Positions 1 to 64,000 of a stretch of 64,000 bases of DNA are shown piece by piece (positions within the stretch are counted from its first letter, which is position 1; every line of letters starts with the position of its first letter). The position numbers and the translations under genes are program-made. The stretch comes from Astropecten irregularis. Its lineage: Eukaryota > Echinodermata > Asteroidea > Paxillosida > Astropectinidae. The stretch spans positions 3,658,001 through 3,722,000 of the forward strand of contig OZ020253.1 in assembly GCA_963971285.1 (NCBI GenBank). The letters are read 5' to 3'. The notes beneath the pieces are model-generated. The model worked only from the letters and a program-made list of their open reading frames with translations. It was not told the origin of the DNA and ran no database searches.

Positions 1-89
1 AATTGAATTTTTAATGATTGTTTGTTTTATTGAGCAAGACATTTTGTGCTAAGCAATTTTTTCGTGCTTAACAGCTTCATGAAATTGGA
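1..89. mobile_element. MITE family B, partial copy at window edge
   Basis: This is the right half of a short repeat found about ten times here. Its end reads AGCTTCATGAAATTGG and it holds paired GTGCTAAGCA/TGCTTA words. Full copies run about 230 bp between inverted ends of the type GGGGCCAATTTCATG. There is no coding capacity. Confidence 0.6.
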
Positions 90-216
90 GATGGATAATT
101 TAAAATCTTTTCTAGACAACCCCGCATAGTCATTCTTCAAATAATCCATTGTTTGTTATCAACAAACAGTAATTCCAAGAATTTTTCCCGAACCTTATAT
201 TTTTATTTCCATCCTC

Positions 217-361
217 AATGGGAGACTTTTGGAGAGTCGGTCTTGAGTCAACTGCGCACGTGCAAACCATGCTTGCGCAATTGTGAGCATGCGCGCGTTG
301 TATTGCGCGTGTGTGCGCGTGCGCTGTTGACTGAAGACCGACTCTCCAAAAGTCTCCCATT
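217..361. mobile_element. Hairpin MITE family A, copy 1
   Basis: The ends AATGGGAGACTTTTGGAGAG and its complement form arms that pair nearly to the centre, so the whole 145 bp can fold into one hairpin. The inner part is rich in GCGC/CGCA words. Other copies lie at 1402-1540 and 42486-42620, with a decayed one near 23600-23722. Reading frames over it on both strands are by-products of the palindrome. No clear target duplication was seen. Confidence 0.8.
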
Positions 362-865
362 GCATGCACACAGCAACATTCACTATCAGCAACGCCGAAA
401 CAATTTTGTTCCCCCAAATGCAATCAAACGACAGAATTTCAACTAGAATAGAATTTTCCTCTGGGGCTAGGATACAAAATGCATGAAGTAATGGAACAAA
501 TTCCCGACGGACGTCACCCAGCATACAGAACTGACGTTAGAAGTGAACGTATAAATAAATAAATATAATAAATGTGATCAATTCAATATATGAAGGCATT
601 GTCCGCAGGAATTGAAGCAGGGGCGTAAGCTCTGCAATAGGAAAGCTGCTTGTACATGTACTGTAAACATCCAACCGTGTATTATAAATTTAGGTCATAT
701 TTTCTCAGTCGCAAACATCTTCATGTCAAATATATTGATGGCATAAATGAACAAAATTTCACCTAAATTTAAAGAGGGTACAAATTTGCAGTTGCAGTTT
801 GGTCGGGAAAGCTAACAGAAAATTTGTAAATTGAAAATCTACTCATGTGTACATGTACACATTAG

Positions 866-1153
866 GGCCCAATTTCATGGAATCCGTTTCCATGAGCAAA
901 GATTCTCCGCTTAATACTCTTTTTGCTTACAGTAAGCATATTTCATGGGAGAGTTTTCTTTCTTGCTAGGCTAAGCAAGGAATATCTGCAGAATGCATAA
1001 GACAGCGCGTTAACAGAAAATAATCTCGGTTAGCCTAGAAATTCTTTATAAACCGAAAGCCTTGCTTACAGAATCCATGAAAAAGATTTCACGCTAAGCA
1101 GTTGTGCCCGTAAGCACAAACATAGGCCATAACAGATTTCATGAAATTGGGCC
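866..1153. mobile_element. MITE, family B variant
   Basis: The inverted ends are GGCCCAATTTCAT and ATGAAATTGGGCC, 288 bp apart. The interior has paired GCTTA/TAAGC words and no open frame. The ends match family B but the interior is longer and different. Confidence 0.65.
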
Positions 1154-1401
1154 AAGTATTAATGAACTCAAACTTGGTTCCTTATGAAAATCAAGCACAA
1201 TAGGTTGAATATGTCTCCACAGGGAAATTCTTAAGGTGTATAGGTCTCCACAAGGTTTTCACTAAACTGATATTTGGAATGAACTCAAAAAGGAGAAATT
1301 TCCAAAGGTAGTTTATCCATCGCAAAGAGAAGTATTTTATATGTACCTGGACGCGCACGCGCTCACTAGAAATTTCATTTCAGGAAAGCGATTCTGGTTC
1401 A
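1154..1401 (+). repeat. Repeat family E fragment
   Basis: The block contains GAAAATCAAGCACAATAGGT, ATGTCTCCACAGGGAAATTC and TTCTGGTTCAAATGGGAG. The same order recurs at 29184-29560, 32411-32850 and 55842-56162. This copy stops where hairpin MITE A copy 2 begins and does not resume after it. Confidence 0.6.
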
Positions 1402-1540
1402 AATGGGAGACTTTTGGAGAGTCGGTCTTGAGTCAACAGCGCACACGCAAACCATGCTTGCGCAACTGTAAGCATGCGCGTGTTGTATTGCGCGTGCGTG
1501 CGCTGTTGACTCAAGACCGACTCTCCAAAAGTCTCCCATT
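1402..1540. mobile_element. Hairpin MITE family A, copy 2
   Basis: A 139-bp near-perfect palindrome, very close in sequence to the copy at 217. Both arms carry GACTTTTGGAGAGTCGGTCT or its complement. The high arm identity suggests recent activity of the family. Confidence 0.82.
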
Positions 1541-2690
1541 GGACATACAGCCACAACTTATTTCAAAAGGTGGCAGCAATAAATTATCTATCTAAAAGGT
1601 CCAACAGAACAAATGTAGACAAAAAACTGAAAATTCATCACTAAGAGAAAAGATTTAGTACATACATTTATCAATTACATTATACAGTATCAGGTTGCCA
1701 AGTGAATGCATTGTTATGCAAATCTATTGTACAATTATTTTGTTCCACATAAATTCTCATTAAAAGTGCAATATGTCAAAAAAAAATAAATAAAAAAAAA
1801 TTGAATTCAATTCCTCTTCTAGCCACCCAACCTAAAACCATCCCAATTCTTACCTTCCCAATCCTTACCCCACATTTACCCATTTCCTAGACCCTACCTT
1901 ACACCCCTCCTTCCTATTTTTACCATAATATTATCATTTCAATGCAGCAGCAAAGAGCGCATCTGTTTGTACAAGACTCCCCTTGCAAATAGGCAGCGAC
2001 ATAAAATTACTCTCAAATTGATAATATGCCCTTGGGCGCATTTTATTACGGGGAAATTTCTGCCACGGTAGATTACAAATTTAACTACGGCAGCGATGGT
2101 GGCAACAAAAAAATACATGTACACGAGCATAGTAGCAATGTCATACGTGTATTCTTGAAGTGCGTTAACCCTGATAGTCTGGTATCCCTAATGGCATTGT
2201 GTATACACACACTAGGAGTGGTCTAGCGCTCAACCTTATACACTGCCACATTTTCTTCTCGCTATTAAACCAGAGAACGTCATCTGCCTCCAGATAGCTG
2301 TGACTTTGTAATTCAATAAGCTGGACGCTTCTAAAAAGCCTCGTGCTTGCCTGTTTTTAGATTGATTTTGGGTCCAGTCCTGGTGTGTTAGTGGCCAACG
2401 AGGGCGCTATTCGTAAAAGGTAGTCTCAGGAGAAATGTATGGACGGCATAAAAATAAACAAAATTTCACCAAAATTAAAAAAGTCTGTTTCTGTGGTTAT
2501 TTGATGATTGTATTGATTAAAAAGCTGTATTATGTTTGAGTGATCCCCAATATACTGCATCTCAGGTTGCAACATTGCAAAAGCTGCATGTATCTCCAAT
2601 AATCCTTGGGATATAGCAAGATGTGAATGGTTTCATGGCTTCTGACTGCCATATGAACAAAGATAATTGACTATTAGGGGCACCACCAAC
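1541..2690. other. AT-rich DNA, no gene seen
   Basis: There is no convincing coding exon. An A-rich run lies near 1779-1800 and a C/T-rich stretch at 1805-1920. A short piece near 2485-2520 resembles the 3' part of the SINE described at 2693. The small open frames lack recognisable domains. Confidence 0.5.
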
Positions 2691-2692
2691 AT

Positions 2693-2870
2693 AGGGCTGG
2701 GTAGCTCAGTTGGTGAGAGTGCCGGTACAATATTTCGGAGGTCCCTGGTTCAAATCCTGCTCCAGTCAATTTTTCTTTGTTCACTTTTCAATACAAATTT
2801 AAAAAGGTTACAAGTTTGCAATTGCAGTTTGGTCAGAGCTCACAAATGCTAACAGAGAATTTATAAACTT
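2693..2870 (+). mobile_element. tRNA-derived SINE
   Basis: A tRNA-like head has an A-box-like TAGCTCAGTTGGTGAGAG and a B-box-like GGTTCAAATCC at normal tRNA spacing, then a non-tRNA body starting CTCCAGTCAATTTTTC. The same junction recurs in reverse near 21300. The tail words TTTGCAATTGCAGTTTGGTC recur near 788. These boxes would act as an internal RNA polymerase III promoter. It is unlikely to be a functional tRNA gene because the head is not followed by an end-matching acceptor stem. Confidence 0.7.
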
Positions 2871-2927
2871 AGTAATTTTTGAGTCAATTCCAAACATCAG
2901 CTTTGTGGAAATATCGTGGAGATCTGA

Positions 2928-3154
2928 GGCCAATTTCACGACCCTGCTTAGCACAGCAATTTGCTAACCATGAAATTTCTGCCTTAATAAAAACCCGACT
3001 AACAACCAAATGTGTTGTGTATCGCTTGTGATTGTTCTTTGGCTGTTGTTCACTGACCATGAATATCAAATGGAATTTTTAATGATGGTTTGTTTTATGG
3101 CGCAAGACATTTTGTGCTAAGCATTTTTTGTGCTTAGCAGCTCCATGAAATTGG
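2928..3154. mobile_element. MITE family B, inserted in family E
   Basis: Ends GGCCAATTTCA and TGAAATTGG flank GCTTAGC words and the shared family core. The sequence on the two sides (2885-2927 and 3155-3222) forms one interrupted family E copy, so this MITE landed in an older repeat. Confidence 0.65.
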
Positions 3155-3222
3155 TAGCGCCTTAAGAATTTCCGTGTGGAGACATATTCAACCTATTGTG
3201 CTCGCTATCCGCAAGGCACCAA

Positions 3223-4060
3223 AGTTCAATACTAAAACCCTACATCACACATCTGAAAACACTGCGCGTATTCATCTTCTACAAACACCACACGGAACCG
3301 CCCTTTTCCCCGTTTGACAAGATACACATAAAGCTATCTCCTCATCTAAATATAGCCCAGCATATGAAAGCCCTCCAAACACAAACACAACAAACCCAAC
3401 AAGGGTAATGTCACTTTAATTGCTAGCTGCGGGAGACACGCGATTCCTTTCCCTACAACAAAAGTCCGGCCCGACCAAATGACACCACAGTACTGACACA
3501 CCACGTATCTTATTGATCGGACACTGCTGGGCATATTTTTTTTTTCTTCCGTGTGTTAAATTACAAGATGAGGATGATCTATTGAAAAGGGAAGGGGTGG
3601 AGAGGGGAAGACAAGACAAGCAGTCCGCCGTTGTCACTTGATATCTTCAGTCAATGGGTAAAGTTGATGAACAACGTGTAGGGTGTTACCGCTCCGCAGC
3701 GGTGGGCCGGCGGTCTCCGATTTCATAATTGCTTGGAGAAATCCCTCAGTCAAATGAACTGTTGACATGGTGTTAGTCTAGTTATTACTACTTGACACTG
3801 CTTTTCCCGTTTCCCAAATATATTGTTCAAAAGTGTTCCCATGTTTATTTCCACCGTGTCCTCAGTGCAAAATTTCAAATTACACCACCACAATATATAG
3901 GATGTCCGAGTTGTTTCTTACATGAATAATCTGACAACGCACACTCAACTGAAATTTTCAATCTGAAATTTCTCATTGAAAGTAGGTCTACCAGATTTCA
4001 TTTGACTAGAATTTGGGGGGAAAATACAGGCAATCATACATGACATGTACTACACAATAC
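3223..4060. other. Unassigned non-coding block
   Basis: No gene is recognised. It contains the local palindrome ACCGCTCCGCAGCGGT near 3690 in a small GC-rich patch. The remainder is AT-rich with only short open frames. Confidence 0.45.
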
Positions 4061-4064
4061 CAGA

Positions 4065-4380
4065 ATTTATATCCTTGTGGGGACATGGCTTTGTTCTTGT
4101 GCACTAAATGAACACTCTCCGAAGAGCAGAATTGAAATTGCTCCCATTTGAAGCAGAATCACTTTCCTTGGTTGAAATTTCTAGCAAACCTACCTACCAT
4201 GTACATAAAATAAATCTCTCTGCGGCAAATAATTAAGCCTCTATCTTGGAAATTCCTCCTTTTTGAGTTGATTCCAAATATCAGTTTTGTGAAAACCTTG
4301 TGGAGACCTATACACCTTTAGAATTTCCCTGTGGAGACATATTCAATCTATTGTGCTCGGTCTCCACAAGGCACCAGATA
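4065..4380 (-). repeat. Repeat family E, reverse copy
   Basis: Read on the minus strand it matches the family E order: GGTGCCTTGTGGAGACCGAG, then the CTCCACAGGGAAATTC block, then the end ATCCTTGTGG. It spans about 315 bp. Both ends share CTTGTGGAGAC in inverted order, which suggests a degraded terminal-inverted-repeat element. Confidence 0.6.
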
Positions 4381-4609
4381 TATACAGTGTATGTTCATAC
4401 TGTAGTCTTTTTTTGTCAATTAATCATTCCTAGATTGTAAAGCCTCCACAAAAAATCTTGAAAAGATAACTCATACTGATAGCGGATATTACAACAGATC
4501 CAATCACTTAACCACCTGTTGCACTAAGCTAAGGGTAGCATGTCAAGGTCAGTTAATCACTACGCAGCTCTATGCATTCAAGTCCATGTACTTCAACTAG
4601 GCATATAAA

Positions 4610-4705
4610 CTGCTCATCAACCAAAATACTGACCTGAAATATATAAAATGCTTGGAGTTAGGAGGGCCTGGAGTTTTGATCCTAGCAGGATCTTTCTCAA
4701 AGTAA
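4610..4705 (+). repeat. Family G half-element next to satellite
   Basis: It carries CTGCTCATCAACCAAAATA, GGAGTTAGGAGGGCCTG and GATCCTAGCAGGATC. This is one arm of the foldback family best seen at 18008-18352. The 22-bp satellite starts 42 bp downstream. Confidence 0.6.
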
Positions 4706-4746
4706 CAAGCATCCTAACAAATACCAAATTGAGCATTGGTTGTGAA

Positions 4747-6262
4747 CCAGAGGTTGGGTCGCAACCTGCCAGAGGTTGGGTCGCACCCTGCCAGAGGTTG
4801 GTTCGCAACCTGTCAGAGGTTGGTCCACAACCTGCTTAGGTTGGTCCACGACCTGCCAGAGGTTGGTTCACAACCTGCCTGAAGTTGGCTCACAACCTGC
4901 CAGAGGTTGGGTCGCAACCTGCCAGAGGTTGGGTCACAACCTGCCAGAGGTTGGGCCACAACCTGCCAGAGGTTGGGCCACAACCTGCCAGAGGTTGGCT
5001 CGCAACCTGCCAGAGGTTGGGCCACAACCTGCCAGAGGTTGGTTCACAACCTGCCAGAGGTTGGGCCACAACCTGCCAGAGGTTGGTCCACAACCTGCCA
5101 GAGGTTGGGCCACAACCTGCCAGAGGATGGTTCACAACCTGCCAGAGGTTGGCTCGCAACCTGCCAGAGGTTGGGCCACAACCTGCCAGAGGTTGGTTCA
5201 CAACCTGCCAGAGGTTGGGCCACAACCTGCCAGAGGTTGGTTCACAACCTGCCAGAGGTTGGGCCACAACCTGCCAGAGGATGGTTCACAACCTTTGAGA
5301 GGTTGCTTCACGACCTGCCAGAGGTTGGCTCACAACCTGCCAGAGGTTGGTCCACAACCTTCCAGAGGTTGGGCCACAACCTGCCAGAGGATAGTTCACA
5401 ACCTGCCAGAGGTTGGGCCACAACCTGCCAGAGGATGGTCCACAACCTTCCAGAGGTTGGGCCACAACCTGCCAGAGGTTGGCTCACAACCTGCCAGAGG
5501 TTGGTCCACAACCTTCCAGAGATTGGGCCACAACCTGCCAGAGGATGGTTCACAACCTGCCAGAAGTTGGGCCACAACCTTTGAGAGGTTGCTTCACAAC
5601 CTGCCAGAGGTTGGGCCACAACCTGCCAGAGGATGATTCACAACCTTTGAGAGGTTGCTTCACGACCTGCCAGAGGTTGGGTCGCAACCTGCCAGAGGTT
5701 GGTCCACAACCTTCCAGAGGTTGCTTCACAACCTGCCAGAGGTCTGGTCACAACCTGCCACAGGTTGGTTCACAACCTGCCAGAGGATGGTTCACAACCT
5801 TCGAGAGGTTGCTTCACGACCTGCCAGAGGTTGGCTCACAACCTGCCAGAGATTGGGTCACAACCTTCCACAGGTTGGTTCACAACCTCCCAGAGGTTGG
5901 TTCACAACCTGTCAGAGGATGGTTAACAACCTTGGAGAGGTTGCTTCACGACCTGCCAGAGGTTGGCTCACAACCTGCCAGAGGATGGTTAACAACCTTG
6001 GAGAGGTTGCTTCACGACCTGCCAGAGGTTGGGTCGCAACCTGCCAGAGGTTGGTCCACAACCTGCCAGAGGATGGTTCACAACCTGCCAGAGGTTGCTT
6101 CAAGACCTGCCAGAGGTTGGGTCGCAACCTGCAGAGGTTGGGCCACAACCTGCCAGAGGTTGGTCCACAACCTTCCAGAGGTTGGTTCACAACCTTCCAC
6201 AGGCTGGTTCACAACCTGCCAGAGGCTGGTCCACAACCTGCCAGAGGTTGGTCCACAACCTG
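4747..6262. repeat. 22-bp palindromic minisatellite, about 69 units
   Basis: The consensus unit is CCAGAGGTTGGKYCACAACC plus TG. Each unit contains AGGTTG and CAACCT, and these words pair both within a unit (around variable centres such as GGCCA, GTTCA, GTCCA) and across the unit junction (CAACCTGCCAGAGGTTG). The period is not a multiple of three and the unit lacks stops, so several frames stay open for 200-300 codons. These are not treated as genes. The right part contains a higher-order pattern: a GAGAGGTTGCTTCACGACC variant recurs, in two neighbouring cases 66 bp (three units) apart. Confidence 0.95.
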
Positions 6263-6766
6263 GTTGGGTCAAAACATCACAGGCCAGAATCCAGGACACA
6301 GCCTGACACAGGATAGCCCAAACTAAAACACCTGTTAGACATACTCTATAACCCTATCCTCATCTATTGTCAAAGTGTTGAACCACTACCAACAGATCAA
6401 TACGACCTACAACAATAGAGTGGAAATACGTCAATAGGTTGGGACTCCTGCCAAAAAATAAAAAACGAGCGCCAAACAGTAAACAACAGCAACTAAGCAA
6501 CTGATACTTCGTACAATACAATGGATAAATGTATGCAATGAGCCAGACAGTATACGACCTTCTAAAATACAAAGTGTCTGGGAAATACATGCAGTACCTG
6601 GATGGGACTAGCTGAAGTATGTTACTGGCATAAACCCATGACTTGTGCACATGTACAGTACCATCAACTTTCCACATGACTATACATGTACAATTTATTA
6701 TGCAAAAAAACCAGGTTGTCAACCTTTGAACTGAATGAACTCAATGCCAGCCTACTACACAAATGC
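6263..6766. other. Unassigned block, no gene seen
   Basis: Ordinary AT-rich sequence separates the satellite from the next MITE. A 120-codon minus frame over 6360-6722 has no recognisable domain and no supporting splice or start signals, so it is not called. Confidence 0.4.
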
Positions 6767-6767
6767 T

Positions 6768-7140
6768 TAAAGGTACAGTACAGGATTGGTATAAACATAC
6801 CCAAACAGAAATGTTCACAGATTTACATGTACATGTACATGTACATGTAACTTTCAGGATATGAAGATGGTGCTGGTAGAAACATACATGTACCCTTTAA
6901 ATATTTCCAGCTGAAATGCTGTTTTTATCCAGAAATTGGTAAAACAAAGACCAAAAACAGTTTTGATCTCGGGGTAAAATTCTTTATGTTTTATAAGAAA
7001 AATGGAGTCAGGTTTTCGCTGTTTTTTCATGACTCAGATGTCCGATTGAGCTCAAATGTTCACAGGTTTATCATTTCATGCACATATTGGATCAGACAAA
7101 GTGTGAGTACTGTTTTGTGACCTTTACCAATCATGTATTA
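6768..7140. mobile_element. MITE family C, variant copy
   Basis: It begins TTAAAGGTACAGTACAGGAT and ends near TTACCAATCATGTATTAT, which are inverted relatives. The core words GGTAGAAACATAC, TTATCCAGAAAT and TTTTGATCTCGGGGT recur in many copies. A (ACATGT)n stretch at 6827-6849 lies inside. Confidence 0.65.
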
Positions 7141-7246
7141 TATGTATCAATACCCATTTTTATTGAAATAATTTTTTTGCTGGGGATACTTTTTGACAGA
7201 CAAGAACTTAAAGCCGTCAAATTCATTGATCTATTTACTAATAACT

Positions 7247-7487
7247 GGGGCTAATTTAATAGTGCTGCTTCAGCCAAAATTTGCTTAAGCATAAAAAGTC
7301 TTCCTTGATCAGACATGATTACCAACCAAATTTTCATGTGATGTTTACTGCTTTTGACTTATATTCGGCCATTGTTTGCCGAGCATAACATTCACAAGGA
7401 GTTTTGGCTGGCATACTGATTTGATTTACCAAGGTTTTTGGTGCTTAGGCAAATTTTAGTGCTTAAGCAGCTCTATGAAATTGGCCC
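7247..7487. mobile_element. MITE family B copy
   Basis: Ends GGGGCTAATTT and TCTATGAAATTGGCCC, with paired TTTGCTTAAGC and GTGCTTAAGC words, 241 bp. It is closest to the copies at 28536 and 45125, which share the ACAAGGAGTTTTGGC interior. Confidence 0.65.
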
Positions 7488-8115
7488 GAGGTCAAGAAGA
7501 CTGGCCAAACTAGATCAACATTCATTGTTCTGGTGCCATTTAACATAATACCAATAGGACTTTTTTAGTGGCGAGACTAGTAGCCAGTCTAGTATCATGA
7601 CCAGTCTATTTTTCTGCATGTACAATATGTACATGTGGAAGTGTTTGAAAGTTGATAAGGTTAACGACCTCTCACAACATAAACTGAAAGTTTGAAGGCC
7701 AAACTCATGTAAACGTTTGCCACAGGTCATGTAGACAGCCAAATGCGTGGAATATTGCACACAGTGTTGGAATTCCACACCATCTCAGCGGAATCGTCCA
7801 AGAGGAGAATCTAATCGAAGAATTCTCGCGGGGTCTTAAACTCTTGGGGGCTATTATTGACTACAACGTGCCCACTTCTGCGAATCTTTCCGGATGCTGG
7901 TTGAGTTTAGGTCATGAATGTTCCACCCATTGACTGTAAACACACATGTTAAATTCCACTTAGCCGCCTACTCACAAATTACTTTGATAGAATTCTAACT
8001 TCAATCATTTTTTAAAGAAAATTGCTGACGCCCGAGAAATTTAAGAAATACATCGGAGAAAGTCCAACATCTTCCACTGGTTGAACTTTTTACTCAAATT
8101 CAGAAAAACAGCAAG
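7488..8115. other. Unassigned block, no gene seen
   Basis: No repeat family or coding exon is recognised. The small frames lack known motifs. Confidence 0.4.
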
Positions 8116-8520
8116 ATTTAAAGGCAACTTCACACATACCACAAAAGAAATCTTCACATATTTACACAATGTACCTATAACTTACAGTACAGGGTATTAA
8201 GATGGTGATGGTAGAAACATACCGTTAAAATGTTTCTGCCTGAAATGCTGTATTTCTCTAGAAAAGAGTAAAACCAATAACCAAAAAAAAACAATGTTGA
8301 TCTTTTAAAGATACAAAATAACGGTGAACAGATTTTTAAAAATACTGTGCCACTTTTTCAATGTTTTCTCAAAAAGTGGACACCGTATGGGACTGAAAAT
8401 TTCACAGATGACTGTTCCTGTATCATCCTTGAAATGTTTGCCCATGAATCTGCATTTCTTTGACAAAAACCAAAGAATGATATTCCCTGGTGACTGTTTG
8501 CACTGTTTACAAACTATTTA
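8116..8520. mobile_element. MITE family C, degraded copy
   Basis: It shares GTAGAAACATACCGTTAAAA, a TTGATCTTTTAAAGATA centre, CTCAAAAAGTGGACACCGTA and CTTTGACAAAAACCAAAG in family order. The ends are decayed. Confidence 0.6.
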
Positions 8521-9086
8521 GTAAATTTTCTGTCTCAAACTCAATAATTTGTTTTGGGAGCCTTGAAAATTCTGTACGCTGCCTTTAAAATGCATGCAAA
8601 TGTGAAAAAAAAAGGTAATTTATGTTACAAAATGTCCCAAAACTGTGGAAATCCCATTAAAATCTCCTCAAATGAACTTAAAATGGATGACAAACACACG
8701 CGAGGAAATCGGTTGTTTTTGTAGGTAAAAAACCCTCCCCAAAACCACTTAAAACTGCCATTACATCGAAGGATCAACCTCGCTTAGCCAGCGAATCTAT
8801 TTGATTTCCAAATCAGCCAATCCAAACATAGAATCCAATGTCCTTAGTTGAAAGATCATATAAACACAAGGTAGGGGGTGTTCCTCCGTGCGTAGGGAAG
8901 ACAAACATTTTCCCCTTCCCTTTTAGGGCATCCGAGTCCGTCCGGAACCCCTGTACAAACATCAATTACAGTATTTCAAAAAAATCCATCTCTGTGTAAA
9001 TTGTATGCAACCATGTTGGTTTAAGAATGCGGACTGAGTTTTTGAAGGTAAAGGTTATTTCATCAAATGCATCGTCGATCGATTAA

Positions 9087-9646
9087 AGGTAACGTCATAT
9101 TTTGTTGTTTCTTTGTCGGAGAAATGTTGATTCATGGGCAAAAATATCAAGGAAGATGCAGTAACAATCATCTGTGAAATTTCCAGTCCCACACGGTGCT
9201 CACTTTTTGGAACAACACAGGTGAAAAACGATCACGGTATTTTTAATTCTGTGCAGGAGTTTTTATCTCCGAGATAAAAACTTTTTTGGGGTCTCTGGTT
9301 TAACACTTAGGGCCTATCTGGATTAATTAGAGCATTTCAGCCAAATTGTAACGGTATGTTCCTACATGTTTCTGAAAATTTCAGTCCCAACCGGTGCCCA
9401 CTTTTTGAGAAAACAGTGAAAAATGGCCACAGTATTTCCTAAGTCTTTTCTCTTTTATTTTTGATCTTTAAAAGATCAAAAATCATGTTGGTCACTGGTT
9501 GTACTCTGTTATGGATAAATACAGCATTTCAGGCAGAACCAATTTTAACAGTGTGTTTCTACCATCACCATCTTCATACCCTGTAAGTTATAGGTAAATC
9601 TGTGAAGATTTCTGTTTTGATACGATACCAAAGTATGATACTACCT
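9087..9646. mobile_element. MITE family C with TTAA on both sides
   Basis: The left end is AGGTAACGTCATA after TTAA (9083-9086). The right end is TATGATACTACCT before TTAA (9647-9650). The interior holds the family words CACTTTTTGAGAAAACAGTG and AAAGATCAAAAATCATG. The flanking TTAA fits target-site duplication of piggyBac-like or Kolobok-like elements. At 560 bp it is longer than usual and may contain a second partial copy. Confidence 0.65.
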
Positions 9647-9650
9647 TTAA

Positions 9651-10425
9651 CGCAATGCAACCAAAGACAATACATTTCTTCGGTCTGAATAGAAATCCTG
9701 GGGAAATTTGCAGTGCAGAATTCATAGAATTATTACAATACAATAAATAAATAAATAAATTACTTGTATTAATAAATAAATAAATATGGTTCAAGATGGA
9801 CGAGAAGTGAGTTCTAAAAATGTGTTTTGTCAAGTATTCCATGGACAGCTTGCAAAATGAGTACTTCATTAAAATAGACATAACTCCTCTTAGGAATGAT
9901 CAATTTGTTTCATTCTTTTTTTCTAATAAGCAGGAGAAAATGCTTGTTAATGCTTTAATAAACTTTAGAGTGTCATTCGTTTGTTTTTAAAAAACAAACC
10001 AAATCCCGGTCAACTTCTTTTTGACTCTGTATTTAAAATGATCTTTCAGTACATGTACAGTAGGCCCTACATGTAGAGCATTACAAACAAATGCACAGAC
10101 TTCGACGAGGAATACTAAGCACGAAGGCAGAATATAGAGTCTGCATGCATAGAGACAACCCATGCACGCTCGATTGATCACATTTCATACGCATCTTAGT
10201 CAAGGACTATTTCCTTATTTTGTATCATATTGGGCAGTTGAGCTTAAATTTAATACTGGCTTCAGTCTTAGGGACTGTTATAAATATGTCATGCAAGCAA
10301 ATATAATAAATTCATACTGAAAATTTTAACAATCACATGAAAACTGTAAAACCCTATATTGCATATTCTGCCAACATTTCAAGATGACATATCTTACTCA
10401 TGCATGTCATGGGTTGGAAAAATAT
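9651..10425. other. Unassigned AT-rich flank of the DIRS-like element
   Basis: Short AAAT/AATA runs lie near 9743-9786. No coding exon is recognised. The sequence directly left of 10426 does not duplicate the sequence right of 16653. Confidence 0.45.
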
Positions 10426-10580
10426 AGTCTACTGCATTCAACCTACCCCAGACGGTTACTACTATATGCAAATTCCCCTGCGCCAATTTGCTGCTTCGCT
10501 GAAAAGACTTGATCAACCGTGGTGCACCCTGACCTCCCACAATGCATACCGACATAGCCGCCATGATCGTCCTTCTTTTC
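10426..10580 (+). repeat. Left inverted terminal repeat
   Basis: The outer extension AGTCTACTGCATTCA is followed by a 140-bp core from ACCTACCCCAGACGG to TCCTTCTTTTC. The core is identical to the complement of 16477-16616. The complement of its first 45 bases appears at 16331-16375. Confidence 0.9.
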
Positions 10581-10755
10581 TCAGCGCCGCTATGAAACGG
10601 ACGTGCCCTTTGTGGGCTCTTTCGATTTTCGAGTTTCCGTTTCCCGCTGCTCTTCCAAACTGTATAGACTTGATATTTCTCCTTTTTACTTATCTGATTA
10701 ACCGTTACCAATAAACAGTGTTCTCTTGTGCGTTTGTTTTTGGTATTTTTCTCTC

Positions 10756-10776
10756 TTTTTTTTTTTTTTTTTTTTT
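10756..10776. repeat. T21 homopolymer inside the DIRS-like element
   Basis: An uninterrupted run of 21 T, 176 bp inside the left terminal repeat. Confidence 0.9.
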
Positions 10777-10799
10777 CTTTGTGCATCCTACAGGTACCG

Positions 10800-12799
10800 T
10801 GATCCTACGTCGTCGCGGTCTATACACCTCTACGTGATGCCGGGGTAACACAGCCGGCTCTGTGCTTACGACCCGATGAAAGGCCTATATGCGGGGGGAA
10901 TGGATGAGAGTTTAACCTCATTCCCTCCGCGGTACAGCAAATCGGAATGGCCGAGTTTGGGTTCGTCCCCTCATTCCGGGCTACTGCTGCTACCACTGCC
11001 AGTCCGAAGGAATTCCGGGCGGTTAGATGCTAGGCATGCCTTGAAGGCTACGTGTCTAATTGTCCCGAAGAGGCCTACGGCCGGGGGTAGCTCGATACCA
11101 CGGTCGCTACCAGAGCGGAGGGAGAACGCTCGCTACCGGAGGCGACGAAGGATGCCGCCGCAACGGAATGACTGGCCCGGGCGTAACATGCTCCTTTTGT
11201 TTAGGAAACATTGTTACGACCCGCTCAACAGAGGCTCGCCCCGGATACGTTTTCCGGTCTCCCGAGCCGATATACTAGCTGTCTACGGGTAAGAGCCGTG
11301 ATGACGTGCTTTTGCTCCCCATGTCTGCCGGGCTCGATTGCGGACGTCAGAGAGATGCCCTGTCTGCGTCCAGCCTCCAGTGGTCCTAGCTTTTATTCTG
11401 CACACTCCACGCCTTTGTCCGATGTACAAAGCCTCAGACATCAGTGTATATGAGCAGTGCTACAATCGTACCACCGCTACGCCCGAGCGAACACCATTGC
11501 GGACCTCAGAGAGATGTGCATAGGCTCGAGCAGCCAATGAGCACCGTGACCCCACGTCCATTGTCTGGCTCTACCCAGACGGAAAGCCATGGAGAGTTCC
11601 ATACACGGCTGAACTGCCAGACAGCTACTCCAGCCCGCACCATGCCACCGACTTCAACCCGCTACCATTAGCGGCCTCCAGTCGCCTACACAGGGCACGG
11701 TATGAAGGCTTACCTCGCCGAAGATCATGTGCTATAGCTGTGGGGGTGAGAGAAGCGATATGCCTACCACCCCTCAGTCTGTCGAGCACGATTGCGGACG
11801 TCAAAGGGACGCTCCTTTACTACGTGGCCCAGCCGCAAAGAGCTGAAAGCTTCAGGGGGTCACACACAACAAGACCCCTCAACAGGCCACACGGGGCATT
11901 ACGCACGGCTTTGTTAGCCGCGCTACCAGGCCCCCCTTCATTTGATACATGGATTGTCACACGCACATCCTTGCTATTGTTGGGCTCTCCCCAAGCGGAA
12001 AGATGTGGAGAGATCTACGTACACAGCTGCACGGCCCATCGTCCATACAAGCCAGGTCAACACCGTCGGCTTTGTTCCGTGATGCATCGGCGGCCACAAT
12101 CAGTTGGACCCACTACAGTACATGTATTACACCGACGTCCAGTGACGATTGCCGCCTGGACACGCCCACTTATCTGGCCCTCTCCGCCCAGACCAAGCTC
12201 CATGGCGCAGTGTCTCTTTATTATAATAATAATGGACTCTTTTAATGCGCCGGTATCCGCCAAGCATGACGCTCATGGCACATATCTATTATTATCCTTG
12301 GTCAGCGGGCCACAATTTACAGCATACATGTAATTCTTAGCCCGAGATGGACTTTATACGAGCCTTTTCCGACCATCGCTCAACGAAAGCAGAGAGCCTC
12401 AACGCCTGCACCAACTCAGCCGCAATAGCCCTTTACGCAGCCGAGCCCAGCCGACTGTCACCCTCAGAGTCGGACTGTACCCACGGTCGGACTGTCTCAA
12501 GTCGAGTCGTTCCACTTCCACGGCCGACTTGTCCTGTCCTATCCATACTGGAATCTCACTTCAATCTGCTATACGCTGTACAAGCACTTCGTACTGTACA
12601 TGGATCCCTTCATACTGTCCGGCTTTACTGGAGCGGAAACGATGCCGCCGGCTCGGCCCCAACTGCAGTCGACGCACCTTGGGCCGAGTTGGCCCGCGGA
12701 CGATTTAAGGCTAAACTCTATGCTTCCACGGATGCATTGATGGATAATGCCGGTACTTTCTTCCTCGCGGAGCGGAAAGCTGCTAGGATTCCCATCTGC

Positions 12800-12849
<50 letters not shown>

Positions 12850-15800
12850 GCCCAATGGCCATGCCGGTCCGCACTATGTTCTCGGGCTCGGCCGCTTGCA
12901 GTCGACCTGCTTCATGGCGAGTTGTTCCCAGTCGAGTTGTCCAGTGCCCATGGGCCGATAACGCGTCCTACCTTAGCTCGACGCTATGGAGCGGTAACAT
13001 GTACCCGAGACACGTACACTGAATCATCGTTCACCATCGCTACCGGAACGGGAAACTGCGAGAGTCCACACGCACTGCACGTAACTGTTCAACGACCACG
13101 CATCACTGCACTTCCGGGCGCATTGTACAACCGTCAACATTTACGGCTTGCACACTACTACAATGACTACAGCCAAGACCGCTCCGTGGCTCCACATCGG
13201 TGACCTCGGCGACCCTGGCAGTCATAAGTGTACTACATGTATCCTGTTTGGACGCTGGATAATGAATAGAGTGATAAAGGTGATTAAAATGCGAGCCTGC
13301 ATTGACTCGAAATTCGGCTACCTCACTCGCCACGCATGTTGTCCTGAGGTCAAAGGTCATACATGTGATAATACATGTACATGTTTTATACATGTGATAA
13401 TACTTGTACATGTACTGCTCACCACATAGAGGCCCAAAATATATTGGGTACCGGGAGGTGACAATTCATCCTGATCTTGTTCTACCTCCATGACCTGACG
13501 GTGTTACATAGTCTGAGATGAACCATCACTACTTATCACGCTTGCAACATCTTCGGATCAGCTGACTTCCTCGCCTTCTCTCATCCTTATGCTTTGAAAA
13601 GTGATAAACACTGAACAAAAGTATGGTATAGATTGGAATTTTCCTCCTTCCTTTCTGTCAAATTCTAGTTACATGGCGGCACTTATACAGTACCGAGTCA
13701 CTACATGCCAAGGCAGGGAAGAACCCAGCATGCGTCAACCCAGCCTACCTCCACCGTCAACTCCACAAGCTCCCCGCTCGTTGCGGAATAGCTCCCGTTG
13801 ACGGTTGGCAACAACATTGCAGAACTCCGAAGCACCCCTTTCGGACCTGCGGACTGATTTTCGACGTCCTTGAGGCCTTAAAACCCCCATCGGCGGAAAA
13901 TACAAGGCAATTTTCTTCTCCATCGGCTCTACCCAGGACATTGAAGAATTACCATGAATAGCTGTGGCCACAGTCCCTTCCACGAAGGTCAACATTTCCA
14001 GCTTATCATAACTACCAGTATGGCCGGCTCATGCCAGCCCTCAACACGCTGGCCCCATACCCAATGGGTATGGACCCCGTCGACACGTACCCCGCATCAA
14101 ACAACCTCTGCGAGCATGACCGAAGTCGACTCGGGCCAGCCCAACGGTCCCCAGTTCCTTTCTGCAGATTGCAAACTTGGGGAACACACAGGGAATTCCG
14201 ACGCCTTACGTCTGGCTGTCATTCCACATCATCGGATGAGTAGGTCATCTCTGCCAATGACCTTACACCTGCTGCCACACACAACAAGACACAGTCCAGA
14301 GTTTTCGACTCCTGGTTCCTACAAACCCCTGGAAGATGTCAAAACACCCCGCTCAGGATACCCTTAGCATCCTGAGCCTCGTGGCCCACAGGTCTTTATA
14401 GAGAATGGCAGTGACCCGACCCAACCAGGTCACATTCTCCTGGTATATGTAAACTCGCCCACAACGCCTGGCTTCTCGGCCCAGATCTCGGCGAAGGACC
14501 GAACTACGTGTTCAAATGGTCCACTCGGAGCAACCATTGGACATCACCGACATGACGAACGCTGGACGTCAGTCACATACCCAGCATAGGCGTGAAGTCC
14601 CGACTCCAAGAACTCCAACCCCACTACAAGGATCAACTTGGAATAGTTCCTGGTGAGGTTTGAACCCGTATCGTCCGGACTGGCGCAACGAGTAGGCCGC
14701 CACTCCGTACCAGCAATCGGAACCACAACCACTGTGAGATTCTTAGTAGCCCTGCAACACATATGCCAGCACTCTCAGTTATACCGAGAGCAAGCAAGAA
14801 CATCTACACACCTACTCCTGACCTGTCACCCAGAGCGGATGGGTTGTGCCCCTCTGATCTGCGTCCCTGCCCTGGATCATCCAGGGGACGCCGGCAAGGA
14901 CAACACCTCACTCCACCTTCCACTTCTCGACCGCCAATAACGACCCCACAGGTGGCCGCTGCGACCGAGACACTCGTCTGCCCTCCTACATAGCATGTAT
15001 CATGTACAAGCCATCTTAGGCGCCCCATGTCGCCTCTAAGGACAGTACTGGCAGCGACTTACACCACGCACCGGACACACCCCTTCTCGTGCGTACGGGC
15101 AGGAAACTTCTCACCACCGTCGAGAGGCAAACTAAGGGGCTCGGCCTGGACCAGTTGCGCAATGACCAGTCAATACTACCCGGGCCCGACACCCTCCACT
15201 TCACTTGGCTTGGGGCCTACGGCCCCCAAAACCAACACCCAACACGCTGGACATCATACAAGGACCCTCACAGCGGGGCCTCACAACGAAGCCTCTGTCA
15301 TGGCTACCCGGTGACTGTTTATACCTTCCCCGATGTGGTGCTACGAAGATGCTCCCTCTCCTTCTCCTACTAATACACCACTAACGGCTATGGCGGACCT
15401 CTGCCTACGCACCAGTCCACACCAGGCTCCAAGTTTCTTCTACCCGCAGCTACAGGTCTGCTTGGACTACACACGATGTTTTCGAGGATGGCTCTCCCCT
15501 CTCAACCCATGTGGCCAATGCACACACCTCCTATGGGCCACGTTCTACCGAATGGCCCCTAGCACACTACCGTGCATCTACTAACCTTCCTCCTGTCAGT
15601 GGTTACGCCTACGAGGACCAGTGAAATCAGGGCCCTATCGATAGCTGAATACGCCGGATGCCACACAGCACTCGACTCCTTCCAACCATAGGCTTCCTCA
15701 CCAAAACTGATGCCCTGTCTTCGAGCCACCAGACACCTCTGTATCATCTCGGACATCGCGCTCCGGTGACCCGTCAGGCAAGCTAGGGTGCCACGTCAGG

Positions 15801-16250
15801 GGTCTGATGTGGTACCTAGCCCAATCTAAGGACCTGAGAAGGAACCCCTCTCAGCCCTTCGCCACTACCACGAAGCCCAGCGTCGAAAGTCACGTTTATC
15901 CGCTGGATCGCCTCGACCGTCAAGTTTGCATGCCCAGTCTGCCCATCTAAACCGGGCCAGCAAACCCACTGACACATCAAGACCCAAGATGCGAGAACAG
16001 TACTCGCATCCTGGTCCTATTTCTGAGTTCTGTCATCAGACTTGGACGAGGCAGCATGATGGAAATGTCCCCTCCATTTTCTCCTCTTGCTACCTGAGGG
16101 ACGTCCTGCGGAGCGACTTAACTCATGTACGACAGGAAAATCCTGGCTTCACCGACCTGGAAACCAGGATTCCTTCAGGCCTGCTGACAGATGGGCAAGA
16201 CCTCCACGGAAGCTCTGCCCATGGCGAACTCACGATGGGCATTGTGCCCA
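10800..16250. other. GC-rich interior with no recognisable protein
   Basis: Base composition is visibly richer in G+C and CpG than the flanks. Six frames show only scattered open frames of 60-204 codons. None contains a YXDD-type polymerase box, an RNase H pattern, or the R...HxxR...Y pattern of tyrosine recombinases that I could see. Diverged related segments exist, for example ATTGCGGACGTCAGAGAGAT (11338), a similar one at 11495 and another at 11791. Two CTC-CCAGACGG/CAAGCGGAAAG-type segments lie near 11570 and 11985. The stretch 13205-13440 is AT-richer and holds ACATGT repeats, like host DNA. Confidence 0.6.
12802..12846. repeat. T45 homopolymer
   Basis: 45 consecutive T sit in the middle of the GC-rich interior. 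It produces meaningless poly-phenylalanine in overlapping frames. It could be the complement of a poly(A) tail captured by retroposition into the element. Confidence 0.9.
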
Positions 16251-16330
16251 TTATGCTAACCTGATTCATATCCACCAAACTTTCCTGGCTCTCCATGTAG
16301 CCAGCCCACCACCGTAACTCGGTGCCACTC

Positions 16331-16429
16331 TGCATATAGTAGTAACCGTCTGGGGTAGGTTGAATGCAGTAGACTCTCCCCCACCTGTTGTGGGTTGAGT
16401 CTACTAGTTCATACCTACCCCAGACGGTT
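16331..16429 (+). repeat. Internal complementary region (ICR)
   Basis: Bases 16331-16375 are the complement of 10426-10470 (left terminus). Bases 16376-16429 are the complement of 16600-16653 (right terminus). They abut as AGTAGACT|CTCCCCCACC, so the region records the sequence of a circular junction of the element ends. In DIRS-1-type models this region templates completion of the ends during circle formation. The two halves also share CAGACGGTT cores in inverted order, so the region itself can fold. Confidence 0.88.
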
Positions 16430-16476
16430 GCGTCCCGCCCGTCCTCCCCACTTCTGGCCTCGAGCCTCCTGGCTTC

Positions 16477-16653
16477 GAAAAGAAGGACGATCATGGCGGC
16501 TATGTCGGTATGCATTGTGGGAGGTCAGGGTGCACCACGGTTGATCAAGTCTTTTCAGCGAAGCAGCAAATTGGCGCAGGGGAATTTGCATATAGTAGTA
16601 ACCGTCTGGGGTAGGTATGAACTAGTAGACTCAACCCACAACAGGTGGGGGAG
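16477..16653 (-). repeat. Right inverted terminal repeat
   Basis: A 140-bp core complementary to 10441-10580 is followed by the outer extension 16617-16653, which ends in CAACAGGTGGGGGAG. The unequal extensions of left and right repeats match DIRS-1-like elements. Confidence 0.9.
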
Positions 16654-16974
16654 AATTTTACACGCAAAATGAAAGCAAAAATCGTACTTTCACTCAAAAA
16701 TTCAGGAAATGTTTCCATATAAAAGTTATTTTGACAAATAATGTTTTAAAATCTGATTTATTAAACTGAAAAAAATCTCACTTTGCTATTTTATATGTCA
16801 CAAATCTTACTGAATTGGATGAAAATCTTACTGGTTAGCAGATAGGAAAAAATCACTACTCACACAATAAATACATTTTTTAATACGAAAATGTATTATA
16901 AATCATAGTTGTTGCTAAAATTCAATGGAAAAAGCTATTTGTTTAAGAATATATACAAGTGATAAACTGTTGCA

Positions 16975-17315
16975 AACTGCTCATCAGCCAAAATAATGAC
17001 TGAAATCTATAAAATGCTTGGAGTTAGGAGGGCCTGACGCATTTCGATCCTAGTGGGATCTTTATCGAAGGCTGAATGTAAAATATGATGCGAAACATTG
17101 TGGGTGGTTGCAAACTAAGCATCTAAAACAATGCTTAGTTTCTATAAAGCTAAACTCATTTTAAGAATATAATACAAGTATATTACATGTAATAAAATAC
17201 TGTAAACTGCTTATCAGCCAAAATAATGACCTGAAATTTATCAAATGCTTGGAGCTAGGAGGGCCTGACGCATTGCGATCCTATTCCAAGCAGGATCTTT
17301 ATCGAAGGCTGAATG
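16975..17315 (+). repeat. Two family G half-elements in tandem
   Basis: Copies at 16975-17070 and 17206-17315 each contain CTGCTCATCAGCCAAAATAA (or the same with TTATC), AAATGCTTGGAG and GGAGGGCCTGACGCATT, then CTTTATCGAAGGCTGAATGT. The duplicated unit is roughly 230 bp and includes the following AAATATGA segment. Confidence 0.65.
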
Positions 17316-17399
17316 TAAAATATGACACAAAACGCTAAGCATCTAAAAAAAAAAATGCTAAGTTTCTAAAAAGCTTAATTCATTTTAAGAATTAACATC

Positions 17400-17426
17400 G
17401 ATCATAAATCATAAATCATAAATCAT
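17400..17426. repeat. Short ATAAATC tandem repeat
   Basis: CATAAATCATAAATC occurs as four consecutive 7-bp units. Confidence 0.8.
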
Positions 17427-18007
17427 ATGTCACGACTCTCCCGTGACCAAAGAAAGTCACCCCCAACCAATTATCTTTATTTTCGGAACCGCCGACCCAT
17501 TCTATTGGCCGCTCACTAATGGCCTTTTCTGTTTCAGCGTGGTGAGTTGGCGGCAATATCGTCAGCAAAAACCTTGACGGTCTAATGAAAATTTCATTAG
17601 CGACGATGCTATATTGAAGAGTACAGGGTTCGGAGATATTGCACATGTACAGTACGCTTTCTATATAAGGTGTGGTCTGAAGAATATGTGCCACAGTCAC
17701 CAGTAAGGAGATCAAATTATCAAATAGGATAATATTTAAGAAGATTAGTCTGTTCACTTGAAATCCGACTGCTCATTTTTATACAGTCGGCCATTTATGT
17801 ACATGTAGGCCTACAGTACAGTACATTGTGTCTACAGTGCCCACACTTATTGGACTTAGTGTATTGAAGTACAGTGTATGTGAGGGTTTGCAGCACAAAA
17901 GAATATTAAAAACACCGTCTAACACTTGTAAATTTTACACAATTGTACAATTTCACGCTTTGTTTTTGTCATCACAATATCATTTGTTTTAAAAATAATA
18001 GCCAATA

Positions 18008-18352
18008 CAAGTAATAAACTACTGCAAACTGCTCATCGACCAAAATAATGACCTGAAATATATTAAATGCTTGGAGTTAGGAGGGCCTGACATTTCGCTC
18101 CTAGCAGGATCTTGCTCAAAGGCTAAATGCTTAGAGTAAGGAGGCCTGACATTTCGATCCTAGCGGGATCTTTATCGAAGGCTTTCCTTTGACGTTTAGA
18201 TCCTAGCAGGATCTTTCTCTATGATCCTGCTAGATCCTTTTAGCCTTTGAGAAAGATCCTGCTAGGATCGAAATGTCAGGCTCTCCTAACTCCAAACATG
18301 TATTTCAGGTCATTATTTTGGTTGATGAGCAGTTTGCAGCAGTTTATTACTT
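18008..18352. mobile_element. Foldback element family G
   Basis: The left arm reads AAACTGCTCATCGACCAAAA, AAATGCTTGGAGTTAGGAGG and GATCTTGCTCAAAGGC. The right arm is the same in reverse complement, ending TTGATGAGCAGTTTGCAGCA. Between them lie further partial arms (18119-18190 and 18195-18245). Each arm contains the short perfect hairpin GATCCTGCTAGGATC followed on the minus sense by GAAA and a GTCAGG-like word. There is no open frame. Confidence 0.7.
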
Positions 18353-18569
18353 GCATTGCTCATAATAGACTTATCAGATATAAATTTGCATAGGAATACA
18401 AATTATAAACTCTGTCCCCCTTTGTTCTGATCCGCTCATCCATTTAAATGTGTATCTCCACTTGCATGTTCTTGTCCTCTTGTCATTTAGCCTTTGAGAA
18501 AGATCCTGCTAGGATCAAAACGTCAGGCCTTCCTACAAAGTAACTCGAAGTAGATATTTACATTAAAAC

Positions 18570-18745
18570 ATTGACAAATGTCTCCTGATGAGGACTAGAG
18601 CAGGCTAGTCGAAACGTTGAGACTTTGCGAGAAGTGCGAACAAAACAGAAGTGCGAAAGTACGATTTATTCTTAGATGATGTTTCCGCAAACCGATCCAC
18701 ATTACAATTGTCACCATGCAAAGCCTCAAACCTTTCTTAACATTG
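18570..18745 (+). repeat. Repeat with hammerhead-like core, copy 1
   Basis: CTGATGA (18585-18591) is followed by the hairpin GACTAG-AGCAGG-CTAGTC (18593-18610) and then GAAAC (18611-18615). That is the order of the conserved hammerhead-ribozyme core, with one extra base (18592) before the stem. Related copies are at 59612-59800 and, in reverse, 54068-54250. Downstream words shared with the others include GTTTCCGCAAACCGATC and AAGCCTCAAA. Hammerhead motifs are known in Penelope-like retroelements. No Penelope protein is present here, and stems I and III could not be assigned. Confidence 0.5.
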
Positions 18746-18934
18746 ACAAATAGATGTATCTTTAAAAATTATGTAGGAAGACATTAATACTGTTACATGT
18801 ACATTCTTCATACACATACTGTACATGTGACAAGTAACATCACATGTATCATGCATCATGTATATGTACATGTACACGTAGACCTAAATGTATAATTGGT
18901 CAACATGTAAATTCCAATCTCTATGTTCCTGTAT

Positions 18935-19016
18935 AAGTAGTATGTACAGTAGTATGCAAATAAGCATGTACATGTACAGTAGTATGCACATAAACATGTA
19001 CATGTACATATTTTAC
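18935..19016. repeat. ACATGTACATGTA-rich tandem repeat
   Basis: Two or more degenerate copies of an approximately 30-bp unit contain GTAGTATGCACATAA and CATGTACATGTACA. Similar self-complementary words are scattered through the window. Confidence 0.6.
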
Positions 19017-19283
19017 TTGATAAAAGCAATATTTCATGCTGACAATGAGAAGGCTCAATATATCATGGCTGTCTATAGATGCACAGTCTTGAATAAGTCA
19101 TCAAATTGAGCAGTAATTGCTCGTTAACAGCGTGCCAATATCACACCTGAGGTCTATTTATAGACCAAACAAATTCAACCACACTGTACGCTGTACGTTG
19201 TACGTGTACATGTACATGCAGGCAGGGGCTAGGTATACTGTACAGTATATGTACACGAAGTAGTTACTGCTGAGAATTTCATG

Positions 19284-19600
19284 TTTAAAGGTATAATACA
19301 TGATTGGTAAAGGTCACAGGACAGCACTCACACTTTGTCTGACCCAACATGTACATGAAATAATAAGCCTGTGAACATTTGAGCTCAATCGGACATCTGA
19401 GTCACAAGAAAATAGCGAAAACCCGACTCAATTTTTCCTATAAAACATAAAGATGGTTTTGATCTTTATACCCCGAGATCAAAACTGTTTTCTGTCTTTG
19501 TTTGACTCTTTTCTGGATAAATACAGCATTTCAGGTGGAAATATTTTAACGGTATGTTTCTACCAGCACCATCTTGATACCATGAGTGAAAGGGGATAAC
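19284..19600. mobile_element. MITE family C, variant copy
   Basis: It starts TTAAAGGTATAATACATGAT and includes GGTCACAGGACAGCACTCAC, TTGAGCTCAATCGGACATCT, the GATCAAAACTG centre and GGTATGTTTCTACCAGCACC. The right end is eroded. Confidence 0.6.
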
Positions 19601-20222
19601 TAAAACAACTCAAGTGAGGGTGTCCTTTATGTTTGTTCCAAAAATCATTCGGACGAACGATCTTTGGAAAAGACACTAAATCTTATGCAACGCGGAAGTA
19701 CGCGCACGCAATCATTGCATGACTGAAGTACAGAGCGTGTGCGCACAATGCACAAAATGAAACATGCATTTATCTAAGGTGCGTCAGATATGGGGCGTAT
19801 TGGGCTTCGAAAACGCACCTGTATAGAACACAAATGCAGATATGCAAATAGATGTACTAAAGACGTAAACAAATGTATAGGTTTGTACACAAACATGGAT
19901 GCGCCTAGCAGGCATCACTCTGTACACGGAGCTAGCGCTCTAGTAATTTTAATATAAACGACCACTATAACAAACAATTTCTGTGCATCCCAGCTTGTAC
20001 GTAGCGGCATTCCACTGAATTACAAAGTAGAAAACTACAAACTACCAGTACTTTTTCACAACTAAACTGGTGCTAAAAACCAATCAAGGATACGTTTGCA
20101 AATAATTTATTCATAGATTTGGCCGCATGCATCAGATTCACAATTATCATAGGTCTTGACATTTGCTCGTGATTTCTAACAAAGACTTGGTTTACATTTA
20201 AGCAGGATTTCAGCAAGAGCTG
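19601..20222. other. Unassigned block, no gene seen
   Basis: No known repeat or coding exon is recognised. Confidence 0.4.
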
Positions 20223-20240
20223 GGGCCTTTCTCAAAGCTT

Positions 20241-20311
<71 letters not shown>

Positions 20312-20345
20312 CGGCTCAGGCTCCAGCTCAGGCTAAGGCTCCGGC
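20241..20345. repeat. GGCTCA hexamer array
   Basis: About 17 hexamers, mainly GGCTCA with some GGCTCC and one GGCTAA near the inner side, form the left arm of the foldback element. Confidence 0.9.
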
Positions 20346-20507
20346 TTTGTCTATGCCATCCATATGCTGAAGATATTAGTTGTGCTTTTTCATTGAAGCT
20401 GAAGCTCTGTTTTCTTTTTCAAACTATAGAATCTACAATGTACTTCCAAAACGCAGCCGAAAGTCTAAAATTTTGATACCCATACTTTTAAAATGGATTC
20501 ACGAAAT

Positions 20508-20508
<1 letters not shown>

Positions 20509-20543
<35 letters not shown>

Positions 20544-20635
20544 AGAGCTGGAGACGGAGCCGGAGCCAGAGCTAGAGCCAGAGCTGGAGCTGGAACAGGA
20601 GCTGGAGCTGGAGCCAGAGCCGGAGCCTGAGCCGA
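20509..20635. repeat. GAGCCG/GAGCTG hexamer array
   Basis: About 21 hexamers of the form GAGCYR with scattered substitutions form the right arm, opposite in sense to the array at 20241. Confidence 0.9.
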
Positions 20636-20652
20636 GCTTTGAGAGAGGCTCC

Positions 20653-21195
20653 TTAAATTAAAGCGTTTTATTAAATATGCAAATGAAATAAACGATCAGA
20701 AGAGTCCCTTCCACACCAATTATCTCCAAACAGCTCCTTCAATTATCTCCGAACGGGCAACGGATGTCTACAGAAGGCAAATATTCAGCCGTTGAGGACA
20801 AGATTTAGAGAGAAGATGAGCAAATTCCCCGAGCAGCCGAAGCAATTAAGCCGACTTGGTTCATTACCGTGTCATCTCTATCAGGAAAGTACACAAATCA
20901 GCCCTATGAAGTCGACTGTGCGGATATTTACCGCGCATCAGTGCGTGGCCCTGCATGGCGCGCCGGACAAAAGACGCGGATACTGTGCTTTCTGCTAATT
21001 AAAAAGAAACAAATATACGACGCAAAGGTTGCGTCGGGAATTAAGTTATTGATTTCTCCTCTTAGAAATTTGGATGCGTTATTATGACAAGCATTGAGGC
21101 ATTGCGACATCATGCTGGCGCACTGTAAACTGTACATACTCAGCATTTCTGAGAACTCCCTTTGTTTATTAAGCAGTCTTTATCTTTTCCCAAGT
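20653..21195. other. Unassigned block, no gene seen
   Basis: No gene is recognised. Overlapping frames of about 70 codons between 20792 and 21146 have no known domain. Confidence 0.4.
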
Positions 21196-21199
21196 ATAA

Positions 21200-21352
21200 A
21201 TTTAATCCAAATTTGGAAATAATTCATTCAAAAATTTCAGATAATCATCAAATAACCACAAGGGGAACTGACTGAATTGTTTAAAGTCATTGAAAAGTGA
21301 ACACAGAAAAATTGACTGGAGTGGGATTCGAACCGGCAACCTCCTGAAAAAT
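21200..21352 (-). mobile_element. tRNA-derived SINE, truncated reverse copy
   Basis: On the minus strand it reads GGTTGCCGGTTCGAATCCCA (B-box-like), then CTCCAGTCAATTTTTCTGTG and GTTCACTTTTCAATG. This is the same head-body junction as at 2755. The A-box side is missing or decayed. Confidence 0.6.
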
Positions 21353-21572
21353 TTAAGATATTTGGAAATCTGCTATTAAACGGTCGGGGTGTTTTGGGAG
21401 GGTCTGGTCAATTCAATGATCTGTAATGTTTAAGCGCGCACGACGCGGCTCCCCGGTACTCACCAACGGCTATTATGCAACATACTTCCGGGTTCTTAAT
21501 TTCTGATGTTTTATATCAAATTGCAGGTACCTGGGTACCCGTTTCAGTTCCAAAATTACCCGTGAATGCACA

Positions 21573-21700
21573 GCCTTCATTTCAACCCAGGAAAGTGATT
21601 CTGGTTCAAATGGGAGCGATTTCAATTCTGCTCTTCAGAGAGTGTTCATTTAGTACACAAGATCAAAGCCATGTCTCCACAAGAATACAAATTCCGGTAT
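21573..21700 (+). repeat. Repeat family E, 3' fragment
   Basis: It contains TTCAACCCAGGAAAGTGATT, AAATGGGAGCGATTTCAATT and CATGTCTCCACAAGAATACA, the 3' third of family E. Confidence 0.65.
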
Positions 21701-22156
21701 TGGTTTACAACATATCATGTATGTGTCTGTGCAAAATTTTAAAAACAAAAATTGTGGTATTTATTTTGGTGAGCATAGACATCAATCGTACAGCTTACAA
21801 AAAAAAACATGACCAACATACTGTGCTGTACACAATATTTGAAAACATTTGCAAGCATATAAAGAATGGGAACCACATTTTTCATGTGCAGCATGTTTTT
21901 ATTTATAAAACACATGGAGAACATTCCAAATTCTTAAAATGTCATCCATGTACATTTACTATTGACAGCTTACTGTGGACAAATTTGTGTACGTGTATGT
22001 ATGTAGCATACTGCAACATAACATAACCCAACAACATTTCGCATGGTGTAAAATTATTTGCTGCTCGTAGCTGCAAACTGATTGAATAAATATGAATGAG
22101 TGCATTAAATTGGCATGGGGTCTAACCATATCTGACAAGGCTTTCCTTGCGTATTA

Positions 22157-22515
22157 AAGGTACTATCATACTTTGGTAGGAAACCAAAACAGACATGTTC
22201 ACAGATTTATGTATAATTTACAGGGTATAAAGATAGACCTGGTACAAAAATACCGTTATAATTTTTCCGCCTGAAATGCTGTATTTTTCCAGAAATGAGT
22301 AAAACAAAAGACCGAAAAAAGTTTTAATCTCCGATATCAAAACATCACAAGTACAATGACCTCACAAGTTCGCGTAACAATTGCAACGGTTTTTTGCTGT
22401 TTTCTACTGTTGCCAATGATCAATTGAGCTGAAAAAGGGTTTGTTTTTATTCCATGACAAATCAAATTATGAACAGACCGCAGCTGTTCTATCAACTTGA
22501 CCAAAGTGTGATAGT
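22157..22515. mobile_element. MITE family C copy
   Basis: The left end is TTAAAGGTACTATCATACTT and the right end CAAAGTGTGATAGTACC, with the usual core (CTGAAATGCTGTATTTTTCC and a GATATCAAAAC centre). Confidence 0.68.
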
Positions 22516-22780
22516 ACCAAAGGTTCTGAATGTTATATACTGCAACATATTGTGATTTATTTACATTTTCAACTGCAGCTTTCTCAAAATCAACGGCATT
22601 TCAGAAGAACTATGGCCGTGGCAGCAACTGCATCTTCGAACTTGATTCATAACATTTGAACCCATGTTTACAAGCACCAAAGTCGTCTTCTTTTGTGGCT
22701 TGATAATGGTGACATCGCGGCCCAGACTGCCGTCGAAGCCAGACAATTGGGACTCGGCAACAAAATGGTTGCCTGCCAAC

Positions 22781-23112
22781 AGGGTTCTAGCCACGGTGGG
22801 CGGCGCTGGGCGGGCCAGCCCGGCACTGAAAATTTGCGCCCGGAACGTAGGTCTGAAATAAACTCTGCCGCCCAGCACAAATTTCCGCAGAGTGAATAAA
22901 AGTATTGCCAATATCGTGAATTTTGATCACATTCCTGAATAAAGTTCACTCTTTTCTGTGTTTTGAAATGTGAAGCACTGATTCTCAATGTTTACAAGAC
23001 GATATAATTTCCAATTTTTAGCGTAGGCCTACAGTATATCTGTACATGTAGCGGACTAGGGCTCAACTTCATTTCTAGAGCCCACCACTAAAATTGGTCT
23101 GGCTATAACCCT
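22781..23112. mobile_element. Mutator-like MITE family L, copy 1
   Basis: The ends AGGGTTCTAGCCA and TGGCTATAACCCT are inverted repeats. The flanks are GCCTGCCAAC on the left and GCCTGCCAAT on the right, a 9-10-bp target duplication with one mismatch. A second copy lies at 40077-40477. Duplications of this size are typical of Mutator-like transposons. The interior has a GC-rich patch (GTGGGCGGCGCTGGGCGGG) and no valid gene. Confidence 0.78.
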
Positions 23113-23181
23113 GCCTGCCAATTGCCGCGGGAAAAGGCCGCAGCCTGTCAACAGGAGATTTCTGACATGAAGTTGGCGGCA

Positions 23182-23599
23182 GGGCAATTTCAGCGTAACG
23201 GACATGACAATTACACAGTTTTTGCCTTATTCAGAGGATCACAAAGTAGGATTGGTAGTTTGCAGACAATTTTAATTAGGCTTATCAGACACATTTAACT
23301 ATCAGTGACATATGTAGTAAATTTTATGTTATTTCATTGAACAGTTGTTGAGAAAATGTGACCGTAACGGACATGACATCAAATGCCACTTAGTGTCATG
23401 TCCGTTACGGTCACAAGAAGTGCATTTTCTCTACAACTTTTCAATGAAATTACATACAATTTACTACATATGTTACTGATAGTTAAATGTGTCTGATAAG
23501 CCTAATTAAAATTATTTGCAAACTGCCAATCCTACTTTGTGATCCTCTGAATAAGGCAAAAACTGTGTAATTGTCATGTCCGTTACGCTGGAATTGCCC
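23182..23599. mobile_element. 418-bp foldback palindrome
   Basis: The left arm from GGGCAATTTCAGCGTAACGG and the right arm ending CCGTTACGCTGGAATTGCCC pair over roughly 185 bp with few mismatches around a short centre near 23375-23395. GTAACGGACATGAC occurs near each end and again at the centre on each side. There are no coding frames beyond palindromic by-products. Confidence 0.85.
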
Positions 23600-23722
23600 G
23601 GCAGCAGACTGAAGTCCCATTTTTGCAAGATTTGAGTATGTGCGCGCAATTGTGAGCATGAGCACATTGTTGTGCACGTACGCTATCAAATTGAAGACCC
23701 AGCCCCAAATTCCCCCATTGGG
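23600..23722. mobile_element. Decayed hairpin MITE family A
   Basis: It retains GCGCGCAATTGTGAGCATG and AATTGAAGACC with a TTCCCCCATTGGG-like end. The palindrome is largely lost. Confidence 0.5.
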
Positions 23723-23805
23723 AACTAAACTTAACACTGCTTTGCTCTCACTTAACAGGGAAAATGTTATTAATATTAAATATTGAAAATCTACACAAAT
23801 GAGCT

Positions 23806-24033
23806 GGGGCCAATTTCAGGGCATTGCTTAGCAGAACAATTTGCTAAGCATGGCATTTCTGTCATTAATAAAAACAGGATTAACAACCAAATTTCCATGT
23901 ATTTGTGTATCGCTCGTGATTGTCCTTTGGCTGTTGTTCGCTGACCATGAATATCAAATGAAATTTGTAACAGTGGTTTGTTTTATTGGGCAAGACATTT
24001 TTGTGCTAAGCAAATTTTCCTGCTTAGCAGCTA
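23806..24033. mobile_element. MITE family B copy
   Basis: The left end GGGGCCAATTTCAGGGC is followed by the TTAATAAAAACAGGATTAAC and GGCTGTTGTTCGCTGACCAT cores. The right end is lost after TGCTTAGCAGCTA. Confidence 0.65.
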
Positions 24034-24394
24034 CGCTTTTGTTGCATAGCTCGTTTTGAATACCAACAGAGCACGCATGTACTGCAGCTACACTTGACCT
24101 GTGCCACTTGTCAATCAAGCCGCAAGACTCAAGTGTTCAAGTGCATCTCCTTTTGGCAAGTGTCCATGTTCATAAACTAAGTGTGATGTACACGTACTGT
24201 ACAGTGCAGTACATGTGGTAACCTTGACTGGTGATTAAGCCATGTATTACAATGAATAGTACATGAATTTAAAAGCAATTGAAGTTCAAGTCATTTGTAC
24301 GATTTGCAAATTTGTACCAAGGAACTATAAAATGATACAAATAGGAGACTGAGCTCCACAAATTGCTAACAGACATGACATTATGCATAATCAC

Positions 24395-24560
24395 AAGCCT
24401 TGAATTTAACGGAGGCCACGGAGGACATGGCCTTTGTTGCCCTGGTTCTTGGCCTTGGTGCCGCTTCAAATGTTGCCATTAACATTATGATTTTCCAATG
24501 GAAGTGCCCCTTGTGATGAAAAAGTGGCCTTGCCCCTTTCAGAGCCAAATTCAAGGTCTT
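24395..24560. mobile_element. MITE family D, copy 1
   Basis: Ends AAGCCTTGAATTT and AAATTCAAGGTCTT are inverted. The interior has GGAGGCCACGGAGG, CCTTGGTGCC, ATTATGATTTTCCAATGG and AAGTGGCCTTGCCCC. Copies are at 33161, 56953 and 58125. TGGCC/GGCCA words recur at both sides. Confidence 0.72.
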
Positions 24561-24610
24561 ACCATATTTTACCACATTGTAAAATCTGTATGTCACTGCA
24601 GGCACCATTT

Positions 24611-25006
24611 CTGAAAGGCAACTTCATACTTTGGTCTTGGTCAAAGAAATGCAGATTCATGGGCAAAAATATCAAAGAAGATACAGTAATAGTCATCTCT
24701 GAAATGTTTAGTCCCATACGGTGCCCACTTTTTGAGTAAACTTTGAATTGTTTTTTTTTTTTCAAATCTATTCACAGGAGTTTTGATCTCACCCAGAGAT
24801 CAAAAATATTTTTGGTCTTTGGTTTTACTCTTTTCTAGATAAATACAGCATTTCAGGCAAAAACATTTTTAACGGTTTGTTTCTACCATCACCATCTTTA
24901 TACCCTGTAACTAAGTGTAAGTCATACCATGGTCATACATAAGTAAATCAGTGAAGATTTCTGTTTGGGCATGCAAACTATATGTTCATTAAGTATGAAA
25001 TTACCT
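24611..25006. mobile_element. MITE family C copy
   Basis: The left end AGGCAACTTCATACTTTGG and right end AAGTATGAAATTACCT are inverted relatives, with TTAA at 25007-25010. The centre TTTTGATCTC...GAGATCAAAA is itself palindromic. Confidence 0.68.
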
Positions 25007-25010
25007 TTAA

Positions 25011-25201
25011 CCCTAACCCACCCCTGTATCACAATTTACAACACATGGTTTTTACCGTGGTAAGTGTGGTATCCTGAATACCACAATACACCAGTGTGGT
25101 TTGTGTGGTAATGTGTGGTTTATGAACCAGTTCCCCTGTAGAGACTGTGGTAATGTTTGTGAGCAGCTCTTGTCTTGTGCAGTAGGGGCAGAGGGTTAGG
25201 G
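25011..25201. mobile_element. piggyBac-like MITE with TTAA duplication
   Basis: The ends CCCTAACCC and GGGTTAGGG are inverted, and TTAA lies on both sides (25007-25010 and 25202-25205). Elements of the piggyBac superfamily use TTAA targets and have ends beginning CCC. The interior is a run of GTGTGGT/ACCACA-type words. The left TTAA is also the right flank of the preceding family C copy. The telomere-like words are only the termini. Confidence 0.7.
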
Positions 25202-25623
25202 TTAAAACATACACAATATCTGGACACTTACATTGTACATACAGTGTACGTGTAATTATATACAGTTTTCATGTGCATATTATACATGTAGGCTTACATG
25301 TAGCATTCCCATGTGTACTGAACTTGCATGGCATAGTGAATCCATACCACACAACAGTACACAAAACATGTAACCTTACACTAGATGAATACATGTGCAC
25401 AATAACCAAGGTCTTAAGTATGATCAAATAAAAACTGTGCACCAATTATAGCAAGAGGTTTTGGACGTCCTACAGAGCATGGAATGTTTTCCAGCTGGTT
25501 ACTGTATAACAACTCAATGCGCTCTTTGGTCTAGGGTTTCACATCCGCACCAAAAAGGACAGCAAGGGGTCAACGTTCTGAAACAATCTTTTACAATCTG
25601 CACATGTACATGTAGGCCTACTC

Positions 25624-26036
25624 GGGCCAATTTCATTTTTTTTGTGCTAAGCATTTTTTTGAGCTTCTAAGCACAAAAAATTGCTTAGAACAAAAAATTG
25701 CTTAGCACAAAAAATTGCTAAGCACAAAAATGTCTTGCCCAATAAAGCAAACCACTGCAGACAATATTTTACAATATGCACATGTAGGCCTACTAGGGCC
25801 AATTTTATGGAGATGCTAAGCACAACAAATTGCTTAGCACAAAAATGTCTTGCCCAATATAAAAATACACCACCGTTAAAAATTCCATTAGAAATTCAGG
25901 GTAAGTGAACAGCCAACGAACAATCACGAGCGATACACAACACTTGGACATTTGGTTGTTAATCCTGTCTTTTATTAAGACAGAAATGTCATGCTTAGCA
26001 AATTTTTGTGCTAAGCAGCGCCATGAAATTGGTCCC
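25624..26036. mobile_element. Family B pair: a half copy then a full copy
   Basis: A half copy (25624-25740) starts GGGCCAATTTCAT and runs into repeated TTGCTTAGCACAAAAA words. A full copy (25796-26036) has ends AGGGCCAATTTTATGG and CGCCATGAAATTGGTCCC. CACATGTAGGCCTACT precedes both, suggesting a local duplication. Confidence 0.6.
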
Positions 26037-26120
26037 TGTTCTTCTCAATGCTTTGAACACTAGTCTGAAAAGCACTGCTACCAGGGTTCAAATTTTCGTG
26101 AAAAAAAGCACTGGACAGAT

Positions 26121-26270
26121 GGGGCCGATTTCACTAACGCTTTGCGTTCATTGCTAAAGACCAAATCAATCGCTAAACAAAAAATTGCTAAGCAATGTAA
26201 CAATCGATTTCTTTGCGATGGATTTGGGATTTAACGATGATCGCAAAGCGTCATTAGTGAAATCGGCCCC
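26121..26270. mobile_element. MITE family I, copy 1 (150 bp)
   Basis: Ends GGGGCCGATTTCACTAACGC and the complement (TTAGTGAAATCGGCCCC), with AGCGATTGA-like and TGCGATGGATTTGGG inner words. It interrupts a sequence whose uninterrupted relative exists in reverse at 29555-29620 (CACTGGACAG joined to CAGGTCTAGTAACT). Confidence 0.78.
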
Positions 26271-28190
26271 AGGTCTAGTAACTGAAGCATTTTACTAGAC
26301 CTGAACTTTTTTTCAATAGACCTGTGGCATTCATGTACATCAGAAAATAGTCATTATAAGCAATGTTGTGTCACAAATCGTCCATTTAGATGCCATTTTA
26401 ATTGTGCACGGAAAACAAAATCACTAGACAGCCGGACTAGTGCAGTACACACTTTACTAGACCAACACTGAAATCACTAGACTCAGTCCACGGTCTAGTG
26501 GATATTTCGAGCCCTGGCTATATGTACTAACTTCATTTGAAATTCGGCCGTTGAAATGCCAATAAGTCATCTGCAAGTTAAATCTTGCATAGACATACTG
26601 TATGCTTAGTACACGTATACATGTACATGTTATGCATACATACTGTACATGTACATGTTCAATGCATACATACAGGGTTGACAGTAAGGTGAACCAAGCC
26701 AATGATAACAATGGAAATCAACATCAGACATGCTGGGCCTTTGACAAACAATGAATCTAACATTACCAGAGATATCATATCTATCCAGGGGTACTGTACG
26801 TTCATACGAGGGGCTGGCTTCTGGACTTAAACCCAAATGGGTTTAACTTAAGTCCCACTGACAAAATTCATCATTGGGACACAATTTTTCAATTCAGCAC
26901 TTCTGTCAGGACTAACTTTGGGACTAAACCGGATCGGGATTAGCCTAAAAAATTTGAGGGACTAGTCCCAATACCATGCCCCTGGGGGTTCTTTTAAGAC
27001 TTAGCACCACCTACTTTTATCGTTTGGACACAACTGACCTAGCCCTGATCCCACAGACACGGACAAGCATGATTGTGGAACATGTGGGAATGGGAAGTGT
27101 TACATAAAGTGACCATGACTAAATTACGTAATGCATTTCCAACCCTTCTAGCCCTACTGCGGCCCCCAGTCCTGGAGTTACCAATATTGTATGAACATAA
27201 GGTGATTTTGTAGTTTGTGGTCAGGTACTGCAACCCCTGCTGTGGGCATCAACTAACTGCAACCCAGTCCCCAAGCCAGCCCCTCATCTGAACGGAACAA
27301 CCCTATAAACCTGAATGACTGCCAAGAGTAACATTCACTGATGTCTATCTAAAAGTTTGGTGCCAAAGAATAGTGCAACAAAACATTCAAACTTAAAAAA
27401 ACAAAACGACATGAACAAGCAAGATAAGGCAATGAACCAAACAAACAAAATCAACCGCAAAGCAGATAAAACTGCAAGCAAGTGACAGTAACACCCTACA
27501 TTGGAAAAATCTCAAAGTTCTGTTATGTTGACAATGAAAACAAAACTAAACCTGGTCCAAGTGAGCAGTACAGTGAACAGAAAGTTTGTAACCGTAACCG
27601 TAACCGAATGGACCCTTCCGGCCTGTCAATCAAACTATGCACATTGACCAATTGGAGGATGTCTTTTAATCAGGTGACCACGAGAGCCTCGGTCAAACTT
27701 GGTCTCAGCTGTATGTAAAACACGCCAGGAAACAGGAAACATCCTCCATTTTAGGAAGAATCCTCCATTTTTAGCAAATCTTGAAACCGACCAACTACAT
27801 AACCCTCCCCTCGCCAGCCACTTTCAAACTTCCTGACAGACGACAAATTTGCTCAAGAAACAAAAAACAGAAATGTTTGCCAACTGTGCTTTTTTTGTTC
27901 TAAGCTCGGATGGACTGCCTTTAAGGCTCGGTGAATTTGACCTAAATGAAGATGCGAGGATGGACTTTTCAATTGAGGAGAGCGGACAGCTTCAATTTAT
28001 TAAAGGCTCGCTTCATCATCAAATAGGAGGGGAAAAAAAGACTTCTAGCGACACACATGTGGACAATTCTGGTGAATTGCATGCATCACCAAAGTGGCTA
28101 CAGAAGGGACGTGTGTGAGGGGGTGGGATGGGTAGCAAGGATGGAGCATAGGGTTAGGTTATTTGGCACAGAGGTGGAGAATCAAAGTAG
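26271..28190. other. Unassigned block, no gene seen
   Basis: It begins with the right half of the sequence interrupted by the MITE at 26121 (GGTCTAGTAACTGAAGCATT) and has several CTAGACC/GGTCTAG words to about 26520. ACATGTAC words lie near 26620-26665. From 26670 onward nothing is recognised. The 89-codon frame at 27849-28118 has no known domain. Confidence 0.45.
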
Positions 28191-28192
28191 GA

Positions 28193-28512
28193 TATTAAAG
28201 GTGTGATGCATGATTGGTAAAGGTCACAGAACAGCACTCACACTTTGTCTGATCAAACATGCAGGTGAAATAATAAACCTACAAAAAATTTGAGCTCAAT
28301 TGGACATCTGATGATCTGAGTCGGAAGAAACTAACTGAAAACATGATTCAATCTTTCTTAAAAAATATAAAGAATGGTTTTGATCTTACCCGAGATCAAA
28401 ACTATTTTTGGCCTTTGTTTGACTCATTCCTGGATAAATACACCATTTCAGGAGGAAATATTTTGACGGCATGTTTCTACCAGCACCATCTCCATACCCT
28501 GAAAGTTACATG
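28193..28512. mobile_element. MITE family C, variant copy
   Basis: TTAAAGGTGTGATGCATGAT begins it, with GTCACAGAACAGCACTCACA and the GATCTTACCCGAGATCAAAA centre. It ends around CCATACCCTGAAAGTTACAT. It is the same variant as at 19284. Confidence 0.62.
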
Positions 28513-28535
28513 TAAATTAGGTGGGATATCATCCA

Positions 28536-28778
28536 GGAGCCAATCTCATAGAGCTGCTTAAGCCCAAAATTTGCTTTATAAGCATGAAAAGTCTTCCTTG
28601 ATCAAACAGGATTACCAACCAAATTTTCATGTGATATTTACTGCTTTTGACTTGTTTGCAGCCATTGTTTGCTGAGCATAACATTCACAAGGAGTTTTGG
28701 CTGGCATACTGATTTTTATGGACCAAGGTTTTGGTGCTTAAGCAAATTTTGGTGCTTAAGCAGCTCTATGAAATTGGC
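28536..28778. mobile_element. MITE family B copy
   Basis: Ends GGAGCCAATCTCATAGAGCT and GCAGCTCTATGAAATTGGC flank the ACAAGGAGTTTTGGCTGGCA interior, 243 bp. Confidence 0.68.
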
Positions 28779-28825
28779 AACTGGGTGAAGGGGAGAAATC
28801 TGGATAAAGGGCGTAGATGAAAGTA

Positions 28826-28985
28826 TAGTGGATGGAGGGATTAAGATGGGGTGGAAGGGATTACATGCAGATATCAGTATAGGGGATTAGATGGGGGATA
28901 TACATGGGATTGGATAAGGGTGGATGGGATTAGACGGGGTGGATTGGTAGATGGGATTAGGGTTTATAGGATTATATGAGCGAAG
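28826..28985. repeat. Purine-rich GGGAT/GGATGG low-complexity tract
   Basis: About 160 bp is dominated by irregular GATGGGAT, GGGATTAGATGG and GGTGGATTGG words, strongly asymmetric (purines on the plus strand). Confidence 0.7.
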
Positions 28986-29183
28986 GGCTAAAGGGACGAA
29001 TAAGTTCAGAACTTTTACAATGAAAACCAATACACCCAATACAGAGTAATAGAATTCATAATACGCACTAATCAAATATTTCGTTTCACTCTCATTACGG
29101 GAAACGTTACTTCCTGATTGTAAATAGAATACCAAAAGTTCTCACATATGCAATGTATGTGTGTAGTCATTATTAACGCATAT

Positions 29184-29560
29184 CTGGTGCCTTATGGAGA
29201 CCAAGCACAATAGATTGAAAATGTCTCCACAGGGAAATTTTAAAGGTGTATAGGCCTCCACAAGGTTTTCACAAAACCGATATTTGGAATTAACTAAAAA
29301 AATAGGAATAATAGCATTCCCCACTAATGACATCACACCATGCATGCACATACCCCACTCACCACACGTTTGCATGGCCACGTTGCAATGTTTGTCTGAG
29401 GTTCGGTGCTATTTTTAGCGCAAGTGCGCAGTGCTATTTCCAAGGTATCTGTCGCAAAGATAAGTATTTTATATAAGGGACGTTCGCTACAAATTTCAAC
29501 CCAGGAAAGTGATTCTGGTTCAAATTGGAGCGATTTCAATTCTGCTCTTCGGAGAGGTCT
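29184..29560 (+). repeat. Repeat family E, near-complete copy
   Basis: From ATATCTGGTGCCTTATGGAG through CCACAAGGTTTTCACAAAAC, TTGGAATTAACTAAAAAAAT-like sequence and AACCCAGGAAAGTGATTCTG. It is truncated before the usual CCACAAGGATACAAATTC end. Confidence 0.62.
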
Positions 29561-30254
29561 AGTAAAATGCTTCAGTTACTAGACCTGCTGTCCAGTGCTT
29601 TTTTTTCACGAAATTCGATAGCTGCATACATACAGTGTATGTTTGTAATGAACTAAACAGTCTAAACTATGATCGAACACCAAATTATTATTTTGCAAAG
29701 TACATGTTGACCTGTTCTGTCATTTCTGTACTTGTGTTATTCATCAAACTGTCATTAAACAGCTAGATGCCAGAAATCCAGACCACTTTACACCTTAGCA
29801 AACCCGAACCATCAATTTACACAATGTACAGTATATCTAGCAGCAGCTGCAGTGAATGGATGGGACATCGTGTCCGTATAGCTCCCAGGGATTGACAGAG
29901 CGTCGTTCATCAAATTTCTCCCGGCTAATTCCCCCGGAGAATCTGTTTTTATCGTGTCCACTCAATAACTTCAACAGCATCCTGGGGCAATATCCACGAT
30001 GACTGATATCAATTCAGTGCCTTTATAACAACTAGAGAAGTCTAAAATATGGTAGGTTTGCGGTGAGACCATGTAATCTCTTCTGTGAGAGTGTGTGGTT
30101 CTGAGAAGAACTGGTGATATTATCTCTTGACGTTAAATCTCTCGACGTTCCGAATGTAGAGAAGTCTACATCGCATATTGGCCCAATGAATCAGTATTAT
30201 TATTCTTATTTTGAGATTTCTGTATTGAGATTTGAGACATTTTCTAGAGACATG
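29561..30254. other. Unassigned block with a family I empty-site relative
   Basis: 29555-29625 is the reverse counterpart of 26085-26120 joined to 26268-26300, without the 150-bp MITE. Nothing else is recognised. Confidence 0.45.
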
Positions 30255-30375
30255 GGGCCTGTTTGTTTCAGGTACGTGATCAGTGATCTTGCAGATCCAC
30301 GTCCCAGGCAGGATATGCTAAAATACGATCCGGATCAGCAGAATCACTGATTGCGTGCCTTAAACAAACAGGCCC
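30255..30375. mobile_element. MITE family J, copy 1
   Basis: Ends GGGCCTGTTTGTTTCAG and TTAAACAAACAGGCCC, 121 bp. The interior has GATCCACGTCCC and ATACGATCCGGATC. A second copy is at 32695-32806. Confidence 0.75.
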
Positions 30376-30661
30376 AGAAATTCATTCTTTTTTTATTGTA
30401 AAAGGCTTTTAACACTTCAAGCTCTCAACCAAGGTATACATGTAAACTCAAACCTGGGTGAACTCCTTTTCTGCCGCGGATTGAAATTAAATTTTTCAAC
30501 CAGTGTTCAACTCAGCGTTGGTTCACACTTCTCTCACGGACCTTCTAGTTCTGGGATTTTCATGTAGGGACCGAGTTTCAACCTGGGTTGAAGACAATCT
30601 CGGAGTTGACACAAGGTTGAATATGTAGATATTGGATGTGATTCACCCGGCTGACCCCAGC

Positions 30662-30760
30662 TAGCTTGGTGGCGTAGCGGTATGGCATCTGCACTAGTAA
30701 GCAGGAGGTCAAGGTGGGTTCGAATCCAACCTGAGCCAGCGCATGATTTATTCATGTGCA
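30662..30760 (+). mobile_element. tRNA-derived SINE, second type
   Basis: GGTGGCGTAGCGGTATGG (A-box-like) and GGTGGGTTCGAATCC (B-box-like) are spaced as in a tRNA and followed by AACCTGAGCCAG. The head is unlike the SINE at 2693. It might be a tRNA pseudogene. The body continues to about 30812, where a MITE begins. Confidence 0.55.
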
Positions 30761-30813
30761 CTCAACAAGCACTGAGATTGCAGTGCTCACCTACGTCGGT
30801 GAAAAGCAAGCCT

Positions 30814-30978
30814 AATAGGGCTCCGCGCTTGAGCTATTCATAGAATACGCCCTTTGTTATCGACAGCTATAGTTACCCGGATGTTCGGACAAACATCACA
30901 ATGGTAACGTGTCAGTTAATGGGGCCATGTGTGACTACTGAATTTCTGAATGTGACGTCACGAGCGTGGCGCCCTATT
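30814..30978. mobile_element. MITE family H, copy 1
   Basis: Ends AATAGGGCTCCGCGCTTGAG and ACGAGCGTGGCGCCCTATT are inverted with few mismatches, 165 bp. The interior holds GACAGCTATAG, TACCCGGATGTT and AATGTGACGTCACGAGC. A second copy lies at 59212-59379. Confidence 0.78.
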
Positions 30979-32405
30979 TGCATACGTGTACTATACCACT
31001 GTATACCTGTTGTTTTTGTGTACAGTACATGTAGGCCCTATATATGAAATTGAGGAATAGGCTGAAAGTGCTGAAGCATAGAGGAGCACTTTAGCTAAGT
31101 GCGTGTCAGTTAAGATGGGCCAGTAAATCGTTAAGCGGACATCGCCTGCAGCAATCTTAGAGGCTCAGCGAAAGGTGATGTCAAAACAATTACGGTTTCA
31201 GCAATCCTTTTGAGGATACAATTCCATTCAATCCCTCATAAATACGTAAATGTACAAGCATACAGGTACGATGTATGGCTTTGTGGTCAAAATTATCAAC
31301 CACCTACAGCACTGTATATTAGGGCCGTTAACGCACACACACCATAAATTTGAGAAACACACACACCAATAATTGTGATATTTGAGTCAACGATTTGAGT
31401 CACGATCTGAGCCGTGATTCATAAACTGGTTTCTGGTGTGGGGACGGAAAAGTCGCAATTACTAGTGCGGTTCTAATTTCGATTTGCGCACCACTACTTG
31501 TGTGGCTTTTTGGCAAATAGTCACTATTATCTGCCTTGCGAAGTGGGTGAGAATGGTGCGGAAAAAAAAAAAGACATATTTTTATATCCCATCATGCAAG
31601 GCGCGCACTATACAGACTTCCGGTCACAGCATGTTGAGTGTTAACTGTGCCAAATCGATTCATTTCGTTGTGCGCATAGCACCGGATGTCAGGTCAACTT
31701 CAGGTCAAACGCACACATGAGAATCGCACATGCATGCGAAGTTTGATTAAGAAATCGATTTTATTTGGGTCGAGACCTTTCATATTTGGTGGGAGAACAC
31801 GGTTATTACTTTTTATTACCATCGTGTCAATTCAAAAAAATTATATGATGGTTCCAAAGTACAAACCACCATGACCTTTATAATAAAATGAATGCATTGC
31901 TCTGTTCTTTAATTTTGTGTACAACAGAATACACACAAACAAGCGCATCTGTACTGTATTAGTTTATATGTCGTTTGTCTGAGGGATATCTACCTAGTGG
32001 AATTGTTTCACACCTGTTATGTTTATTTATTCATTTTTTGATTGCTAGAAGTTCAACCTTTGGTTTTTCCTGTCTGTCATATGCTGCGCTGATCTTGTAG
32101 TCATTGGTGAAATGTTGACTTTTGATACTCTTATCACTTTGATTGTTGACAATGTCTGATGCTGTGTCTTCAGGCATATACAGCCACTATACTGGGCTTG
32201 TGTGTGACAGAACTGTACAACGTGTACGTGTACATTCCAATGGCATACTACTCTGAATAATGAATAGCGTTATCGGATTGACGATAACAAGATTGTGGTT
32301 TAGACAATCCCTGTGTCAATATGAATCAGTCTTGGGATATTTCAGTTCAAGTTCATGCAACGCAGACTGTTGTATACATTGACACACACAGTGTGTAGAC
32401 ACGTA
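30979..32405. other. Unassigned block, no gene seen
   Basis: No family or exon is recognised. It contains scattered TACATGTA and ACACAC words and one A12 run near 31563. Confidence 0.4.
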
Positions 32406-32410
32406 GAACG

Positions 32411-32850
32411 CATAATCTGGTGCCTTGTGGAGACCGAGCACAATAGGTTGAATATGTCTCCACACACAGGGAAATTCTAAAGGTTTATAGCCTAGATCTC
32501 AACAAGGTTTTCACAAAACTAATATTTGGAATGAACTCAAAAAGAAGGAATTTCCAAGGTATACAATGTACATCCATGTACTGTATGTATTTATTGTTGC
32601 AAAGAGAAGTATTTGATATAAATTTCAACCCAGGAAAGTGATTCTGGTTCAAATGGGAGCGATTTCAATTCTGCTCTTCGGAGAGTGTTCATTAAGGGCC
32701 TGTTTGTTTCAGATGAATCCTGCGGATCCGGATCCCATTTTAGCGTACCCTGCATAGGAGAAGGATCCCAAAATAACGGATCCTTTGCGTAAAACAAACA
32801 GGCCCTAGGTACACAAGAACGGAGACCTGTCTCCACAAGGATACAAATTC
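32411..32850 (+). repeat. Repeat family E with nested MITE J
   Basis: It runs from CTGGTGCCTTGTGGAGACCG to CTCCACAAGGATACAAATTC. The stretch 32695-32806 interrupts it between GAGAGTGTTCATTA and GGTACACAAGAAC, which are contiguous in the copies at 21640 and 56110. Confidence 0.7.
32695..32806. mobile_element. MITE family J, copy 2, nested in family E
   Basis: Ends AGGGCCTGTTTGTTTCAG and GTAAAACAAACAGGCCCT, 112 bp. Repeated GGATCC words occur inside. The flanks read TTA on the left and AGG on the right; a three-base TA-type target duplication is possible but not proven. Confidence 0.78.
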
Positions 32851-33022
32851 CACAGTACACGTGCACGAACGTGAACATGCATACATCAGAGCTTTTAAAG
32901 TGAATACATTTATAACCTGAACTATAACTGACCTACGTTAAACAAATATAAAGTGTAAACATTAACCCAAGCTCTGCTTGCTTGAGTTCAACCGTGGTTG
33001 GACATCTAAGTGTCTTGACACT

Positions 33023-33435
33023 TAGCCCCTTTAATACGGAACAAGGGCTTGGGCTTGGGCTGGGGCTTAGGCTCCGTCATCTAAAAATGGAAAATACAGG
33101 GTCTGATCTTTCCCTGAGGTTGAAGCTCTGTTTCTTGTTCGAAACAGAGTATCTACTCCTAAGCCTTGAACTTAACAGAGGCCACGGCGGCCATGACCTT
33201 CGTTGCCCTGGTTCTTGGCCTTGGTGCCCCTTCAAATGTTTCCATAGACATTGTGATTTTCCAAAGGGAAGTGCCCCTTGCAATGGAAAAGTGGCCTTGC
33301 CCCTTTCAGAATCAAATTCAAGGCCTGTACTTCAAAACCGTACACAAAAACCTCAATTTTGATTGTACCTGTTACTTTAAAATGGATGTAATGTAAGAAA
33401 TGGAGCCAAAGCCAGAGCCAGAGCCAGAGCCGGAG

Positions 33436-33478
<43 letters not shown>

Positions 33479-33524
33479 CCAAGCCGGAGCCAGAGCCCAA
33501 GCTGAGGTTTGGTAAAGGTCCTTA
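33023..33524. mobile_element. Foldback family F with nested MITE D
   Basis: The left arm has GGGCTT/GGGCTG hexamers (33047-33074). The right arm has a GAGCCA/GAGCCG array (33403-33515). The loop shares TTGAAGCTCTGTTT and TTTTGATTGTACCTGTTACT with the copy at 20223. The loop is interrupted by MITE D at 33161-33326. Confidence 0.72.
33161..33326. mobile_element. MITE family D, copy 2
   Basis: Ends AAGCCTTGAACTT and AAATTCAAGGCCT. The interior matches copy 1 in GGTTCTTGGCCTTGGTGCC and TTGTGATTTTCCAA. It sits inside the foldback element. Confidence 0.75.
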
Positions 33525-33670
33525 GAGATGAAAGAATGGCATTTTTACATTCTCCTCTGGGCTCAATGATCAATGTGCACACCTACATGTACATGTATGT
33601 GACACAAATTGCAATAAATGAGCCTGTCCCGTTCATTTTTTTTACGATCTTATCACAACTTTGAAATTGT

Positions 33671-34108
33671 AATAGACCGATCCAGTAAGCCCCGCCCTAT
33701 TTCGCATTGACCAATCACAGCCGCGAAAATCTGATCACCAATTGCAGCAGCCATTTTGGTGATCTCATGCTGGAGATCATGGTATTGATTACTGCGGTGT
33801 TTATGTTTACGAAATGGAAAAACAATAAATACTGCCCTCTGTAAGTGCAGCACAACTTCACAAGTACAGTATCTTTCTGCTACAAATTGATGGTGTTTAT
33901 ATTTCCATTGTAATTCTGACTCTCGATGGCCTGGTAAGAGACGAAACGTACATTTGTGACTTTTTCCAAAACCAGAGTCCCATAGAGATAAGTGCTTTCG
34001 GTGATGGGCTTGCAACGCGTGTTGGCGATCGTGACACGTTACGCGCGCGCGTGTGCGTCGTTGCTTGGCCGTTGCTATGGTGGGCGTGGCCTACTGGATC
34101 GGTCTATT
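33671..34108. mobile_element. MITE family N, copy 1
   Basis: Ends AATAGACCGATCCAGTAAGC and CTACTGGATCGGTCTATT are inverted, 438 bp. The interior is unusually rich in CGCG words near the right end (GCGCGCGCGTGTGCG). A second element with the ATAGACCGATC end type is at 63355-63600. Confidence 0.72.
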
Positions 34109-34383
34109 GAGCCTCAGTCCGAACGACTGACAACAATAACAACAGACTCAATGGCTGGAATATATTCATCCACATGATGGCCCTGCCCCAGTCAAAGCTT
34201 GTTGGCTTGCTATTGTGGAACACGTTCAGCTAATATTTATCCAGATAACTATAGCAGGTTGTAGGCTGATCAATTACTGGCTCTATGCAGTGAAACCACT
34301 TGTTCAGGTAACAGGTGTGTTGTACACTGCATGCAAGATTTAGATCATTGGAAGATCATGCACAATACAAGTAGATGTTATAA

Positions 34384-34690
34384 AGGTATAATACATGCTT
34401 TCTTAAAGGTAGTATCATACTTTGGTAAGAAACCAAAACAGAAATGTTCACAGATTTACGTATAACTTACAGGGTATGAAGATCGTGGTGGTAAAAACAT
34501 ACTGTTAAAATTTGTCCGCCTGAAATGGTGTATTTAATATCCAGAAATTAGGAAAACAACGACCGAACATCTTTTTGATCTTTTAAAAGATCAAAAATAA
34601 AGACCTAAGAAATACTGTGGCTGTTTTTCACTGTTTTCTCAAAAAGTGGGCACCGTATGGGACTGAAATTTTCACAGATGACTGACATTT
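34384..34690. mobile_element. MITE family C, 3'-truncated copy
   Basis: It starts with two stacked left ends (AAAGGTATAATACATGC and TTAAAGGTAGTATCATACTT) and has the GATCTTTTAAAAGATC centre. It breaks after ATTTTCACAGATGACTG into family G words. Confidence 0.6.
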
Positions 34691-34765
34691 TTCAAATGCT
34701 TGGAGGTAGGAGGGCCTGAGATTTCGCTCCTAGCTTTTCTAGCCTTTGACAAAGATCCTGCTCCA
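34691..34765 (+). repeat. Family G fragment
   Basis: AAATGCTTGGAGGTAGGAGG, TTTCGCTCCTAGC and CCTTTGACAAAGATCCTGCT are remnants of both arms of the foldback family. Confidence 0.5.
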
Positions 34766-34823
34766 TAGGTATAGGGGTAAGAAATTTTGCTATACAGGTA
34801 TGTATGGCGCAGACTAACATCGC

Positions 34824-35157
34824 GCGTTCAGACTAGACCCCGATAATCAGGACTTTCCCCGGCAAACTCATAGTGTGGATACTTGCTGGGACTTGTTCCG
34901 CTGCCTGCGCCAAACATGTTGGGTTCAGGGAAAATTTTGCGGTAACAGGCCCGTAATTGATATCGCACAGCTGTGTTCATCATAAGTGCGCATGCGCTAC
35001 AGTGCCACGCACAGAGACCAAACGCACAGCTGAAACCACTTCCGCCGTGAATTGTCCCGGAAAGAAGGGGCATTCGAACAAAGTGTGGACGGATGGTCGT
35101 AAAAAAGATAAGTTGCCTCCAAACTGCCACACGATAATCAGGACCTCGTCTGAACGC
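34824..35157. mobile_element. Possible MITE with GCGTTCAGAC ends
   Basis: GCGTTCAGAC at the left and GTCTGAACGC at the right are inverted. GATAATCAGGAC occurs just inside both ends but in the same orientation. The block is more GC-rich than its surroundings. A 136-codon minus frame across it has no recognised domain. Confidence 0.4.
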
Positions 35158-35687
35158 AGGGTTACTTTTTGCAAAATGCCAAGGGACACTTGCTCTTGCT
35201 CTAGTACGGTATGATGGCACAACGATCAATGATTCCACTTCCTCCGTCAGTAAACCCTACCTACCCCAAGGCAAAAACAAACCAAGAATGTCCACCGTCT
35301 TTATATAAATGGCCAACAATGACCAGGAGAAAGTGACCACTTGACCGATTCAATAAAGAAACTCACTGTCCCTTCCAAATGGCCCCTTAATTAACAAACA
35401 ATCGTTTAATTTTCTCTCGACTAATGAAGGAAAACTGGGAAGTGGGATGAAAAAACCTAGAAAAGACTGGTCGTGAATTGACTGCGCTATAATGACAACG
35501 TGAAATGGCCGTGCGTTGTGTAAAGGCCGATGGCAATAAAAAGCAAGGTAATTAGATAACCTTTGGTCAGTATTGACGTTCCATAATTAACCATGGAGTC
35601 TACAGGTCTACACTGTACTAGATGTGAAATGCTACAAGATGCAATGCAATGTACTTCAGTGCAAAACAATAATTGAATATGAACGCA

Positions 35688-35790
35688 TATCTGGTGCCTT
35701 GTGCAGACCAAGCACAATAGGTTGAATATGTCTCAATAGGGAAATTTTAAAGGAGTAGATCTCCACAAGGTTTTCACAAAACTGATTAAA
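35688..35790 (+). repeat. Repeat family E, 5' fragment
   Basis: It contains ATATCTGGTGCCTTGTGCAG through TCCACAAGGTTTTCACAAAA. Confidence 0.6.
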
Positions 35791-35826
35791 TTATAATTTA
35801 AGTTCATCTTACTGCAAAAAAAAAGG

Positions 35827-36230
35827 TACAGTACAGGATTGGTAACATACCAAAACAGAAATATTAGATATACATGTATAATATTAAATTAGAATATAGA
35901 TTTACGTATAACTTTCAGGGTATGAAGACAGTGCTTGTAGAAACATACAATGTACCGTTAAAATATTTCTGCCTGAAATGGTATATTTATCCAGAAATCA
36001 GTCAAATTAAGGCCGAAAACAGTTTTGATCTTGGGGTAAGATCAAAACCATTCTTTATGTTTTAGTAGATTTATAAGAAAAATTAAGTTGGGTTTTCGCT
36101 ATTTTCTTGTGACTCAGATGTCCGATTGAGCTCAAATTTTCACAGGTTTATTATTTCATGTACTGTACATGCTGGATCAGACAAAGTGTGAGGGTTGTTC
36201 TGTGACCTTTACCAATCATATATTATACCT
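35827..36230. mobile_element. MITE family C, variant copy
   Basis: AGGTACAGTACAGGATTGGT and ACCAATCATATATTATACCT are inverted ends, with TTAA at 36231-36234. The interior matches the copy at 6768, including a GATCTTGGGGTAAGATC centre. Confidence 0.68.
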
Positions 36231-36877
36231 TTAAATAATAATTTATCTTCCGGATGACACTTGTACAGCTCAGACATACAATTTAAACGAAAGGAGACTA
36301 GAAATAAAAAGCAGGATAAAAACATGACAATCAAATGAAAGAGGAACCAACGTCACCAAAAAAAAATACAATGGCAAGTGCTCGTTCAAATTTCACGAAA
36401 GAAAAAAAAATAATCACTACGATCCGGTTATAAAACAAATAAAAATCCCATAAGATGTTATCGCCATTTCCTTTACAATTGTAAGTTGAGCAAAATACGG
36501 AACATTTCCTCTTCGAAATGAGCTGCAGTGTTAAGTGTTGCCTGCAAAATCTCCCAATGTTTATTGTACAACTTTCCAAATCTGGGTTAGCCCTACAAAA
36601 AGCACACATACCGTACCTACCACAAATAAACCTGTACTGTAAGTGCAATTATTTGCAATTTTAAATTACATGATGTACTGAACATATGCCAATTTAAGCC
36701 TTTCGCTAGTTAAAATTGAACAATATCTGGTACACTGAATTCTTTCACTGTACGTGAACATCCAAACCTGAATTCTCCAGACTAAAGACACTGTTGCTAT
36801 AATCATATGATTCAGGGCAAGCTTTTGCTTGCTTACATACACTGTAGGCCTAATAGACATCTTGCACTAATGCACTA

Positions 36878-37111
36878 GGGCCTATTTCATTGAGCTGCTA
36901 AACAAAAAATTACTTAGCATAAAAATGTCTTGCCCAATAAAACAAACCATTAAAAATTCCATTTGATAGTCATGGTCAGTGAACAACAGCCAAAAGATCA
37001 ATGGCAAGCGACGCACGGAAATTTTGTTGTTAATCCAGTTTTTATTAAGACAGAAATTTCATGGTTAGCAGATTTTTGTGCTAAGCAGGGACGCGTCGTG
37101 AAATTGTCTCC
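36878..37111. mobile_element. MITE family B copy
   Basis: Left end GGGCCTATTTCATTGAGCTG, right end CGTCGTGAAATTGTCTCC, with the shared GTTGTTAATCCAGTTTTTAT core. Confidence 0.6.
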
Positions 37112-37229
37112 TGTTCATAATGGATAAGAATGGCCCAAAGGAATCGGTCCATTTCAGAGATGGGTATTACTGTGCAACAGCTTGCCTCAAATCATCATGC
37201 ACCATAGCAACAGGGTCTTTAGTCTGGAA

Positions 37230-37354
37230 AATTCAAACTGGAACGATACATTTCTACCAAATTACATGTTCCTTCTTTATACCCTGTAAGTTATACATGT
37301 AGGTAAATCTGTGTAGATTTCTGTTTCGGTATGCTACCAAAGTACAGTACGATA
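37230..37354 (+). repeat. Family C right-end fragment
   Basis: CGATACATTTCTACCA, TATACCCTGTAAGTTATA and CTGTTTCGGTATGCTACCAA match the right third of family C. Confidence 0.5.
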
Positions 37355-37702
37355 AGGCCTTTTCACACAATCACCTTTTCCATCCAAGTTGAAACCAACC
37401 CGGATCTACCCCGGTTCCAACCCGGCAAGATTTTGAACCGGATCGAAGAGATGCAACGTTGACACTACATTTATGGTGAACCGGTTCATACAACACGTAC
37501 ACGATGTATCACAGCGAGAAATGCAGTTTGGAACCGGGTTGAGATTTTCAACCCTGCTCCCTACCAGGGTTGATTTCGATCCGGCTAGGCCGTCCTACCC
37601 AGGTTGGCCTGGGGTTGAAAATTTTCAAGTGTGAAAAGAGTTTAAAACAAATTTCAGGGATCGGTTCGGTTACAACCGATTTTGGATAGTGTGAAAAGCC
37701 CT
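37355..37702. mobile_element. MITE with CCTTTTCACAC ends
   Basis: AGGCCTTTTCACAC and GTGTGAAAAGCCCT are inverted ends, 348 bp. The interior has repeated AACCGG, CCCGG and GGTTGA words. A different element with similar ends lies at 52896-53116. Confidence 0.65.
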
Positions 37703-37955
37703 ACATACCTTTAAAAAATGGTGCATTGTAAATAATGCATGTTCATCAACGTTATTGCAAATCCAACGTCCTTCCCTTTCTAAATTACACTCACACATCA
37801 GAGGAAACGTTTATTACTTGGCGAGAATGAAGTAATAGAACTGTCAATGGAAACAAGAATAGCTCCATCAGAAATACGAAGTACCTTTGTGTCATTTCCA
37901 TGACATTAACACTATTGCCATCTTGTACCCCCCAGCAATACAACTCACTGTTTAA

Positions 37956-38314
37956 AGGTAGTATCATACTTTGGTTGCATACTGAAACAGAAATCTTCAC
38001 AGATTTACCTATAACTTTACAGGGTATAAAGATGGTGAAGGTAGAAACATACCGTCAACATTTTTCCGCCTATTATGTTGTATTTATCCAGAAAAACCAG
38101 TGACCAAAATGATTTTTGATCTTTCAAAGATCAAATACAAAAGAGAAAAGACTTGAGAAATATTGTGGCGGTTTTTCACTGTTTTCTGAAAACGTGGGCA
38201 CCGTATGGGACTGAAATTTTCACAGATGACTGTTGCTGTATTTTCCTTTGATATTTTTGCCCATAAATCTATATTGCTTTGACAAAAACCAAAGTATTAA
38301 TTATGATATTATCT
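37956..38314. mobile_element. MITE family C with TTAA both sides
   Basis: TTAA at 37952-37955 precedes AGGTAGTATCATACTTTGG. The right end TATGATATTATCT precedes TTAA at 38315-38318. The interior is the standard family core with a GATCTTTCAAAGATC palindromic centre. Confidence 0.75.
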
Positions 38315-38329
38315 TTAAGTTCAGGTACA

Positions 38330-38502
38330 GCATATGATAGTTTATTGCTGTTTTTTCCTGAAATTCTGGTGTTGTGTACTGGTATATCTTGTTTTGTTTG
38401 TATTTTCTTCATGTATCATGTTGCGACGGCCCCAAAGTATAAAATTGTTTAATAACTGATTGGGCTACCCTGGGTAAATAAAACTTAATAATAATAATAA
38501 TA
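38330..38502 (+). mobile_element. 5'-truncated LINE 3' end
   Basis: GGGCTACCCTGGGTAAATAA is followed by ACTT and an (AAT)n tail ending at 38502. This short 3' region with a simple tail is typical of CR1/L2-class LINE copies truncated during reverse transcription. No coding part remains. Confidence 0.55.
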
Positions 38503-39585
38503 AAAGCCATGGTGCACACTGCACGGGAGTGCATGCGATGTGCAATGCACAGTGCAAGTACAATACACATTTACAAAAGGCAAATGGCATAAATTATGAT
38601 AATTCCTATGTACACGTATACATTTGTACTTTGTAAATACTGTATATTCAAATACTGTACATGTATCTATCTTAAATGTAAGTAGCCTGCTACCATTTTA
38701 CATACGTGTACATTTTACTACCAGCAAGCATAAATTTACACTTTTACAGACACATGTTACGGTGTAATTAAAACCATGACCTCGTTGAACTGAAACAATG
38801 CCTACCACACAAAATAACAAAGTCTGGAAAAAAAAACAGTCAAATTTTAATTCACTATTTCAAATTGCTGAGCTTACCATTCAAACGCGTATTGTACAAC
38901 ACGTAGGCCTGGTACAGTATACATGTAAGCGTAGGCCTACATGTAAATTGTAATTATTTTTATGCTAGTCAGAATGGTACACGTGGCAAACGGCATAAAT
39001 TAACCGTTTACAGAATATATTCAACAGTTGTTAACAAATAACCACGGAACAACATCTGCACGGCAACTGGGTACGTGTACATTCTTTTCTGGCCCTGCAA
39101 ACAAGCGAACGTGCTAAGCAGAAATCAATAGAATTCATTAAAACTCTTGTTTTTTTTGTTCCATGTATGGAGTAGACAATGCAACAGATGGTATGGATAG
39201 ACAAAACAATATCCAACACGTGATGTCATTCAAAATACAGTACATGTTATAGACATGTACAGGACTATACAGGAACAATCTGGTAGTGGAGGTATTTCTC
39301 CTTACCGCCTATGGGGTCAATTGATACCAAACTCATCGTAACTTACTATCAATCGTACATGTAGCACTTATGATGCATCGCAGCTCTATGTACACATATG
39401 TAGGTCTGCACTCTGTAGGATATGATGGGTTATCCTTCGTAACTCGAGTTACGATCGATCGTAGGGCTTTGTGAAATCAACCTCAGTCACTCATTGCCTT
39501 GATGCCACTTTGTGTACGGTAGATTCCAATGTACATGTATCTCCTATGTACATCTCCTCTCCTAAGTAGGCCTAAATGCCCATTT
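38503..39585. other. Unassigned block, no gene seen
   Basis: No exon or clear family is recognised. A weak inverted pair lies at about 39335-39365 and 39440-39470 (CTCATCGTAACTTAC and CGTAACTCGAGTTACGATC). Confidence 0.4.
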
Positions 39586-39590
39586 TAAAG

Positions 39591-39990
39591 GTAATTCCAT
39601 ACTTTGGTAGCATACCAAAACAGAAATCTTCACAGATTTACCAACATGTATAACTTACAAGGTACATACATATATGTATAAAGATGGTAATGGTAGAAAC
39701 ATGATTTACCGTAAACTTTTTCTGCCTTAAAAAATGCTGCATTTTTTCAGAAAAGAGTACATTTTAATACCCAAATCAGTTTTTTCTCTCGGGTCAGATC
39801 AAATTTTCCAAACAACTGATTATTTGAAAATACCGTGAGCATTTTTCACAGTTTTCTGAAAAAGTAGTCACCATATGGAACTGAAAATTTCACAGATCAA
39901 CTGCTAAGTATCTTCCTCGATATTCTCGCCAATGGATCTGCATTTCTTTCACACAAAAAACAAAGTCAGCCCTATGAAGCTATTTTTAAG
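39591..39990. mobile_element. MITE family C, degraded copy
   Basis: AAAGGTAATTCCATACTTTG and AACAGAAATCTTCACAGATT at the left. The centre and the AAAAAGTAGTCACCATATGG block are recognisable. The right end is lost. Confidence 0.6.
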
Positions 39991-40076
39991 AACAAAACTC
40001 ATGCCATTTTATACAAGTATCCTTTTAAATATTAAAATACAGGGCATAATGCAGAACTCAGTGTTCACGTACATGG

Positions 40077-40477
40077 GTTCTAGCCACGGTGGGCGGCGCT
40101 GGGCGGGCCAGCCCGGCACTGGAAATTTGCGCCCGGAACGTAGGTCTGAAATAAACTCTGCCGCCCAGCACAAATTTCCGCAGAGTGAATAAAAGTATTG
40201 CCAATATCGTGAATTTTGATCACATTCCTGAATAAAACATCACTCTTTTCTGTGTTTTGAAATGTGAAGCACTGATTCTCAATGTTTACAAGACGATATA
40301 ATGTCCAATTTTTAGCGTAGGCCTACCGTATATCTGTACATGTAGCGAACTAGTGATCACCCAACCTGCATCGCGCGAACGCCACATAATTCTCACCTAA
40401 TGCATTTTTCTCACCGTGGCTCAACTTCATTTCTAGAGCCCACCACTAAAATTGGTCTGGCTAGAAGCCTAGAACCC
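40077..40477. mobile_element. Mutator-like MITE family L, copy 2
   Basis: Nearly identical to 22781-23112 over most of its length but with an additional segment near 40355-40430. The ends are GGGTTCTAGCCACGG and GGCTAGAAGCCTAGAACCC. The flanks GTTCACGTACAT (left) and GTTTACGTACAT (right) form an approximately 10-12-bp target duplication with one mismatch. Confidence 0.78.
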
Positions 40478-41593
40478 TGTTTACGTACATGCTATGTGTT
40501 CTGGGAAGCAATTACAGTGTAAGACAAAACGATTGATTGTGGTTGCAGTTTGACCTCAGAGCTACTACATGTAGATCAATTACATAGCCGCCATATTTGC
40601 AGACCACAATGCGCTGTCATAGCAACACAAACACAAAACCTGTAGGCCCTACTCCATGACGCAGCCATATTACAACTACCCAACAAACATACAGGTGTAC
40701 GTGTACATTGTACTGTGCATTATATGAGAAATGCATTTATGCAGCAGGAACGTTTTTTTTTTTTTCAATACAAGTGGGTTTAACGGAACAAACAAGCAAT
40801 ACAATAATATGTAGGGCTACAGTTTGCACATTGAATCCAGGGTGAGTTGACTGGGCCAAAAGCTGGATGCACAAAAGGCAGGGTTACAGTATGCCCCTAT
40901 ATGTACATTTGCATACACAAAATCAGCCAACCATAACAGAATCCACATTACAGAAACCTACATGTACATGTACCATCGCACATAAATGTACATGTAGCAT
41001 CAAATCCTACCAGTACATTCAATTTTGATTACTCTGTGCTGGCATACGGTACTAAGAAGTACATTGTACAATGTATGTGAAATTCAATCCAGGGGGCCCC
41101 AAGGGAACTGAGAGTCAAACAAAATTTCAAAAGACAAACTTTTAATCAGTGGCAATATGGCTGTGCAGCAGCCTACCGATATATTTTATAGCTCAACGAA
41201 TTTAAAGATTTACCGTGATCCAATATAAAAAAGGGATGAAAATGCTTTAGTATTGTATTGCTTAATACATAAATTAATGACAATGATATAAATTTATCCT
41301 TTTATGATGTACAGTGTAAGTGCTTAATTTTTACCAAAAAGTTAAAACAAATCAGTGCATTTATGCCCCACCGCCCCCAAAAAAATTCCCCTTGGAACCG
41401 ATCCACACAACAATAGCGTGTAACATCACCTACAGAACTAGTATAGGCTTGCACGACATTATAATGCGTTGTGTCCTGCATGTGATGTGAGCAAGGTTAT
41501 TCGTCGGGAAAAGTGGGGTGCTAAATAAAGGGTCTAAAATACCTCCTTTTTCTATTAGCACAAACAACGATAGACAGGTTGAGTTTTATAATA
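40478..41593. other. Unassigned block, no gene seen
   Basis: No repeat family or exon is recognised. A T13 run lies near 40753 and a C/A-rich CCCCACCGCCCCC patch near 41367. Confidence 0.4.
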
Positions 41594-41934
41594 AGGCCTA
41601 AAAAAAATTGTTGTGTTGCCCTCAGCGACCGACTGTAAAATGACAAAACTTTGGGTCGGGATTTTTTCTTCTTTTTTTTTTTCTCCGAGTCCTAAAGTAT
41701 AAAAACTCACACTTTTTTAAAAGAAAATGTAAGATTTAGCAGTAAAAAAGCGTGTCTCCTCAAAAAGACCGAAGACCATTGATTTATAAGCCCTGGTGAC
41801 CATACATCCTGTATTTATTCTTAAATGTTTGAAAGTCTGCCAAAAAAAAAATCAAAAAAAAAATATATCAACCGACCGACCCAAAATTTAAATTTTTCCA
41901 CTTGAGGGCAACACAACAATTTTTTTTTAGGCCT
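41594..41934. mobile_element. MITE with AGGCCTA8 ends
   Basis: AGGCCTAAAAAAAATTGTTG and its complement form about 31-bp inverted ends that extend through TGTTGCCCTCA. ACCGACC words occur near both inner boundaries. 341 bp with no open frame. Confidence 0.78.
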
Positions 41935-42485
41935 AATGCAAAACTGAGTTTTGGTTACCGTACAGTAAACCTTTAAACTTGTTACAAGTGTATCAAATAG
42001 AGAAGTGTACCGATATGTCTGTGCACAAAGTGTTTCAATATGAACTACAGTATCACCCCCATGCTAAGATTGTGTTTTGTGAGAACGTCATTGTCTGGCT
42101 TGGTCTTTTGTAAGCTCCAAACCAAATGAAAGGATTGGGTAAAAGGGTCAAAGTAGGGAATTCCCAGCAAACTTTGATTTCCTATCAGTACTGGATGATG
42201 TTTTTTTCAGGACCTATAACTTATGAAGACTTTACCAAATGCATTAACTACAATGTACATGTTTATTCCAATTCCCTTCATTTGTTCATATTATGTCCCT
42301 ATGCAACTTGAACTTTACACAAAACGAGGAAATTCCAGTCTTTACCATACTTTGTACAGTGTTTTTCACTTTTCAATGGCATAAGAGTGAAGTGAAAAAA
42401 GAGGAAATCAGCTGATCCGAGGAAAAGTTGCATGCCTGATTTTAATAAACAAATGATTCATGCACAAATCATGTTATGTGTAACC
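41935..42485. other. Unassigned block, no gene seen
   Basis: No recognised features. A 61-codon frame at 42126-42311 is not supported. Confidence 0.4.
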
Positions 42486-42620
42486 AATGGGAGACTTTGG
42501 GAGAATCAGTCTTGAGTCAACAGCGCACGCGCAAACCATGCTTGCGCAATTGTGAGCATGGGTGCGTTGTTTTGCGCGTGCGCTATTCATTTGAAGACCA
42601 GTTCTCCAAAGTCTCTCATT
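42486..42620. mobile_element. Hairpin MITE family A, copy 3
   Basis: AATGGGAGACTTTGGGAGAA at the left and TTCTCCAAAGTCTCTCATT at the right, with the GCAAACCATGCTTGCGCAA inner stem. More diverged than copies 1 and 2. Confidence 0.78.
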
Positions 42621-42749
42621 GGAAATTTAATTAATTTGTATCCTTTCAATTTCGCGTTTTGAGACAATAAAGTTCCAGGTAAAAAGTCAAAGTCAAATTT
42701 TGACCCTTACAAGGAACAGAGACCTGAAAAACTGATACAAAAAACCTAT

Positions 42750-42862
42750 TAATACAACAAAATACAGTCCGTTTCACAGATGGTTGTTACTGTATCAATC
42801 TTGATATTTTTGCCAAAATGCATTTCTTTGGCAAAAACCAAAGTATAAAGTTACCTTTAAAA
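42750..42862. repeat. Family C right-end fragment
   Basis: TTTCACAGATGGTTGTTACT, CTTGATATTTTTGCC and AAAACCAAAGTATAAAGTTA, then CCTTTAA. Confidence 0.55.
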
Positions 42863-43402
42863 TGAAGTTTCAAATGAATTTACTACAATTTTCACTATCA
42901 ACATTTAGGCCCTACCAACTTTAAAAAAACATTCTCCAAGGCAGCTCTAAAACAGTTCATTAATTGTAAAAAAAAAAATACTTGAGATAGAGTTACAAGA
43001 CACTTATATTACAAAGTTCTGCAGATGCAAAGTAACAAAAGTAAACTCAATTTAGTCCTGATAGGAGGTATGGGATAAGGGTTACACCTCTTGATATAAA
43101 AAACCTTCACAGGTATTTCGTTTGTTCGCCACTGCTAAGCACAAAGATTGACTTAGATTGTGTTCCTTTGAAATCCTGTACAACTGTTTACTGAAAAGGA
43201 GACGTGTGTTTGTGCCTCCAAAATTCACCCGATATAACCGGCCACCTCTAAAGACAACAAAATCCAAGAAGCAAACTTGGCCCGGGAAAGAAAAGTGAGC
43301 CCAACGACGCTTAACAACGGATAGTCACACCAAACTGGAGAAACCAAGTTCATTTGAGTTGTGTGTGTCCGTGTATACAGTACAACAAGATTCAAAGTTT
43401 AA

Positions 43403-43773
43403 GGTAGTATCATACTTTGGTATTAAATTTGATAGAACAGCTGCAGTCTGTTCATAATTTGATTTTGTCATGGAATAAAAACAAACTTGTGAAATGTTCA
43501 GCTCAATTGATCATTGGAAACAGAAGAAACAGTGAAAAACCATTGCAATAGTTACGCGAAATTATAAGGTGACTCTTATTGTGAGGTTTTAATTTCGGAA
43601 ACCCAAACTTATTTCGGTATTTTGTTTTACTCATTTCTGGATAAATACATCATTTCAGATGGAGAAATTTTAATGGTATGTTTCTACCATCACCATCTTC
43701 ATACCCTGAAAGTTATAGGTAAATCTGTGAACAAATCTGTTTTGGTTTCTTACCAAAGTATGATACTACCTTC
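43403..43773. mobile_element. MITE family C copy
   Basis: AAGGTAGTATCATACTTTGG and CCAAAGTATGATACTACCTT are perfectly inverted 20-bp ends. The interior matches the copy at 22157, including GAACAGCTGCAGTCTGTTCA. Confidence 0.75.
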
Positions 43774-43875
43774 AAAAGAACTGTGCAGACTTGAAATACA
43801 AACAAATCCGTCTCGGTCCAATTATTACACGGTGACCAACATATCAACTATTAATTCACAAAGGCACTTGCACTG

Positions 43876-43931
43876 GTCATGGATACCAGTGATGGTCATG
43901 GATACCAGTGATGGTCATGGATACCAGTGAA
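43876..43931. repeat. 18-bp tandem repeat, three units
   Basis: GGTCATGGATACCAGTGA repeats three times without interruption. Confidence 0.9.
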
Positions 43932-43934
43932 AGT

Positions 43935-45124
43935 CCATTTTCAATTTACCAGGGTATAGAAATGCATACATATCTTATAATCTAGCAATTATGTTTCTGG
44001 CAAAGTATTTCTGTAGTCCTAGCATTTTTAACGACTACCAGTACATAAGTCCAGTAATATTCATTACTGTACTGAAGTGCGAAGACTGGAATTTTCTGAC
44101 GTGTACCCAGGGTTCATACGGTACACTTTACATGAAATACATGTGCTATACATGTAATTGTAGTCTGAAATTGAATAGGTACACACATGTACAAATACAA
44201 GTCTAATGTGACATACACATAGAACTTAAAAAATAGTCTATTACAAAAATGCAAATTAAGAATCCACAGTTGCAATTGAGCGATACTGTAATTCTTTGGG
44301 AAACTAAACTACATTGTACAAAGTCAATAACAACAGCAATAACACACAGTGATACAGAAATTACACTAAGACAACACGTGAATGCACACAAGTAAATAAA
44401 ACATCAACAACAGATTAAACTTATACATTTGTGTGCAAAATATTGCTCAAATGTTCCCAATTTTCCCAGAAAGTATTTACGGTAAGCCTTTCTTTCAGCG
44501 AGCAAAGCATGTCTAGAAATTAGTGTCGCATCACCTGACGGTATCCTTATAGGGCAAAAGCCACACAAAAAGCAATGATCAATACCCATTGGACTATTGT
44601 GCATGGGTTTTTGAGAGTGCTATAAGCTTAGACGGAACATAAAAGAGATCTGGAATCGAACATCATGTGTACAGTCTACGGATCACCAGACCTGCGTGAT
44701 AAATAAACTGGCATACAAAAACTCGGTGCAGCTACTGGGCAAAACAGTATTGATTAACTTTTTATGTACTGTATACATGTACATACCTTGGTGCCGGTTC
44801 CGTTCATGTCTGTGGCATTCGGTATCCTAAAATCAGAAAAGGAATATGGAAAAATATTATAGGTTTTTAATTATCGGTGCAATATGAGATATGATTCCAA
44901 ACAATATGATGGTATCAATATGCTGTATAATATGCAACCTGTGTCTACATGTATTGGAAATAAATGAAATGCGACCTTTCCATATGTGTTTGTGTGTGCT
45001 GTTTACAATGCTTTTGATTAATGATTTATGTTGAATTGAACAATGCACGCTGCATACTTATGTATAATTTACAAACCTTCTGAAATACATAGGCCTATAT
45101 GTTACAAATCTAGCTCGACAACCA
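43935..45124. other. Unassigned block, no gene seen
   Basis: Nothing is recognised. The 66-codon minus frame 44404-44604 has no known domain. Confidence 0.4.
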
Positions 45125-45634
45125 GGAGCCAATTTCTGCTTAAGCAGTAAAATTTGCTTAAGCACCAAGAACCTTGGTCAATTATATAAAAATCAGTATG
45201 CCCGCCAAAACTCCTTGTGATTGTTATGCTCAGCAAACAATGGCCGAATATTACAAGTCAAAAGCAGTAAACATCACATGAACATTCGGTTGGCAATCCT
45301 GTTTGATGACAGAAGACTTTTCATTCTAAGCAATTTTTGTGCTTAAAGGTACTATCATACTTTGGTAGCATACCGCAACAGAAATCTCCACAAATTTACC
45401 TATAGCTTACAAGTTACAGGGTATAAAGATGGTGATGGTAGAATTAGAAATATAACCATACTTTCTAGTAAAATACCATGGCCATTTTTCACTGTTTTCT
45501 CAAAAAGTGGAAGGGGCTGAAATTTTCACAGATGGCTGTTACTGTATCCTCCTTGATATTTTTGCACATGGATATTTCTTTGACAAAAACCAAAGTATGA
45601 AATTACCTTTGAGCAGGTCTATGAAATTGGCCCC
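45125..45634. mobile_element. MITE family B interrupted by family C
   Basis: Ends GGAGCCAATTTCTGCTTAAG and GAGCAGGTCTATGAAATTGGCCCC-type sequence bracket a family B copy. It is split within the GCTTAAGCAG word, where the TTAA-targeting element lies (about 45348-45608). Confidence 0.72.
45348..45608. mobile_element. MITE family C nested at a TTAA site
   Basis: The left junction is GTGC-TTAA-AGGTACTATC and the right junction AAATTACCT-TTGA-GCAGG. The uninterrupted family B sequence is GTGCTTAAGCAG. A TTAA target, duplicated and now TTGA on the right, explains the junctions. The interior is a shortened family C core. Confidence 0.75.
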
Positions 45635-46337
45635 AAGACCAGGTATACATAATGAACATTCAAACTCTTACAGTATATATCGCATCCAAGGCCTTCCCAA
45701 TATAACAGTACACAAGAGATTGTAGCAAGTGGAAATGATGGCAATAAATGGTTTCTAAAAATAAGTTTCCAAACTTCTGGAAACAATTACTGCATTTTTT
45801 AAGGATTTTATTAAACGCAAGCAAAGACCTCAACAGTTCAAGACACAAGCCAATCAAGCCACCTTACACAACAGAGTGCCCCAAGACCACGCATCCAGTG
45901 ACATTTACATACAGTACACCCTTGAAGTAAAAAGGCCGTGCATTTGATGAAATGATAATTACAGGCAGGCGTGGTTCTTGTGCTGACTTGACAAGACCTA
46001 TTTCGTAGTATCCAGGGTTGCATTATGATATACACAGGATTTTTTCCCCAACTAATTCCGAGCCGGGAAAATAATTGGATCCTAGGGCTAATGCATCAAC
46101 TGTCAGAGACGCTTAGGGTTAGTGTTTGATGGTACAACCGTGACAGAAAACTACTAACTCACAAGGGTCTACACTGATACTATGCGATATGCTTGAGTGA
46201 CCATCGGACACGTTTCCTCCGAGCTCCTCCAAAAAATCAGTTAAATTCCAGCTCCTTCCTGCTTCCTTGCCTAAGATCAGCAAGACCTACCAGCATATAC
46301 CACCCTGATCCATCGGAACACTATTCTGAAAGACAAA

Positions 46338-47114
46338 ATGCCGGCAGGTAGGAAGAAATCAGTGAAATCCCCTGACAAGCAACCACCAACCCTGTCGCCC
46401 CAGCGTACCGTGACCGGTCCAATGTCTCCGCCGGAACAATGCAGCACTGGCCCCATCAAGTCTGCTGTCATCGACACGGAGTTCCAGCAATTCGTCAAAG
46501 ACGCTTTGTCCGAGATCCGTCATGGCCAAGCAGAGCTCAGTAGGCGACTTGACAGACTGGAGGAGAACTTCGACAGGGCACTTGAGTTTCAGTCCAGAAG
46601 AACAACTGAACTTGAGGACAGGATCAAGGAGCTGGAAAAACTGGTCCCACTGATTGAGCAATCGCAGAAACAGCTTGACGACCACTCAGAAAAACTAAAC
46701 AAACTTGAAAGATTCAGCAGGAGAAACAACCTCAGAGTTATAGGCCATCCACAGGCCCCCAAAGAAGACTGTCTTGCCATCGTCTCCAAGATCCTGCTGG
46801 AGAAATTCAACATGCCGGACGTCAAGTTGGAGAGAGCCCACCGTGATGGCCCAAAGACCCCCGGCCGCCCGCAGCACTTACTGGTCAAGTTCAACTGCTA
46901 CCAAGACAAGGTGAAAGTCCTCCGGACACAACGACAAGTCCTTGCAAACTCCCCCTTCTTCTGTGCGGAAGACCTGACCCATCTAGATCTGCAAGAGAAG
47001 CGCAAGTGGTCTCCACAAGTTTCCAAGGCCTACCAGGAGGGCAAAAGGTACCGCTTCGTGGCTGGTAAGTGGCGGGATTCATCGGGATCGCTTGCTGAGT
47101 TTTATCGAGCTTAA
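46338..47114 (+). CDS. LINE ORF1 protein (L1-ORF1p/Transposase_22-like)
   Basis: 258 aa. The likely role is a nucleic-acid-binding chaperone that coats LINE RNA. Residues 1-45 are basic and proline-rich. About residues 50-128 are rich in heptad-spaced L/I/E/K (RRLDRLEENFDRALEF, ELEDRIKELEKLV), a predicted trimerising coiled coil. Residues 124-136 (ERFSRRNNLRVIG) mark the start of the RRM-like domain known from L1 ORF1p-type proteins, with LERAHRDG at about 164-171. The C-terminal part (FCAEDLTHLDLQEKRKW) fits the family's C-terminal domain. The first ATG gives a complete family-sized protein. ORF2 begins 474 nt downstream, a longer gap than in many LINEs. It could also be called a generic coiled-coil ORF1. 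Confidence 0.85.
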   Translation: MPAGRKKSVKSPDKQPPTLSPQRTVTGPMSPPEQCSTGPIKSAVIDTEFQQFVKDALSEIRHGQAELSRRLDRLEENFDRALEFQSRRTTELEDRIKELEKLVPLIEQSQKQLDDHSEKLNKLERFSRRNNLRVIGHPQAPKEDCLAIVSKILLEKFNMPDVKLERAHRDGPKTPGRPQHLLVKFNCYQDKVKVLRTQRQVLANSPFFCAEDLTHLDLQEKRKWSPQVSKAYQEGKRYRFVAGKWRDSSGSLAEFYRA

Positions 47115-47588
47115 TGCCGGCCTGCCATCCGCATGCTTCCATCATCTTCATACCTACTTCCACCACCATCTCCATACACCTCTGGCTTGACTTTCATCGA
47201 TTTATTTTGCCTATGTTATATTTGATTATGTTCTTTTCTTTGTCTGTTCGCTCATATTTCACTTAACTGATATTCTCTTTGACAAGTTTTTGTTTATATT
47301 TCATTAAATTTATATTATTTTTTGTTTACCACTTTTCGTTTAATACCCGGCTGCTGAATACATCGATACATGTCTTGTTGTCTCACTGCTAATTTTGTTG
47401 TTCACCCCCATTTGCTTTGGATCTCATTTCAGTGGATCTCATAGTGGGACCATAGTTTATTTCTTCATTGCTCGTTCTAGTGTCATTGTCATTTGTTGCC
47501 CATTTGTGACTTTTCTTAGTTGATGTGTTACTCCTTATCATCTGCATATTTGTTTGTTTTTTGTTAACCGTTTCAATTGCATACTTAA
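47115..47588 (+). other. Inter-ORF spacer of the LINE
   Basis: 474 nt, T-rich, with stops in all plus frames and no third ORF. Translation of ORF2 would require reinitiation, an internal entry mechanism or a separate transcript, none of which can be seen directly. Confidence 0.55.
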
Positions 47589-50564
47589 ATGTTTCCTGAT
47601 TTTTTTTCTGATATTCCTTCTAACGATTCTGATGTTGACTCTCATGATAACTGTTGCGATTATTATGACTTTGCTGATTTTAATAATTTGAATATTTCCA
47701 GCCCAGGTGTCTTCTCTATATTTTATTTGAATGCCAGGAGTCTCTGTAGACACTTCTCTGACGTCCAAGATTTTGTGGCTACTCTTGATCACCCTTTTAC
47801 GATCTATGGGTTCACTGAAACTTGGTTTAAAGAAGCTCCTCCACCGTATGTTCATATGGATAACTACCATCTTGTTCACTCATCTCGATCATCAAAACCC
47901 GGTGGAGGGGCAGCCATGTTTATAAGCAGCTCGCTGTCATTCCACATTCGTGACGATCTCTGGTCTTCACACAATGACATTGAAACAGTCTTTGTTGAAG
48001 TCCAGAGAGAAAAAGCCTGCAATTTGATTGTGGGTACTGTCTACAGGGCTCCTGGTACTCCTATTGACCTGTTTAATGACACCTTCCAATCATGTCTTGA
48101 TAAGATATCGAGGGAGGGTAAACAGTGTTACATAATGGGTGATTTCAATCTCAATCTGCTCAATTGTGCAGATCATCGACCCATTGATGACTTTGTTAAC
48201 ACCACATTTGCCAATGGCTTTCATCCTTTAATCACCAAACCTACCCGCATTACACCCCACTCTGCCACCTTAATAGACAATATACTAACTAACTCCGAGC
48301 TTGATACAACTGCTGGCATTCTTTATTCTGATATCTCTGATCATTATCCATTGTTTCAAGTCACTCCTTCATTCTTTCAGAATACTGCGACTAGAAGGAA
48401 GCCTTTTCTTACCAGGGATATCAACCTCACATCCTTAAACTCCTTCAGACACGATATTGGCCGCATTGACTGGAGTGATGTCTACGAATCGTTAGATCCA
48501 GACACTGCATATGATAGATTTCTTTCAATCTTTTCCTCTCTGTACAATCAGCACTTTCCTCTCACATTGAAAACACCGGGTGACCGTCGAACTAGCAGGA
48601 ATCCGTGGATCACCCAATCTATCATGCAATCTTGTCTTTTCAAAAACAGGCTGCACCGTCGCTTCCTTCGCAATCCCTCTGAGGACAACGAACGCCATTA
48701 CAAGACCTACCGTAATATTCTTACCACCACTATCCGTTCTGCCAAGAAACTATATTATGAAAAGAAACTTGCCCAGATGAAAGGTGATACCAAACGTTTA
48801 TGGCGTGAGATTAACGGACTTCTTGGTAAGAGGAAGCGGGATACTCCTCCTGATACTTTCACCGATGGTGATAGCCACTTATCTTCCCCTCAACTGATTG
48901 CAAATTCCTTCAATAAGTTCTTCACTGAAATTGGATCCTCTCTTGCTAACAAAATTCCCCCTACTAATACACACTTTACAGATTCACTGCACGATCCAAT
49001 AACATCTACCTTTTTCCTTACCCCTACTAACAAACAAGAAATTCTGAAGATCGGTAGCGAGTTAAAGAACAGCCGTAGTTCCGGCTTCGACGATATTAGT
49101 ACCGCTGTTGTCAAGTTTGTTCTTCCTGAGATCTCTGATATTCTCTGTCATATTTTCAATCAATCTTTCCTTACCTCAAATGTTCCTCGTAATCTCAAGG
49201 TCGCCAAGGTCATTCCCATATTCAAACAGGGTGATAGGCAGCACATCAATAACTACAGGCCCATCTCAATCTTGCCTTGCTTTTCAAAAATCCTCGAGCG
49301 TCTTGTTTTCACTCGTCTTTCTAGCTTTCTTTCTCGTTTTCATATTCTTTCTGAGAAGCAGTTCGGCTTCAGGTCCAATCACTCCACTGACATGGCTATT
49401 ATCGAACTGGTTGATCGTATTAATGATGCGTTCATTAATAAATCCTCTGCCATTGGTGTTTTTATAGACCTGTCAAAAGCTTTTGACACCATCAATCATG
49501 ACATACTTCTTTCCAAGCTTTCTCATTATGGTATCAGAGGTCTTCCTCTCCAGTGGATTGCCAGCTATCTATATGACAGATTTCAATATACATCCATCCT
49601 TAAGTTTGACTCAGAACGACTCCGTATTCACCATGGCGTACCTCAAGGTTCCATTCTTGGACCACTTCTGTTCTTACTTTACATCAATGACCTCCAATTT
49701 TCTTCTTCTATCCTAAATTTCACTCTCTTTGCCGACGATACCACTATTTTCTATTCCAATTCAAACCTTACTTCTCTTTTTGAGACAGTTAATAATGAAC
49801 TTATTTCTGTTTCATCTTGGTTCAAAGCAAATAAGCTCTCTTTGAACTATACCAAAACCAGCTTTATTTTCTTTAGTAAGTCACATCTTCCAACAGACAT
49901 CATCTTGCCTCCCCTACAAATTGACAACATCTCCATTGCCAGGGTCTTCTCTACCAAATTCCTGGGTGTTACTATCGACCACACACTCTCTTGGACGCAG
50001 CATATTTCCTCCATCACTAAGACCACTTCTCGCAACACCGGTGTCCTTTCAAAACTTCGCTTGTTTCTGCCTAATTCTTCTCTGATTTTGCTCTATAACA
50101 CTCTCATTCTTCCCTACATCAATTATTGCAACATTGTTTGGGCACGCACCAGCAAAACTAAGCTCCACTCACTACAAACCATACAAAAAAGGGCTGTCCG
50201 TGTCTGCACATCCTCACATCCCTTAGAGCATTCTCTCCCTCTATTTGCACAAATGAACACCCTTACTCTCACTGACATCAATATACTTCAAACTGGCATC
50301 TTCATGTACAAATACACTCACAATCTTCTTCCTAGGACATTTTCCTCATACTTCACAACTGTTCAGGATATACACAACTATCACACTAGATCTCGAAACA
50401 ATCTCTATGTTCCTTTCACTCGCACCCATTATTCTAGTAATACCCTTCGATTCTACGGCCCTCGCCTTTGGAATACCATCCCAGACAACATTCGTTCAAT
50501 GTCATCTGTGGGTCGATTCAAATCTTCTTACAGACGCGCCCTTATCTCCCAGTATGTAACATAG
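47589..50564 (+). CDS. LINE ORF2: APE endonuclease and reverse transcriptase
   Basis: 991 aa. It would nick target DNA and copy the LINE RNA by target-primed reverse transcription. N-terminal AP-type endonuclease signatures: FYLNARSL (N48), TETW (E77), GDFN (D185, N187), SDH (D251, H252). Reverse transcriptase signatures: NYRPISILPCFSKILE (555-570), EKQFGFRSNHST (589-600), IDLSKAFDTINHD with aspartates 627 and 633, VPQGSILGPLLFLLYIND (684-701), FADD (714-717). The C-terminus (about 950-991) includes LRFYGPRLWNTIPDNIR, common in CR1/L2-class proteins. I see no RNase H domain. It starts at the first ATG in frame and no internal stop is present. L2 and CR1 clades cannot be separated without a tree. 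Confidence 0.93.
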   Translation: MFPDFFSDIPSNDSDVDSHDNCCDYYDFADFNNLNISSPGVFSIFYLNARSLCRHFSDVQDFVATLDHPFTIYGFTETWFKEAPPPYVHMDNYHLVHSSRSSKPGGGAAMFISSSLSFHIRDDLWSSHNDIETVFVEVQREKACNLIVGTVYRAPGTPIDLFNDTFQSCLDKISREGKQCYIMGDFNLNLLNCADHRPIDDFVNTTFANGFHPLITKPTRITPHSATLIDNILTNSELDTTAGILYSDISDHYPLFQVTPSFFQNTATRRKPFLTRDINLTSLNSFRHDIGRIDWSDVYESLDPDTAYDRFLSIFSSLYNQHFPLTLKTPGDRRTSRNPWITQSIMQSCLFKNRLHRRFLRNPSEDNERHYKTYRNILTTTIRSAKKLYYEKKLAQMKGDTKRLWREINGLLGKRKRDTPPDTFTDGDSHLSSPQLIANSFNKFFTEIGSSLANKIPPTNTHFTDSLHDPITSTFFLTPTNKQEILKIGSELKNSRSSGFDDISTAVVKFVLPEISDILCHIFNQSFLTSNVPRNLKVAKVIPIFKQGDRQHINNYRPISILPCFSKILERLVFTRLSSFLSRFHILSEKQFGFRSNHSTDMAIIELVDRINDAFINKSSAIGVFIDLSKAFDTINHDILLSKLSHYGIRGLPLQWIASYLYDRFQYTSILKFDSERLRIHHGVPQGSILGPLLFLLYINDLQFSSSILNFTLFADDTTIFYSNSNLTSLFETVNNELISVSSWFKANKLSLNYTKTSFIFFSKSHLPTDIILPPLQIDNISIARVFSTKFLGVTIDHTLSWTQHISSITKTTSRNTGVLSKLRLFLPNSSLILLYNTLILPYINYCNIVWARTSKTKLHSLQTIQKRAVRVCTSSHPLEHSLPLFAQMNTLTLTDINILQTGIFMYKYTHNLLPRTFSSYFTTVQDIHNYHTRSRNNLYVPFTRTHYSSNTLRFYGPRLWNTIPDNIRSMSSVGRFKSSYRRALISQYVT

Positions 50565-50990
50565 CTCCTCCCTCGATATTATTTGCAATTATTTTGATTG
50601 TTATTCTTATATATTATTTGCTTTAGTCATTTTTGTATTAGAATTTGTTAACTTCAACGGTTAATAGTTTGTTAAATCCCCTCTGTTTGTCTTGTCTTCC
50701 TGTCTGTCCTCATCTGTGTTCTTGTCTCTGTCCATTGTTCTTGTTTATTGTTTTAGGCTGTCTCCTACAAGCTCTGCTTATTACGACGGCCTCATACTTC
50801 CACTTTCTCAATGTTCACATAGGTCATTGTATTTATACCTTGTCTTTTTGTTTCTGCTTTCTTTGTTATACAAAACTGTATTTCCAATATTTTTTTTTCC
50901 AATAACTATGTGATCTGCTGTACTATATTTATTCCATTGAGAAGTATGAAATAAATGTTTATCTGAATTATCTGAATTATCTGAATTATA
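50565..50990 (+). other. 3' UTR and simple-repeat tail of the LINE
   Basis: T/C-rich sequence ending GAAGTATGAAATAAATG, then TATCTGAAT repeats. L2/CR1-class LINEs commonly end in short tandem repeats in place of poly(A). These repeats likely serve in priming. Confidence 0.7.
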
Positions 50991-51073
50991 CTAAACCCTT
51001 TTTTTTTTCAATCTCAATATGTTATAAGAGTGTTACTGCACTAAGGTGTTTTTGTTTCGCCGATGTGTTTAAA

Positions 51074-51475
51074 GGTTAGGTAGTATCATACTTTGGTAAG
51101 AAACCAAAACAGACATGTTCACAGATTTACGTATAACTTACAGGGTATGTAGATGGTGGTGGTAGAAACATACCGTTAAAAATTTTCCCCCTGAAATGGT
51201 GTATTTATCCAGAAATTAGTAAAACAATTGCGGAAAATCTTTTTGATCTTTTAAAAGATTTTTCTTATATAACATAAAGAATGGTTTTGATCTTACCCCG
51301 TCTTTGTTTTACTACATTCTGGATAAATACACCATTTCAGGCGGAAATATCTTAACCGAAAGTTTCTACCAGCACCATTTTCATATCCTGAAAGTTATAT
51401 GTAAATCTGTTAACATTTCTTGCATTTTCTGTTTGGGTATGTTACCAATCCTGTACTATACAGTGTACCTAAAAA
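51074..51475. mobile_element. MITE family C, chimeric copy
   Basis: The left side is the GTAGTATCATACTTTGGTAA type. After the GATCTTTTAAAAGATT centre it changes to the second variant (TGGTTTTGATCTTACCCCG) and ends CCAATCCTGTACTATACAGT. It looks like a recombinant of the two subtypes. Confidence 0.6.
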
Positions 51476-51504
51476 AAGAAAACAATGCAAATAATAGCCT
51501 AAAC

Positions 51505-51750
51505 TGCCCATCAGCCAAAATATTTAAATGACCTGAAATTTATCAAATGCTTGGAGTTAGGAGGGCGGAGTCGAGGGCTGTAATTGTACATCCATAAAAA
51601 ACCTGAAAACATAGCCCCCAAAAAACTGAAAATCATACATTTCCTATACTTTTGTACAGGCAAAGTGAGGCCACAAAACCTAAAATCAGGATTTTTCAGG
51701 GCCTGACACATTTCAATCCTAGCAGAATCTTTATCGAAGGCGTTCGAACT
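51505..51750 (+). repeat. Family G half-element split by a 132-bp insertion
   Basis: CTGCCCATCAGCCAAAATAT and GGAGTTAGGAGGGC on the left continue as CCTGACACATTTCAATCCTA on the right after the insertion at 51567-51698. Confidence 0.65.
51567..51698. mobile_element. 132-bp insertion flanked by GGGC
   Basis: GGGC occurs directly before (51563-51566) and after (51699-51702) the insertion, and once in the uninterrupted family G sequence (GGAGGGCCTGA). The inserted DNA begins GGAGTCGAGGGCTG and ends AATCAGGATTTTTCA. No terminal inverted repeats are visible, so the class is unknown. Confidence 0.6.
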
Positions 51751-52029
51751 CCAAGCAAAAAAAGCACTTAGAATAAACATTTCTGTTTTATAAAATACAT
51801 GGCGAGTAAAATTATCAGTCTACTATTTTCGTAAAATACTTCGTCTGGATTTATAAATAGAAATATTTGGTTTTAATTACATGTATGCATAATTGCATTT
51901 AGACTGTAATGTATAGGTTAATATTCTTTTCTCCATTTTTAACCATTTCAAGCCATTTTATGAATAAAAATCACAGAATAAGACAGAAGATCAACTTCTA
52001 GCATTCAACATATGGTGTTTATGTCCGGG

Positions 52030-52281
52030 GGGGCCAATTTCACAACCCTGCTTAGCACAAAAATTTGCTTACCAAGTGTACCATGAAATTTCTGTCTTAA
52101 TAAAAACAGGATTAACAACCATATTTCCATCTGTTGTGTATCAATTATTATTGTTCTCTGGCTGTTGTTCGCTGATCATGAACATCAAAACTAATTTGTA
52201 ATATTGGTGTTTGATTGAGCAAAACATTTCGCGCTAAGCAAATTTTTCGGTGCTTTTATAACAGCTCCATGAAATTGGCCC
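52030..52281. mobile_element. MITE family B copy
   Basis: GGGGCCAATTTCACAACCCT and AGCTCCATGAAATTGGCCCC ends, with the GGATTAACAACCATATTTCC core. Confidence 0.68.
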
Positions 52282-52845
52282 CTGTTCATTTTCTGCATAT
52301 TTCAAATGTTATATTGCACTCGGCCAAAAGTCGTGACTTCAACAAAACTCGCCATGCATTCATGTATGTACGGTAATTATTTTTTGGCCACGCTAGATTT
52401 AATTTAATTTCGCCGTGTAACAGATGGCCATATCGGGCCTCCAAAAAATAAATTAAGTATGAGGGATCGCCTTCGAAGAGCTCAGTCAACATTGTTAAAA
52501 GACAGGATATTAATTTTGACAAGCGTAATCCGGGGACAATAATGCAATAAATTGAAAACAATCACAAACAACCGACAAAATATGATGTATAATTCTCCAT
52601 TCAAATGAAAGCAACATTTCTCCCCTTTACAAACGTGTTTTGATGTTAACCACAATGATAGTGATAAGGCCAAAAAAAAAAAATAATTCTGCTTCCGATT
52701 ACATGGCATTTAAAAAAGGGAAGGTAAGTAGGGAATTTTCTTTATTTTTTAAATCACCAGTGAGTTATGCACCCGCTCGCGGTCAAGCTAAACCGGATGT
52801 GATTGAGATATCTGACTATTCAGATGTCTTAAGGCTCATTTGTAG

Positions 52846-53400
52846 ACCGGTCTACGTAGTCTAGACCATCCCTCCTCGGTGGTCTAACTCTAGTAGCCTT
52901 TTCACACGATGCTAAAAAAACTCTCAACCATTGAGAAATTATGTTCTCATGGGTCTGGACCTCGGTCAAAATCTCTCAAAGATTCACCAGGGACGTGGGT
53001 CACTCTCAAGCATTGACAGTGTCCTTTCACACGATGACACTTTTGTAAGATTTTGCAACCATGAGAGAATTTCTCAATGGGGGAGCTCTAGTTTTTTTAG
53101 CGTTTTGTGAAAAGGCCTAAAGTTTTCAAAGATAGCATCCAAAATAGTTTATTGTAGACCGTTCAGACACAAGTAGGTAGACCCTTTTCAGTTTGAACCG
53201 AAGATAGACCAATTTTAGTACTGCATCTGAATGTAGCCTGCGTCTATGTAGTCTAGACCGTCTAGGCCTCCTCGGCGGTCTAAGTTTTCGAAGACAGACC
53301 ATCTTTAGCGCCCAAAACAGTCTATCGTAGACCGTTCAGACACAAGTAGGTAGACCCTTTTCGGTTTAAACCAAATATAGACCACTCTGAATACCCCTAT
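52846..53400. repeat. Two tandem units rich in GTAGACC, one split by a MITE
   Basis: TCTACGTAGTCTAGACC (52852) and TCTATGTAGTCTAGACC (53243) begin two related units. Each includes CTCCTCGG-GGTCTAA and CCGTTCAGACACAAGTAGGTAGACCC. The first is interrupted by the MITE at 52896-53116. Confidence 0.65.
52896..53116. mobile_element. MITE with GCCTTTTCACA ends, nested
   Basis: GCCTTTTCACACGATGCTAA and TTAGCGTTTTGTGAAAAGGC are inverted ends, and CTAAAAAAACT extends the left one. CTTTCACACGATGACAC occurs again inside. 221 bp. Confidence 0.72.
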
Positions 53401-54067
53401 AATACAAAACTACAATCGGACATCTGAAAAAACAATTTAGAAAAACAACAACATCCCGAAGACTACAAGCTTTTTGCTGGAGCAAGGACGCTAAGGACGG
53501 CCCAGACTGCAGAACACAGGAAATTGAAACAAGACTGGACGCTGAGAATGCATCTAGCAGATGGTCTAGGTATATCATTCCCCTCTAATGGGTCCACACA
53601 GCTTGAGTGCCCGTTGCTACGCAATGCATCCCCACCACTGGAAAACATGTTATTTTGTCTAGTGCGGAAATGTTTGATCGACGGGGAATTTCGGAATTCA
53701 TCCCGATTTCATCTTGACTATCAAAAAAATAAATAATCTCTTGTTTTATAAATAGTGATGATTAGATTTATATGGGTGTGAGTATTAATAATTCAGATTG
53801 AGGGATGTCCTTCCATCAGTGTTAAGCTGCACTGTATACTCAGTTCGTGATGCATACACAACTAGCATTTTGACAATGACGCAATGTTTTACCATAGAGC
53901 TAGGAAAAGACTGACCAAAAATCCAATAGGCCCTTACTATGAATTTTCTATAAAATAATCAAATTTATACTAACTGATTAAAAAAAAATATATTAACTTG
54001 AACACTGTTTACTGATGGGCCAACTAGGCAGTTTCAACATAATTTACATACAGTGTACATATGAATT

Positions 54068-54250
54068 ATACTTGTCATGCTTGTTCAAGAAAGATTTGAG
54101 GCTTTGCATGATGTTAGTTATGGTTCGTGGATCGGTTTGTGGTAACGCCATGTAACATTCGGTTCGCACTTCATGCATTTTCGTTGCACTTCTCGTTAGG
54201 TCTCAACGTTTTGACTTTCAAATAGCCTGCTCTAATCATCATCAGGATTG
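54068..54250 (-). repeat. Repeat with hammerhead-like core, reverse decayed copy
   Basis: On the minus strand CTGATGA (54245-54239) is followed by GATTAG-AGCAGG-CTATTT and GAAAG. The stem is weakened by mutations, as expected for a non-functional copy. It shares CGTTGAGACCTAACGAGAAG-type and AAGCCTCAAATCTTTCTTGA sequence with the copies at 18570 and 59612. Confidence 0.5.
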
Positions 54251-54494
54251 AAATGAGGGATACACTGTATAATGGTCTTTACCTCATACATATTCATGAC
54301 CTAGAGCCGAATCCCAATTGGTCAATCCACCATCACATGCCTGTGGATATATTTGATGATCACCAGCGAGTAGGCCGGAGGACCGAGGAAGGAACTGTTA
54401 CACAATGAAACATGCGCTTCCTACGCATACTCCGTAAACTTCGACCAACATAAAGTTTTGCTGCACTTTTGCTGAATGTTTTGTTGCACTTTAA

Positions 54495-54851
54495 AGGTAA
54501 TATCATACTTTGGTTTTTATCAAAGAAATACAGATTCATGGGCAAAAATATCAAGACAGATACAATAAAAGTCATCTGTGAAAATTTCAGTCCAATACGG
54601 TGCTCACTTTTTGAGAAAACAGTGAAAAACAGCCACAGTATTTCTTATGTCTTTCTCTTTTATTTTTGATCTTTTAAAAGATCCCAAAAAAATTCGGTCG
54701 TTGTTTTGTACTAATTTCTGGATAAATACACCATTTCAGGCGGAAATATTTTAGAAGTATGTTTCTACCACCACCATCTTGATACCCTGTAAGTTATATT
54801 TAATCTGTGAACATTTCTGTTTTGGTTTCTTACCAAAGTATGATACTACCT
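54495..54851. mobile_element. MITE family C, best-preserved TTAA copy
   Basis: TTAA (54491-54494), AGGTAATATCATACTTTGG, the family core in full, AAGTATGATACTACCT, TTAA (54852-54855). 357 bp. The centre GATCTTTTAAAAGATC is a perfect palindrome. Confidence 0.8.
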
Positions 54852-55493
54852 TTAAAGACTTTATTCCATCAATATATAAGCAAAAACACCCATTGCGGCC
54901 ACTCTTTAAGTACCATTATACTGATACCATGGTATCTGTATACCGATCTCGACAGAATTATGGAATATTTATGAGGTAGGCCTACAGTATAGTAAAACAA
55001 ATATCACATGGTTCCATGTGATATTTGTATACTGTACCCCAACTCATTCAAAACCTCAGAAACCACAAATATCCCAAATGAATGAGTGTCCCTATACAAC
55101 ATGGATCTAGACTCAATGTCACCACATAAACTTCATGAACTCAAAACAAACAAACACATGGCTGGCTGTATGTTTGTATAACTGTACTTGAATAATTTTG
55201 CCAGCAAGCGAGACTGTGCAAGTGCATTGCATTGTATGCAAAGCTCGTAGGTCCATTCTATTATAGGGCATGAGGAAATACATCAGGAAAAATTATTTCC
55301 TTTCATTAAAAAGCTGTATGAAACCGATGCCACGAATATAGACATCAATGAAAAAGGGCAGCTTTGCATGTATACAGAAAGCAATGCAAATGGGGTGACT
55401 TCACAACTAACAAAGTGCATGTGAAAAAGATTGACAAAGTGATAGATCCCCGTATAATTTTAAACATTTAGGGAAAAGCAGTCCATGTACTGT

Positions 55494-55719
55494 ACTTTCT
55501 CAAGGCCTGGCTCCGGATTCATCTCTGTCATCCATATGCTGAAAATATAGGTTGTGGTTTTTCATTGAAGCTGAAGCTCTGTTTTCTTTTTCAAACCAGA
55601 GAATCTACTACCGAACCACAGCCAAAAGCCTCTATTTTGATACCTGTTATTTTATAATGATTTCATGAAATGGAGTCGGAGCCTGAGCCGTAGCCAGAGC
55701 CGTGCTTTGAGAAAGGCCC
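55494..55719. mobile_element. Foldback family F, short-arm copy
   Basis: The ends TTTCTCAAGGCCTGGCTCC and CGTGCTTTGAGAAAGGCC carry only a few hexamers (GAGCCTGAGCCGTAGCCAGA). The loop matches the copy at 20223 in CATCCATATGCTGAA and TTTTTCATTGAAGCTGAAGC. Confidence 0.75.
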
Positions 55720-55841
55720 AAGTAGCCCAAAATCAAGTCTGTGTGTATTATTATGAAATGCAGATCTGCAGCCGATTTCACGAAACTTTACGCAGTTGCG
55801 TAGGTCCACTTACGCCACAAATTTTGTCAGCCACTGGTGAC

Positions 55842-56162
55842 TTGTGGAGACCGAGCACTAGTATAGTTTGAAAATGACTCCACGAGAAATTCTAAAGGTG
55901 TATGGGTCTTCACCAGGTTTTCACAGAACCAATTTTTGGAATTAACTCAAAAAGGATAGAATTTCCAAGGTATACATACATGTACATACTGTATCTGTCG
56001 CAAAGAGTCTAAGTATTTTTACATTGAAGGGATGTTCGCTAGAAACATCAACCCAGAAAAGTGATTCTGGTTCAAATTTGGGCAAATTCAATTCTGCTCT
56101 TTGGAGAGTGTTCATTAGTACACAAGAACAAAGCCATGTCTCCACAAGGATACACATTCTGA
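55842..56162 (+). repeat. Repeat family E copy
   Basis: From GACTTGTGGAGACCGAGCAC to CCATGTCTCCACAAGGATAC, uninterrupted at the GTGTTCATTAGTACACAAG site that is split at 32695. Confidence 0.65.
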
Positions 56163-56951
56163 TATGTGTGTGTACATTATGGTTCATGTACAGTGCAGGT
56201 ACTGTAGGTACAATGCGTATTGATGCCCTTTTCACTTTATCCCATACAACTCAACAAAATTATGTTACATTTGTAGCTCAGGCAATAAACTGTAAAGGCC
56301 AAGTTGGACGAACCTTGCAAATGTCAAAAGCCTTCAAATTCAATGAAACAAACGAAGGGGAAAAAACACCCTTCGCTGCAAAAAAAAAAAAAAAAAAAAA
56401 AAAAGCAACACAGGTTTCATTTTGTTGTTTTTTATTAATCCCTGGATCAATATGGCTTTTCTTCAGGCTTACATTGGGGGCCTGGCCTGGGAAACTCTGA
56501 CTTGTGTGCACTGCACAGTGCACATCACACCCAGCAATAATCACCTGCTGATTAATTGAACAGGTGGAAGAAACCCGAATAGACCTGACGGTCTTTGCCT
56601 TAGAAAATTTCGTCAATCATTTTTAAGTAGCGGTATGCGAAATATCTTGTAGTTGTACCACGGACTTGTCTTGTCTGAAGATATTTTATGGCTCAGATGT
56701 TTTCACACAAATATTTTATTGATTTGATGATGTCATTCAATTCCGTGTCAAATGCAGCCAATTTGTAATGCATAGTACAAAACAAACCTACATGTATGGG
56801 TCACAATTGACACAAACAGTGGTCTGCTGGCCTGGGGCATCAAAGACAATCTTCGGGCCACTAATTTGAGGAACAATGCTAGTGCAGTGCACTGTCCACT
56901 GGCCCCGTAGGCCACCAAGAGAATGAAGTTAATTTCGACCCCTGTAAAATA
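56163..56951. other. Unassigned block with an A25 run
   Basis: A homopolymer of 25 A lies at 56380-56404. The 158-codon frame that crosses it encodes poly-lysine and is not supported as a gene. Nothing else is recognised. Confidence 0.45.
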
Positions 56952-56952
56952 T

Positions 56953-57118
56953 AAGGCTTGAATTTAACGGAGGCCACTGAGGCCATGGCCTTCATTGTCC
57001 TTGTTTTTGGCCTTCGTGCCCCCTTCAAATGTTTCCATAGACATTATGATTTTCCAATGGAAAAGCCCCTTGCGATGGAAAAGTGGCCTTGCCCCTTTTA
57101 GAACCAAATTCCAGGCCT
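56953..57118. mobile_element. MITE family D, copy 3
   Basis: AAGGCTTGAATTTAAC and AAATTCCAGGCCTGG-type ends. The interior matches the other copies (TCCATAGACATTATGATTTT). Family I copy 2 starts at its right edge. Confidence 0.72.
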
Positions 57119-57268
57119 GGGGCCGATTTCACTAAAGTCGTATTTTGCGATCATCGCTATCACACTTGATATGAGATGGCTACTTTACGATCGATTCTCC
57201 GTTTAGCGATGGATTTGGGCTAAGATCCATCGCTAAGATGATCGCAAAGCGTTAGTGAAATCGGCCCC
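57119..57268. mobile_element. MITE family I, copy 2 (150 bp)
   Basis: GGGGCCGATTTCACTAA and GTTAGTGAAATCGGCCCC ends, same length as the copy at 26121. It is flanked by CTG on both sides if the outermost G is assigned to the target. Confidence 0.78.
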
Positions 57269-58124
57269 TGGTACGGTAACAATTAAATGTAATTTAATCA
57301 ATTGAAATATTAGCTTTAAGCTTTCCCAACGCAGACTTTGTTAAGGGAAGCATAAATTACATGAATTACCAGTGTAGACTTCTGTCATCAGTAAGTAAAC
57401 AAAATGCATATTATAAAAATGGCTTTTTTTATATATTTACAAATTACGGGAAGAATTCCACTGACTGACTGACATCCATTACGAAAAAAGGATATTAGAC
57501 AAAACTTACAAGTTAGGGCCATGATATTTTGCAAAAACGGAAAACGGACGGAATTCACGGAATTTACTCCTTGAAACAGAATTCCATTTTCGAAACGGAA
57601 CTAAGTAAATCCACCAATTAAATTCACAAAATGCATCATTTATGTGAACTGATTGCTATACATGTACATTTCCTAGGCTAACTGAATCATGGTTTGGTCT
57701 TGCAATAGTTGACTGTTTTTTTTTGACAAAACCCAGTCTGACAAGTCTTCACTGTGCAAAAGATACGACTCTTTTCCACTGGCAGTGCCCAAACAGTAGT
57801 GTAAGTCAGTATGTAATTTACTGCATGTTATACAACGTTTTGGAACTAGCACAAAACAGATTTGTTCAGTGTGAAACCAAATTTTTCAGCCTGAAACGGA
57901 ATCCAAGGATTTTGGAAATGGAATTTGCGCTTTTCTGAAACGGAAAATCAATGGCCCTATAAGTTACTTCAATCTCAGCTACATGTACAGTATGTGTAAA
58001 ACTGAAGTAGCATATATCTGAAAAGTAAGTTTTATTGGGTATTTTTCACCTGCAATGATACACTTCAAATATAGCGACAGCGTATTTTTTTGGCAATCTG
58101 AAAACGCCCTGTCAGTTCCCTTCG
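57269..58124. other. Unassigned block, no gene seen
   Basis: No exon or family is recognised. Repeated GGAATT/AACGGAA words occur near 57545-57600 and 57890-57945. Confidence 0.4.
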
Positions 58125-58292
58125 GCAGGGCTGGAAATAAACGGAGGCCACAGAGGCCATGGCCTTCGTTGCCCTGGCTCTTGGCCTTGGTGCCCCTTCA
58201 AATGTTTCCATAAACATTATGATTTTCCAATGGAAGTGCCCCATGCAATGAAAAATTGGCCTTGCCCCCACCAAACCTTATTTCCAGCCCTG
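58125..58292. mobile_element. MITE family D, copy 4
   Basis: GCAGGGCTGGAAATAA and TTATTTCCAGCCCTG inverted ends differ from the AAGCCTTGAATTT ends of the other copies. The interior is the same (CTCTTGGCCTTGGTGCCCC). It suggests two subfamilies. Confidence 0.72.
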
Positions 58293-58734
58293 CATAGGGT
58301 TTGTGCACAAGTGATGGCCGTTAGTGGAACTCTTTCCCAAATTACAAAACAGTACTACCTTACATAGATTTAACTGTCAACTGTAGCCATAGGGGAATGC
58401 AGACATGTATAAACTGTAAATGTTGACAAGAAAGTAACTTCCTTGCCCTTAATTATAATAAACTGCTGCAAAACTGCTCATCAACCAAAATATTGACCTG
58501 AAATAAAATCAAATTCTTGGGTTGGAGGGCCTGACGTTTCGATCCTAGCAGGATCTAATCTAACTTCTGTTGTGCTTTTTCAGTTTCCATGGATCGTTGA
58601 GAAAGATCTTGCTAGTGCTAGGATCGTAATGTCAGTCAATGACAGTCCCTCCTTACATCAAACAGTTTCTAAGTTGTAAAATAAAACCTTAATTTAAAAC
58701 CCTAACCCACCTCAATCCTCCAAAATCCTTCTGG

Positions 58735-58995
58735 TAGTTTTGGAAGATTTCAGAGGAATCAGGATATAATGTCATTTTCAAGTGAGGACCACTGGAGGAG
58801 TTGCAAGGATTCAGGATAAATGCATTTTTTGAGGTAGGGCCACTGAAGGATTCTGAAGGCTTCTGAAGGCTTCAGGATTCAGGTACCTCTCATTTTGAGT
58901 ATAAGTGAAATCACTGGAGGATTGTGGAGGATTCAGGATGAACGCAGTTTTTGAAGTATGACCATAGGAGGATTGTGGAGAATTCAGGATGGTCA
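58735..58995. repeat. Diverged tandem repeat with GGATTCAGGAT
   Basis: Three to four degenerate units of about 75-85 bp contain CACTGGAGGA, AGGATTCAGGAT and GCATTTTTTGAG-type words. AACCCTAACCC near 58700 and GGGGTTAGGGTT near 59013 flank them in inverted order, like the piggyBac-type ends at 25011. Confidence 0.55.
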
Positions 58996-59211
58996 CAGTA
59001 AAATGCCCCTAGGGGGTTAGGGTTACGTAATCCATGCAATCATGAAGACATGATGTTTCAATCCAAACAGGATCTTTCTCAAGTAAGATTCTTCTTTTCC
59101 AAACTTTTCAAGAATTATCCTTCTACGTCTCACACGTGTAACTCTAACTTTGTCTAAGCATTAATTACATATTTCAGCTTCAGCTTAGTTTATGAGCAGT
59201 TTGCAGCAGTT

Positions 59212-59379
59212 AATAGGGCTCTGCGCTTGAGCTACATGTAGAATTACGCTCTTTATATTGACAGCTATAGGTACCCGGATGTTGGGAAAAATATCACGTT
59301 TACGTGCAAGATAATGGGGCAGCGTGCGACTTGCTTGTCCGAACTTCTAAATGTGACGTCACGAGCATGGAGCCCTATT
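59212..59379. mobile_element. MITE family H, copy 2
   Basis: AATAGGGCTCTGCGCTTGAG and CGAGCATGGAGCCCTATT, 168 bp. Same interior as 30814-30978, including AATGTGACGTCACGAGC. Confidence 0.75.
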
Positions 59380-59611
59380 CAGTGACTACCATCACTTGTG
59401 CACAAACCCTATGGTATGTAACCGACAGAGGGCATTTTGCAAAATGCATTCAAAGTGTTTCATTGTAGGTCAAAAAACCCTGTAAAACTAATTTTTCATA
59501 TATGCTACCCAAGTGTTAACCCAGCTGAGATTGAAGGTCGTCATAACTTGTATCCAGTAAGTTTTTTTGAAGTTTTCTGTAACAGAAGTCAGTAGAATTC
59601 TTTCCTTAACT

Positions 59612-59800
59612 TCTTGTAAACAAATCCTGATGATGACTAGAGCAGGCTAGTCGAAACTTTGAGACCTTACGAGAAGTATGAACAAAATAGAACTTGTTAA
59701 AAAGTGCAAAAGTACGAACGATTCTTACATGGTGTTTCCGCAAACCGATCACCATAACAATTGTCACCATATAAAGCCTCAAATCTTTCTTGAAATCCTA
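59612..59800 (+). repeat. Repeat with hammerhead-like core, copy 3
   Basis: CTGATGA (59627-59633), one T, GACTAG-AGCAGG-CTAGTC, GAAAC (59653-59657). The stem is identical to that at 18593-18610 while the extra base differs (G there, T here). Confidence 0.5.
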
Positions 59801-60190
59801 CTTTATTACGATGATTACAATACAGGTGTGTTGCATTCGACAAGAATGCGCAACAATAAACACAACTGAACCCATTTATAAATGATACGAATTAGAACAT
59901 TTAACATTTAAGAGATGATTAGGGGCCTACATACTAATATAACACATGCATGCCATGACATACACAGTCAGTAGTCTGTACACAGAGACTTTGAAAAGTG
60001 CAGGTAGGCAAAGTACTTAAATTCCACCATTCAATTTGGTGTACGACACTTCAAATTCTTTCTTTCATGGTAATTTAATAATAAGGTGCGCCAGCATGAT
60101 GGTTTTTCCCCAGTACATTTACGTGGTAACAGCATAAACGTAGGTGTAAAATGTGTAAACATTACGAACTAGCCTGCTATTGCTAATGGC
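59801..60190. other. Unassigned block, no gene seen
   Basis: Nothing recognised. If the candidate gene at 60192-60380 is real, part of its intron or further exons could lie here. Confidence 0.35.
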
Positions 60191-60191
60191 G

Positions 60192-60380
60192 CTATGGCCA
60201 ACGTGTAGTAATGAATGGAGAAACGCGCTTGCATGCAGTTGTATACAACCCATGCCGTTCTGTAGTGTAGTGTCCATGCCTACGCACCAACACTCGCTCG
60301 CAACTAAACAATCCAAAAACACACATTAAAAACACACCAAAAAAGACAAATGTTGATAAATACCTTACAAAACCGTCCAT
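60192..60380 (-). CDS. Possible first coding exon, membrane-anchored protein
   Basis: On the minus strand the ATG at 60380 opens a frame beginning MDGFVRYLSTFVFFGVFLM. Residues about 7-26 are strongly hydrophobic, followed by CERVLVRRHGH. That is a signal-anchor shape, as in type II membrane proteins such as Golgi enzymes, but no family is recognised. Sequence upstream on that strand (60381-60515) is non-repetitive and begins near CGCCATCTTG, a common start-site motif. The true exon end is unknown; GTGCGTAGG near 60287 is one possible donor. A chance ORF is quite possible. Confidence 0.25.
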   Translation of the reverse strand: MDGFVRYLSTFVFFGVFLMCVFGLFSCERVLVRRHGHYTTERHGLYTTACKRVSPFITTRWP

Positions 60381-60502
60381 TACGCAGTCAGATAGAAGAA
60401 GAGAACGAAAGAATCAGGAGAAAGGACGACAGCTTTTCACACAGTTTAGAACCAGTTCAGAAGATTTTATTTTTAGCTACGAGTTTGTCTACGAGCGGAA
60501 AA

Positions 60503-60512
60503 CAAGATGGCG
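60503..60512 (-). promoter_or_regulatory. YY1/initiator-like CGCCATCTTG
   Basis: On the minus strand, CGCCATCTTG lies about 125 bp upstream of the ATG at 60380. In animals such sites often mark TATA-less transcription starts. It supports the candidate exon only weakly. Confidence 0.3.
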
Positions 60513-60572
60513 AAAAATAGCGCCCTCTCGCTTCATAGCGTGCAGGAAGTTACAACAGGTTTTTTTTTTTGG

Positions 60573-62299
60573 TTAATTGGCGACCGGGGGTGCCACTCTT
60601 GGTAAAGAGTAAGACCACCTGCAGCTTAAAATGGATGAAAGCATGATAACGCATGGGTAGACAAAAATTGATCGTTGCTTTAATTTTGAACATATGTTTG
60701 GGCCTCAAACCAACAAAGCACGACTAATTCAACATCCCCAAGGTGATGCCCTCAGCATGCTGTACAGACTTGCAAAAATAAATTTAATTTCTATTATTGA
60801 TTTTTGACACAAATCCTTAAAATAAAAAAAAAGACAGCTGGGTCGTAAACAAATTTCAAAGGTCATATGTTTTGTGTACATTTTTACCAAAATAAAATAA
60901 CACATACAATTATAAATTAATATGGATGATTTCATGGTAAAATGAAATCATTTTCAATGTTCATTGTTCATGTATAAAATTGGATGAAAAATATAAATTT
61001 GCGAGCTAGAAGGGCACATTGCATTAATATAGTGGCGTCATTATTTTGAAATAATAATTTAATCATAAATTCTGGGAGTAATTTCTAAGCATGAGTTAAA
61101 TTATTTGCGTTATTTGTTTTTGTTAGCCACGTCATGCTGCTATGTCATTTATAATTCTGTTCCAGTAAAGATCAATATATAGCAGTGTTTTTATCGCAAG
61201 CCGCACGCCAATGGAAAAAAACGTTCAATAATTATGCACAATTCGTTGAAACGGCCACTTACTCATAATGAAAAATTAAAAGGAACACATAGAGATATAA
61301 TATAAATGTATGTACGGAATTTACATAATGTTTGTGATAATGATTTGTTTGAACAAATAAATATGAAATCTTTCTAAGATTAATTGGTTTGTTCAAGTAA
61401 AACCAAAATTGCTAATATTTAAGAACACAAAATTACATGAGATACCATTGCTCCAGCATTTGCTTGTTAAACAATATCATGGGAAATATTGCAGTTTTAC
61501 GTTTTTATAGTTTTCTTGCACTTGTAAAATTAGTCATATTTTAGAAGTATAATATTAGGCAATGTCCTATGTTGAGATTGTATTGCCATGACATTATAGT
61601 AGTGGCACCCCGTTGTCTGACAAGTTTAGCAAACTACCGCCAAAGGTTACCCATTCAAAACCGATGATTGTGAAATAATACAGAAAACGCCGTCGTGCAA
61701 ACAAGTGGCACCCGGTTTTTGTTGCCCGATCGAAGACGGTGGGGGTTAAACAACCAATGCCCCCTATTTCAACTGGTGACAATATTGATTTGCAGCTCAC
61801 TGACATAGATATCGATTGTTGAATTGTTTTCCTTCGAATGCATTATACATGTATAGCTCTTTCCAGTCTAGAATTGCCATACCCCAGAAAAATTATCAGG
61901 TATGGGAAGTGTGGTTGGATTTTTGTTATTATTAAATGGTGGTTCACATTAGTTCCTGACCTACTTCAATTTAAGGAAACCTACTTCTAATTTAGCAATT
62001 GCTTGGGCGATCGATTCGGCTGAAATTTTGATGTTAAATTTTCAACATTTTTTTCAAAGATTCTGTAAAGTTGCCACACATCCTTTGAATAAATATATGA
62101 TAATAATAATACAATAAAGGTCAAATGTAGAAGACAGAAGTATAAAGAAATTCTAAGAGTAAGAGATATAAACAAATTATATAATTTAGTTCTATTTCAC
62201 TCTCATCGCAAACTGATTAAACAAAAAACATGAAATGGCGCGTCTGTCTCGTCTGCAAGGTGTCATGTTTCGGTCAACAGGTGGCGCTGTTGAAATTTA
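60573..62299. other. AT-rich block, no gene seen
   Basis: No coding exon or family is recognised. Two inverted words (GGGGTGCCACT near 60588 and AGTGGCACCCC near 61601, with AGTGGCACCCGG near 61711) may be remnants of an element, but the match is short. This is the least repeat-dense stretch of the window. Confidence 0.4.
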
Positions 62300-62391
62300 G
62301 ATGGGAAGATCCCCAATATTTTGATGTGTGCACTACTTCCTCAAAGTCAAGTTGCTAGTTAGTTGGTGATGTTTCAAAACTTTTGTAAAAC
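62300..62391 (+). other. Possible 5' UTR exon of the right-end gene
   Basis: The sequence TTTTGTAAAAC is followed by GTAAGTAAGT, a near-ideal splice donor at 62392. With the acceptor ending at 63717 it could define a noncoding first exon. An ATG at 62369 would read out of frame with the ATG at 63736 after this splice, which argues for caution. The start is not defined. Confidence 0.3.
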
Positions 62392-62577
62392 GTAAGTAAG
62401 TAGCATTGTTGCACTAGATTTGTAAGGTAATTTTTCGATTTGAGATAAGGTTCGCATGGAATGTTGTTTTAAGTTTGATTAGATGTTTTGTTAGAATGCA
62501 TTTAGTTTACAGAATACTGTCAGCTGTTTACATGTTCAGATTGTTGATGAAGGTGTTCATTTTATGCTGAAATTTGG

Positions 62578-62983
62578 GTGTTGATGAAAATTGGATCCTG
62601 GATCTGGTCTGACCTTTCCGGATCCTCTCCTAAATTTGTTCTTTTTCACTCAATAAAACATAATTTGTTGGCTAGTACTGCCCCACAGAATATTCAAACG
62701 CGAGGAAAACTGATAGTGAAGAAGTTTACCCATAAGTAACGAATCGGTACTAGGCCCTATGCATGAAAAGCCTTCAAACTTACCGTGACCACAATACAAA
62801 CATCATTTTGTATTTTCGTGTAGGCCCTAAGTAATTTCCTCAAAGTAAGGTCAGTTTTCCTTGATTTTGAATATTCTTTGATGGCCTACAGATTTCCATT
62901 TAATCAGGTATAAAAAGAAGAAATTTGGGCGAGGAGCGGATCCAGAAAGGTTGGATCAGATCTAGGATCCGAATTTCAACAAT
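62578..62983. mobile_element. MITE with GGATCC-rich inverted ends
   Basis: Left GATCCTGGATCTGGTCTGAC, CTTTCCGGATCC and AAATTTGTTCTTTTT pair with right AAGAAGAAATTTGGGC, GGATCCAGAAAGGTTGGATC and AGATCTAGGATCC over about 60 bp. 406 bp in total. Confidence 0.72.
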
Positions 62984-63354
62984 CGTCTGAATTTTAGACT
63001 TTATCATAAGTTATAAAAATAAAATACTGTACCACACAACAAATAAGTATCTAACCATTCTATCACATCTAATCACGGAATTTGTTCCATTTTATTCAAT
63101 TTATTGCTTCACGACAAAATAACTATTGGGGGCCTATCTCTGGACATAAGCATCGCAAATAGCAACCGCTATGAATTATGGGATGCACAGGGCCAGGGTC
63201 ATTATGGCGCCACCACCCACTTACATTTAGACAGTTGGAGTGAAATTCCTTGTGTGCACTGAGTTTGGTGACCTTGCAATTCGACCCAGATGTATCCCAC
63301 AATGGTTTGTGGAAGCGCCCTCTCTTGGTGAAAATGCTATTTGTGATAAACCTC

Positions 63355-63600
63355 ATAGACCGATCCGACAGCACGACATGCTGCCCGCCATTAATGCAGT
63401 GTCCCCGTCCACCGTTTGTGCCCACTGAGTGGCAACAAATTTCCGCTCCGCTGCACACTATACTGCAAGGTGTATGTCCCCTGATACACCGCAGGACCAA
63501 TTACATGAATTGCAAGTCGGATAAGTGTATTGCACGCAAAAGGCGGACAGGGACACTGCAGTAATGGCGGATGGTATTTTGTGCCGTCCGATCGGTGTAT
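63355..63600. mobile_element. MITE family N-like, upstream of gene
   Basis: ATAGACCGATCCGACAGCAC and GTGCCGTCCGATCGGTGTAT are inverted ends that continue through CGCCATTAATGCAGTGTCCC for about 65 bp. The distance to the coding start at 63736 is about 135 bp. Frames on both strands across it are palindromic by-products. Confidence 0.72.
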
Positions 63601-63698
63601 AGATTTAAGGTGAAGTTTGGTATTAATCATTAGCTGAACTTTTTGTTGTTTTCTCTCACAAGGAAGCATGCTTTGATGTTGCAGATGTTCAAACTATT

Positions 63699-63717
63699 TT
63701 CACCTTATCCTAACAGA
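63699..63717 (+). promoter_or_regulatory. Probable 3' splice site
   Basis: TTTTCACCTTATCCTAACAG has a pyrimidine-rich tract, a CTAAC branch-like word and a terminal AG at 63717. The following exon would begin 18 nt before the ATG at 63736. Confidence 0.45.
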
Positions 63718-63735
63718 CATCACTGTGGTTCCACG

Positions 63736-64000
63736 ATGGCCTTCCTTTCCTACTTTGTCCTCCTGCTGTGCTGTGCCAACATTCTACCTACCACCGTCGC
63801 ACAACAAGACCGCACCATCAAAAAAACAATCAACCTTGATATGACGTCTTCCGGGACCGAGACTTTCAAAGAAGACGAGAAGTTCAAAGACATCTTTGAG
63901 ATAACTGAAGAGAATTTTGAGGAGTTGGTTTTGGAGATGGAAGATCCATGGATTGTGCTGTTCACCGATGGCATGATCAAGAAAGAATGGAAGACAATGG
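63736..64000 (+). CDS. 5' part of secreted thioredoxin/PDI-like protein
   Basis: 88 codons are open to the window edge. Residues 1-22 (MAFLSYFVLLLCC...TTVA) form a typical signal peptide, so the product should enter the secretory pathway. A charged segment (KEDEKFKDIF) precedes ITEENFEELVLEMEDPWIVL. That arrangement matches the first beta-alpha-beta of thioredoxin/PDI-fold domains (xVTxxNFxELVL...PWLVxFY). The place where PDIs carry WCxxC reads FTDGMIKKEWKTM, with no cysteine pair, so the domain is probably not a redox-active thioredoxin fold. ATGG has a fair start context and no in-frame upstream ATG is seen in this exon. The remainder and the exact family lie beyond the window; a non-catalytic PDI or DnaJ/thioredoxin chimera are options. 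Confidence 0.7.
   Translation, partial: MAFLSYFVLLLCCANILPTTVAQQDRTIKKTINLDMTSSGTETFKEDEKFKDIFEITEENFEELVLEMEDPWIVLFTDGMIKKEWKTM

Follow-up and report, generated by a model that had tools for sequence, protein, structure and literature searches.

A high-copy family of 6.2-kb gene-less elements with DIRS1-type ends in Astropecten irregularis, very probably mobilized in trans

LARDs and Dasheng-type elements are large non-autonomous LTR elements that carry kilobases of non-coding interior, reach many copies and are moved in trans. In the DIRS order, TOC1 of Chlamydomonas is a kilobase-size element that lacks its own reverse transcriptase (RT) and has PAT-like split direct repeats. The model of DIRS replication, in which an internal complementary region (ICR) serves as a splint, a circle is closed and a recombinase inserts it, rests on anatomy and on circular cDNA (Dictyostelium mutant). 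The need for the ICR is counted among the outstanding tests in the available part of one source (PMC5633606). According to the available sections of another, the inverted terminal repeats (ITRs) and ICRs of DIRS1-like elements share a core of at least 10 nt (PMC3266345). SIRE, a non-autonomous version of VIPER in Trypanosoma cruzi, measures about 185 + 30 + 220 bp and is composed for the most part of segments from its autonomous partner (excerpt of PMC6681497). No large gene-less DIRS1-like family appeared in open-access titles and the starts of abstracts, where “non-autonomous DIRS” and its variants gave no match, and a Repbase entry is possible.

The element described here occupies positions 10426 to 16654 (6,229 bp) of a 64,000-nt window, that is, the whole stretch of Astropecten irregularis DNA that was analyzed. 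Searches of the 475.7-Mb host assembly, in which all genome counts are lower bounds, indicate that it very probably belongs to a high-copy family of large non-autonomous elements that have DIRS1-type ends, were active recently and are moved in trans.

The element is bounded by a perfect inverted repeat of exactly 140 nt, at 10441-10580 (plus strand) and 16477-16616 (minus strand), as a preliminary description of the locus had reported. Outside this repeat lie, on the left, a 15-nt divergent arm (10426-10440, plus strand), the complement of which is copied in the internal region, and, on the right, 38 nt (16617-16654) consisting of a 15-nt divergent arm (16617-16631) and a 23-nt extension (16632-16654), both on the minus strand, the sole match of the extension being the right internal region. 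The outer extensions had been given as 15 and 37 bp; the left value stands, and the right one fell a base short, the end having been placed at 16653. The interior of about 5.75 kb (10581-16330), which has no recognizable genes and is common to the family copies, is followed by a 99-nt ICR on the plus strand and a 47-nt spacer (16430-16476) leading to the right repeat. The left half of the ICR (16331-16375) matches the reverse complement of the element's first 45 nt (10426-10470) exactly, and the right half (16375-16429) does so for the last 55 nt (16600-16654), with the base at 16375 common to both halves and marking the circle junction; the earlier reading of this region as a fusion of the complements of both outer ends thus proved accurate. 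Complementarity to the element ends breaks off at the adjoining base on every side, and the observed 1-nt overlap of the two halves is consistent with 3 nt if the middle base is free. A 17-nt core, ACCTACCCCAGACGGTT, is present in four places, namely, both repeats and both ICR halves. The locus therefore displays the DIRS1-like terminal architecture that had been proposed for it: ITRs with conserved and divergent parts, paired ICRs overlapping at the circle junction, a core of at least 10 nt in ITRs and ICRs, and a right extension matched by the right ICR only. The element contains no long direct terminal repeat, such as would mark a LARD, and no split direct repeats of the Ngaro, PAT or VIPER type; it has inverted repeats and an ICR instead.

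The GC content of the element is 53%, versus 39 to 41% in the flanks, and at 14001-16000 of the interior the GC skew is −0.22 and −0.24, with more C than G on the plus strand in the absence of a coding signal. A dispersed host repeat is embedded in the interior (13535-13674, minus strand) and is 78% identical to window positions 42301-42440; a related stretch is also found outside the element, at L047:7221-7366. The window copy further contains a T45 homopolymer peculiar to it (12802-12846) and a T21 run (10756-10776). T runs of at least 12 occur in none of the 16 other full-length copies, and the 10 subfamily A copies other than the window copy (see below) lack 14 nt at the T21 site and 39 nt at the T45 site; the runs reflect either slippage in the window copy or an assembly artifact. 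Elsewhere in the window, at 4747-6262, a 22-bp tandem repeat of 69 copies is open in several frames.

An internal-junction pattern with up to two mismatches matched the assembly at least 108 times, compared with 0 for the reversed control, and a two-core ICR pattern did so at least 141 times, in some cases in tandem, with 0 for its control. The left terminal repeat gave at least 592 first-look candidates; among the 40 of these that were scored, 32 showed 100% identity over 159 to 160 nt, the window's own included. For a 1.9-kb piece of the interior there were at least 236 candidates, 40 of which were scored; they yielded 42 matches, including 35 that are full length, at 95 to 100% identity. 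ICR places are spread over 22 contigs, and some cluster, e.g., at C8:30.22-30.29 Mb. The terminal-repeat sequence was not found in collections of plasmids, bacterial genomes and viruses.

Thirty loci (L001 to L030, of which L012 is the window itself) were picked by identity to the window's left repeat, a choice that biases the set toward low terminal diversity. Interior sequence is present in all 30, extending beyond element position 1,460 in 29 and for 704 nt in L022; L010 and L021 share the interior in several pieces, and L016 does so with a gap. Among 20 longer stretches, all drawn from these loci, 16 hold full-length copies in addition to the window copy, and these are collinear with it apart from indels, so the search for copies sharing the interior that the preliminary description had proposed was productive. 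The remaining four comprise a copy that runs off its stretch and contains an insert (L043), a 3.95-kb diverged derivative (L047), a 704-nt fragment (L048) and a copy without its right end (L050). Pairwise substitution divergence among the 17 full-length copies is 0.1 to 3.4%, and they form subfamily A (11 copies including the window copy; 0.1 to 1.9%) and subfamily B (six copies; 0.5 to 3.2%), with 2.4 to 3.4% between the two; the window copy differs from the 16 others by 0.4 to 3.3%. The flanks are unrelated: among 29 left flanks, no pair except L013/L014 reached 26 of 40 identical bases. The near-identity of copies in unrelated flanks agrees with the recent replication suggested earlier. The 40-nt left flanks of L013 and L014 are identical, and some copies were thus duplicated in place.

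The interior is 93 to 99% identical among the full-length copies examined and 76 to 91% identical in the older lineage, L047. It can therefore be considered the family's own long-standing body and not a load acquired by a single copy, which leaves the “foreign cargo” invoked in the preliminary description without support. No DIRS domain was detected in 65 stop-free pieces of L047 (longest, 194 aa), and the L047 interior has genome matches that span the query at 78 to 89%; the gene-less state thus appears older than the recent burst.

At G000:C10:16076872-16077149, at least three ICR junctions lie in tandem with a spacing of 98 nt, and there the ICR seems to have expanded into an array. The 704-nt left fragment at L048:6750-7466 has a hybrid terminus, in which the left divergent arm is followed by the right extension, joined at a shared AGTAGACT. 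Two ICR junctions at G000:C28:5300395 (plus strand) and 5300663 (minus strand) are 268 nt apart in opposite orientation.

The ends and the ICR covary between subfamilies A and B. Ten of the 11 subfamily A copies end in GGGGGAGA and have CTCTCCCCC in the ICR; in L034 and the six subfamily B copies, the ends carry a G run and the ICRs a C run. In 16 of the 17 copies, the left end does not differ from the left ICR over a compared length of 44 nt, and the right end and right ICR show no mismatch in the aligned stretch, again in 16 of 17, with the proviso that in L041, L042, L045 and L049 the aligned stretch is shortened to 46 to 53 nt by the run, and differences are possible outside it. This matching is natural evidence of coupled sequences and would lend support to a splint or template model in which the ends and the ICR are copied from each other.

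The copies have sharp ends. On the left, 16 of the 17 full-length copies start with AGTCTACTGC and L040 starts with GGTCTACTGC; on the right, differences are confined to the terminal G run and beyond. Since 25 of 29 left ends begin with A, the insertion site is not strict. Flank repeats never exceed 2 nt in the 17 copies, and there is accordingly no target-site duplication in this set. For example, L037 makes a clean break in an array of 22-nt tandem units, which allows AGT to be read at either end of the copy. Flanking bases were tallied in 28 left and 17 right flanks (L022 was dropped for its hybrid end and L014 as a duplicate of L013). In the right flanks, T occupies position +2 in 14 of 17 (p = 3e-5), which makes the site A-N-T, and position +4 likewise in 14 of 17 (p = 3e-5); in the 28 left flanks, A occurs 22 times at −8 (p = 2e-7) and 21 times at −7 (p = 1e-6). 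These bases would reflect a weak, inverted preference of the recombinase for its target, the first such preference for the enzyme involved. Insertion at a 3-nt site without target-site duplication is in line with DIRS1-like elements, and similar middle-base differences, CTT/CAT and GTT/GAT, are seen in Table 3 of PMC3266345, which was available in part.

The interior was then examined for genes. Six-frame translation of 10586-16330 gave 108 pieces free of stops and at least 36 aa long, in which RT, RNase H, methylase and recombinase had no Pfam match at an E value of ≤0.5; the best of 17 scattered matches was to a domain of unknown function (E = 0.0047). The Pfam scans covered the window copy, the 65 pieces of L047 and a 341-aa frame of L035, for which no fitting domain was found. 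A tblastn comparison of a tyrosine recombinase (YR) of the same genome with the element reached an E value of 0.17 at best, two interior frames tested against a large protein collection had no homologues, and an Rfam search of the window returned only a tRNA. The preliminary description, which had reported an interior without RT, RNase H, methyltransferase or recombinase, had allowed for a decayed RT or YR in that interior and for termini that occur only as independent MITEs; the profile and tblastn searches revealed no such remnant, and the copies share the interior along with the termini.

Signs of coding capacity were sought at the level of composition and variation as well. The three plus-strand frames of the interior hold 151 stops, a deficit against the 196 expected from a dinucleotide model, and the three minus-strand frames hold 237. 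The longest open stretch of the window copy, 269 aa, exceeds the 95th percentile of the model (210 aa), and the same plus-strand region is open for 341 to 344 aa in some copies and broken in other near-identical ones; no selection on this frame was detected. Three-base periodicity is absent, with Fourier values of 0.3 to 2.1 across windows of the interior versus 2.8 to 7.2 in a LINE ORF of the same 64-kb window. A mutual-information measure was uninformative and was left out, its values for two host control stretches being higher than for the LINE. A synonymous excess reached p = 0.0016 at best among 582 windows, and nothing survives the number of windows. A 147-aa frame in which 14 of 21 changes are synonymous, against 6.5 expected (17 copies), was dropped as a candidate for constrained coding when 27 copies gave p = 0.08. 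Taken together, we infer that the interior evolves without detectable protein constraint. APOBEC-like editing was rejected, as singleton C>T (82) and G>A (58) changes are about equally frequent per base (40.9 versus 39.2 per 1,000); 69 of these 140 changes are in a CpG context, and the pattern looks like ordinary CpG decay. The LINE-like element itself lies at window positions 46275-50561 and consists of a 279-aa frame and then a 991-aa frame, the latter with an RVT_1 match over the cutoff and an endonuclease match below it.

DIRS machinery is present elsewhere in the genome. At least 12 Dam methylase matches were found, 4 of them over the curated cutoff; three Dam frames are free of stops (852 to 937 aa), and a YR ORF lies 1.2 kb downstream of a Dam match that is below that cutoff. 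One locus, L051, carries an intact recombinase frame, with at least 99 recombinase matches to it in the genome; its 3′ side, the single other DIRS-order 3′ end read, shows no similarity to the element ends. Phage_integrase matches number at least 147, some of them on small contigs that look bacterial. Strong phage-integrase matches are on contigs C66, C72, C76 and C161, which are probably bacterial sequence in the animal assembly.

A helper with the same ends was sought around the ICRs. The ICR matches listed (100 of 108, 50 of 141 and 59 of 59), merged within 60 nt, give 168 places. Comparison with 244 recombinase matches yielded two within 9 kb of a listed place, both on the opposite strand, and none of 12 Dam matches was within 9 kb of any of the 168. 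One place, on C21, has a recombinase remnant beyond its right end. On C15, an ICR junction at 19803895 (minus strand) is about 5 kb away from a recombinase match at 19808941-19809741 (plus strand); this match would be in reverse orientation and lie inside, or beside, a full-length copy. Thus, the full-length autonomous DIRS element with matching termini for which the preliminary description had suggested looking was not found among the 168 listed ICR places. Such a partner may have diverged ends, be absent from the assembly or have been missed.

Other explanations of these data can be weighed against a non-autonomous DIRS-type family. The element might be autonomous in a new way, with proteins that profile searches miss or that are spliced from small exons. 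The open frame of 341 to 344 aa in some copies, the deficit of plus-strand stops and the synonymous changes in the 147-aa frame among 17 copies all favor this; yet codon periodicity is lacking, the two tested frames have no protein homologue, the 341-aa frame of L035 fits no Pfam domain, the synonymous signal fades with 27 copies, and the long frame is broken in near-identical copies, which together make this explanation improbable. It is very unlikely that the family multiplies as a DNA circle without reverse transcription, in the manner of a DNA-only tyrosine-recombinase element. The circle-type junction and the lack of target duplication are recombinase features, and the RNA intermediate is itself a deduction, but an ICR with complements of both ends, and ends that track it, constitute the DIRS1-type arrangement, and we know of no DNA element with such an ICR.

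The window copy, considered alone, could pass for a dead autonomous DIRS element whose genes decayed beyond recognition after insertion, and its 6,229 bp fall within the DIRS1-like range of 3,974 to 6,283 bp given in the available part of PMC3266345. We hold this to be extremely unlikely: the 140-nt repeat and the 99-nt ICR are perfect, yet no gene is left, and the notion is refuted by the 16 further full-length, collinear copies at 0.4 to 3.3% from the window copy in unrelated flanks. Segmental duplication or satellite spread, in place of transposition, might account for the identical left flanks of L013 and L014 and for ICR clusters such as that on C8; for the family as a whole it is refuted by the ICR places on 22 contigs, by the sharp copy ends and by the dissimilarity of all other left-flank pairs, and its probability is close to nil.

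The preferred reading is, then, that of a non-autonomous DIRS derivative, as first surmised for this locus: the cis signals are intact, genes are lacking, and copies are many. Since a non-coding interior is common to many copies, movement most likely relies on the enzymes of another element, and the absence of RT, RNase H, methylase and recombinase when these were searched for sets the family apart from DIRS1-like elements proper. The element works like a DIRS element in cis. The proteins of a different DIRS element would take up the element's RNA (or cDNA), and the ICR, as splint or template, would bring the two ends into contact. A circle would be closed, with a junction complementary to the sequence at 16375; in this junction, the right end is predicted to adjoin AGTCTACTG. 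The circle would next be inserted at an A-N-T trinucleotide (AGT in the circle) by a tyrosine recombinase provided in trans, with a putative preference for AA 7 to 8 nt to the left of the site and, to its right, for T at +2 and +4.

More tentatively, the family might be a lasting gene-less DIRS-type lineage with no end-sharing partner, about 6 kb of non-coding DNA that parasitizes DIRS machinery and has retained its own interior across some 20% divergence. The recombinase on which it relies would then need little beyond the 17-nt core and the junction, or an unrecognized enzyme set would take its place; we consider this scenario possible, with the balance tilted against it. A natural element that retains the repeats, the extension and the ICR but has lost all recognizable genes gives an indication of the parts sufficient in cis, and the family suggests that DIRS elements can be parasitized by large gene-less derivatives.

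Among the known systems, LARDs and Dasheng-type elements resemble this family in a shared kilobase-scale non-coding interior between intact terminal signals, in many copies and in movement in trans, which is deduced here; the present element differs in its DIRS-type inverted ends and ICR, its presumed tyrosine-recombinase integration and its lack of LTRs. TOC1 is likewise of kilobase size, of the DIRS order and without its own RT, but it is an algal element with PAT-like split direct repeats, whereas inverted repeats and an ICR are found here. Of the non-autonomous relatives of tyrosine-recombinase retroelements that were found, SIRE is the nearest (PMC6681497, available in part); it is short and assembled mainly from pieces of its partner, in contrast to a 6.2-kb element with its own interior and no partner found. 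DIRS1-like elements, as described in the available part of PMC3266345, share the divergent and conserved ITR parts, the right extension, the ICR on the 3′ side, the lack of target duplication and the 3-nt junction, and differ in that no gag, RT/RNase H/methylase or YR is recognizable here. The junction is AGT in this element, with ends that are mostly A-N-T, whereas 23 of the 28 elements in Table 3 of that source begin and end with NTT. In dimensions, the likeness extends to SkoDIRS2 of Saccoglossus kowalevskii, for which the same portion of PMC3266345 gives 6,283 bp and terminal parts of 15/142/27, compared with 6,229 bp and 15/140/23 for the element described here.
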